The notes beneath the pieces are model-generated. The model searched no databases and was not told the DNA's origin. It saw only the letters and a program-made list of their open reading frames with translations. Positions 1 to 43,866 of a stretch of DNA of 43,866 nucleotides are shown here, in pieces. The stretch is taken from positions 1-43,866 of the forward strand of contig JAADCT010000001.1 in assembly GCA_013154305.1 (NCBI GenBank). Direction: 5' to 3'. Source of the stretch: Aquificota bacterium (GTDB lineage Bacteria; Aquificota; Aquificia; Aquificales; QOAS01). The number at the start of each line of letters is the position of its first letter. The first letter of the stretch is position 1. A program made the position numbers and the translations under genes.

Positions 1-8
1 TCTTTGAC

Positions 9-794
9 GTGGTTCAGGAGGCCCTCTACACCCTCGAGGCCTTCGGTTTAATCACCACCGAGGAGCACAAGGGTAAGAAGGTCCACAAGCTGACCGAGCA
101 CGGTCAGCAGGTTCTCGACGACATGAAGCAAAGGGGCTTTCGCGAAATTACCTCGACGGCGGTCAAGGCCATCACCATCACCAACCGCGAAATTTCGGCG
201 CCCAACGTCGACTGGTACAACAAGGCGGTCGACGAAAAGCTCGTCGGTGCGGGTGAACCCACCGTCTCCGGAAAGCTTTACGCCGACCTGGCCTACAACA
301 TCCGCCGTTTGCCCCACATTACGCGCTTTGAGCTCCAGGTTCTCCACCGCATTCCCGCCCGCGGCTTCTTCCTGAAGGACGTTTACGCCCAGTTTGACGA
401 AACTTGGAAAGAGGAGGTCACCTACGCCCTCAACAAGCTCGAGGCCCGCGGTTACCTCAACATCCTGCAAAACGAGGCGGTGGTTCTGACCGAGGTCGGT
501 CAGCTTATTAAGGAGGCCCTGGCGGGCGTTCCCGAGGGGGTTGCCCAGCCGCTGACGCCCATCGCGGTCCGCATCCTCGACGCGCTGCGCAAGGTCGGAA
601 ACCTCTACGTTAAGGAAGAGCGCGTCAGGATTTTGCCCAAAAACATCGAGGAGGCCCTCAGGCTAACCGGCCTCGACAAGGAAACCTTCGAAAAGGAATT
701 GGTCGTTCTCAGGGTGGCCGGCCTCATCGGCCGAACTTCCATAAACAAGGCGGGCCTGCAGGTCCTGAAGGCCCTCGAATTGCTGAACGCCTAA
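9..794 (+). CDS. DUF505-like protein, C-terminal part; frame is open upstream, so probably truncated by the window edge
   Basis: Frame is open to the window start (FDVVQEALYTLEAFGLI...). Repeated winged-helix-like units (ALNKLEARGYLNILQNEAVVLTEVGQLIKEAL; LVVLRVAGLIGRTSINKAGLQVLKALE). Confidence 0.6.
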   Translation: MVQEALYTLEAFGLITTEEHKGKKVHKLTEHGQQVLDDMKQRGFREITSTAVKAITITNREISAPNVDWYNKAVDEKLVGAGEPTVSGKLYADLAYNIRRLPHITRFELQVLHRIPARGFFLKDVYAQFDETWKEEVTYALNKLEARGYLNILQNEAVVLTEVGQLIKEALAGVPEGVAQPLTPIAVRILDALRKVGNLYVKEERVRILPKNIEEALRLTGLDKETFEKELVVLRVAGLIGRTSINKAGLQVLKALELLNA

Positions 795-820
795 TCCTTT
801 CCTTTTTTTTCTTCCGTTTC

Positions 821-2350
821 TCAGAAACCCGTTATTTTCGGCTCGTAGTTTCCTTTAAAGTTTTCCAAATAAAAGATGTAGAGGGTTCGGACGGGATAGC
901 CCCTCCAGCGGACGACGAACTTCCTTTTGAAGACCACCCTTTCGAAGGAATCGGCTATCGGTTTGGGAACCGAGGGAAGGGGCGTTACGAATACGCCGTT
1001 TTTTCCCTTAAGGGGTTCCCAGTTGAAGACCTCCTCGGGGGGGACCTCCTCGCCGGCGAGCCACCTCTCAAAGAGGTCGAAGTCCTTGACCTGCCAAAGG
1101 GTGTACTGGTTCATCCTCTGGTAGTGGTTGAAGACGAAGGTTCGCGGATTCCCTTCGGTGTAAAAGGCCAGTTCGGCGGCTATCTGGTAGAGGTTCGAAA
1201 ACACGAAGTCCCTACGGGGGTCGTAGATTTCGGAAACCTCGCGGCCGAGGTCGCTCCAGCCCACCAGGAACTTGGTCGGGTCGTTTTTGGGCGGGAGTAA
1301 CCCCCCCAGCCCGAGGCGGTCCAAAAGGGGCGGATAGAGACTTACGGCCACCAAAAAGAGGGCCGCGGCCGCCAAAATCCCCGAAAGGGCCTTTCTCCTT
1401 TCGGAAAAGTCGAGAAACTCCTTGAGGGCCAAGATACCGCCGGTAAAGTAGGCAAAAGCGGCCCAATTGCCGTAGACGAACTTTTTGAGGGCCAAAAGCT
1501 GAAAGACGGCATAACCGGGCAGGGAAAAGAGGGTCAGGGAAAAGCCCTCCTTTTTCGGAAGGAGGTTTTTGAGCCAGCCCTTCAGGAGGAAGGGGAAGAA
1601 GACGACCGATAGGAGGAAAACCTGCGCCAAGAGGAAGTTGAAGAAGGAAGCCCAGTCGGGGAAGTTCGTCTCCCTTTGAACCCCCGAGAGGTTCAAAACG
1701 TGTTTAAACGAGACCCAACCGTGTTCGTAGTTCCAGTAGAGAACGGGCAGGGTGAAAAGGAAGGCCACCGCCGCCGCCAGATAGGGTCCTTTGGTCAAAA
1801 GGAGCCGCGGTTTGGTCAGGAGAAGGTAAAGGACCCCGAGGGGGAAAAAGAGGACCATCGAATACTTGGAGAGAAAGCCGAGCCCTCCCGAAAGCCCGAG
1901 GGCCAACCACAGGCGGGTGTCGTTTTTTTCGACCGCCTTCAGGAGCAGGTAAAAAGAAAGACCCCAAAAGAAGAAGAGGGGAACGTCGGTCGTAAAGAGG
2001 AAGGCCAGGGCATCGTAGCCCACAAAGAGGTTTGGCAAAACCGCTATCCAAAAGGCGGTCCTTTCGCTTTTAAAGACCTCCTTGGCGGCGAAGTAGGCCA
2101 GGACCGAGGAGAGGAAGGCAAAGGTTGCGGGCCAAATGCGGACGGCCAGCTCGGTATTTCCCAAAAGGTGGGTCGATAGCCAGTTCAGGTAGGCCACCAG
2201 GGGCGGTTTGGAGTAGTAGGAGAGGTCCAGGTGGCGCGACCAGTCCCAATATTGGGCCTCCTCGGGCGAGAGGTCAAAGGGCGAAACTACGACGTAAACC
2301 AACCGGAGGATAAAGAGAAGGGAGTTGACCGCCAAAAGGGGAAGGAGCAT
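821..2350 (-). CDS. GT39/ArnT-like dolichyl-phosphate-mannose-type glycosyltransferase, multi-TM
   Basis: 509 aa; N-terminal 'DLSPEEAQYWDWSRHLDLSYYSKPPLVAYLNWLSTHLLGNTELAVRIWPA' is the classic GT39 signature; many TM segments. Confidence 0.85.
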   Translation of the reverse strand: MLLPLLAVNSLLFILRLVYVVVSPFDLSPEEAQYWDWSRHLDLSYYSKPPLVAYLNWLSTHLLGNTELAVRIWPATFAFLSSVLAYFAAKEVFKSERTAFWIAVLPNLFVGYDALAFLFTTDVPLFFFWGLSFYLLLKAVEKNDTRLWLALGLSGGLGFLSKYSMVLFFPLGVLYLLLTKPRLLLTKGPYLAAAVAFLFTLPVLYWNYEHGWVSFKHVLNLSGVQRETNFPDWASFFNFLLAQVFLLSVVFFPFLLKGWLKNLLPKKEGFSLTLFSLPGYAVFQLLALKKFVYGNWAAFAYFTGGILALKEFLDFSERRKALSGILAAAALFLVAVSLYPPLLDRLGLGGLLPPKNDPTKFLVGWSDLGREVSEIYDPRRDFVFSNLYQIAAELAFYTEGNPRTFVFNHYQRMNQYTLWQVKDFDLFERWLAGEEVPPEEVFNWEPLKGKNGVFVTPLPSVPKPIADSFERVVFKRKFVVRWRGYPVRTLYIFYLENFKGNYEPKITGF

Positions 2351-2362
2351 AAAACGGTAATG

Positions 2363-3649
2363 CTACGCGCGGGAGAGAAAGCGGTGGTACTTGCGCATGG
2401 TGACGTGGCCCTCTATGCGGTGGAGGGTGTCGAGGGCAACGCCGACGGTAATGAGGGCGGTCGTTCCGCCGAAGTAAAAGGGTATGTGGGTCTTCAGCGA
2501 AATTAGGACCGGTATTACGGCTATAACGGCCAAGAAGATGGCGCCCACAAAAAGCAGTCGGTTTATAACGCGGGCCAAATACTCCTCCGTTTCCTTACCG
2601 GGGCGGATGCCGGGGATAAAGGCGCCCGCCTTTCGGAGGTTTTCGGCTATGTCGTGGGGATTGACCACCACCGAGGCGTAAATGTAGGTAAAGGCTATTA
2701 TCAGCAGAACGTAAAGAACGTTGTAAAAGAGAGAGTCGTAGCGAAACCAGTCCTGGAGGAAGGCCAGACTTTCGAGGTTGAGCATTTGAACGACGGTCGC
2801 GGGCATTACCAATATCGCCTGGGCGAAGATTATGGGCATTACGCTGACGGGGTTAAGCTTTATGGGCAGGTAGGAAGCGGTGGGGGCACCGAAACCGAGG
2901 TTCCTCTGGGGGTATTGAACGGGTATTCTCCTCTCTGCCTCCTGGATGATTACTATGCCCACCACTATTGCGGCGACGGCCAGAAGGACCAAAAGGAGGT
3001 CCAAAACGGAAAGTTCCCCCGTTTTGAAGGTTTCCCAAATTTGGGCCACCATTGCGGGAAAACCGACGACGATACCGGCGAAGATGATAATGGATGCACC
3101 GTTTCCTATACCGTGTTTGGAAATTCTTTCACCCAACCAGGTTACGAACATCGCACCGGCGACCAAGATAACGACCGCCGTTACGGTAAACCCGACGCCG
3201 GCGTCGTAAACCAGGGGCGTTCCCGTTTCGGTGGTTTGATTTTGGAGCCAAACGGTTAAAAAGAGGGCCTGGACGGTGGCTATCAGCAGCGTCAGGTACT
3301 TGGTGTATTCCTGAATTTTGTACCTACCGTAGTCGCCCTCTTCGGTTTGAAGCTGTTTGAGGTAAGGAACGGAGGCCACCAGCAGCTGCATGAGAATGGA
3401 GGCGGTTATGTAAGGCAATATGCCCAAGGCGAATACGGTCATTTTGGTCAGCGCACCGCCGGAAAAGATGTTGTAAAGCATGAAAATGCTCTGATTAAAT
3501 TGGCGGAAGAACTCCTCCAGGGCGGCGGTGTTTATGCCCGGTATGGGAATGTGCGTACCTATCAGGTAAACGACCAAAACGCCGAGGGTGTAGAGAAAGC
3601 GGCGGCGGAGTTCCTCCACCTCCCAAACGTCCAAAAACCAGCGAAACAT
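2363..3649 (-). CDS. secY: Preprotein translocase subunit SecY
   Basis: 428 aa; 'GTHIPIPGINTAALEEF', 'GGALTKMTVFALGILPYITASILMQLL', 'ISKHGIGNGASIIIFAGIV', C-terminal 'GGTTALITVGVALDTLHRIEGHVTMRKY'. Confidence 0.97.
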   Translation of the reverse strand: MFRWFLDVWEVEELRRRFLYTLGVLVVYLIGTHIPIPGINTAALEEFFRQFNQSIFMLYNIFSGGALTKMTVFALGILPYITASILMQLLVASVPYLKQLQTEEGDYGRYKIQEYTKYLTLLIATVQALFLTVWLQNQTTETGTPLVYDAGVGFTVTAVVILVAGAMFVTWLGERISKHGIGNGASIIIFAGIVVGFPAMVAQIWETFKTGELSVLDLLLVLLAVAAIVVGIVIIQEAERRIPVQYPQRNLGFGAPTASYLPIKLNPVSVMPIIFAQAILVMPATVVQMLNLESLAFLQDWFRYDSLFYNVLYVLLIIAFTYIYASVVVNPHDIAENLRKAGAFIPGIRPGKETEEYLARVINRLLFVGAIFLAVIAVIPVLISLKTHIPFYFGGTTALITVGVALDTLHRIEGHVTMRKYHRFLSRA

Positions 3650-3675
3650 AAGTTAAAAGATGATAAGCGGGAAGG

Positions 3676-4668
<993 letters not shown>

Positions 4669-4677
4669 CTATTTGAT

Positions 4678-5544
4678 TTATCGCTTTTTTAACCACCCCG
4701 ACAGGTCTCTCCCTATCAATTCCGATAACTTTTCGATGTCGGATTTGAATACTTCTAAAAGACGGTTGTAAGTTTCGGCATCTATTTCGTACTCGTAAGT
4801 CCCACCGTAGTACAGTTTTTTAAAGTAATCCTTTACCGGTTTAGGGGTATACTTGGAAATCAGCCGTTTAATTCCGGTTTTGTATAAAACGTAATTTAAG
4901 ACCGGAAAGCGAGGTTTTAAACTCTCGTTTTTCCTCTCAAAATCGGAATATTTAATAGGTTGTACTTCAAGAAAATCAAAAATTTTCTCAAAAAATTTTT
5001 GAGGGTCCGATTTAAGGTCGTCAAATAGCAAAATTAAAACGTTTTCCCTCGGAAAGGTGTCCAGATATCTTTTAACCTGTTCGTAGTAAAGGCTCCTTTC
5101 TACGTAGCGGGGAATTTCCCTAATTGCCTCCTCAAAGGGTTTGTTTACCCTTCCTATGGTTACGTCCATTTTGTAAGCGGAGAGGGCTCTGTCAACGGGA
5201 TTTCTCAAAATAATCAAAATTTTTGCCTCCGGATTGAAGTTGTAAATCTCCCGGGCGGCCACTTTTGAAAAAAGATACGACACGCTGGCGTCGCCGCGGT
5301 ATTTGTACCTTTCTGCATCGCGGTAAAGTTCCGCGTAAAGGTCGGGGTCACGGATGTAGGCTATGTGGACGTTTTCGTTCCACTTTTCCTTGGGCAGGTT
5401 CCACAGTTCCTTTTCGTCGGCACTTTCGGGCATTACATCTTTGGCAAAAAATTGGGGTTCCTTTATGACCGGAAAAAAAATGTCGGGATGTTGTTTTAGA
5501 TAGTGGACGGCAAAGGTTGTTCCGGCCTTTTCGGCACCCACCAA
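4678..5544 (-). CDS. PAPS-dependent sulfotransferase domain protein
   Basis: 5'-phosphosulfate-binding-like 'VGAEKAGTTFAVHYLKQHPDIFFPVIKEPQFFA' and 3'-phosphate-binding-like 'ILIILRNPVDRALSAYKMD'. Listed start is TTG; true start uncertain (see findings). Confidence 0.88.
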   Translation of the reverse strand: MVGAEKAGTTFAVHYLKQHPDIFFPVIKEPQFFAKDVMPESADEKELWNLPKEKWNENVHIAYIRDPDLYAELYRDAERYKYRGDASVSYLFSKVAAREIYNFNPEAKILIILRNPVDRALSAYKMDVTIGRVNKPFEEAIREIPRYVERSLYYEQVKRYLDTFPRENVLILLFDDLKSDPQKFFEKIFDFLEVQPIKYSDFERKNESLKPRFPVLNYVLYKTGIKRLISKYTPKPVKDYFKKLYYGGTYEYEIDAETYNRLLEVFKSDIEKLSELIGRDLSGWLKKR

Positions 5545-5601
5545 AAATAGGTTCGGTTTAACCGCGGATATGCTTTATAACACTTTCTATGGTATAGGTC
5601 G

Positions 5602-5636
5602 AAAAATCGGACGGAGGTTTAAGGCACCCCCGTCCG
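5602..5636 (-). terminator. Hairpin with U-tract between sat and the sulfotransferase gene (terminator or attenuator candidate)
   Basis: Arms CGGACGGAGGT (5608-5618) and ACCCCCGTCCG (5626-5636) pair with one mismatch around a 7-nt loop; minus-strand continuation is ATTTTTC. Confidence 0.6.
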
Positions 5637-5660
5637 AAAAAAATTTGGACGAAGAATTTA

Positions 5661-6821
5661 TTACTTTTGCGAGGTGGCCCAGCGTATAAGAATTTCGGCT
5701 ACTTCGGGTCGGGAAAATTCTTTTGGGGGTTTCCTACCCTCCCTGAGCATTTGCCGAACCTTAGTTCCGCTAAGGTGGATGTGGTATTCCTTGGGGTGGG
5801 GGCAGGTTTTGGTGGTAGCCATTCCTTCGCACTTTGTACAGTAAAAGGCGTGTTCAAACTTCAAGGGTTGTATCTCGAGCTCGTCGACGAACTGCTCAAC
5901 AAACTCCTGGGCTTCGTAAGTTCCGTAGTAATCGCCGACGCCGGCGTGGTCCCGTCCTATAATCATGTGGGTGGCGCCGTAATTTTTACGCATAAGCATG
6001 TGATGTACCGCCTCCCGCGGGCCGGCGTAGTGCATGGGTGCCGGTAAAACGCTCAAGTGAACCCTGTCCTTGTTAAAGTAGTTGTCAATAAGAACTTCGT
6101 AGCACTTCATTCGAACGTCGGCCGGAATGTCGTCGGCTTTCGTTTCACCGACCAAAGGATGGATGAAAGCACCGTCCATCGTCTCCAACGCGCACTTAAT
6201 GATGTATTCGTGGGCCCTGTGAATGGGATTCCTCGTTTGGAAGGCGACGATTCGCTTCCAACCTTTTTTTTCAAAAATTTCTCTCGTTTGGGCGGGGTCC
6301 AAATAGTACTTTTCGTCGATGTTTTCCCTTACCGGCCGATTCAGCAATCTTACAATTTCGCCGCCGACGAACTTGTTTCCGTCCCTCTTTACGAAGGCCA
6401 CCCCGGGATGCTTTTCGTCGGTAGTTTTAAAAACGTTTTTACACAAAAAGTCCAGGTCGAGTTCGAACTTGTCCTCCACGACCATTATGGCTATCGGACG
6501 GTCGTACTTATCGTAAAGGGTAATCTCGTCGCCAACTTTAACCTCGTTCCAAATGTCCTCTTTCAGAGGAAGAAGGATGGGAATGGACCACAGCAAGCCG
6601 TTGGTAAGGTGAAGGTTCTTAATAACGCTTTCGGCTTCCTCTTTGGTTAAAAAGCCGTTCAAAGGTGAATAACCGCCCACGGCTATCATTTCACAATGGC
6701 TTACGTAGCGGTCACTTACCGGAATTTTCTTCAAAGTTTCGGCCTTTTTTAACAATTCTTGTCTTTCTTCCTCACTTTTCGGTAACTTGTTTATTAACTT
6801 CCCACCGTGGGGTCTTATCAT
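5661..6821 (-). CDS. sat: Sulfate adenylyltransferase (ATP sulfurylase, Sat type)
   Basis: 'AFQTRNPIHRAHEYIIKCALE', 'YAGPREAVHHMLMRKNYGATHMIIGRDHAGVGDYYG', zinc-site-like 'CTKCEGMATTKTCPH', 'LSGTKVRQMLREG'; SD 'aggagg' upstream. Confidence 0.97.
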   Translation of the reverse strand: MIRPHGGKLINKLPKSEEERQELLKKAETLKKIPVSDRYVSHCEMIAVGGYSPLNGFLTKEEAESVIKNLHLTNGLLWSIPILLPLKEDIWNEVKVGDEITLYDKYDRPIAIMVVEDKFELDLDFLCKNVFKTTDEKHPGVAFVKRDGNKFVGGEIVRLLNRPVRENIDEKYYLDPAQTREIFEKKGWKRIVAFQTRNPIHRAHEYIIKCALETMDGAFIHPLVGETKADDIPADVRMKCYEVLIDNYFNKDRVHLSVLPAPMHYAGPREAVHHMLMRKNYGATHMIIGRDHAGVGDYYGTYEAQEFVEQFVDELEIQPLKFEHAFYCTKCEGMATTKTCPHPKEYHIHLSGTKVRQMLREGRKPPKEFSRPEVAEILIRWATSQK

Positions 6822-6826
6822 CACTG

Positions 6827-7450
6827 TTATTCCTCCTTTTTTGGAATTATTCCTTTTTCCTCTAAGAACTTAATTATTTTAAGAACCGCATTTTGAACAC
6901 TTTCTTTGTCACTTTCTATCAAAATTTCCGGATTTTCCGGTTCTTCATAAGGTGCGTCTATACCGGTAAAGTTTTTAATGATGCCCTGTCGGGCCTTTTT
7001 GTAAAGCCCTTTCGGGTCGCGGGTTTCGCAAACTTCCACGGGACACCTTACGTAAACCTCAACGAATTCGCCCGGTTCCACCAGATTTCTTACGAATTCC
7101 CGGTCCCTTTTGTAGGGAGAAATGGCCGCCACCAGCGTTATTATGCCGGCGTCCACGAATAGCTTTGCAACCTCTCCGAGGCGGCGAATGTTTTCCCTAC
7201 GGTCCTCTTCCGAAAAACCCAAGTCCTTGTTGAGACCGGTTCTAACGTTGTCTCCGTCTAAAACGTAGGTGTGAACGCCCCTTTTGTAAAGCTCCTCCTC
7301 CAGGGCGTGGGCTATGGTGGACTTTCCGCTTCCCGAAAGACCCGTAAACCAAACTATGCAGGATTTGTGACCCTTTAACCTTTGGCGGTCCGCTTTTGAA
7401 ATCCTACCTTTGTGGGGAATAACGAACTTTTTTTCACCTTTATCGGTCAT
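6827..7450 (-). CDS. cysC: Adenylylsulfate (APS) kinase
   Basis: '[68 protein letters not shown]', '[16 protein letters not shown]'. Confidence 0.97.
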
Positions 7451-7467
7451 GCCAGTTTCAACTTATT

Positions 7468-9231
7468 TTACGCGTAGAGTAGATATATACCCAGAACCGT
7501 CACCGTTCCGTAAATTAGACTAAGCGGCAAACCGACTTTAATAAAGTCCTGAAGTTTGTATCCGCCGAGCGAGTGGACTAAAAGGTTGGTTTGATAGCCG
7601 GTCGGTATTAAAAAGCTGGCGGAAGCCGCATAGGCCACCAGCAAAGTTAAACCTTTTAAACTGAAACCGGTAAGTTCGGACAGCTCAACCGCAACGGAAA
7701 AGGCTATTGCAACGGCCCCGATGTTCGTAATTATCTCGGTAAGTAGGGCCGTAAGGGCGTACAGACCCGCTAAAATTCCCAAAGGTCCGACGTCGGAAAG
7801 CGCTCCGAGGGCAAAGAGGGCCAGGTCCTCCGACAACCCGACCTTTACCACCGCCGTGCCGAGGGCCAACGAAAGGGCCGCCGTAAAAAGCAAGTTTAAG
7901 TCCAAACTCCTTCTCACCTCGTAGGGGGTGGTCAACCTGAAAATCAAAAAAAGTAAAACGACCAAAAGCATTGCGTTAAAGAGGTTCAAAAAGCCGGCGG
8001 CGGCCGCGGCCACCCCGCCGGCAAACGTTCCCAACGAAAGTAAGGCCTTGGAAAGGGGAAAGTTAAACCAATTTCCCACCTTGGAAATTAGGTAGAGGTC
8101 CTTGCTGTCGGCAACCTTCTTGTAAAAGTCCTTTCCCGTCAGTACCAACAGCAGGTCGCCGGGTTTCAGCACCTGCTCGCCTATTTTTCCCTTTATTTTC
8201 TCCCCTTGGCGGTGAATGCCTATTACCGCCGCGTCAAAACGACTGCGAAAGTTAACCTCCTTAATCGTTTTCCCTATAAGGTCCGAGCCGGGAGGTATTA
8301 AAACCTCAACTATGTCGGTTTGCTCCAAGGGAATTCGGCACGAGCGGGGTAGGGCCAAACCCTTAAAGTTGTTTATGAGGTCGAGGGCGGCCGCCGTATT
8401 TCCCGCGAAAACCAAAACGTCTCCCTTTCGTATGACCTCCTCGGGCGACACGGGCGCTATGGTTTTTCCCCTCCTGATAATTTCTACGAGGTAAAGACCC
8501 TTAAGGTTTCGGAGGTTGGCCTCGCGAACCGACTTGCCTATTATTTCAGAGCTAGGCAAAACGACGGTTTCTACCAGATACTCTTTGGTTTTCGTAAGAA
8601 GGCTTTGCAGCGGTTCGCTGCGGGAGGGTAAAAGTTTGGGCGCCACAAAGGTAAGGTAGAGGAGGCCCAAAGAGGCCGCCGCAAGCCCAACCGGCGTAAA
8701 GTCCAACAGGTGGAGGCTTTGTCCGGTTTGGGCCTCGTAGAGGCCCGCCGCTATCAAGTTGGTGGACGTTCCGATAAGGGTAACGGTGCCGCCGAGAATG
8801 GCGGCGTAGGATAGGGGTATTAAAACCTTCGAAAGGGGCACACCCTTCTTTTTGGTCCACGAATGGACGTAAGGAATAAGCGAGGCGACCACCGGAGTAT
8901 TGTTTAAAAAGGCCGACAAAACGGAGGTAAGAAGTAAAAGCCGGCTCAGAAAGCTTTTGTAGGACAAGTCGGGTTTCAAAACTTTGGACAGTAAGAGGTC
9001 TACCGCCTTGGTTTTGTGTAAAACGCCGGCAACGACGAGCAACAGTCCCAGGGTTGCAACCTGCGGGTTGGAAAAGCCGGAAAGGGCCTCCGGAGGGGTT
9101 AAAATTCCCGCCAGCGTCAGCAGGCTTACTCCCAGGGCGAAGGCGTAGGCGGTGGGATATCGGGAGGTCGATAGCAAAAACAGAACGAGAAGTAAAACCG
9201 AAACGACGATAAGCTTTTCGATGGCGGTCAT
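7468..9231 (-). CDS. SLC13/DASS-family permease with two internal TrkA-C (RCK_C) domains; candidate sulfate transporter
   Basis: 587 aa; 'FLNNTPVVASLIPYVHSWTKKKGVPLSKVLIPLSYAAILGGTVTLIGTSTNLIAAGL'; central soluble region 'VVLPSSEIIGKSVREANLRNLKGLYLVEIIRRG...VLIPPGSDLIGKTIKEVNFRSRFDAAVIGIHRQG'. Start ATG overlaps the upstream stop by 4 nt (ATGA). Confidence 0.88.
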   Translation of the reverse strand: MTAIEKLIVVSVLLLVLFLLSTSRYPTAYAFALGVSLLTLAGILTPPEALSGFSNPQVATLGLLLVVAGVLHKTKAVDLLLSKVLKPDLSYKSFLSRLLLLTSVLSAFLNNTPVVASLIPYVHSWTKKKGVPLSKVLIPLSYAAILGGTVTLIGTSTNLIAAGLYEAQTGQSLHLLDFTPVGLAAASLGLLYLTFVAPKLLPSRSEPLQSLLTKTKEYLVETVVLPSSEIIGKSVREANLRNLKGLYLVEIIRRGKTIAPVSPEEVIRKGDVLVFAGNTAAALDLINNFKGLALPRSCRIPLEQTDIVEVLIPPGSDLIGKTIKEVNFRSRFDAAVIGIHRQGEKIKGKIGEQVLKPGDLLLVLTGKDFYKKVADSKDLYLISKVGNWFNFPLSKALLSLGTFAGGVAAAAAGFLNLFNAMLLVVLLFLIFRLTTPYEVRRSLDLNLLFTAALSLALGTAVVKVGLSEDLALFALGALSDVGPLGILAGLYALTALLTEIITNIGAVAIAFSVAVELSELTGFSLKGLTLLVAYAASASFLIPTGYQTNLLVHSLGGYKLQDFIKVGLPLSLIYGTVTVLGIYLLYA

Positions 9232-10037
9232 GTCCTTCGGAGGGCGTTCGGGTTAAAGGCTACAAAGTGAGGGTTGAGCAAGTCCGGTTTATTGTAACGC
9301 AATTCGGGCAGTTTTTCCAGGTCTCCGAGACTTTCCACCGGTCGGTATTCGACCAATTTGCCGCCGGCGTACCTTAAAACGGCGTGGGCGGCCGCCGTAT
9401 CCCATTCCATGGTGGGTCCCAGCCTGGGGTAAAAGTGGGCCTTGCCCTCCGCCACCAAACATATTTTTAGAGAGGAGCCCACCGAAACCTTCTCCACCGG
9501 AGGGGGTAGGAGTTCCAAAAATTTTTCCGTTTCTTCGTTCAGGTGGGAACGGCTGACGACCGCCCGGACTGGCGGGGAAAACTCCGCTTTCGAAAGGTCG
9601 AGTCTTCGCTCCCCGCCGTTTTCCCTCTTAAAGGAACCGACCTCTTCTCCCCCCCAATAAAGGAGGTTCTTTGCCGGCGCGTAGACCACGCCCAGTATCG
9701 GAATGCCCTTTTTGACCAGGGCCACGTTTACCGTAAATTCGCCGTTTCTCTTTATAAACTCCTTAGTTCCGTCAAGGGGGTCGACCAACCAAAGGAGTTC
9801 CCAGTGTTTCCTCACCTCGTAGGGAACGTCCTTTCCCTCCTCGCTCAGGACGGGAGCGTTTAGGATTTTCCGCAATTCGGAGTTAAGGACTTCGTGCGAC
9901 CGGCGGTCGGCCTCCGTCAGCGGACTTTCGTCGGCCTTTAACTCCACCTTCACCCCTTCGGGTCTTTCGTAAACTTTTAAGACTTCCTCACCGGCCTTCA
10001 GAACGGCCTCCACAACCGCTTCAACGAGGGACTGCAT
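9228..10037 (-). CDS. cysQ: 3'(2'),5'-bisphosphate nucleotidase (PAP phosphatase, CysQ-like)
   Basis: 'ESPLTEADRRSHEVLNSEL', 'LLWLVDPLDGTKEFIKRNGEFTVNVALV', 'YPRLGPTMEWDTAAAHAVLRYAGG'. Confidence 0.93.
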   Translation of the reverse strand: MQSLVEAVVEAVLKAGEEVLKVYERPEGVKVELKADESPLTEADRRSHEVLNSELRKILNAPVLSEEGKDVPYEVRKHWELLWLVDPLDGTKEFIKRNGEFTVNVALVKKGIPILGVVYAPAKNLLYWGGEEVGSFKRENGGERRLDLSKAEFSPPVRAVVSRSHLNEETEKFLELLPPPVEKVSVGSSLKICLVAEGKAHFYPRLGPTMEWDTAAAHAVLRYAGGKLVEYRPVESLGDLEKLPELRYNKPDLLNPHFVAFNPNALRRT

Positions 10038-10046
10038 CACTTCGGG

Positions 10047-10829
10047 TTAAATTCTATCCGCCCTCAGCGACACCTCTCCGGCCGGAAATTCCTTCACTTT
10101 TCCGTAGCAGGTTCTGAGAACTATCCAACCTTTGGAGTTGACGCCGAGTAGCCTTCCCCTTTCGTTGTCGACCAAAACGCGCCTTCCCTTCCAAACGAGT
10201 TTCCGATTTATCGGTTCCACGAAGGGTTTAAAACCTTCCTCTCTGAACCTTCGCAGGTCCTCCGAAAGGTTTTCCAAAAGCAGTTCGAGAAACTCGTCCG
10301 GGTCCACCCTTTGCTGCGTTTCCCGATAAATGGAGGTGGCCAGGGGTGCCAATTCGGGCGGAAACCTCTCCTCGTTGAGGTTCACGCCTATTCCCACCAC
10401 CACCGAGGGGCCCGAAACCTCGGTTAAAATGCCGGCCACCTTTTTGCCCCGCAGGTATACGTCGTTGGGCCACTTTATACCCGAAAGGGCGTAGGCGTCG
10501 ACGGTGCGGGAAACCGAGAGCCCCACCACCAAGGAGAGGCAACCCAGGTCCCCTTCGGGGAAAAAGCCTTTCGGAAACTTTACCGAGAGGTAAAGCCCCT
10601 TTCCCGGCGGCGAGTACCAGCGTCGCCCGAGCCGCCCGCGCCCCGCCGTTTGGGCCCTCGCCACCAACGGAACGAAGAAGGGAAAGTCGGGTTCCTTAAC
10701 CCGGTTTTGGGTGCTGTCGACCAGCTCCACCACCAGGGGTTCCTTAAAGAGACCGAGACCTCTCTTCGTTTGCACGAAAATTAAGATATTTTTCCCTCCG
10801 GCGGCTGGAAAAAGTGCAACCGTTAACAA
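10047..10829 (-). CDS. birA: Biotin--[acetyl-CoA-carboxylase] ligase; exact start uncertain
   Basis: 'LVDSTQNRVKE', 'VARAQTAGRGRLGRRWYSPPGKGLYLSVKF', 'IKWPNDVYLRGKKVAGILTE', 'VVGIGVNLNEE'. Confidence 0.92.
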   Translation of the reverse strand: MLTVALFPAAGGKNILIFVQTKRGLGLFKEPLVVELVDSTQNRVKEPDFPFFVPLVARAQTAGRGRLGRRWYSPPGKGLYLSVKFPKGFFPEGDLGCLSLVVGLSVSRTVDAYALSGIKWPNDVYLRGKKVAGILTEVSGPSVVVGIGVNLNEERFPPELAPLATSIYRETQQRVDPDEFLELLLENLSEDLRRFREEGFKPFVEPINRKLVWKGRRVLVDNERGRLLGVNSKGWIVLRTCYGKVKEFPAGEVSLRADRI

Positions 10830-10842
10830 CTTTCCCCGACTT

Positions 10843-11316
10843 TTAAAGAATTCCCTTACCCTTCAGGTAAAGGAGGCCCAAAAAGGCGACCGCCAAGAGG
10901 ACGGCGAAAACCTTTTCTCCGAGCCCTCCCGTCTTCATCAGTCGGAGACCGAAACGGGGATAGTAGCCCGTACCGACCGGAATGCCGAGCTTCGTCAGTG
11001 CGTCCAGGGCAAGGTGGGAAAGGTATCCCACCCAAAAGCCGTAGAGAAAGTCCCAGTAAAAACCGTATTCGGGATAGGCACCTTCCAGGTAAGCCCACAG
11101 GAGAAAGAGAATTAGGACCGCCAGCGGGTGGTGGGTAAAACCCCGGTGGGTGTTCCACAGGGTTTTTTTGCTTCCTTTGGAGGGAACTAGGCGGGAAAAC
11201 TTCAGGTCCACGTCGGGAAAGAGGGCGCCGACCACCGCCGCGGGAACGGCGTAGTCGGGAACCCCGAAGAGATAGGCGAAAACCAGTCCTCCCAGCGCGT
11301 GGGTTGCTCCCTTCAT
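10843..11316 (-). CDS. YdjM/DUF457-like membrane-bound metal-dependent hydrolase family protein
   Basis: 157 aa; 'MKGATHALGGLVFAYLFGVPDYAVPAAVVGALFPDVDLKFS', 'HRGFTHHPLAVLILF', 'GYLSHLALDALTKLGIPVG'. Confidence 0.85.
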   Translation of the reverse strand: MKGATHALGGLVFAYLFGVPDYAVPAAVVGALFPDVDLKFSRLVPSKGSKKTLWNTHRGFTHHPLAVLILFLLWAYLEGAYPEYGFYWDFLYGFWVGYLSHLALDALTKLGIPVGTGYYPRFGLRLMKTGGLGEKVFAVLLAVAFLGLLYLKGKGIL

Positions 11317-11789
11317 TCCTGGGGCTCCGGCAGTTCCTCCTCGAAAAACTCGTCGGGCTCCTCGCCCTCCTCCTCCACCAGTTCTTTAACGTATTCGGCG
11401 TACTCTTCGGGACTCAGGAGGTCCTCCACCTCCGATGGGTCCCTCATTTCGAGAACGCATATCCAACCGTCCTCGTAAGGATACTCGTTTATAAGCTCGG
11501 GATTGTTTTCCAACTCGGTGTTGACGTCGACCACCTTTCCCGCAACGGGGGCGTAAACGGGCGCGACGCTCTTTACGCTCTCGATGTTGGCCAGGGTGTC
11601 GCCGCTTTCGACCTCCTGGTTGAGCTCGGGAAGTTCCACGAAAACGACGTCGCCGAGTTCGCTTTGGGCGTAGTCGGTTATGCCGATGCGGGCGCGGTTG
11701 CCCTCCTCAATCAGCACCCACTCGTGGTCCTTGGTGTAAAGGCGGTCCTTGGGAATTCTGTACTTGTCGGCGACGATAATCTCTTCCAT
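11313..11789 (-). CDS. gcvH: Glycine cleavage system H protein with acidic C-terminal extension
   Basis: 'LYTKDHEWVLIEEGNRARIGITDYAQSELGDVVFVELPE' and lipoylation motif 'ANIESVKSVAPVYAPVAGKVVDVN'. ATG at 11789, not the longer ORF start. Confidence 0.94.
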   Translation of the reverse strand: MEEIIVADKYRIPKDRLYTKDHEWVLIEEGNRARIGITDYAQSELGDVVFVELPELNQEVESGDTLANIESVKSVAPVYAPVAGKVVDVNTELENNPELINEYPYEDGWICVLEMRDPSEVEDLLSPEEYAEYVKELVEEEGEEPDEFFEEELPEPQE

Positions 11790-11905
11790 AATGGCAATAA
11801 ATTTAACGCCGAAACGCCCGAAGGAACTCCGTTCCTGCGCCCGCCTTTGGAGACCCAAACCATAAAGCCGAAACCCTCCTTGGCGTAAGCTTAGATGACT
11901 TAGCG

Positions 11906-12691
11906 ATGATAGACACCCACGCGCACCTGGACATGCTTCCGCCCGAACTGCTCGAGGCCACCGTCCGCTGCCTCGAGGGCGACTGTCCCGAGGGGGTCGA
12001 GTTACCGCTGGCGGCCGTTTTAACGGTGGGCTGCGACGCCGACGAAATTCCCAAGGCCCTTTCCCTCGCCAATCGCCACGAGAGGGTTTGGTGCGCGATA
12101 GGTTATCATCCCTACGAGGCCGGGAAGGTGTCGGACGGGGAACTGGAAAAGTTGCGACGCCTGGCCGCCGAAAACGAAAAGGTGGTGGCCGTCGGCGAGT
12201 GCGGCCTCGACTACTACCGCAATCCCGCCCCCAAGCAAAAGCAGTGGGAGCTGTTCGAAAAACAGCTGGAGCTGGCCAAGGAGCTCGACCTGCCGGTGGT
12301 GGTCCACTCGAGGAACGCCGACGAGGACACGGTCGCAATTTTGAAAAACTCGGGCGTCGGAAAAGGGGTAATCCACTGCTTTACCGGCACCGAGAAGCTC
12401 CTAAAGGGCGCGCTCGACCTCGGCTTTTTTATATCCCTTTCGGGGATAGTGACCTACAAAAACGCCAAGGAGCTGCAGGAGCTGGCCAAGAAAGTGCCGC
12501 CCGAGCGCCTTCTGGTGGAAACCGACAGCCCCTACCTGGCGCCCGTTCCCAAAAGGGGTAAAAAGAACATGCCGCCCTTTGTTTTTTACACCTTAAGGTT
12601 TTTGAGCGACCTTTTAAAGGTTCCCTTACCCCTTTTGGACCGCCTGACGACGACCAACGCCGTAAAACTTTTCGGGTTCAATCCCTTTTAA
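11906..12691 (+). CDS. tatD: TatD-family metal-dependent DNase
   Basis: 'MIDTHAHLDM', 'VAVGECGLDYYRN', 'VIHCFTG', 'LLVETDSPYLAPVPKRGKKNMP'. Confidence 0.93.
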   Translation: MIDTHAHLDMLPPELLEATVRCLEGDCPEGVELPLAAVLTVGCDADEIPKALSLANRHERVWCAIGYHPYEAGKVSDGELEKLRRLAAENEKVVAVGECGLDYYRNPAPKQKQWELFEKQLELAKELDLPVVVHSRNADEDTVAILKNSGVGKGVIHCFTGTEKLLKGALDLGFFISLSGIVTYKNAKELQELAKKVPPERLLVETDSPYLAPVPKRGKKNMPPFVFYTLRFLSDLLKVPLPLLDRLTTTNAVKLFGFNPF

Positions 12692-12703
12692 TTCCATTTA
12701 ACG

Positions 12704-13453
12704 ATGGCGTCCCTTTTTCTCTACCTGCTGGCCTCTTTGATGCTTTGGGCGTGGGCCTACCGCGAGGACTGCCTCTTTTGCAAAAGGCTCGGCCTGACCT
12801 TTTTGGGAGCGGGTTTTTTGACCGACCTCCTTCAGCTCCTTTTTCAACTTCTGACCCCCGAAGGGGAGGCCAACCTCTTTAAACTCCTTACGGTGGTCCT
12901 TCTCGGAACCTATTACTTTATCCTTTGGAGGTTTAAGCGGCTCAGGGCGGTGGCGCTGGCCCCGCTGGTGGCCTCCCTCGCCCTCCTCTTTTCCGCCGTC
13001 TCGCTGAAGGCCGGCTTTTTTAATCAAAGCGGTTTTCTTTTGACCCTCCACGTTGCCACCTCCCTGCTGGCGTTCACCCTTTTGGTCCTGTCGGGCGTTG
13101 CGTCGGTTTTGCGGATGCTGGCCGAAAGGCGCCTCAAGAGGGGCAATCTGGAGCTTCCCCTCGGCGGGCCCCTGCGGCTCTGGATTAAACTCGAAAGGCG
13201 ACTCTTTTTCTTCGGCTTCGTCTTTTTGACGGTCGACCTGATTTTGAACCTCCTTTGGGCGGCCGGGGAGGTCGGCTCCTTCCGGTGGGACGCGCGGGTG
13301 GTTTCCACCCTCCTCCTTTGGGTCTACTACGGTCTGCTCTTTCACCTCGAGCGCTTCGGCGTAAAACCCTTCAAGGAGGCCTTCGGGCTCTTCAACGCGC
13401 TCGGGGCGGCGGCGGTGGCCCTGAGTCTCGCCCTCGCCCGCCACTCCTTTTAA
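12704..13453 (+). CDS. CcsA/HemX-type cytochrome c assembly membrane protein
   Basis: 249 aa multi-TM protein with 'LHVATSLLAFTLLVLSGVASVLRMLAERRLKRG' and 'LERRLFFFGFVFLTVDLILNLLWAAGEVGSFRWD', resembling CcsA/HemX. Confidence 0.65.
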   Translation: MASLFLYLLASLMLWAWAYREDCLFCKRLGLTFLGAGFLTDLLQLLFQLLTPEGEANLFKLLTVVLLGTYYFILWRFKRLRAVALAPLVASLALLFSAVSLKAGFFNQSGFLLTLHVATSLLAFTLLVLSGVASVLRMLAERRLKRGNLELPLGGPLRLWIKLERRLFFFGFVFLTVDLILNLLWAAGEVGSFRWDARVVSTLLLWVYYGLLFHLERFGVKPFKEAFGLFNALGAAAVALSLALARHSF

Positions 13454-13510
13454 CTTACCAATTGCGCTTCGTATCGAAAGCCCTTCGGGCCTAATTTATT
13501 ACCCTTACCG

Positions 13511-15052
13511 ATGGGCTACGTTCCCTTCGCCAGAAAGTACAGGCCCCAGAAGTTTTCCGAGGTCGTCGGGCAGGAGGCGGCCGTTCGGACGCTCAAAAAC
13601 GCCGTTAGGACGGGTAAGGTCGCCAGCGCCTACATCTTCGCCGGACCCCGCGGCGTCGGAAAGACCACCGTCGCCCGCATTCTGGCCAAGGCCCTCAACT
13701 GTTTGAACCCCGGCCCCGACGGCGAGCCCTGCGGCGAGTGCGAAAACTGCCGCGCCGTGGCAAAGGGTCAGTTTCCCGACCTGATTGAGGTCGACGCCGC
13801 CTCCAACCGCGGCATAGAGGAGGCCCGCCAGATAAAAGAGAGCGTCGGATACGCACCCATAAAGGGTCGCTACAAGGTTTACATAATCGACGAGGCCCAC
13901 ATGCTGACCAAGGAGGCCTTTAACGCCCTCCTCAAGACCCTCGAGGAACCGCCGCCGCGGACCGTCTTCGTCCTGTGCACGACCGAGCTCGACAAGATAA
14001 TTCCCACCGTCCAGTCGCGCTGCCAGCGCATTATCTTCAAAAAACTTCCCGAAGGGCTTATCGTCGAAAGGTTAAAAGAAATCTGCCAAAAGGAGAACAT
14101 CGAGTACGAGGAAGGGGCCCTGCGCCTGCTGGCCAAGGCGGCCGAAGGTTGCATGCGCGACGCGGCCTCCCTCCTGGACCAGGCGGCCACCTACTGCAAC
14201 GACCGCCTGACGGAGGAGGAGGTTCGCCGCTTTTTGGGAATAGTTTCCGCCGAGAGGATAAAAAACTTCGTTAAAAACCTCCTGGAGGGAAAAACGAAGG
14301 AGGCCGTCTCCGAACTCCGAAGCCTCGACGAGGAGGGCTACAGCCTCCAGCGCTTTTGGCAGGAAGCCTACGACCTCCTGTTTGAAACCCTTTTGAAGTT
14401 GAAGACCGACCCGGAGAACCTCTCGCCGGAGCAGAGGGAGTTGGCCGACCATCCGGAGGAAAAACTCCTTTACCTCGAGAGTTTGATGTCCAAAGCCCTG
14501 GCCGAAGCCCGATTTAAGGAACCGCTGAGGGTCTTCCAACTGGCGGCCCTGAAGGCGGAACTTCTCGACCGAATAGTTCCCCTGGGCGAGCTTCTGGGAG
14601 CCCTTTCCCGCGGCGGGCCAAAGGCGGCCTCCCCGCCGGTCGGCGGTGAACGGAAGGAGACCGCCGCGGTTTCCGAAAAGCCTCCTCGAAAGGAACCCAC
14701 CCCCGCGGCGGTTGAAAAGGCGCCGCCTCCCCCGGAGGTGAAGGAGGAAAAGGAACCCGTCGCGGCGCCGGAGGCGAAAGTCCAAAAGGTTTCAAAAGAA
14801 AAGTTCGTCAACCTCGTTTTGAAGGAGGGGAAGATAGCGCCGGCGCTGGCCTCGCTTTTGGTGCGCTACGCGAGGGAAACTGAAAGGGGCCTCGTCGTCG
14901 AGGTTCCCAAAAGGACCTACGAAACCTTTAAGGACGAGCTGGAAAAGCTTAAAAAGCTCTACGGTCGCTACGCCGAGGTGGTCGTAAAGGAGGAGGTGCA
15001 AAAGCCGGAAAAAAAGTTCAAAAAGCTGAAAGATACCCGCTACCTGTTTTGA
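13511..15052 (+). CDS. dnaX: DNA polymerase III subunit gamma/tau
   Basis: 'YVPFARKYRPQKFSEVVGQEAAVRTLKNAV', 'GPRGVGKTTVARILAKALNC', 'EIDAASNRGIEE'-like, 'IDEAHMLTKEAFNALLKTLEEPPPRTVFVLCTTE'. Confidence 0.97.
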   Translation: MGYVPFARKYRPQKFSEVVGQEAAVRTLKNAVRTGKVASAYIFAGPRGVGKTTVARILAKALNCLNPGPDGEPCGECENCRAVAKGQFPDLIEVDAASNRGIEEARQIKESVGYAPIKGRYKVYIIDEAHMLTKEAFNALLKTLEEPPPRTVFVLCTTELDKIIPTVQSRCQRIIFKKLPEGLIVERLKEICQKENIEYEEGALRLLAKAAEGCMRDAASLLDQAATYCNDRLTEEEVRRFLGIVSAERIKNFVKNLLEGKTKEAVSELRSLDEEGYSLQRFWQEAYDLLFETLLKLKTDPENLSPEQRELADHPEEKLLYLESLMSKALAEARFKEPLRVFQLAALKAELLDRIVPLGELLGALSRGGPKAASPPVGGERKETAAVSEKPPRKEPTPAAVEKAPPPPEVKEEKEPVAAPEAKVQKVSKEKFVNLVLKEGKIAPALASLLVRYARETERGLVVEVPKRTYETFKDELEKLKKLYGRYAEVVVKEEVQKPEKKFKKLKDTRYLF

Positions 15053-15097
15053 GGGTTTTGGAAACCTTTAAGGGAAAGGTGGTGGCCGAATACGACC

Positions 15098-15604
15098 TCA
15101 AAAGCAGTAAAAGGCGGGATACTTGAAGCCGCCCTCGAAGAACTTCAAAACCTCCGAGAAGGGGACCTTGACGCGGGCGCCGCTCGTTCCCGCCGCCTTT
15201 ACCTCCACCACCGGTCCGGCGCAGCCGGGTTTCAACTTCGAAAACTTGAGAAGCCGGACGCCGTTTTCGTAGTCCCAAAGCTGGTAAAAGGGATTGTAGG
15301 GCAGGGTCTTACCTTTGAGGTCGACCTTCAGGGAAACCGTCGGAGGTTTTTTTCCGGTAAGAACCTCGTAAAGTTGGGCGTAGAAGGAGAGAAAGTCGTC
15401 GTCGGTGACCTCAATCCTCAAAAACCCCTCGGGGGTTTCCTTTTTCAAAACGCCCTTGAAGTTTCCGCCGAAAGTTTGGACCGAAACGCTCTCGCCCGAA
15501 TCCAGGAGCTTTTCTATCAGCGCCCTGTAGGGGGCCGGGAGCTGGGTCGAACCGGCAAAGGTCGAAAGCGACAGCAAAAAAACCGCCAAAAGGTTTCTCA
15601 ACAT
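15098..15604 (-). CDS. Predicted secreted protein of unknown function
   Basis: 168 aa with N-terminal signal-peptide-like 'MLRNLLAVFLLSLSTFAGSTQ'. Confidence 0.6.
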   Translation of the reverse strand: MLRNLLAVFLLSLSTFAGSTQLPAPYRALIEKLLDSGESVSVQTFGGNFKGVLKKETPEGFLRIEVTDDDFLSFYAQLYEVLTGKKPPTVSLKVDLKGKTLPYNPFYQLWDYENGVRLLKFSKLKPGCAGPVVEVKAAGTSGARVKVPFSEVLKFFEGGFKYPAFYCF

Positions 15605-15628
15605 AAGTTTGTATCTTATTAAGGTTTT

Positions 15629-16090
15629 ATGGGTTTTTGGGAGGCGCTGTTTTTGGCCCTGCTGGCGGTGGCGCTCGGTCTGACGGGCTTTGCGGCCTAC
15701 CGCTGGTGGCGCTTTAAAAAGAAACTCTCCTACGCCGAGGAAATGGTCGGAAAGGAGGTCGAGGACCTCCTGGCCCTTCCCAACCTGAGGGGCGTTCAGG
15801 TTCCGATAAACCTCCCCAAAAAGGGTGAGGTCGTCCTCTTTTTCACCGGACCCGGTTGCAAGCTCTGTCCCAAACAGGAAAAGGAACTGAAAAAACTGCC
15901 CTCCAACCTGAGGGTGGAGAGGCTCGACGTTCGGACCAAGAGGGGAAAGGCGCTGGCCGCCCTCTTTCGGGTCGCGGTTTTGCCGACGGTCGTCGTCCTG
16001 AAGGACCGGACGATAGTCGGCTACTTTACCCTCTTTACGACCAAGGACAAGGTTTTAAAGGCCCTGACGGGAAAGGGAAAGAAGGGTTAA
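15629..16090 (+). CDS. Membrane-anchored thioredoxin-fold protein
   Basis: N-terminal TM helix, then '[59 protein letters not shown]' (CxxC, cis-Pro context). Confidence 0.78.
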
Positions 16091-16395
16091 ACCTCGGCCT
16101 CCGTTTCGGCCGTTTCCAAGGTTTTGGCCCTTTCGAGGATTTTAACCACCACCCACCTCTTGGTTTTGGAAAGGGGCCGCGTTTCGCGGATTACGACCTT
16201 GTCGCCCACCTTGCACTCGTTGTTAGGGTCGTGGGCGTGATACTTTTTGCTCTTTACGACGGTTTTTCCGTAAAGGGGGTGGGGAAACTTACGGTCGACC
16301 TTAACGACGACCGTCTTGTCCATCTTGTCGCTTACGACGATGCCGACCAGTTCGCGCCTCTTTTCGTGCCAAGCCCTCTCCTTCTTTTCGGCCAT
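16087..16395 (-). CDS. rpsQ: 30S ribosomal protein S17
   Basis: '[74 protein letters not shown]'; SD 'gggagga' upstream. Confidence 0.97.
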
Positions 16396-16458
16396 TTTCG
16401 TCTCCTCCCGTTGCTTCTTTCCTCAAACCGAAGAGGTATATTTTAAAACTCTCGTCCG

Positions 16459-17100
16459 ATGGAGGGTTTTCAAGTCTTTTCCGTCGGTCCCCTGAGGGTA
16501 AACTCCACCGTCCTCCACTCCGGCGGCGAGGCCTTCGTCTTCGACCCGGGAGGGGAGGCCGAAAGAATCGCCTCCTTTTTGAGGGACCGAGGCCTCGACC
16601 TGAAGGGGATTTTCCTGACCCACGGACACGTGGACCACTTTGCCCACGCCGCCCGCCTGAAGCGCCTCTTTCCCGACGCCTTTTTGGCCGTCCATTCGGC
16701 CGACCGCTTTTTGCTCGAAAACGAGCTTTGGCCCGGCTTTGCCGCCTACCTGGACGCCGAAGTGCCCCCGCCCGTCGACCTCTTTTTAAAGGAGGGGGAC
16801 CGCTTCGCGGTGGGTTCCCTGACGGTGGAGGTGCTCGAAACGCCCGGCCACAGTCCCGGTAGCGTCGTCTACTCGGTTCCCGATTTGGACCTCTTAATAG
16901 CGGGAGACCTCCTCTTTCGCGGAGGGGTGGGCCGCTGGGACCTGCCCGGCGGAAACTTGGAGGAGCTCCGTCGCTCCCTCAGGAGGATTTTCGAAGAGTT
17001 CGACGACCGAACGCGGGTCGTAACCGGCCACTACGAGACGACCACCTTGGGGAGAGAGAGGCGTTTCAATCCCCATCTGAGGGAACTCGGGATAATTTAG
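16459..17100 (+). CDS. MBL-fold metallo-hydrolase (glyoxalase II-like)
   Basis: 'FLTHGHVDHFAHAARLKRLFPDA', 'VLETPGHSPGSVVYSVPDLDLLIAGDLLFRGGVGRWDLPGG', 'VVTGHYETTTLGRERRFNP'. Confidence 0.9.
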   Translation: MEGFQVFSVGPLRVNSTVLHSGGEAFVFDPGGEAERIASFLRDRGLDLKGIFLTHGHVDHFAHAARLKRLFPDAFLAVHSADRFLLENELWPGFAAYLDAEVPPPVDLFLKEGDRFAVGSLTVEVLETPGHSPGSVVYSVPDLDLLIAGDLLFRGGVGRWDLPGGNLEELRRSLRRIFEEFDDRTRVVTGHYETTTLGRERRFNPHLRELGII

Positions 17101-17105
17101 ACCCG

Positions 17106-18101
17106 GTGAAGGTCGTAGTTTGGCAGTCGGCCTTTTTGGGCGACCTCATTCTGGCCACCAACTTCTTGGACAACCTCCTTCGAAACCTCCCCTCGGCAAA
17201 GGTATTACTGGTGGCCCGCCCCTTTGCGGTCGAACTTTTAAGGGGTTTCCACCCCAACCTGGAGGTCCTTCCCCTCGAAAAGACCCTCAGGGGGACGCTG
17301 GAGGCCGTAAGGGCCGCCAGGGGGGCGGATTTGGCCTTCGGCCTCCAAAGGGGGGCGCGGACCTCCCTGGCCCTCTTTATGACGGGGGCAAAAAGGCGGG
17401 TCGGCTTCGACCGGGCGGAGCTCTCTTTCCTCTACACCGACCGGGTTCCCCACCGCTGGGGACTCCACGAGGTTGAGAGAAACCACCAACTCCTTCGGGC
17501 CGTCGGCCTTCGCGTCTACGGCGACCGCCTGCGCCTTCCCGTCGACGCCGACCTTTTGAGGAAGGTAAGGGAGCGCTTCGGCCTTCCTCCGCGTTTCGTC
17601 CTGGTCTCGCCGGGCGCCAACTTCGAGCCCAAGCGGTGGGCGCCCGAAAACTTCGCCGAGGTCGTCCGAAAGCTTTTAAAAAGGGGCGTCGGGGTCGTGC
17701 TTTCGGGCTCGGCGGCCGACCGGCGGGCGGCCGAAGAGGTTTTGGCCTCCTTGGGTTCCGCCGAGGGCGTTTGGAACCTGACGGGGAAAACTTCGGTGCG
17801 GGAGTTCGTTCACCTGATAGCCGCCGCCGAGGCCGTTTTGGCCAACGACAGCGCCCCCGTCCACGCGGCCGAGGCGGTTCAAACGCCCGTTTTGACGGTC
17901 TACTGCGCCACCGACCCCTACTACGGCTTTTACCCGCGAAGCGGCGTCTACCTCGTTCCCCGAAACCTCGACTGCCACCCCTGCAAGCCCAATCCCAAAG
18001 TTTGCAAAACCGGCACCTACGCCTGCCGCTTTTCCGTTTCTCCCCAAGAGGTCTTTGATAGGCTGTGGGACCTCCTGGGGAAAAAGAGGGTCGCCGACTG
18101 A
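17106..18101 (+). CDS. Glycosyltransferase family 9 / LPS heptosyltransferase II-like
   Basis: 'VVWQSAFLGDLILATNFLDNLLR', 'VLVSPGANFEPKRWAPENFAEVVRKLL', 'LANDSAPVHAAEAVQTPVLTVY'. Confidence 0.87.
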   Translation: MKVVVWQSAFLGDLILATNFLDNLLRNLPSAKVLLVARPFAVELLRGFHPNLEVLPLEKTLRGTLEAVRAARGADLAFGLQRGARTSLALFMTGAKRRVGFDRAELSFLYTDRVPHRWGLHEVERNHQLLRAVGLRVYGDRLRLPVDADLLRKVRERFGLPPRFVLVSPGANFEPKRWAPENFAEVVRKLLKRGVGVVLSGSAADRRAAEEVLASLGSAEGVWNLTGKTSVREFVHLIAAAEAVLANDSAPVHAAEAVQTPVLTVYCATDPYYGFYPRSGVYLVPRNLDCHPCKPNPKVCKTGTYACRFSVSPQEVFDRLWDLLGKKRVAD

Positions 18102-18108
18102 GGCCGGT

Positions 18109-18873
18109 TCACTCCTCCCCTTCCTCCTCCTCCGGAAGGTCGAGGTTTTTGGGCCTCTCCCTCAAAAGGGTTCCCTCGTAGCGGAAACGCCCCTTTTCGA
18201 AGGTCGCCTTTATTACGAAGTACTCCTCGGAGACGAAGTTCCGAACTTCCCTCTCGCGGTCGACGAGGATTTTCAGCGTCGGCGTTTGGACCCTTCCCAC
18301 CGACCACACGGAGCGGTCCTTTGCCTTCAGGGAAACCAACCTCGTCAGGTTGACCCCCACAATCCAGTCGGCGTGTTGGCGGGCCAGGGCCGAGTAGTAG
18401 AGCCCGTCGAAGGCGGAGGCGGGCCTCAGCTCCTTCAGCCTCTTTTTGACCACCTCGGGCGTTAGCGCCTCGGAAGTCCAAAAGCGGTAGGTCCGGTCCC
18501 AGCGCCTCCAGCCCGCCTCCTCCAAAACCTCGCGGGCGATGAGTTCGCCCTCGCGGCCCGGGTCGGTGGCCACGACGACGGCGTCGACGCGCTTTAAAAG
18601 CTCCTTCAGGACCTTAAACTGCTTGCCGGCGCCGCGGCGGAGCTTTCTCCTGAACTCGGACGGAAAGAGGGGAAGGGTTTGAAGGGACCACCTCCTCGGA
18701 ACTATCGAGTCGTCGACCTCAAACAGGTGACCCAGGGCCCACGAGATTAAAAACTTCCCGCAGTCGTAATAACCCTCCTTTTTGACGCAACCGCCGAGGG
18801 CCCGCGCAAAGTCCTTGGCCTGGGAGGGTTTCTCGGTAAGGAGCAAAACCTTCTTAGGTTCGTGCAAGTCCAT
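18109..18873 (-). CDS. Toprim-containing topoisomerase-IA-like protein lacking the catalytic tyrosine domain
   Basis: 'VLLLTEKPSQAKDFARALGG', 'VVVATDPGREGELIAREVLEEAGW', 'RFWTSEALTPEVVKKRLKELRP', 'LARQHADWIVGVNLTRLVSLK', 'SVGRVQTPTLKILVDREREV'; ends about 50 aa later with acidic 'LPEEEEGEE'. Confidence 0.85.
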   Translation of the reverse strand: MDLHEPKKVLLLTEKPSQAKDFARALGGCVKKEGYYDCGKFLISWALGHLFEVDDSIVPRRWSLQTLPLFPSEFRRKLRRGAGKQFKVLKELLKRVDAVVVATDPGREGELIAREVLEEAGWRRWDRTYRFWTSEALTPEVVKKRLKELRPASAFDGLYYSALARQHADWIVGVNLTRLVSLKAKDRSVWSVGRVQTPTLKILVDREREVRNFVSEEYFVIKATFEKGRFRYEGTLLRERPKNLDLPEEEEGEE

Positions 18874-18937
18874 TTCCCCCAAAGGGAAAGGGTAAGGAAA
18901 AAAGACCCGAGAGGGGTAAGGAAAAGGGGCGGGACCC

Positions 18938-19972
18938 TTACTCGAAAACGCCCTCTATCTTTCTGCCGCACCTGGGGCAGTAGCCGCCCGGTTTGAGGTT
19001 GTAGCGCCTGAGGGTGTAGCCGAAGCGCTCGATGAGAAGCTCTCCGCAGTCGGGACAGTAGGTGTTTTCCCAATCGGTGTGGGGAATGTTTCCGGCGTAA
19101 ACGTAGTAGAGGCCCTTTTCCTTACCGACGCGAACGGCGTATTCAATCATCTCCATCGGCGTAGGGGGAAGGTCCTGGGCCTTGTAGTGGGGGAAGAAGC
19201 GGCTCACGTGCCACGGCACCCAGGGGGCAAGCTCGTCCCTAATCCACTCGGCAATTTGCTCGATTTGCTTTTCGTCCAGGTACTTGGGAACCAAAAGCGT
19301 CGTTATCTCAATCCACTTTTGGGCCTCGAAGGTCTTCTTAATCGCCTTGAGAACCGGCTCCAGCCTTCCCTTGGAATACTTCCGGTAGGCCTCGTCGGAG
19401 AAAAACTTCAGGTCGTAGGCGAAGGCGTCGATAACCTCAAGAAGCTCCTCCAGCGGCTTTTCCTCGATGTAGGCGTTGGAAACGACCACGGTGTAGAGAC
19501 CCGCCTTTTTGGCCTCTCGGGCAACGTCGAGCATGTATTCGAAGTAAATAGTCGGCTCGGTGTAGGAGAAGGAGATGCTCTTGCAGCCCGTCTCTATCGC
19601 CTTGCGGACCACCGCCTCGGGCGGAACGAAGGTTTCTATGAATATCGGCGTCTTCTCGGCCACCTTCGGAGGAACCTGCGAAATTTCCCAGTTTTGGCAA
19701 CCGAGGCACTTGAAGTTACAACCCGGCGTTGCAATCGTAAACGTCAGGTGCCCCGGCAGGAAGTGATAAAGCGGCTTTTTCTCTATCGGGTCGACCGCCG
19801 CCGAAATCAGCGTTCCGTAGGTGAAAGTAACCAGCTTTCCGCCCTCGTTCTTGCGAACGCCGCAAATGCCGTATTGACCGTCCTTGAGCTTGCAGTGGTG
19901 CGGGCAAAGGTCGCACTGAACCCTCTTTTGCTCCTCGTCGATTACGTGCCAGTGCTTTGCAACCGCTTTCAT
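18938..19972 (-). CDS. amrS: AmmeMemoRadiSam-system radical SAM enzyme (AmrS-like)
   Basis: 'CDLCPHHCKLKDGQYGICGVRKN', radical SAM motif 'TPGCNFKCLGCQNWEIS', 'PWHVSRFFPHYK', C-terminal CxxC pair 'CPDCGELL...CPRCGRKI'. Confidence 0.93.
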   Translation of the reverse strand: MKAVAKHWHVIDEEQKRVQCDLCPHHCKLKDGQYGICGVRKNEGGKLVTFTYGTLISAAVDPIEKKPLYHFLPGHLTFTIATPGCNFKCLGCQNWEISQVPPKVAEKTPIFIETFVPPEAVVRKAIETGCKSISFSYTEPTIYFEYMLDVAREAKKAGLYTVVVSNAYIEEKPLEELLEVIDAFAYDLKFFSDEAYRKYSKGRLEPVLKAIKKTFEAQKWIEITTLLVPKYLDEKQIEQIAEWIRDELAPWVPWHVSRFFPHYKAQDLPPTPMEMIEYAVRVGKEKGLYYVYAGNIPHTDWENTYCPDCGELLIERFGYTLRRYNLKPGGYCPRCGRKIEGVFE

Positions 19973-20124
19973 AGCACCCTTTGAAATTAGAAACTCACCT
20001 TTCGGGAAACCATAACGGCGACTACCCTAAAAAGGTCAAAAAAGTCCGGTCTCAACTTCCCGAGAGTCGGGTTAAAAACCCCGTTTCCCCCTCCGAAAGG
20101 CGGCCGACCTCGCGTCGACCCCTA

Positions 20125-20168
20125 AAGGTTTGAAGCGCCAAAGAGCGCCCCCTCGCGTTTCAAACCTT
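20125..20168. other. Long hairpin in intergenic region; candidate structured RNA element
   Basis: AAGGTTTGAAGCGC (20125-20138) pairs with GCGTTTCAAACCTT-type arm (20155-20168), 14 bp with one G-U, 16-nt loop. Confidence 0.5.
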
Positions 20169-20336
20169 CCCCTTTCCTCCGAAAGGGTAAAAAGTTTTTT
20201 GAAACACGCTGAAGGGATTTAAAAAGGGCGGGCGCCGACGCCCGGGAGCGGAAAAAAGCGCTTGAAAGAGCGAAAGTTTTTCTTTCCTTTCGGCGTAAGG
20301 GCCGGCCCTTCGGGCCGGGATTAGAATTTTAGCCTT

Positions 20337-21086
20337 ATGGCGGGACACAGCCACTGGGCGCAGATTAAGCACAAGAAGGCCAAGCTCGACGCCCAAAAGG
20401 GCAAACTCTTTTCCAAGCTGGCCAAGGAGATAATGATAGCGGCGCGGTTGGGCGGGCCCAATCCCGACCACAACCCGCGCCTGAGGCAGGCCATAGAGCG
20501 GGCCAAGAAGGCCAAAATGCCGGCCGAAAAAATCGAATACGCCATTAAGAAGGGGGCCGGCCTCATCGCCGGCGAGGCCATAGAGGAGGTCGTCTACGAG
20601 GGCTACGGACCCGGCGGCGTCGCCATAATGGTCGTGGCCCAAACCGACAACAAAAACCGCACGGTCGCCGAAATCCGAAACATCTTCTCCAAGCACGGCG
20701 GAAAGCTGGGAACCAGCGGGAGCGTATCCTTCCTCTTTGACCGCAAAGGGGTAATAGAGGTTCCCGCCTCCGAGGTCGACGAGGAGACCGTCCTCGAAAA
20801 GGCCATAGAGGCCGGCGCCGAGGACGTCCAACCCGGCGAGGAGGTTCACGTCGTTTACGCCGCCCCCGAGGAACTCTACGAGGTCAAGGAAAACCTCGAA
20901 AAGCTCGGCGTTCCCGTCGAAAAGGCCGAACTCTCCTACATACCCACCACCACCGTCCGCGTCGAAAACCCCGAGGAGGCCCAAAAACTCCTGAAGCTCC
21001 TGACCGCCCTCGAGGACCACGACGACGTTTCCCAGGTCATTTCCAACTTCGAAATTCCCGAGGAGGTCATGGCCAAAATCTCCTGA
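20337..21086 (+). CDS. YebC/PmpR-family regulatory/translation factor
   Basis: 'MAGHSHWAQIKHKKAKLDAQKGKLFSKLAKEIMIAARLGGPNPDHNPRLRQAIERAKKAKMP' is the YebC signature. Confidence 0.97.
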   Translation: MAGHSHWAQIKHKKAKLDAQKGKLFSKLAKEIMIAARLGGPNPDHNPRLRQAIERAKKAKMPAEKIEYAIKKGAGLIAGEAIEEVVYEGYGPGGVAIMVVAQTDNKNRTVAEIRNIFSKHGGKLGTSGSVSFLFDRKGVIEVPASEVDEETVLEKAIEAGAEDVQPGEEVHVVYAAPEELYEVKENLEKLGVPVEKAELSYIPTTTVRVENPEEAQKLLKLLTALEDHDDVSQVISNFEIPEEVMAKIS

Positions 21087-21129
21087 CCCTGCCCGGGGTT
21101 TTCCTCCCTTAAACTCCCCGTCCTGAACG

Positions 21130-21969
21130 ATGGAAAAACTCGTTCGGAACAAGAAGGTCGTAAGGCTTTCGCTCCTTTCGGAGGTAAAGAGGGTCCTCCG
21201 AAGGGGCCGCCTCCACACCGTCTGCGAGGAAAGCAAGTGTCCCAACATAGGGGAGTGCTTTTCCAAAAAAACCGCAACCTTTTTAATCCTCGGCGACGCC
21301 TGCACGCGAAACTGCCGCTACTGCTCGGTAAGAACCGGACCCGTCCGACCCCCCGACCCCGACGAGCCGCGCCGCCTCGCCGAGGCCGTTAAAAAACTGG
21401 GAATCCGCTACGCCGTAATCACCTCCGTAACGCGCGACGACCTTCCCGACGGGGGCGCGTCCCACTTTGCCGCCTGCGTGCGGGAGCTAAAGAGCTCCCT
21501 TCCCTCCGTCAAGGTCGAGGTCCTAACGCCCGACTTCCGCGGCCGGACCGAGTCGGCGGCGCTCGTCCTCAAAGAGGAACCCTTCGTCTTTGCCGTAAAC
21601 CTCGAAACGGTCAAAAGGCTCTATCCGACCGTCCGCCCCGGGGGTCGTTACGAGTGGACCCTCAAACTTTTAAAGTTTGCAAAGGAAAACTTTCCCTCCG
21701 TCCGGACCAAAAGCGGAATTATGGTGGGCCTCGGCGAAACCTGGGACGACCTGAGGAGGGCCTTCGACGACCTGAAAGAGGCCGGCTGCGAGGTCCTCAC
21801 CGTCGGCCAATACCTGCAACCGACCAAACGCCAAATGCCGGTCGTAAAGGAGTATTCGGAGGAGGAATTTAAAAAGGTGGAGGAGCTGGCCCGCGAGGCG
21901 GGCTTTAAGTTCGTCTTTGCGGGCCGCTGGGTGCGCAGTTCCTACCGCGCGTGGCAACTGGCGGACTAA
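21130..21969 (+). CDS. lipA: Lipoyl synthase
   Basis: 'LHTVCEESKCPNIGECFSKKTATFLILGDACTRNCRYCSVRTG', 'TSVTRDDLPDGGASHFA', 'VGQYLQPTKRQMPVVKEY'. Confidence 0.97.
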   Translation: MEKLVRNKKVVRLSLLSEVKRVLRRGRLHTVCEESKCPNIGECFSKKTATFLILGDACTRNCRYCSVRTGPVRPPDPDEPRRLAEAVKKLGIRYAVITSVTRDDLPDGGASHFAACVRELKSSLPSVKVEVLTPDFRGRTESAALVLKEEPFVFAVNLETVKRLYPTVRPGGRYEWTLKLLKFAKENFPSVRTKSGIMVGLGETWDDLRRAFDDLKEAGCEVLTVGQYLQPTKRQMPVVKEYSEEEFKKVEELAREAGFKFVFAGRWVRSSYRAWQLAD

Positions 21970-21981
21970 GATTTGCTACCG

Positions 21982-23226
21982 ATGGAGCTCCTTTCTTTTC
22001 TGAAACCCTTCGCCGACGCCCTTTTTAAGCTGGCCACCATAAGGCGGTGGAACGACCACCCCCGCCCCTTTGACATAACCGAACTCGACAAGCAGGGCCA
22101 CAAGGCGATAGTGGCCTTTCTCTTTGCCAAGATAGAGGAGGTCGAAAGGGGCAAGAGGGTCGACTGGCGCGGCCTCATCGAGGGCCTCGTCTTTGAGGCC
22201 CTCGAGAGGGCCCTCCTTACCGACCTCAAACCCCGCGTGTTTCACAAGGTGGTAAAGAGCCGACGCCAAAAGGTCAACGAATACCTTCTCGACCACTACG
22301 GGGAGGCCCTAAAAAGGGTTTCCCCCGCCCTGCGGGAAAACTTCGAAAGGTACTTTTCCGACGAGGGTTTCCGCTCCTTTGAGAAGCACCTGGTCGGGGC
22401 CGCCCACTTCGTTCCCACCTATTGGGAATTTCAGTTCATCTACCCCGTGGCGAGGGAGCTTTGGGGAATAGAGCGAACGAGGGAGGAGATAGAAAACACC
22501 CTCGAGGACTTTCACCACCTTATAGGCATCCAGCGCTTTCTCCTAAAGAGGAAACTCTACGGCTTCGTAAACCTGTGCGGGAAACTTCGCTTTCAAAAGA
22601 GGTGGATAGCCCTCGAGCGGATACCCCAAACGAGCGTTATGGGCCACCTCTTTACGGTCTTTACGGTCGTCTACCTGCTTCTGTCGAAGCTCGAGGCCTC
22701 GGGCTTTCCCGTTTCGGAGAGAACCTTTTACGCCACCGCCTTTGCGGCCCTCTTTCACGACCTTCCCGAAATAGTAACCCGCGACATCATCAGCCCCCTC
22801 AAAGAGGTCCTCGGAAAGGAGGAGATACGCCGCCTGGAGGTCGAGGGACTGGAGGAGGAGCTCCTGCCCCTGCTTCCCCCCTACCTGGCGCGGGAACTTC
22901 GCGTCTTTTTGGGCCTAAGGCCGCCCGTCGAGAGCGAGTTTACCGACCGAATAGTGACCGCCGACCTTACCCTGAAGGGGTTTTCCTCTCTCGAAGAGTT
23001 GCTCCCCTCGAAGGAGGCCTATCCGATTTTCGGCTCGCTGGTGAAGTTGGCCGACCACCTGTCCGCCCACTGGGAGGTTCTCTACACCCTTTCCTACGGA
23101 CTTAAAAACGACGAACTTTTGAGGGCCAAGGAGAAGTTGGAAAAACAAGTGGCCGAGAGTCCCGTTTTGAAACTCTTTGAGGAAAAGGGGAGAGAAAAGG
23201 AAAACCTCAGGCGTTCATCGCCTTGA
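21982..23226 (+). CDS. HD-domain hydrolase (YfbR-like)
   Basis: 414 aa; 'TSVMGHLFTVFTVVYLLLSKL...FAALFHDLPEIVTRDIISPLKEVL' (HD motif) and C-terminal 'FGSLVKLADHLSAHWEVLY'. ATG at 21982. Confidence 0.8.
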   Translation: MELLSFLKPFADALFKLATIRRWNDHPRPFDITELDKQGHKAIVAFLFAKIEEVERGKRVDWRGLIEGLVFEALERALLTDLKPRVFHKVVKSRRQKVNEYLLDHYGEALKRVSPALRENFERYFSDEGFRSFEKHLVGAAHFVPTYWEFQFIYPVARELWGIERTREEIENTLEDFHHLIGIQRFLLKRKLYGFVNLCGKLRFQKRWIALERIPQTSVMGHLFTVFTVVYLLLSKLEASGFPVSERTFYATAFAALFHDLPEIVTRDIISPLKEVLGKEEIRRLEVEGLEEELLPLLPPYLARELRVFLGLRPPVESEFTDRIVTADLTLKGFSSLEELLPSKEAYPIFGSLVKLADHLSAHWEVLYTLSYGLKNDELLRAKEKLEKQVAESPVLKLFEEKGREKENLRRSSP

Positions 23227-24616
23227 GGAAGTCGCGGTTGGTTTTGAACTTTCTGAGTTTGTCGAGGAGAAACTCCATCGCCTCCACCGGGTCCATCGTC
23301 GACAGGAACTTCCTGAGGACCCAAATCTTTTGAAGCTCCCAGGGTTCGAGTAGGAGTTCCTCCTTCCTCGTTCCCGACTTTTCGATGTTGATGGCGGGAA
23401 AGACCCTCCTTTCGTAGAGGCGGCGGTCGAGGTGGATTTCCATGTTACCCGTTCCCTTGAACTCCTCGTAAATAACGTCGTCCATCCTCGAACCGGTCTC
23501 TATGAGGGCCGTGGCCAAAATGGTCAAACTGCCCCCGTTTTCGATGTTTCGGGCCGCACCGAAGAACTTCTTCGGCCGCAGGAAGGCGTTGGCCTCGATA
23601 CCGCCCGAAAGGACGCGGCCGGTTGGCGGCGTTACGGCGTTGGACGCGCGCGTGAGCCTCGTCAGCGAGTCGAGGAGAATGACCACGTCCTTACCCATTT
23701 CGACCATTCGCTTTGCCCGCTCTATCATCAGTTCGGCCACGTGCATGTGCTTTTCGGGCGGCTCGTCGAAGGTGGAGGCTATGACCTCGGCCCCGTCGCC
23801 CACGATTCTCTTCATCTCGGTCACCTCTTCGGGCCGCTCGTCGATTAGCAAAATCATCAGGTGAACCTCGGGGTGGTTTTTGATAATGGCGGTCGCAATC
23901 TTTTGCAAAAGGGTCGTCTTACCCGCCTTCGGCGGCGCCACTATCAGACCCCTCTGACCCTTTCCGATGGGGGCTATGAGGCTGACGACGCGCGTCGAAA
24001 GCTCCGAAGGGTCGTATTCGAGGTTGAAGCGTTCGGTCGGGTGGTAGGGCGTCAGCTTTTCAAACAGCGGGCGCTTTTTGGCCTCGTAGGGCGGAATGCC
24101 GTTAACCGCCTCCACCCGTATCAGGGCCTGATACTTCTCGTTTTCCCTCGGCGGGCGGGCAAAGCCCACTATCTCGTCGCCCGGCCGCAGACCCAACTTT
24201 TTAATCAGATTGGGCGGAACGTAGGTGTCCTGGGGCGAAGGGGCGTAGTAGTTTTCCGCGTAGCGGAGAAAACCGTAGCCCTCCGGCCGGATGTCCAAAA
24301 CCCCTTCGACGAAGCGCAAACCGTGGCGCTCGGCCTCCTTTTCCAAAATCTTTTTAATCAGCTCGCCCTTTTTAAGCCCCTTTACCTTCGAGAGGCCGAG
24401 CTCCTTTCCGATTTTCTGAAGCTCGGCCAGCGTCTTTTCCACCAGAACCGGATAGGTGTAGTTGAGCTGAAGGGTGGGCTTTTTCTTTTCCTCCCCGCCT
24501 TCGGTTTGGGTTTCCTTGGTTTCCTCGGCGGGGGTTTGCTGAACCTTTTGCTCCTCCTTTTGGGTCTCCTTTACCTCCTCAACTCCGGCGGTTTCCTTCT
24601 TGAGTTCCTCCGCCAT
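23207..24616 (-). CDS. rho: Transcription termination factor Rho
   Basis: 'IAPIGKGQRGLIVAPPKAGKTTLLQKIATAI', 'LLIDERPEEVTEMKR', 'VILLDSLTRLTRASNAV', 'GSLTILATALIETGSRMDDVIYEEFKGTGNMEIHLDR'. Confidence 0.98.
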   Translation of the reverse strand: MAEELKKETAGVEEVKETQKEEQKVQQTPAEETKETQTEGGEEKKKPTLQLNYTYPVLVEKTLAELQKIGKELGLSKVKGLKKGELIKKILEKEAERHGLRFVEGVLDIRPEGYGFLRYAENYYAPSPQDTYVPPNLIKKLGLRPGDEIVGFARPPRENEKYQALIRVEAVNGIPPYEAKKRPLFEKLTPYHPTERFNLEYDPSELSTRVVSLIAPIGKGQRGLIVAPPKAGKTTLLQKIATAIIKNHPEVHLMILLIDERPEEVTEMKRIVGDGAEVIASTFDEPPEKHMHVAELMIERAKRMVEMGKDVVILLDSLTRLTRASNAVTPPTGRVLSGGIEANAFLRPKKFFGAARNIENGGSLTILATALIETGSRMDDVIYEEFKGTGNMEIHLDRRLYERRVFPAINIEKSGTRKEELLLEPWELQKIWVLRKFLSTMDPVEAMEFLLDKLRKFKTNRDFLKAMNA

Positions 24617-24629
24617 CGGTTCAACCTCC

Positions 24630-26012
24630 TTACTTTCCGATGCAAAAAGTGGAAAAGATTTGTCCCAAAACGTCCTCGGTGGTCACCTCGCCCACGATTT
24701 CGCCGAGGGCGTCGGTGGCCTCCCTCAGGTCGAGCATCAAAATCTCCGGCGAGTAAAAGTCGGAACGCAGGTATTCGAGGGCGTTTTCGAGCGCCGCCTT
24801 GGCCCGCCTCAAAAGTTCACCGTGGCGAACCGAAACGTAAATTTGGCCGCCTTCGGCGGCGCCCTTGAGACCCGCCTCCTCCAAAATGCGGTCCTTGAGC
24901 TCCTCTATTCCCTCACCCGTTTTGGCCGAAACGGCCAGCGTCGGAACCCCTTTAAGGGGAAAGTTTTCGGGAAGCTCCAGGCGGCGGCCGAGGTCGGCCT
25001 TGTTCAAAACGACCAAAACCGGCTTGTTCAAACGGGCGATTTTTTCCGCCAGCTCCAGCTCTTCGGGAGTGAGCCCTTGGGCCGAGGCGTCCAAAACGAA
25101 CAAAACGAGGTCCGCCTCCTCCAGCTGGCGCAGGGAGCGCTCGATGCCGATTTTCTCCACCTCGTCGGTCGCCTTGCGGATGCCGGCCGTGTCGACCAGC
25201 CTTATGGGCACTCCTCCGAGGCTCAGGGTCTCCTCCAGGTAGTCGCGCGTCGTTCCCTCCACCGAGGTCACTATGGCCCTTTCTTGGCCCAGCAGTTTGT
25301 TAAAGAGCGAAGACTTTCCCACGTTGGGCCGGCCGACTATGGCCAACTTCAGACCCCGGCGAAGGTACTTTCCCGCCTTCGCCGTCTCCAAAAGGCGGTT
25401 TACCCTCTCTAGTATCCTTTCGAGGCGCCCCTTTAGCTCCTCCCTTTCGATGGTGGGGATGTCCTCCTCTTCGAACTCTATCGAACTTTCGACCAACGCG
25501 TGGAGGGTGAGAAGTTCGTCCCTTAAAGGTTTAATCTCCTTCGAGAGGGCACCCCTGAGCTGATTGAGGGCCAACCGGCGGGCCAGGTCGGTCTTGGCCG
25601 ATATCAGTTCGGCGACCGCCTCCGCCTGAGTCAGGTCGAGCTTTCCGTTTAAAAAGGCGCGCTTGGTAAACTCGCCGGGCTCGGCCAACCGGGCCCCCGC
25701 CGAGAGGAGCCTTTCCAAAACCTTTTTCAGAATTATCGGGTTGCCGTGGACGCTGATTTCGGCCATGTCCTCGCCGGTATAAGAGTGGGGTCCCTTGTAG
25801 TAGACGACCACCGCCTCGTCTATCGGCTCGCCCCCTTCGTCCACTATCAGACCGTAGTGGGCAAAGCGCGGCTTTAGCCTCCCCGAGCGGCCCCTAAAGA
25901 CCTTTTTCAAAATTTCGAGGGTGTCGGGCCCGCTGAGGCGCAAAACGCCTATGGCGCTCTCGCCGTAGGGCGTTGCTATTGCGGCAATCGTGTCCCTCTT
26001 TTTTTCGACCAT
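24630..26012 (-). CDS. mnmE: tRNA modification GTPase MnmE (TrmE)
   Basis: Start at MVEKKRDTIAAIATPYGESAIGVLRLSG; 'GRPNVGKSSLFNKLLGQERAIVTSVEGTTRDYLEE', C-terminal 'IFSTFCIGK'. Confidence 0.97.
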   Translation of the reverse strand: MVEKKRDTIAAIATPYGESAIGVLRLSGPDTLEILKKVFRGRSGRLKPRFAHYGLIVDEGGEPIDEAVVVYYKGPHSYTGEDMAEISVHGNPIILKKVLERLLSAGARLAEPGEFTKRAFLNGKLDLTQAEAVAELISAKTDLARRLALNQLRGALSKEIKPLRDELLTLHALVESSIEFEEEDIPTIEREELKGRLERILERVNRLLETAKAGKYLRRGLKLAIVGRPNVGKSSLFNKLLGQERAIVTSVEGTTRDYLEETLSLGGVPIRLVDTAGIRKATDEVEKIGIERSLRQLEEADLVLFVLDASAQGLTPEELELAEKIARLNKPVLVVLNKADLGRRLELPENFPLKGVPTLAVSAKTGEGIEELKDRILEEAGLKGAAEGGQIYVSVRHGELLRRAKAALENALEYLRSDFYSPEILMLDLREATDALGEIVGEVTTEDVLGQIFSTFCIGK

Positions 26013-26029
26013 AGTTTGTTCTTCCGAAG

Positions 26030-26146
26030 TTAGCGGTCTTTCTTTTTCCCCTTCTTGGGCCAAAGCATCAAAATCAATCCGACCACGAAGAGGGTGACCG
26101 CGTATCCGACCGCAAGCAGGTGAAACCAATCCCTTTGATTTTCCAT
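26030..26146 (-). CDS. 38-aa single-TM small protein (CcmD/CcoQ-like size and layout; family uncertain)
   Basis: MENQRDWFHLLAVGYAVTLFVVGLILMLWPKKGKKKDR; one TM helix, basic tail, GGAG upstream, between tRNA-Leu and mnmE. Confidence 0.55.
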   Translation of the reverse strand: MENQRDWFHLLAVGYAVTLFVVGLILMLWPKKGKKKDR

Positions 26147-26180
26147 TACGGACTGCTCCGAAACCTCTTGAAACCGAAGA

Positions 26181-26268
26181 TGGTGCCGGAGGCGGGAGTC
26201 GAACCCGCACGCCCTTAACGGGCACCGGATCCTGAGTCCGGCGCGTCTGCCAGTTCCGCCACTCCGGC
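26181..26268 (-). tRNA. tRNA-Leu (anticodon CAG), encoded CCA
   Basis: GCCGGAGTGGCGGAACTGGCAGACGCGCCGGACTCAGGATCCGGTGCCCGTTAAGGGCGTGCGGGTTCGACTCCCGCCTCCGGCACCA: 7-bp acceptor stem, anticodon loop CTCAGGA, long variable arm, GGGTTCGACTCCC T arm. Confidence 0.97.
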
Positions 26269-26333
26269 TGGCCGAAGGATTAACCGAAAAAGTAATTTTA
26301 AGCAAAAGGGTCGAAGGCGTCAAGGGAGGGCGG

Positions 26334-26936
26334 TCAGGAGGAAGTTTCCCCCTCGGCCGCTTCGCCCTCGCCCTCCGCCTGCTCCTCTTCGGGTTCGAGG
26401 ATAACCACGACGACCTCGTCGGGGTTGTCCATAATCTTCGTTCCCTCGGGAACCGGCAGGTCCCTCACGTAGAGAACGTCGCCGACGTCGAGGTCGGAAA
26501 CGTCGACCTGAATGACCTCCGGCAGCTTGGCCGGCGGGGCCTTAACGGTAATGGTGTGCATGGCCAGTTCGAGCGTTCCGCCCTTTTCGAGACCCTTGGG
26601 CGTTCCGACGATTTGGACGGGAATTTCGGCCTCGATTTCGGCCGTGTGCGTCAGGTCCTGCAGGTCGACGTGAATGGGATTGGTTCCCGTCCAGTCGGTC
26701 TGAACTTCCTTCAGAATGCAAACGCGGGGTTCCTTTTCTCCCTCCACCTCGAGGTTTATCAAAAAGGCCTCACCGTGGGGAAGCTTCTCAAAGTCCTTTT
26801 TGGATATGTAAACGTGGAGGTTTTCGACCCCTTTACCGTAAACCTCGGCCGGGAGCCAACCCTCTTTGCGCATGCGCTTGAGCTCGCTCTTTCGACCTAT
26901 TTTTCTGGGAATGGCCTTGAGCGGTATCCTTCTCAT
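26334..26936 (-). CDS. rplY: 50S ribosomal protein L25/general stress protein Ctc
   Basis: 'LKAIPRKIGRKSELKRMRKEGWLPAEVYGKG', 'HVDLQDLTHTAEIEAEIPVQIVGTPKGLEKGGTLELAMHTITVKAPPAKLPEVIQVDVSDLDVGDVLYVRDL'. Confidence 0.95.
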   Translation of the reverse strand: MRRIPLKAIPRKIGRKSELKRMRKEGWLPAEVYGKGVENLHVYISKKDFEKLPHGEAFLINLEVEGEKEPRVCILKEVQTDWTGTNPIHVDLQDLTHTAEIEAEIPVQIVGTPKGLEKGGTLELAMHTITVKAPPAKLPEVIQVDVSDLDVGDVLYVRDLPVPEGTKIMDNPDEVVVVILEPEEEQAEGEGEAAEGETSS

Positions 26937-27011
26937 CGCCCTTTACCTCCTCCTTTCGGGCTACTTTCCGGAAACCGCCCCTTCGCAGGGAAAGGTTTTC
27001 CGGCAAACCCG

Positions 27012-27041
27012 TAAAGTTTACGGAATTTAAAGTTTACGGAA
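27012..27041. repeat. Tandem 14-bp direct repeat TAAAGTTTACGGAA x2 upstream of rplY
   Basis: Copies at 27012-27025 and 27028-27041, 16-bp phasing; each contains the dyad TAAA-G-TTTA. Confidence 0.75.
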
Positions 27042-27066
27042 AACCCCCGAAGGGGCAAGAAAAAAA

Positions 27067-28005
27067 CTACTCAAAGAGTATCGAGAGGGGCTTGCCCTCC
27101 ACCACGCGGCGGATGACCTCCGCCATTATCGGCGCCACCGAAAGGACCTTCTTGACCTTTATCGGTTTGTCGTCGGTCGGTATCGTGTCGGTCAAAACCA
27201 GCTCCGTCAGTTTCGAGTTGTTAATCCTCTCGACCGCCGGGCCCGACAGGACGCCGTGGGTGATGCAGGCGCGAACGCTCTTTGCCCCCTTCTTGAGGAG
27301 CATTTCGGCCGCCGCCACCAGCGTTCCCGCGGTGTCGACGATGTCGTCCACGATAACGCAGTTTTTGCCCTCGACGTTGCCTATAACGTCGAAGACCTCG
27401 ACGGCGTTGGGCCGCGGGCGCATCTTGTAAATAATCGCCAATTCGGCGCCGAGCTTCTTGGCCAGCTTGTCGGCCCTCTTGGCGCCCCCCGCGTCGGGCG
27501 AGACCACGACCAGGTCTTCGAGGTTCAAACTTTTCAGGTATTCGGCAAAGAGGGGCAGGGCCGTTATGTGCTCGACCGGAACGTTGAAAAAGCCCTGAAT
27601 TTGCTCCGCGTGCAGGTCGACGACGATAACGCGGTCGGCGCCGACGCTCTCCATCAAATTGGCCAAAACCTTGGCGCTTATCGGAACGCGCGGCCTGTCC
27701 TTTCGGTCCTGGCGGGCGTAGGCGTAGTAGGGAACGACGAGGTTTATCTCGGCGGCCGAGGCCCTGAGGGCCGCGTCGGCCAGCAGGAGCATTTCCATAA
27801 TGTGGTCGTTGGCGGGTCGGTGGAGGCTCTGAATTATGAAAACCCGCTTTTGTCGGACGCTCTCGTTAATCTGAACGCGGATTTCCCCGTCGGAAAAGCG
27901 CGTAACCAGCGTGTCGGTCAGCGGAACGCCCAAAATTTCCGAAATTTTGCGGCTCAGGGCCGGGTGGGAACTTCCCGATATGAGGGCAACGCTTTCGAGC
28001 GACAT
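27067..28005 (-). CDS. prs: Ribose-phosphate pyrophosphokinase
   Basis: 'RFSDGEIRVQINESVRQKRVFIIQSLHRPANDHIMEMLLLADAALRASA', 'PYYAYARQDRKDRPRVPISAKV', 'VIVDDIVDTAGTL'. Confidence 0.97.
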   Translation of the reverse strand: MSLESVALISGSSHPALSRKISEILGVPLTDTLVTRFSDGEIRVQINESVRQKRVFIIQSLHRPANDHIMEMLLLADAALRASAAEINLVVPYYAYARQDRKDRPRVPISAKVLANLMESVGADRVIVVDLHAEQIQGFFNVPVEHITALPLFAEYLKSLNLEDLVVVSPDAGGAKRADKLAKKLGAELAIIYKMRPRPNAVEVFDVIGNVEGKNCVIVDDIVDTAGTLVAAAEMLLKKGAKSVRACITHGVLSGPAVERINNSKLTELVLTDTIPTDDKPIKVKKVLSVAPIMAEVIRRVVEGKPLSILFE

Positions 28006-28059
28006 AAGTAAGAGTTTTTACTCACGAAACCCCTTCGGGGGATAATTTCGTTTCTTCCG

Positions 28060-28872
28060 ATGCCCCAGCTCAAAATTTACGTCGGCTGCAGCGGCTTTTC
28101 CTATCCCGAGTGGAGGGGGGTCTTTTACCCCCAGCGACTGCCCAAAGAGCTTTGGCTCGAGCACTACAAAAAGTACTTTTCCGTCGTCGAGCTCAACTTC
28201 AGCTTTTACAAGTTTCCCTCCCGCAGCGTTACCGCCTCCTTGGTGGCAAAGGCCCCCCACCTGAAGTTTTCGGTAAAGGCCCACCAGAAGTTTACCCACC
28301 GCCGCGAGTACACCGAAAAGGACGTCGAACACTTCGTAAAGGGCATAGAACCGATAGTGGAAAAGGGCAACCTGATAGCGATACTCTTTCAGTTTCCCGA
28401 AAGTTTCGGAATGAGCGAGGAAAACTGGAACTACCTGGAAAAGCTCCACTACGACTTTGCGGACTTCGTTCAGGCGTTTGAATTGAGAAACAAAAGCTGG
28501 CACAACCGCGAATTTTGGCGTTGGCTCGACGAGAGGAACATAACCGTAGTAAACATCGACGCACCAAAGGAGCTGGGCTGGGCGGTCGGTCCCTGGGTTT
28601 CCACCGGCGAAATCAACTACGTTCGCCTCCACGGTCGCAATCCCAAAAGACTCTACGACTACCTCTACACGGACGAGGAATTGGAGGAAATCCTCCGGAA
28701 GGTCAAGAAAATCTACGGCGGTAAACCCACCTACGTCTTCTTTAACAACACCGTCGGCGCAAAGTGCGTCGCCAACGCCATACGCTTCAAGCAGATGCTC
28801 GGCGTTTGGAACGAAAACATTCCCATTCCCAACGCCATAAAGAGGATGTGGATTACCAAGGAATTCGAGTAG
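28060..28872 (+). CDS. DUF72 domain protein
   Basis: 'YVGCSGFSYPEWRGVFYPQRLPKELWLEHYKKYFSVVELNFSFYKFPS', 'FAFELRNKSWH'-like, 'NYVRLHGRN', 'YVFFNNTVGAKCVANAIRFKQML'. Confidence 0.93.
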   Translation: MPQLKIYVGCSGFSYPEWRGVFYPQRLPKELWLEHYKKYFSVVELNFSFYKFPSRSVTASLVAKAPHLKFSVKAHQKFTHRREYTEKDVEHFVKGIEPIVEKGNLIAILFQFPESFGMSEENWNYLEKLHYDFADFVQAFELRNKSWHNREFWRWLDERNITVVNIDAPKELGWAVGPWVSTGEINYVRLHGRNPKRLYDYLYTDEELEEILRKVKKIYGGKPTYVFFNNTVGAKCVANAIRFKQMLGVWNENIPIPNAIKRMWITKEFE

Positions 28873-28880
28873 GACAAACT

Positions 28881-28908
28881 CCCGCCGCCTCCGGCGGCGG
28901 GCTTTTTT
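28881..28908 (+). terminator. Rho-independent terminator downstream of the DUF72 gene
   Basis: CCCGCCGCC-TCC-GGCGGCGGG followed by CTTTTTT. Confidence 0.9.
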
Positions 28909-28910
28909 CC

Positions 28911-30128
28911 TCAGTAAAGCTTTTTCAGCTCGGCGGGACCGTAGTAGAGCTTAAGAATGCGGTCGAAGCTCCAACCCTTTTTGGCCAGGCAGTAGGCGCC
29001 CCACTGGCTCATTCCCAGGCCGTGGCCAAAGCCCCTTCCCTCGAGCCTCAGCCCGCCTTTGGGGTAAAACCAGTCGGAGGGAATTTTAAGTTTCAGTCTC
29101 GCGAAGAAGGTCAGCGGCAGTTCGAGCCTCCTTCCCCCTTCGAGGAAAAAAACCAGTTTCCGACCGCGGCCGCAAACTCCCCTCTCCACCGAAAGGTCTA
29201 AAACCCTTCCCTCCGTCCCGAGTTCGGAAAGGAGCCTTTTTAACCTTTCGGCGGAGAGTTTCCTCTCCCAGCGGCCCCAGCGGAGCCTTTCGACCTCGCA
29301 GGGCTCCTTTACCGAAGGAAGGTAGGGAAGGGGAAGTCCGAAGAGGTCCTCGAAGGAGTTGGTGCAGCCGCCGGCGTTGGAGTGGTACATGGCGTAGATG
29401 AGGCCGCCGCCGTAGGTCAAAACCAGGCCGCGGGTTTGCTCGACGGCCCGCCGAACGCTTTCAAACCGGCGCGACAGTCCGACGAAGACCTGATGGGCTA
29501 CGGTGGCCGTGAGGTCGAAGGGTTTTCCCTCGGCGCGGGCGCGGGCGGCGTTAAAGAGGGCGTAAGTTCGGGCGGCCACAGCCTGGGCCTTAAGCACCTC
29601 CTCGGGCCAGGAGGCGTAAACCTCCCCCGGCAGGACCCCCTCGAGGTAAAGCTCCAGCGGCAGGTGCAAAACCAGCAGCGACCTCCCCCGGTAGGTCAGA
29701 AGTTCGACCTTCGCTTTCGCCGGCAGGTCGGTCAGAAAACTTCCGTCCGCCGAGAGGGAACACCCCTTTTCGACCTCCAAAAGGAGGCGGTCGAAGGTCC
29801 TCCTTCCGGCCCTAAGCTTGCCGCCTTCGTAGGAGACGCGTACGGTTCGGTCGGGGCAGCGGATGCCGACCTCCCTCCAGCGGGAGGCGTAGGCGACGCG
29901 GATGAGGGGTTCCTCTTTGGTTTCAAACCGCCGCGGGAGAAAGAAGCGGTAAACTTCGAGCCGCCTTCGGGGAGCGTCGGAGTAGTTTCCCAAGAAGGTA
30001 AAAAGTTCGAGGGCCGTAACGAAGTTTCCGTCGCTTTGATACTTTACCGCGAGGCGGTATAGCGTTTCCCGCAAGTCGCCCGCAAAGGTCAAAAGGGCGA
30101 GTGTCAAAAGGAGGAGCGCCCGCGCCAT
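28911..30128 (-). CDS. SpoIID/LytB-domain protein, secreted
   Basis: 'LPLELYLEGVLPGEVYASWPEEVLKAQAVAARTYAL', 'TRGLVLTYGGGLIYAMYHSNAGGCT', 'GRGFGHGLGMSQWGAYCLAKKGWSFDRILKLYY'. ATG at 30128. Confidence 0.93.
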   Translation of the reverse strand: MARALLLLTLALLTFAGDLRETLYRLAVKYQSDGNFVTALELFTFLGNYSDAPRRRLEVYRFFLPRRFETKEEPLIRVAYASRWREVGIRCPDRTVRVSYEGGKLRAGRRTFDRLLLEVEKGCSLSADGSFLTDLPAKAKVELLTYRGRSLLVLHLPLELYLEGVLPGEVYASWPEEVLKAQAVAARTYALFNAARARAEGKPFDLTATVAHQVFVGLSRRFESVRRAVEQTRGLVLTYGGGLIYAMYHSNAGGCTNSFEDLFGLPLPYLPSVKEPCEVERLRWGRWERKLSAERLKRLLSELGTEGRVLDLSVERGVCGRGRKLVFFLEGGRRLELPLTFFARLKLKIPSDWFYPKGGLRLEGRGFGHGLGMSQWGAYCLAKKGWSFDRILKLYYGPAELKKLY

Positions 30129-30167
30129 TGAAAGCAACTATAAAGGGTTTGAAATTTAAACCCCACT

Positions 30168-30632
30168 ATGGGCGTAAAGGTAAACCGCTTTCCGAAAATG
30201 GCGGCGCTTCAAAAGTTCAGGGCCCTGCGGCTGGGCTACCCGGAGGAGCTGGCCGAGGCGATAGGGGTGGCCGAGGCGGTAAAGTACGCGATTTTTAAAA
30301 ACCTTCACCGGCTCAAGCGCCAGGGCAAGGAGGAGGAGGCGGAGAAGCTGGCGCCCGAATACGGTTCGCAAAAGGAAACGCTGGATTGGAAGACCTTTGA
30401 GCTGTTTAAGCTGGCGGCAAAGGAGGGAAAGCCCTTCGTCGGGGGAAGGACCTACACGGCGGCCGACTACCGGCGGCAGGTCATCGAGCGCTTCGGCGAG
30501 GAGGTGGGCAGGAAAATCGAGGAGTGGGCCCGCCGGTTGGTGGAGCAAACGCCGGAGGAGCTACTGAGAAACGAGCAAAAGTTTTTCAACAAGGTTTGGA
30601 AGGTCCACCGCGACGACCCCATAGAGGTCTAG
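30168..30632 (+). CDS. Conserved-looking hypothetical protein, 154 aa
   Basis: Complete ORF with leaderless-type upstream region; no family recognised. Confidence 0.6.
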   Translation: MGVKVNRFPKMAALQKFRALRLGYPEELAEAIGVAEAVKYAIFKNLHRLKRQGKEEEAEKLAPEYGSQKETLDWKTFELFKLAAKEGKPFVGGRTYTAADYRRQVIERFGEEVGRKIEEWARRLVEQTPEELLRNEQKFFNKVWKVHRDDPIEV

Positions 30633-32467
30633 TCGGCCACCAAAACGCGTTTGACCTCCTCTATGGAGGTCAGACCTTTGCCGATTTTTACCAATCCGTC
30701 CTCGTAGAGGGTCCGCATTCCCTCGTTTATCGCCTCCACTTTTATCTCCTCGGCGTTGGCGCCCTTTAGGATTAGCCGCTTAATCGGCTCGGTAACCTCC
30801 AGCAGTTCGTGGACGGCCATTCGGCCTTTGTAGCCGGTGTTGTTGCAAAACTCGCAACCGTTGGGGTTTTCGGTGTAGATTTGCAGTCCCTCCGAGTAGA
30901 GTTTTTGATACTCCTTAATCGCCTCGACCACCTTTTCCCTCTTTTTGGGGTCCTTTTCCTTCGAGAGGCGGCGGTGGAGGTTCTCTATCACCCTCCGGAC
31001 GGCGTTTTTTACCTGCTCTTCAAGGTCGGCGTAGTATTCGGGCGGGTAAACCTCCTTGGCCGGTCGTTTGCACTTGGGACACAGCTTGCGAACGAGCCTT
31101 TGGGCCACCACGAGGTTGAGCGAGGTTCCGACCAAAAAGGGTTCGACGCCCATGTCGACCAAACGGGTGGTCGTCGAGGGGGCGTCGTTGGTGTGGAGGG
31201 TGGAAAACACCAGGTGACCGGTCAGGGCCGCCTTTATTGCGATTTCGGCCGTCTCCAGGTCCCTAATCTCGCCCACCAGGATTATGTCGGGGTCCTGCCT
31301 CAGAAAGGCCCTCAGGACGACGGCAAAGGTCAGACCGATTCTTTCGTTAATCTGAACCTGGTTTATTCCGGGAATGGCGACCTCGACGGGGTCCTCGGCG
31401 GTCATGATGTTCACCTCGGGGGAGTTCCTCTCCTGAAGGGCCGTGTAGAGGGTCGTCGTCTTACCCGAACCGGTGGGACCGGTAACCAAAATCATCCCCC
31501 AGGGTTGCCAAATGTGGTGGCGGAACAAAAAGAGGTTGTCGGCCTCAAAGCCGAGGTCCTCGAGGCGGAAAGAGAGGTACTTTTCCGCCTCCTGAATCCG
31601 CATTACGACCTTCTCACCGTAAATGGTGGGGAGGGTCGAAACCCTCAGGTCGACCTTTTTACCCTTTATGACGAGGCGAATGCGGCCGTCCTGGGGCTTT
31701 CGCCGCTCGGAAATGTCGAGGTTTGCCATTATCTTTATGCGGGCCACCACGGCGTCCTTAATGCGGGCCGGCAGGCGCTGGAAAATTCTCAATATTCCGT
31801 CGATGCGAAAGCGAACCAGCAGTTCCTTTTCCTGCGGCTCGATGTGAACGTCGGAGGCGCCCCTCTTTACCGCCTCGTAGATTATCGCGTTGACGAGCTT
31901 TATTATCGGCGCCTCCGTTTCGGCCGCCTTGAGGGCGTCCTCCCAGTCGATTTCCTCCAGCTTTTCGTGCTCGACCTCCTCCTCGCCCAGCTGCGAAACG
32001 ATTTCCTCGACGACGCTGCCCTCCCTTTCTTCCAACTTGGCCAAGAGCTCGTCCATCACCGAAACGGGAACCACGGTGGGGACGACCTTCGCCGCCTTAA
32101 AGAGGAACTTGAAGGTGTTTAACCGGTTGGTGTCGAAGGGGTTTACGGTCAGGACCTTGAGGATGCCCCTTTCCCTGTCGAACTCAAGGGGGAGGATGCG
32201 ATAACGCAGTAGAAGCTCGTGGGAAACCTTGTTGAGGAGCTCGGGGTCGAGTTTCGAAAAGTCCACAAAGGAGCGCGTCTCCAGCCCGAAGTGGCGCGAG
32301 ACGAGTTGGAGAAACTTGGCCTCGTCGAGGTGGCCCCTCCTAACCAGGTAGTCGACGACGTCCTCCCCTTCGGGAACCTCCTTTACCAAACGCTCGGCCT
32401 GGGCGGTCGAAAGGACGCCGAGCTTGGCCAGCAACTTCAAAACCTTGTCGGTTATGTTATCCGTCAT
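30629..32467 (-). CDS. pilB: Type IV pilus assembly / type II secretion ATPase (PilB/GspE)
   Basis: 'APIIKLVNAIIYEAVKRGASDVHIEPQEKELLVRFRIDG', Walker A 'GPTGSGKTTTLYTAL', 'GEIRDLETAEIAIKAALTGHLVFSTLHTNDA', CPKC...CEFC. Confidence 0.95.
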   Translation of the reverse strand: MTDNITDKVLKLLAKLGVLSTAQAERLVKEVPEGEDVVDYLVRRGHLDEAKFLQLVSRHFGLETRSFVDFSKLDPELLNKVSHELLLRYRILPLEFDRERGILKVLTVNPFDTNRLNTFKFLFKAAKVVPTVVPVSVMDELLAKLEEREGSVVEEIVSQLGEEEVEHEKLEEIDWEDALKAAETEAPIIKLVNAIIYEAVKRGASDVHIEPQEKELLVRFRIDGILRIFQRLPARIKDAVVARIKIMANLDISERRKPQDGRIRLVIKGKKVDLRVSTLPTIYGEKVVMRIQEAEKYLSFRLEDLGFEADNLFLFRHHIWQPWGMILVTGPTGSGKTTTLYTALQERNSPEVNIMTAEDPVEVAIPGINQVQINERIGLTFAVVLRAFLRQDPDIILVGEIRDLETAEIAIKAALTGHLVFSTLHTNDAPSTTTRLVDMGVEPFLVGTSLNLVVAQRLVRKLCPKCKRPAKEVYPPEYYADLEEQVKNAVRRVIENLHRRLSKEKDPKKREKVVEAIKEYQKLYSEGLQIYTENPNGCEFCNNTGYKGRMAVHELLEVTEPIKRLILKGANAEEIKVEAINEGMRTLYEDGLVKIGKGLTSIEEVKRVLVAD

Positions 32468-33263
32468 AACTGTGCTCCTCCGAGGGGAAGAGCCCCTTTT
32501 CGACCTCCTCCTTGTAGGCCCTGAGGGCCTCTTTGAACAATTTTGCCCCCTGCAAGTATCTCTTTACAAACTTTGGCTTTATTTCCTCCACCAGTCCGAC
32601 CAGGTCGTGGAAGACCAAGACCTGACCGTCGGCGTAAGGACCCGCCCCTATCCCTATTACGGGAATGTCGAGTTTTTCGCTGACCTCCTTGGTCAGGTCG
32701 GAGGGGACGGCCTCCAAAACGAGCATGACGGCGCCGGCGGCCTCCAGCAACGCCGCCTCCTTCAAAACGCGGTCGCGCTCCTGCTCCTCCCTTCCCACCA
32801 CCTTGGCGCCGCCGAAAACCTTGACCTTTTGGGGGGTAAAGCCCAGGTGTCCGACCACCGCAACGCCCGCCTCGGCCAACCTCTTGACTATCGGAACGAC
32901 CTCCTCCCCGCCCTCCAACTTGACGGCGTCGACGCCCGTTTCCTTAATTACCCTAACGGCGTTTTCGACCGCCCTTTCGACCGAAATCTGATAGCTACCG
33001 AAGGGCATGTCGGCTATTACGAAACGAGTCGGTGCGCCGCGGCGAACCGCCTTCGAGTGGTAAACGATTTCCTCCAGCGTCACGCCCAGCGTGTTTTCCT
33101 CGCCCTTAAAGACCATGCCGAGCGAATCGCCGACCAAAACGGCGTCTATGCCCACCTCCTCGCAGAACTTGGCGGTCAGGTAATCGTAGGTCGAAACCAT
33201 GGTTATCTTTTCGCCCCTCTCCTTTTTCCTGAGGAGGGTCCTGACGGTTACCTTTTTGACCAT
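32457..33263 (-). CDS. panB: 3-methyl-2-oxobutanoate hydroxymethyltransferase
   Basis: 'KITMVSTYDYLTAKFCEEVGIDAVLVGDSLGMVFKGEENTLGVTLEEIVYHSKAVRRG', 'DVPVIGIGAGPYADGQVLVFHD'-like. Confidence 0.97.
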   Translation of the reverse strand: MVKKVTVRTLLRKKERGEKITMVSTYDYLTAKFCEEVGIDAVLVGDSLGMVFKGEENTLGVTLEEIVYHSKAVRRGAPTRFVIADMPFGSYQISVERAVENAVRVIKETGVDAVKLEGGEEVVPIVKRLAEAGVAVVGHLGFTPQKVKVFGGAKVVGREEQERDRVLKEAALLEAAGAVMLVLEAVPSDLTKEVSEKLDIPVIGIGAGPYADGQVLVFHDLVGLVEEIKPKFVKRYLQGAKLFKEALRAYKEEVEKGLFPSEEHSYDG

Positions 33264-33344
33264 TTCAGGTTTAAAGGGTAAACCTTAGGGGGTGGTCATT
33301 TTCATAACCGCCCCCTTTGAAAGGTGCTTAGCCTTTATTAACCT

Positions 33345-34547
33345 ATGTCCGAGCTTTGGGAGGCGGTAAAAGGGGCGGCGCTGGAGCTGAAGGAAGAGGT
33401 AATTGGCTGGCGCCGGCACCTGCACCAAAATCCGGAACTGCCGGGAGAAGAGAACGAGACGGCGGCCTTCGTGGCCGAAACCCTTCGCTCTTTAGGAGTC
33501 GACGAGGTTTACGAGGGCGTGGGCGGCACCCCATCGGTGGTCGCCTACGTTTTCCCTCCCGGAGGGAATAAGGGCAAGGCCGTGGGCCTGCGGGCGGACA
33601 TCGACGCCCTTCCCATAGAGGAAAAGAGCGCCGTTCCCTACCGCTCGAGAAAAAAGGGCGTTATGCACGCCTGCGGCCACGACGCCCACACGGCCATGCT
33701 CCTGGGTGCGGCAAAGATTTTGGTCGACTTTCGCGACCGCCTGCGGCGGCCGGTAAAGCTTATATTCCAGTCGTGCGAGGAGTTTCCCCCCTGCAGCGGG
33801 GCCAAGGCGCTGGTCGAGGCGGGCGTCTGCGACGACCTCGAGGTCGTCTTCGCCCAGCACGTTTATCCGGAACTGCCCACCGGAACTATAGGGGCCAGAA
33901 AGGGGCCGATGATGGCGGCCGCCGACTTTTTCAAAATCCGGCTGATAGGAAAGTCGGCCCACGCCTCCAAACCTCACATGGGCGTCGACCCGATACTGAT
34001 GGCGGCCCAGGTCATAAACTCGGTCCACCACATCGTCAGCCGCAAGGTCGACCCCTTCCAACCGGCGGTCATAACGATAGGGAAAATCCGGGGCGGTTTT
34101 GCACCCAACCAAATTCCCGACGAGGTCGACATGGAGGGAACGGTCCGAACTTTTGACGAAACTTTGAGGAAGAAAATCGTCGAGTGGCTCGAAAAGGCCG
34201 TTTGGGGAACCTCCCTCGCCTACGGGGGCGCCTACGAGTTTGAATACCAAGAGGGCTATCCGCCGGTCGTAAACGACGACCGGGCCACCGAATTCGGCCA
34301 AAGGGTGGCCGAAAAGCTTTTCGGACCCCAGAGTTTCGTCTGTCTGCCGAGGCCCAGCACCGGCGGCGAGGACTTCGCCTACTACCTAAAAAAGGTCCCG
34401 GGCGCCTACTTCAGGCTGGGCATCAGAAACGAGGAAAAGGGAATAGTGCACCCCCTCCACAGCGCCTACTTTGACGTCGACGAGGACGCCCTGCCGCTGG
34501 GAACCGCCTTTATGGCGGGTTTGGCCCTGGGCTGGCCCGCCCCTTGA
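33345..34547 (+). CDS. M20-family amidohydrolase (N-acyl-amino-acid/hippurate hydrolase-like)
   Basis: 'WRRHLHQNPELPGEENETAAFVAETL', 'GLRADIDALPIEEKSAVPYRS', 'GVMHACGHDAHTAMLLGAA', 'STGGEDFAYYLKKVPGAYFRLG'. Confidence 0.94.
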   Translation: MSELWEAVKGAALELKEEVIGWRRHLHQNPELPGEENETAAFVAETLRSLGVDEVYEGVGGTPSVVAYVFPPGGNKGKAVGLRADIDALPIEEKSAVPYRSRKKGVMHACGHDAHTAMLLGAAKILVDFRDRLRRPVKLIFQSCEEFPPCSGAKALVEAGVCDDLEVVFAQHVYPELPTGTIGARKGPMMAAADFFKIRLIGKSAHASKPHMGVDPILMAAQVINSVHHIVSRKVDPFQPAVITIGKIRGGFAPNQIPDEVDMEGTVRTFDETLRKKIVEWLEKAVWGTSLAYGGAYEFEYQEGYPPVVNDDRATEFGQRVAEKLFGPQSFVCLPRPSTGGEDFAYYLKKVPGAYFRLGIRNEEKGIVHPLHSAYFDVDEDALPLGTAFMAGLALGWPAP

Positions 34548-34548
34548 T

Positions 34549-34656
34549 TTAGTCCTCGTCGAGGAGGTGGCCCAAAAGGGCCGCAAAAATGCCGGTTATT
34601 CCTCCGAGGACCGCAATCAGGGCCGCAATCACCACGACCGTTTCGACCGCTCCCAT
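34549..34656 (-). CDS. 35-aa hydrophobic small protein (candidate)
   Basis: MGAVETVVVIAALIAVLGGITGIFAALLGHLLDED; single TM; -10-like TATCTT 8 nt before the ATG on the minus strand. Confidence 0.4.
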   Translation of the reverse strand: MGAVETVVVIAALIAVLGGITGIFAALLGHLLDED

Positions 34657-34773
34657 AACGGGAGAAGATATTCTAATCCCGCCGGCGGGTTCTTCGGTCC
34701 CTTTTTCCCGCCTTCGGGACTTAAACCGTTGAAACTTCCCTTCCGGCGGGAAAACTTTTAATGTTTCCCGAAA

Positions 34774-36039
34774 ATGGAAAAGCCCAAAAGGATTTTGGTC
34801 CACGTTTGCTGCGGCGTCGACGCCGTCTACTTCCTGAAACGGTTGAGGGAGGACTACCCCGAAAGCGAGATAGTGGCCTTCTTCTACGACCCGAACATTC
34901 ACCCCTACGAGGAGTACCTGCTTCGGCTCAAAGAGAGCGAGCGGGCCGCCAAAATGCTCGGAATAACCTTTCTGGAGGGCGAATACGACCCCGAGAGCTG
35001 GTTAGATAGCGTCAAAGGTTTGGAAAACGAACCGGAGAAAGGGGCCCGCTGCGTCGTCTGCTTCGACCAAAGGCTCGAGCGTTCGGTGCTGAAGGCCAAG
35101 GAGCTCGGCTGCGACGCCTTTACCACCACCTTGTTGATGTCGCCCAAAAAGAGTCAGCAACAGCTGAAAAAGGTTTCGCTGCGGCTGGCGGAGCGCCACG
35201 GTCTTCGCTACCTCCACCTCGACTACCGCAAGGGCGGCGGCGTTCAGGAGATGAACCGCCTCGTCCGCGAAAAGGGCATTTGGCGGCAGGACTATTGCGG
35301 ATGCGTCTTTGCCCTGCTGCGGCAAAAGGGCGAAAGGGCCTTTTTGGACACAGTCTCCTTCCTCTACCGCGCCCCCGGCACCAAGGCCGAACACCTGCTG
35401 ATAAGGGAGGCGCGGGTTGCGGCGGAAGTTTTAAACCTCCCGGCGGTCGAGGACGAATTTCACCTCCTCGGTTGGTATCCCCTCCGCGGCTACCTCAAGG
35501 CGGTAAAGGAAAACCTCGTGGTCCCCTCCCTGATAAAACCCTTCTCCGCCCCCCTGAGGGGAAGGGTCCGCGCCGACCTCCTCAAAAAGGTCGGAAACCG
35601 CCTCCTTTACTCCAAACAGGGACTGACGGTTGAATTGGTCGACCGCCTCGAGGGCCGTCCGCTGGAGACGCCCTTTCCCTCCGACCCCACCTTTTTGGTC
35701 GAAAAACGCTACGAAAAACTCCTCACGAGTGGAAGGGTTGAGGCCCTGCTGGAGGTCCGCGTCGAGTACGCCAAAAGTCGGAACCTGCTAATCGGAGACC
35801 CGGAAAGCGCAAAGGTCGTTTGGACGATTGCCGCCGACTCGCCGCCCGGCGGAGCCGGCGTTTCCCCCGAAGAACTGACGAAATTTTTAAGGGCGAAAAG
35901 GGAGGCCGTTTTGAAGGGCGAGGAGGCGGTCGCCGTTTTGGGCGCCGAGGGCTACCGCGCCGGCTCCCGCCGCCTGAAGGAACTCCTTCCCCGAATTGAG
36001 GAAAAGCTGAAAAAGGCACCCCTGAAGGGGAACTTTTAA
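34774..36039 (+). CDS. queH: Epoxyqueuosine reductase QueH with ~230-aa C-terminal extension
   Basis: 'ILVHVCCGVDAVYFLKRL', 'FYDPNIHPYEEYLLRLKE', 'RCVVCFDQRLERSVLKAKELGCDAFTTTLLMSPKKSQQQL', 'RQDYCGCVFAL'. Confidence 0.85.
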   Translation: MEKPKRILVHVCCGVDAVYFLKRLREDYPESEIVAFFYDPNIHPYEEYLLRLKESERAAKMLGITFLEGEYDPESWLDSVKGLENEPEKGARCVVCFDQRLERSVLKAKELGCDAFTTTLLMSPKKSQQQLKKVSLRLAERHGLRYLHLDYRKGGGVQEMNRLVREKGIWRQDYCGCVFALLRQKGERAFLDTVSFLYRAPGTKAEHLLIREARVAAEVLNLPAVEDEFHLLGWYPLRGYLKAVKENLVVPSLIKPFSAPLRGRVRADLLKKVGNRLLYSKQGLTVELVDRLEGRPLETPFPSDPTFLVEKRYEKLLTSGRVEALLEVRVEYAKSRNLLIGDPESAKVVWTIAADSPPGGAGVSPEELTKFLRAKREAVLKGEEAVAVLGAEGYRAGSRRLKELLPRIEEKLKKAPLKGNF

Positions 36040-37226
36040 GCCGCTACCAGGCGGTTGAACCAATCTTTGAGCATTTCAAACTGGCGGTGGGTGTTGTACT
36101 CTTCGGTTTCCATCGGCGACTTGAAGAAGAAGGCCAGCTCCTTGACGACTCCCTTTTGCCCCTTCTTCTTGGCCAAAAGCAGAAAGCGGGCTATGTCCAA
36201 AACGAGGGGGGCGGCCACTATGGCGTCAACGGCGTCCCAAACGAAGTAAAACTTCATCTTCGTTCCCAAAAATCCCCGAAAGTGGACAAAGTCGAAGGCC
36301 GTCTTGTTGTCCTGAAGGGAAGGAAAGTAGTTAATCTCGGTAATCGTGTAGGGGTAGTAGCCCAGAATTTTTCCGATGACCTTGTCCTTGGAAACTATTT
36401 TGCTGCGCTTGTTTTGCTCGTGGGCCAAAACCTTACCGTCGAGGTCGCCGAGGATGTTGTAGCCCATCCAGCCGAGGACCTCGAGGTTTCGGTAGGCGAA
36501 CATCGGGGCCAGCGTCGTCTTTACCAAAGTTTCGCCCGTTTTTCCGTCGTTGCCGGCGTGGGGAACCCCCACCTTCAGGGCCAACTCCTTGAGGGCCGGA
36601 ATTTCGGAGCCGACGCTGGGCGTAAAGTTGGCAAAGGGAATGCCGTTTTTGAGGGCCGCGTAGGCGTAAATCATCGAGGCGGTTATCTTGTCGGTGCGGT
36701 TTTCCCTCAGGGCCCTTTCAAAACCTTCGAGGGTTCCGTGAACCTCCGGGTCGAATTCGGGCCTCGGCTCGGTCGAGGCCACGTTTACGGCCACCGTTTC
36801 CCCGTCGGCAAACTCGGCCAGGTCGGCCTCAACGCGCTCGGCAATCTCCCTCAGCGTAAGACCCTCGTCCTCGAGCGTTTGGAGGGGCTTTAGCTCCTCC
36901 AAAACCCCTTCGCCGCAACCGACGGCCGTCCCCTTTTTGGCCTTAATCTTTTCCAAGTCCTCCCTGAGGCGGAGCAAGATTCGATAGTCGAAGTGTTGAT
37001 TGAGTTCCCAGTGTTCCTCCAGTATTTGATAGAGGTTTTTGTCGAGACTCCTTATGTCGTGGCCTCCGAATTCGAACTCTAAAGGTGCGTAATCCTTGAG
37101 CCTCTCAAAGTCGGGAAGTTCGCTGACCAACCCCGTCGTGTCGGCCAGACCCTTTCGGATTGCCCTTTCGCCCGCCACCGCCGTCGAGCCGACTATTCCG
37201 TAAAGACCGAAGAGCCACAGTTTCAT
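36036..37226 (-). CDS. Inositol-3-phosphate synthase (INO1/MIPS family)
   Basis: 'GLYGIVGSTAVAGERAIRKGL', 'VAVNVASTEPRPE', 'NFTPSVGSEIPALKELALKVGVPHAGNDGKTGETLVKTTLAPMFAYRNLEVLGWMGYNILGDLDG'. Confidence 0.93.
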   Translation of the reverse strand: MKLWLFGLYGIVGSTAVAGERAIRKGLADTTGLVSELPDFERLKDYAPLEFEFGGHDIRSLDKNLYQILEEHWELNQHFDYRILLRLREDLEKIKAKKGTAVGCGEGVLEELKPLQTLEDEGLTLREIAERVEADLAEFADGETVAVNVASTEPRPEFDPEVHGTLEGFERALRENRTDKITASMIYAYAALKNGIPFANFTPSVGSEIPALKELALKVGVPHAGNDGKTGETLVKTTLAPMFAYRNLEVLGWMGYNILGDLDGKVLAHEQNKRSKIVSKDKVIGKILGYYPYTITEINYFPSLQDNKTAFDFVHFRGFLGTKMKFYFVWDAVDAIVAAPLVLDIARFLLLAKKKGQKGVVKELAFFFKSPMETEEYNTHRQFEMLKDWFNRLVAA

Positions 37227-37254
37227 AACGAAATATGGAATTATCGGTCAAATC

Positions 37255-37277
37255 CCCGCGCTTCGCGCGGGCTTTTT
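37255..37277 (+). terminator. Terminator-like hairpin in the leader of the GCS2-family gene
   Basis: CCCGCGC-TTC-GCGCGGG then CTTTTT; lies between divergent genes, 22 nt before the 37299 ATG. Confidence 0.65.
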
Positions 37278-37298
37278 CCTTTAAAGTTAATTGGTGAA

Positions 37299-38381
37299 AT
37301 GGAACCGCTGCGGTGGAAGCGCTCCGAGCCCCTGACGGTCGGCCTCGAGTGGGAACTTCAAATTCTCGACCGCGAAACGCTCGAGCCAAAGGACGCCTTT
37401 CCCGAACTCTTCGAACGCCTCCCCGAGGACCTCAAACCCTTCGTCCACAAGGAGGTCTATCAGTCGATGTTGGAAGTCGTCAGCGCCCCCTCCGAGGACG
37501 AAGGGCAAATTGCCGACCTTTTGGGGAGACTTTTGGAGGCCCTCCGACCGCTGGCCCAAGAGCTCGGCTTTCACCTGGTGGGGCTCGGAACGCTTTACTC
37601 GAAGGCCGAAAAGGGAACCAAGATAAACGCCGACCGCCGCTACAAGCTCTTTGCGGAGGAGTTTCAGCACATTTTGCGCGACTTTTACATCTACGGCATT
37701 CACTTCCACGTGGGCTTTCCCGACGAGGATTGGGCCCTTCGGGCCTTTAACAACTTCGTAAAGTACGCACCCCTCTTTTTGGCCCTGAGCGCCAACTCCC
37801 CCTTTTACAGGGGCGTAAACACCGGAATTCACTCCTACCGGATGGTCGTGTTCGAAAAGCTCCCCCGGGCGGAACTTCCCAGGCAGTTTTCCTCCTTCGG
37901 GGAGTTTGCCGCCGTCGTCGAACACCTAAAAGGGGCGGGCGCCATCGAACGGATAAAGGACCTCTGGTGGCACGTCCGCTTCAGGCCCGACCTGGGGACG
38001 GTCGAATTTCGCGTCTTTGACAGCCTCTGGAGCGTCGAAAGAATTTTGACCCTCGTGAAGTTGGTAAGGAGTTTGGCCCTCTACTCGGAGCGCTATCAGG
38101 ACCCGCCCTTGGCGGTCGAATACCTGCAACAAAACTGGTGGTGGGCAAAGCGCTATTCGCTCGACGCCGACTTCGTCGACCACCAAGGCCGAAAGGCCCT
38201 CAAACAGGTGGCCTTCGACCTCGTTTACAAGCTGGAGCACCTGGGCATCTTCGACCAGCTGGGTTATTCGGTCGACGAGTTTACGCACCTCCTGCGGCGC
38301 CCCTCGCTGGCCAAGGACCTGATTCTAAAGTCCCACGCCCTGGGGCTCGAGCGGGTCGTCCGCTCGGCCGCCGTCGTCTGA
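37299..38381 (+). CDS. Glutamate-cysteine ligase family 2 (YbdK-type) carboxylate-amine ligase
   Basis: 'LTVGLEWELQILDRETLEPKDAFPELFERLPEDLKPFVHKEVYQSMLEVVSAP', 'FYIYGIHFHVGFPDED', 'RPDLGTVEFRVFDSLWSVE'. Confidence 0.88.
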   Translation: MEPLRWKRSEPLTVGLEWELQILDRETLEPKDAFPELFERLPEDLKPFVHKEVYQSMLEVVSAPSEDEGQIADLLGRLLEALRPLAQELGFHLVGLGTLYSKAEKGTKINADRRYKLFAEEFQHILRDFYIYGIHFHVGFPDEDWALRAFNNFVKYAPLFLALSANSPFYRGVNTGIHSYRMVVFEKLPRAELPRQFSSFGEFAAVVEHLKGAGAIERIKDLWWHVRFRPDLGTVEFRVFDSLWSVERILTLVKLVRSLALYSERYQDPPLAVEYLQQNWWWAKRYSLDADFVDHQGRKALKQVAFDLVYKLEHLGIFDQLGYSVDEFTHLLRRPSLAKDLILKSHALGLERVVRSAAVV

Positions 38382-38391
38382 CCCCGATAAG

Positions 38392-38408
38392 TTGCAAAGA
38401 ATTTGCAA
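38392..38408. promoter_or_regulatory. 17-bp perfect dyad upstream of leuA; operator candidate
   Basis: TTGCAAA-GAA-TTTGCAA; -10-like TATACT at 38441-38446. Confidence 0.4.
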
Positions 38409-38477
38409 TTTCCTAACGGAGTTCATACGGAACCCGACCTTATACTGTTAAGTTAACCGTCGAAGGGGTAGTCCGCG

Positions 38478-40040
38478 ATGGGCGAAAAGGTTTACATATT
38501 CGACACCACCTTACGCGACGGCGAGCAGGCACCCGGCTTTTCGATGACCACGCAGGAAAAACTCCAAATGGCCCACCAGCTGGCGCGCCTCGGCGTCGAC
38601 GTTATAGAGGCCGGCTTTGCCGCCGCCTCCAAGGGCGATTGGGAGGCCATAAACCTCATAGCGAGGGAGGTAAAGGGTCCGGTAATCTGCTCGCTGGCGC
38701 GGGCGTTGGAAAAGGACATAGAGGCGGCCGCCTCGGCCCTCGAGCCGGCCGAAAGAAGGCGCATTCACACCTTCATAGCCACCTCGCCTATACACATGAA
38801 GTACAAACTTCGCATGGAGCCGGAGGAGGTGCTCGAGCGGGCCGTTCGGGCGGTGAAGTTTGCCCGAAACTTTACCGACGACGTTGAGTTTTCCTGCGAG
38901 GACGCAACGCGCAGCGAGCGCGACTTTCTCTACAAAATCATCGAGGAGGTCATAAAGGCCGGCGCCACCGTGGTAAACATTCCCGACACGGTGGGCTACG
39001 CCATTCCCGACGAGTTTTATCAACTCATTAAGGACATCAGGGAAAACGTTCCCAACGCCGACAAGGCCATAATTTCGGTCCACTGCCACGACGACCTTGG
39101 CCTGGCCACCGCCAACTCCCTGATGGCCGTTTTGGCCGGCGCCCGCCAGGTCGAGTGCACCATCAACGGCATAGGCGAAAGGGCCGGAAACGCCGCCCTC
39201 GAAGAGGTCGTTATGGCCCTGAAGGTTCGAAAGGACCGCTTTAAAGGACTCTACACCAGCGTAAACACGCCCGAGCTTTACAAAACTTCTCGACTGCTTT
39301 GCCGCATAACGGGAACCTTCGTCCAGCCCAACAAGGCGATAGTGGGCGACAACGCCTTCGCCCACGAGAGCGGCATCCACCAGCACGGCGTGCTGGCCAA
39401 GCGCGAAACCTACGAAATTATGAGGCCCGAGGACGTCGGCTTTCCCAAGTCGAAAATCGTTTTGGGCAAGCACTCGGGCCGCCACGCCCTCAAGGCCAAA
39501 CTCAAGGAACTCGGCTACGAGGTGGACGAGGAAACCCTCAACAAGCTCTTTGAACGCTTTAAGGCCCTGGCCGACCAAAAGAAGGAGGTCTACGAGGAGG
39601 ACCTCGAGGCGCTCCTTTACGAGCTATTTAGGACCTCCACCGCGGAGGACTACCTGAAGCTCGAACACCTGCAGGTTCAAACCGGCAGCAACATATTGCC
39701 GACGGCAACGGTGAAACTCCGCTTCCGCGGTGAGGAAAAAACCGCCACCGAAACGGGAAACGGTCCCGTCGACGCCGCCATAAAGGCCATTCAAAAGGCC
39801 ACCGGCGTCTATCCCAAGTTCGTCGACTACTCGATTAAGGCGCTGACGCCGAACACCGACGCCCAGGCCGAGGCGAGGGTGGTCATAGAGCTCGACGGCA
39901 TCAAGGCCAGCGGTCGCGCCAGCGACATCGACATCGTAAAAGCCAGCGTAAAGGCCTACGCCGACGCCCTCAACCGCCTCCTCGCCCGCAAGGAATACCT
40001 CAAGGCCAAACAATCCCTCCGGAGGGAGGGAACCGTCTAA
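38478..40040 (+). CDS. leuA: 2-isopropylmalate synthase
   Basis: 'IFDTTLRDGEQAPGFSMTTQEKLQMAHQLARLGVDVIEAGFAAASKGDWEAI', 'SVHCHDDLGLATANSL', 'GDNAFAHESGIHQHGVL', C-terminal LeuA regulatory domain. Confidence 0.98.
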   Translation: MGEKVYIFDTTLRDGEQAPGFSMTTQEKLQMAHQLARLGVDVIEAGFAAASKGDWEAINLIAREVKGPVICSLARALEKDIEAAASALEPAERRRIHTFIATSPIHMKYKLRMEPEEVLERAVRAVKFARNFTDDVEFSCEDATRSERDFLYKIIEEVIKAGATVVNIPDTVGYAIPDEFYQLIKDIRENVPNADKAIISVHCHDDLGLATANSLMAVLAGARQVECTINGIGERAGNAALEEVVMALKVRKDRFKGLYTSVNTPELYKTSRLLCRITGTFVQPNKAIVGDNAFAHESGIHQHGVLAKRETYEIMRPEDVGFPKSKIVLGKHSGRHALKAKLKELGYEVDEETLNKLFERFKALADQKKEVYEEDLEALLYELFRTSTAEDYLKLEHLQVQTGSNILPTATVKLRFRGEEKTATETGNGPVDAAIKAIQKATGVYPKFVDYSIKALTPNTDAQAEARVVIELDGIKASGRASDIDIVKASVKAYADALNRLLARKEYLKAKQSLRREGTV

Positions 40041-41098
40041 GACCCCTTCAGGGCCCTTAGGAAGGCCTCCGCCTTCAGGAGGACCTCCCTCCACTCCCTT
40101 TCCCCTTGACTGTCGTAAACGACGCCTCCTCCCGCGTAGTAGGAAAGGAGGTTCCCCCTCAAAAGGGCGCTCCTTATTGCCACCGCGGCGCAAAAGTCGC
40201 CTTCGGGCAAAATCAGTCCGACCGTCCCGCAGTAAAGCTCGCGGCGGTGGGGTTCGAGTTCCCTTATTATCTCTACCGCCCGCCTTTTTGGTGCGCCCGT
40301 TACCGAAGCCGGCGGAAAGGTGGCCTTTAAAACCTCGCCGAAGGAGGCCTCCGTTTGGCAGGACACCACCGAAACCAATTGGTGGACCGTCTCGTAACTT
40401 TCGACCTTAAAAAGGTTTTCGACCCTGACCGTCCCGGGAAGGGCCACGCGCGCCAGGTCGTTTCTCACCATGTCGGTAATCATCAGGTTTTCGGCAAGTT
40501 CCTTTTCGTCGGAGAAGAACCTCCCGGGGTCCTCGTAGCTCGGCAGCGTTCCCTTAATGGGAGCGCTCTTTAGTAGGTTTCCCTCTTTGCGGAGAAAGAG
40601 CTCCATCGACCCTCCCAGGTAGGTAAAAAGGGGCGTTTCAAAGTAGGCCCCGAAGGGCACCGGCTGGGCCGCAACGAACCTTTCCCAAAGTCCCAGCGCG
40701 TCGCCCGAAAACTCAAAGTCGAAGCGAACGGTAAAGTTAACCTGATAAACGTCGCCGCTTTCGATGTAGCGCTTAATCCTTTCAAACCTTTGGAGGTATT
40801 GCTCCCTCCCGAGCGATGCCGCCAGAAAACGCCCGCCGAAGGACCCGCCGCGAAAGGGAACGCTTTCCTTTAAAACCGCAACGCCGAAGGGGGGCAGTTC
40901 CCCCCTTTCCGCCGGGAGGTTCAAAAAGGGAAAACCCCCTTCGAAGGTGGCAAAAAAAAGCAGGGTTTTCCCCTCCAGGGAGGCCACCTTTTTGAAGAAC
41001 TCCTCGGCGTCGTCGAAAAAGAACCACCTTTCGGCGGTCCAATAGGTTCGCCTCCCCGAAGGGTGAAAACCGCTTTCCAAAACGACCCGGCGGGACAT
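40037..41098 (-). CDS. pabB: Aminodeoxychorismate synthase component I
   Basis: Chorismate-binding fold; 'SAPIKGTLPSYED' (PIKGT, ADC-synthase type rather than PIAGT of TrpE), 'DMVRNDLARVALPGTVRVENLFKVESYETVHQLVSVV', 'FPPASVTGAPKRRAVEII'. Confidence 0.9.
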   Translation of the reverse strand: MSRRVVLESGFHPSGRRTYWTAERWFFFDDAEEFFKKVASLEGKTLLFFATFEGGFPFLNLPAERGELPPFGVAVLKESVPFRGGSFGGRFLAASLGREQYLQRFERIKRYIESGDVYQVNFTVRFDFEFSGDALGLWERFVAAQPVPFGAYFETPLFTYLGGSMELFLRKEGNLLKSAPIKGTLPSYEDPGRFFSDEKELAENLMITDMVRNDLARVALPGTVRVENLFKVESYETVHQLVSVVSCQTEASFGEVLKATFPPASVTGAPKRRAVEIIRELEPHRRELYCGTVGLILPEGDFCAAVAIRSALLRGNLLSYYAGGGVVYDSQGEREWREVLLKAEAFLRALKGS

Positions 41099-41121
41099 TC
41101 CGATTTTTAAAATTGTTGCTT

Positions 41122-41964
41122 ATGTACGACATCCACTTTTTCGAAAGGGACCCTTACGCGCCCGTTCGCCACTGCTACGCCGTCAACAAGGTCCTCTATC
41201 ACACCAAAAGCCAATATCAGGAAATACTCGTTTTCGAAAATCCCTTCTTCGGGCGCGTGCTGGTTCTCGACGGCGTCGTTCAACTGACCGAAAGGGACGA
41301 ATTCATCTACCACGAAATGCTGGCCCACGTTCCCCTGATGGCCCACCCCGAACCCAAAAAGGTTTTGATAATCGGCGGGGGAGACGGCGGGACGCTGAGG
41401 GAGGTTCTCAAACACGAAGTCGTTGAGGAGGCCGTTTTGGTGGACATCGACCGCGAGGTCATCGAAACGAGTAAAAAGTTTTTCCCCAACCTCTCTAAGT
41501 CCTTCGACGACCCCCGCGCCATAGTGGTTAACGAGGACGGCGTTAAGTACCTGCAGGACTACGAAAACGAGTTTGACGTAATCATAGTCGACAGTACCGA
41601 CCCCGTAGGATTTGCCTACGCCCTGACCACCGAAGAGTTTTTCAAAACCGTCTTCCGCGCCCTTAAGGAGGACGGAATTTACGCCGGCCAAAGCGAGTCG
41701 ATACACTACCACCTCGACATCGTCCGAAGGTTTCAAAACAACCTCAAGGCGGTCTTTCCCGTGGTCGACCTTTACACGGCCGTAATACCCACCTACGCCG
41801 GCTATTGGTGGACCTTCTCCATAGCCTCCAAAAAACACCCCGTCCGCAAACCGGTCCGCGAAAAGACCTTTGAAACGCGTTATTATTCGCCCGTAGTTCA
41901 CGAAACTTCCTTTCTACCCGACGAACTCTACGAAAAGCTCGTCGTCAGGGGCGAGTGGCTCTAA
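41122..41964 (+). CDS. speE: Spermidine synthase (polyamine aminopropyltransferase)
   Basis: '[67 protein letters not shown]', '[12 protein letters not shown]'. ATG at 41122. Confidence 0.95.
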
Positions 41965-41996
41965 GGCCACCGCCTTCTGTTAAACTAAGTTTCCCG

Positions 41997-42461
41997 ATGT
42001 CCGAAACCTTCGTAATGGATATCAACAAGATTATGGAATACCTCCCCCACCGCTATCCCTTTCTTCTGGTCGACCGCATTTTGGAAATAGAGGTTCCGAA
42101 AAGAATAGTGGGACTAAAAAACGTTACCTTCAACGAACCCCAATTTACGGGTCACTTTCCCACCCTGCCCATATTTCCGGGAGTCTTGATTCTCGAGGCC
42201 ATGGCCCAGGTGGGGGGCATTCTCCTTATCGAGAGCCTCGGCCTTGAAATAGGCAAGTACGCCATCCTTTACGCCGGCGTCGACGGCGCCCGCTTTAAAA
42301 GGCCCGTAACGCCCGGCGACACGATGATTATCGAAATGGAGGCCATCGTTCTTAAAAAACGCCTGTCAAAGATGAAGGGCGTCGTTCGCGTCGACGGTAA
42401 GGTGGCCGCCGAGGCCACCATAATGGCCTCCGTAACCGAAACCGACAAACTTAAAAAATGA
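41997..42461 (+). CDS. fabZ: 3-hydroxyacyl-[acyl-carrier-protein] dehydratase
   Basis: '[63 protein letters not shown]'. ATG at 41997. Confidence 0.97.
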
Positions 42462-42784
42462 AACTCCGCTACAAAGTTTGGTTCGAAAAGGACGGTAAGC
42501 CCCTTCTGAGTTCGGGAAAGTACGAACTCCTTAAGCAGATAGAAAAAACCGGTTCCATCAAGAGGGCCGCCGCCTCCCTCGGAATTCCCTACAAAAAGGC
42601 CCACCTTTACGTAAAGCTCCTCGAGGAGCGCTTCGGAAAACCCCTCTTTCACCGCGAAAGGGGTAAGGGAACCACCCTCACCCCCGAAGGTCGAAAACTT
42701 CTCGAAACCTACGAAAGGGTCCTGAAGGCCTTCGACGAACTGGCGGGGCGGTTGGAAAAACTCCTACCCCCCGACCGGGACTAA
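42458..42784 (+). CDS. ModE-like N-terminal winged-HTH transcriptional regulator
   Basis: 108 aa; '[69 protein letters not shown]'; overlaps fabZ stop by 4 nt. Confidence 0.82.
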
Positions 42785-43729
42785 CTCGAAAACTCCCATC
42801 CGGGTAAACTTCTCAAACCTTTCCTTTAGCAGTTCCTCAACCGGCTTTTTAACCAACTCGTTCAAGGTTTTCTTCAAACAAAACTTCAAAACGCGGGCGG
42901 TGGCCTGCGGTTCAACGTGGGCCGCCCCGTAGGGCTCCGGAATTATCCCGTCTATTATGCCGAGCCTCAAAAGCTCGTCCGCCGTTAGCTTGAGGGCCTC
43001 GGCCGCCTTTTCGACCGCCTTTTGGTCCTTCCAGAGAATGGCGGCGCAACCTTCGGGCGAGATGACCGAATAAACGGCGTTTTCCAGCATGTAGACGCGG
43101 TCGGCAACCGCCAACGCCAGGGCTCCGCCCGAACCGCCTTCGCCGATAATCACCGAAACGGTAGGCGTTCTAAGGTAGGCCATGGCGTAGATGCTGTCGG
43201 CTATGGCCTTGGCCTGGTTGTGTTCCTCCGCCTCAACGCCCGGAAAGGCGCCCGGCGTGTCGACGAAAGTCACGACCGGCAGTCCGAAGTGTTCGGCCAA
43301 CTTCATTATTCGAACCGCTTTACGGTAGCCCTCCGGGTTGGGCATTCCGAAGTTGCGCCGCATGCGCTCTTTGGTGTCGCGCCCTTTTTCGTGGCCGATA
43401 ACCGCAACCGGTTTTCCGTAAAAGTAGCCGATACCCGCAACGATGGCCGGGTCGTCACCGCAAAAGCGGTCACCGTGAAGCTCCCTAAAGTTTTCAAAAA
43501 TCAGGTCGATGTAATCGCGGGTGTGGGGCCTTTGGGGATGGCGCGCCAGCTGAACCTTTTCCCAAGCCGTCAAACCCTTAAAAAACTCCTTTACCTTTCG
43601 ACGGTATTCCCTTTGAAGGGCCCGCAGTTCGGCCTCGACCTCCTTCTTTCCGGCGTAAAACTGCGTCTTGAGCTTCTCTACTTTCGCCTTGAGGTCGGCT
43701 ACGACCTTGTCCACCTTCTTAAGGTCCAT
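42764..43729 (-). CDS. accA: Acetyl-CoA carboxylase carboxyltransferase subunit alpha
   Basis: MDLKKVDKVVADLKAKVEKL start; 'RHPQRPHTRDYIDLIFENFRELHGDRFCGDDPAIVAGIGYF', 'FVDTPGAFPGVEAEEHNQAKAIADSI', 'IGEGGSGGALALAVADRVYMLENAVYSVISPEGCAAILW'. Confidence 0.97.
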   Translation of the reverse strand: MDLKKVDKVVADLKAKVEKLKTQFYAGKKEVEAELRALQREYRRKVKEFFKGLTAWEKVQLARHPQRPHTRDYIDLIFENFRELHGDRFCGDDPAIVAGIGYFYGKPVAVIGHEKGRDTKERMRRNFGMPNPEGYRKAVRIMKLAEHFGLPVVTFVDTPGAFPGVEAEEHNQAKAIADSIYAMAYLRTPTVSVIIGEGGSGGALALAVADRVYMLENAVYSVISPEGCAAILWKDQKAVEKAAEALKLTADELLRLGIIDGIIPEPYGAAHVEPQATARVLKFCLKKTLNELVKKPVEELLKERFEKFTRMGVFELVPVGG

Positions 43730-43866
43730 TGGAATAAATTTTGCAATCCCGCCGCGGAAGAAACTTCCTTTCACCTCCGGCGGGACCCGGCGAAACCGAC
43801 CGGAAAACGGACGCGGTCGAAGATACCCCTGAAGGAGCCTCTTTCTTTTTCTCACCGAATTCGGGA

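What the first reader, a model, noticed from the sequence alone, without database searches (positions are those of the whole stretch)
18109..18873. Stand-alone topoisomerase-IA-like protein that stops before the catalytic tyrosine domain
Seen: Toprim motifs (TEKPSQA, ATDPGREGE) and SVGRVQTPTL of topoisomerase III, but the ~254-aa ORF ends about 50 aa after SVGRVQTPTL with an acidic tail. Known: in TopA/TopB the catalytic Tyr lies well downstream in another domain. Downstream minus-strand DNA is the antisense of an intact heptosyltransferase gene 7 bp away, so no decayed C-terminal half sits there. Inference: either a stable truncated paralogue with a new role (primase-like, nuclease-like or regulatory Toprim protein) or half of a split enzyme.
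Basis: partly seen in the sequence, partly recalled or inferred. Interest (0 to 1): 0.65.

Follow-up and report, generated by a model that had tools for sequence, protein, structure and literature searches.

The report
N-terminal half of a split topoisomerase III
In a small genus of uncultured Aquificales bacteria, a DNA-untangling enzyme that is normally one protein is encoded as two separate half-genes at distant places in the genome; the first half carries the metal-binding site and the second the catalytic tyrosine, so the two proteins almost certainly have to meet to make one working enzyme.

Summary
Window 18109-18873 (minus strand) encodes a 254-aa protein with the Toprim domain and the SVGRVQTPTL segment of topoisomerase III, and it stops before the tyrosine domain. 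The missing part is in the same genome. Contig C71 carries an intact 474-aa ORF that starts where the window protein ends and holds the catalytic Tyr (SYPRTES); Pfam Topoisom_bac is covered at 4-79 here and 92-405 there. Both halves are intact and well inside their contigs. They recur as separate, conserved genes in three other species of the genus, and in a fourth whose N half lies in an assembly gap. A fifth species has the enzyme as one 589-aa chain and is sister to the split clade, so one ancestral split is likely. No TopA was found in the genus, so this is its only type IA topoisomerase besides reverse gyrase. The break lies in a hypervariable acidic loop of the hinge domain (about E. coli TopIII residues 237-253). 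Best explanation: an obligate two-subunit topoisomerase III with an active site completed in trans. Split archaeal reverse gyrases are the nearest precedent; I found no report of a split bacterial topoisomerase I or III. Assembly and activity are inferred, not shown.

The parts
18109..18873 (-). N-terminal half of split topoisomerase III (254 aa; Toprim domain I, first segment of domain IV, first beta-hairpin of domain II)
   Evidence: ORF and translation; Pfam PF01751 and PF01131 4-79/411; NCBIfam TopB; AlphaFold2 pLDDT 87.6, best fold match E. coli TopIII
18817..18837 (-). Toprim motif TEKPSQA with the conserved Glu (E. coli TopIII E7)
   Evidence: alignment with E. coli TopB
18544..18570 (-). 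Toprim motif ATDPGREGE (E. coli D103 and E107 conserved, D105 replaced by G as in most TopB)
   Evidence: alignment; DxGREGE seen in most TopB loci
18274..18303 (-). SVGRVQTPTL, type IA topoisomerase signature segment
   Evidence: translation; mostly invariant across alignment A3
18109..18150 (-). Acidic disordered C-terminal tail (KNLDLPEEEEGEE and stop): the split point, in the place of the acidic domain-II loop of full-length relatives
   Evidence: alignment at E. coli ~237-253; pLDDT below 50 for residues 249-254
18938..19972 (-). Upstream neighbour on the same strand (AmmeMemoRadiSam-type radical SAM enzyme), possibly co-transcribed with the N half; not part of the enzyme
   Evidence: NCBIfam TIGR04337 345 bits, cut-off 220; about 64 bp between its stop and the N-half ATG
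17106..18101 (+). Convergent heptosyltransferase-like gene, intact, 7 bp from the N-half stop codon (boundary, not part of the system)

Best explanation
This is the N-terminal subunit of a topoisomerase III that has been divided into two genes. The N subunit (this window) supplies the Toprim domain with the metal-binding acidic residues and the first part of domains IV and II. The C subunit (contig C71 of the same genome, 474 aa) supplies the rest of domains II and IV and domain III with the catalytic tyrosine. The two are proposed to form a non-covalent heterodimer held together mainly through the divided domain II and the Toprim/III/IV contacts, rebuilding the toroid and its active site in trans. 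The Tyr of the C subunit would cleave single-stranded DNA while the Toprim residues of the N subunit assist cleavage and religation; strands then pass through the gate between domains I and III as in ordinary type IA enzymes. Shown: both genes, their complementarity, their conservation, shared ancestry, and confident separate folding of each half in prediction. Inferred: heterodimer formation, activity and essentiality.
For: Same genome: a whole-genome search finds exactly two PF01131 matches, 4-79 here and 92-405 on C71; the C71 ORF is intact, 474 aa, with VVSYPRTESRHL, PF01131 at residues 10-313 and a C-terminal Toprim_Crpt module. The ORFs lie 10-25 kb inside their contigs, so at least about 29 kb apart and not cut by contig ends. 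Conservation: separate N and C ORFs in G004 (both with flanking genes), in G005 (N half interrupted by an intein and running across two contig ends) and in G006 (N-half ORF begins at a contig start); C half alone in G003. In G003 the murG and DUF72 genes that flank the N half in G004 are also absent, so the N half probably lies in an assembly gap. The halves abut without loss: the last N residue and first C residue both align to E. coli TopIII residue ~253, in a hypervariable acidic loop that is long in most full-length Aquificota relatives. Catalytic set conserved across the pair: E7, D103, E107 equivalents in N; Y328, R330, H381 in C. Trees: split proteins group together with full-length G001 as sister (UFBoot 88-94). 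Purifying selection: dN/dS 0.13 for the G003/G004 C half; 66-70% (N) and 56-66% (C) identity of the window genome's halves to those of its congeners. No TopA in the genus, only reverse gyrase. Each half is predicted to fold confidently on its own (pLDDT 87.6 and 90.1) and both match the same E. coli TopIII structures best. Joined in silico, the pair scores 522 bits for TopB against 563 for the full-length relative G001.
Against: No biochemical or co-purification data. A two-chain structure prediction could not be run. All genomes of the genus are metagenome-assembled. G002 (88% complete) has neither half and G003 lacks the N half, both plausibly incomplete assembly but not proven. Alternative placements of full-length G001 inside the split clade are disfavoured but not rejected (AU p 0.07-0.16). 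The joined pair and the full-length relatives tested (G001, L074) fall just below NCBIfam's TopB cut-offs (597 and 515.75 bits).
Confidence: 0.9

Rival explanations
1. The N half has been repurposed as a stand-alone Toprim protein (primase-like, nuclease-like or regulatory), and the C half serves another role or is decaying.
For: The N half contains a complete Toprim domain that is predicted to fold well alone, and the two genes are in unrelated neighbourhoods that differ between species.
Against: The segment after Toprim (domain IV helices, SVGRVQTPTL, first hairpin of domain II), useful only in a complete toroid, is conserved (66-70% identity over the half). The C half is under purifying selection and keeps Tyr, Arg and His. 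The genus has no other TopI/III to fill the role.
Confidence: 0.04
2. Assembly artefact, strain-mixture chimera or recent pseudogene: the gene is really one piece.
For: All genomes are fragmented metagenome assemblies. One apparent two-piece case elsewhere in the phylum (G082, contig C47) is such an artefact: its frames break at ambiguous bases.
Against: Both halves sit deep inside contigs with intact neighbours in G000, and inside contigs with neighbours on both sides in G004; several assemblies with different accession prefixes (JALSNH, JALWDU, JALVTI, JAADES) show the same break. Both ORFs have their own start and stop codons, and the C half keeps HIT and/or gcvT as neighbours in four genomes.
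Confidence: 0.02
3. The halves are ligated into one chain after translation by a split intein, or at RNA level by trans-splicing, so the mature enzyme is a single polypeptide.
For: Inteins are common in this genus' topoisomerases: all four assembled reverse gyrases have one in the Toprim motif, and the G005 N half has one at ATD.
Against: Neither half carries intein sequence at the junction: the N half ends right after its acidic tail and the C half begins a few residues before its first helix. The known intein site (Toprim motif) is about 150 residues away from the split.
Confidence: 0.02
4. The halves associate only conditionally or with other partners (for example with reverse gyrase), so that the split is a regulatory device.
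For: The genes are unlinked and in different neighbourhoods, so the two products could be made in different amounts.
Against: No direct evidence; no extra interaction domain on either half apart from the ordinary zinc-type module present on the G000 C half only.
Confidence: 0.02

Closest known systems
Bacterial topoisomerase III (TopB; E. coli TopIII, PDB 1D6M/1I7D/2O19)
   Same: Best match of both halves by fold, and of the N half by sequence; all catalytic residues; TopB-type Lys after the Toprim Glu (EKPS)
   Different: Two polypeptides from unlinked genes; lacks the 17-aa insertion before the GLGT motif, which I identify with E. coli's decatenation loop (from memory), as do all Aquificota relatives examined
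Two-subunit reverse gyrase of Methanopyrus kandleri
   Same: Type IA enzyme of a hyperthermophile naturally split so that the boundary does not follow the helicase/topoisomerase border (PMC8185306; split sequences also in PMC6878951); from memory, the small subunit carries the catalytic Tyr and the large one the Toprim part
   Different: Reverse gyrase with a helicase domain, archaeal; here a plain topoisomerase III in Bacteria; the exact split positions were not compared
Split reverse gyrase of Nanoarchaeum equitans (Capp et al. 2010, cited in PMC8185306)
   Same: Naturally split type IA enzyme
   Different: Split between helicase and topoisomerase domains, leaving the topoisomerase domain in one piece; here the topoisomerase domain itself is divided
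Full-length TopB of the same genus (G001, DTXZ01, 589 aa)
   Same: Nearest unsplit homologue; N part 65-70% and C part 56-60% identical to the halves; same acidic loop (GEEEEES) where the others are split
   Different: Single gene, beside an LpxK-like gene
Human TopIII-alpha with RMI1
   Same: A type IA topoisomerase that works with a second polypeptide at domain II and the central cavity (PMC4109787, PMC9960139)
   Different: RMI1 is an unrelated OB-fold accessory protein; here the second polypeptide is part of the topoisomerase itself

Membership tests
Bacterial topoisomerase III (TopB) | Toprim domain with conserved Glu and Asp...Glu residues | tested here: met
   N half: E7, D103, E107 equivalents present in all split N halves and all full-length members with that region; D105 is Gly as in most TopB
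Bacterial topoisomerase III (TopB) | Catalytic Tyr and Arg in domain III (YPRT/S) | tested here: met
   Met only by the pair: absent from the window protein, present in the C half on C71
Bacterial topoisomerase III (TopB) | TopB-type rather than TopA-type sequence | tested here: met
   TopB models score best for both halves; joined pair TopB 522 vs topA_bact 253 bits, below the 597 curated cut-off, as is full-length G001 at 563; tree places the pair with full-length TopB relatives, away from Aquificota TopA
Bacterial topoisomerase III (TopB) | Single polypeptide | tested here: not met
   Two unlinked ORFs
Bacterial topoisomerase III (TopB) | Decatenation loop in domain IV (as in E. coli TopIII) | tested here: not met
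   17-residue E. coli insertion before GLGT missing in all Aquificota TopB and in L069, L071, L076; not universal in TopIII (human TopIII-alpha lacks the loop, PMC4109787)
Bacterial topoisomerase III (TopB) | Mg-dependent ssDNA cleavage, relaxation and decatenation | not testable with these tools
   needs purified proteins
Two-subunit (split) type IA topoisomerases such as M. kandleri reverse gyrase | Complementary parts of one topoisomerase domain on two genes, conserved among relatives | tested here: met
   five genomes carry separate halves (four with both)
Two-subunit (split) type IA topoisomerases such as M. kandleri reverse gyrase | Helicase domain (reverse gyrase) | tested here: not met
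   neither half has one; the reverse gyrase is a separate gene
Two-subunit (split) type IA topoisomerases such as M. kandleri reverse gyrase | Subunits form a stable complex | not testable with these tools
Stand-alone Toprim proteins (primase, OLD nuclease, RecR, small Toprim) | Toprim in a non-topoisomerase context | tested here: not met
   the rest of the protein is topoisomerase III sequence and fold

The most novel reading that the evidence does not exclude
Because the chain is cut in the hinge domain (domain II), the two-subunit enzyme could open at the subunit interface as well as at the DNA gate, giving a type IA topoisomerase with a second, exit-like gate; or the unlinked genes could let the cell switch topoisomerase III on and off by matching the two subunits.
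Probability: 0.05. Interest if true: 0.85.

Novelty: new variant of a known kind. Interest (0 to 1): 0.58.

Why it matters
Type IA topoisomerases open and close as a single-chain ring. A natural enzyme cut in the hinge domain, conserved across several species and apparently the only TopI/III they have, would show that the ring can be rebuilt from two pieces, and it offers a ready-made system for testing how the two active-site parts and the hinge cooperate: the parts can be mixed, mutated or labelled separately. It also warns annotators: each half alone looks like a truncated or pseudogene topoisomerase, and together they fill an apparent absence of TopA/TopB in these genomes.

Tried and rejected
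Decay or frameshift downstream: rejected, an intact gene follows 7 bp away and no other PF01131 fragment exists in the genome. Loss of catalytic residues in Toprim (DPGRE for DPDRE): rejected as a sign of decay, since most TopB have it. My first idea that the break falls in E. coli's decatenation loop: not supported; by the papers that loop is in domain IV, and the matching 17-aa insertion is absent here, while the break is in a domain-II loop. Split intein at the junction: none found. Other split TopB in the phylum: G082 looked split but its frames are broken by ambiguous bases. Absence of the N half in G003: probably an assembly gap, since the murG and DUF72 genes that flank it in G004 are also absent. 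The original M. kandleri and N. equitans papers were not in the library, so split positions could not be compared.

Full report
OBSERVATION. The minus-strand ORF at 18109-18873 (254 aa from ATG; 257 from an upstream TTG at 18882) has the Toprim motifs TEKPSQA and ATDPGREGE, the SVGRVQTPTL segment, and ends in NLDLPEEEEGEE. Pfam sees Toprim and only positions 4-79 of the 411-position topoisomerase domain; the best NCBIfam matches are TopB, profile positions 2-227 of 669. The neighbouring heptosyltransferase-like gene is intact, convergent and 7 bp away.

THE OTHER HALF. A search of the whole genome (1.149 Mb, 78 contigs, 94% complete) with PF01131 gives exactly two matches: the window (4-79) and contig C71 (92-405). 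The C71 ORF (24385-25809, minus strand, 474 aa) begins MGRPSPFALTEEEARRIFDDL and contains the catalytic SYPRTES motif. It lies between a HIT-family gene and gcvT. The window is the whole of contig C59; both ORFs lie more than 10 kb from any contig end, so the genes are at least about 29 kb apart and contig breaks cannot be the cause.

CONSERVATION. Six further genomes of the same genus (GTDB grouping; Aquificota/Aquificales MAGs, named by matching contigs) were examined. G004 and G006 have separate N and C genes. G005 also does, with its N half interrupted by an intein (PF14890) and broken across two contig ends. In G006 the N-half ORF begins at a contig start. G003 has the C half; its N half is missing together with the murG and DUF72 genes that flank it in G004, so it is probably an assembly gap. 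G001 has a single full-length gene of 589 aa. G002 (88% complete) has neither. The C half keeps HIT and/or gcvT as neighbours in four of five genomes; the N half sits in a different place in each genome in which its surroundings can be seen. Among 136 Aquificota genomes searched, only this genus shows the split; about ten others have an unbroken TopB of this group, and the one apparent exception (G082) is caused by ambiguous bases. In the genome collection, none of the best 80 hits outside the genus was a split pair: they had full-length frames, apart from frames cut by contig ends; those missed by my motif filter were read by hand.

WHERE THE CUT IS. Aligned with E. coli TopIII and full-length relatives, the N half ends and the C half begins at about E. 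coli residue 253, inside a loop (E. coli ~237-253) that is absent or short in the TopA sequences and is expanded, acidic and hypervariable in most full-length Aquificota TopB (for example GEEEEES in G001). No sequence is lost and no intein sits there. The literature describes a domain-IV decatenation loop and a second loop in domain II in E. coli TopIII, both missing in TopI (PMC9960139). I infer that the cut is in the second; the 17-aa insertion that I identify (from memory) with the first is absent from all these enzymes.

ACTIVE SITE. E7, D103 and E107 equivalents are in the N half; Y328, R330 and H381 equivalents are in the C half; all are conserved in every split member for which that half is available. 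The Asp-to-Gly change at D105 is the usual TopB state. Thus neither half can be a type IA topoisomerase alone, and together they have the full set.

EVOLUTION AND SELECTION. The split proteins group together, with G001 as sister (UFBoot 88 on a wide tree, 94 on the focused concatenation; 76 for N alone and 90 for C alone). Placing G001 inside the split group is disfavoured but not rejected (AU p 0.07-0.16). One split in a common ancestor is the simplest history. dN/dS is 0.13 for the only close pair (G003/G004 C half); other pairs are near or beyond saturation at synonymous sites. The terminal branches of the split proteins are about as long as or shorter than that of the unsplit G001, so the split did not visibly relax constraint.

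PLACE IN THE CELL. No TopA was found in the genus; besides this enzyme its only type IA topoisomerase is reverse gyrase, which in our genome is seen only as an N-terminal piece at a contig edge (C15) and in G003 was not found. The split TopIII is therefore probably the genus' only enzyme of the TopI/TopIII kind and is likely to be needed for growth (inference from the general requirement for type IA enzymes).

STRUCTURE. Predicted alone, the N half has mean pLDDT 87.6 with a disordered acidic tail, the C half 90.1. Both give E. coli TopIII as the best solved match, over complementary parts as judged by sequence. The N half ends with two strands (221-227, 230-236) and the C half starts with a helix and a long strand (11-23, 26-39). 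By comparison with the known domain layout (established knowledge) domain II is built from both chains, as is domain IV.

MECHANISM (inferred). The two chains assemble through the shared domains II and IV into the ordinary toroid; the C chain's Tyr forms the 5'-phosphotyrosyl link while the N chain's Toprim coordinates Mg2+; domain III swings open and strands pass, as in other type IA enzymes (PMC8191776). I give 0.9 to an obligate two-subunit TopIII. Repurposing of the Toprim half (0.04), artefact (0.02), protein or RNA ligation (0.02) and conditional assembly (0.02) are the rivals.

COMPARISON. Split type IA enzymes are known among archaeal reverse gyrases: M. kandleri, where the two polypeptides do not follow the domain border, and N. 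equitans, where they do (PMC8185306, PMC6878951). I found no report of a split topoisomerase I or III in Bacteria in the library searched, though most subscription papers are not held. Hence: new variant of a known kind.

LIMITS. All genomes of the genus are MAGs; expression, complex formation and activity are untested; the survey for splits outside Aquificota was limited to the best 80 hits of one scan.

Noticed in passing
L038:2-1279 (-) and L039:2-1021 (+) (genome G005, contigs C19 and C36): The G005 N half carries an intein in the Toprim motif (VILA|SVGYDEP...GVCQHN|TDPGREGE; Pfam Intein_splicing and an HTH_3 domain inside). It runs off both contig ends, so it is probably one gene broken by assembly, though a truly split intein is not excluded.
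   Followed up: partly
L042, L043, L044, L045 (reverse gyrase of G001, G002, G004, G005): All four assembled reverse gyrases of the genus have an intein in the Toprim motif (ending HN|TEGEK), in two sizes (frames of ~1430 and ~1690 aa), distantly related to the G005 TopB intein (27-37% over short stretches).
   Followed up: partly
L167 (G000:C15:1-3000): Our genome's reverse gyrase is seen only as the first ~64 profile positions at the very edge of contig C15; the rest is not in the assembly.
   Followed up: partly
window 16087-16395 (-): A gene for 30S ribosomal protein S17 stands alone between a thioredoxin-like and a metallo-beta-lactamase-fold gene rather than in a ribosomal protein operon.
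   Followed up: no
L001:1012-2436 (-), residues ~395-470: The G000 C half has an extra C-terminal zinc-type module (CRCGG...CPSCG, Toprim_Crpt) that the other four split C halves lack; theirs end in a basic tail (for example KRKSYRRRRRTK).
   Followed up: no
L158 (G082:C47): An apparent two-piece TopB in another Aquificota genus is due to ambiguous bases breaking the frame.
   Followed up: yes
L069, L070, L076, L078, L080: TopB proteins close to the Aquificota group occur in Metallosphaera, other Sulfolobales and one record labelled Euryarchaeota, suggesting transfer between thermophilic bacteria and archaea.
   Followed up: no
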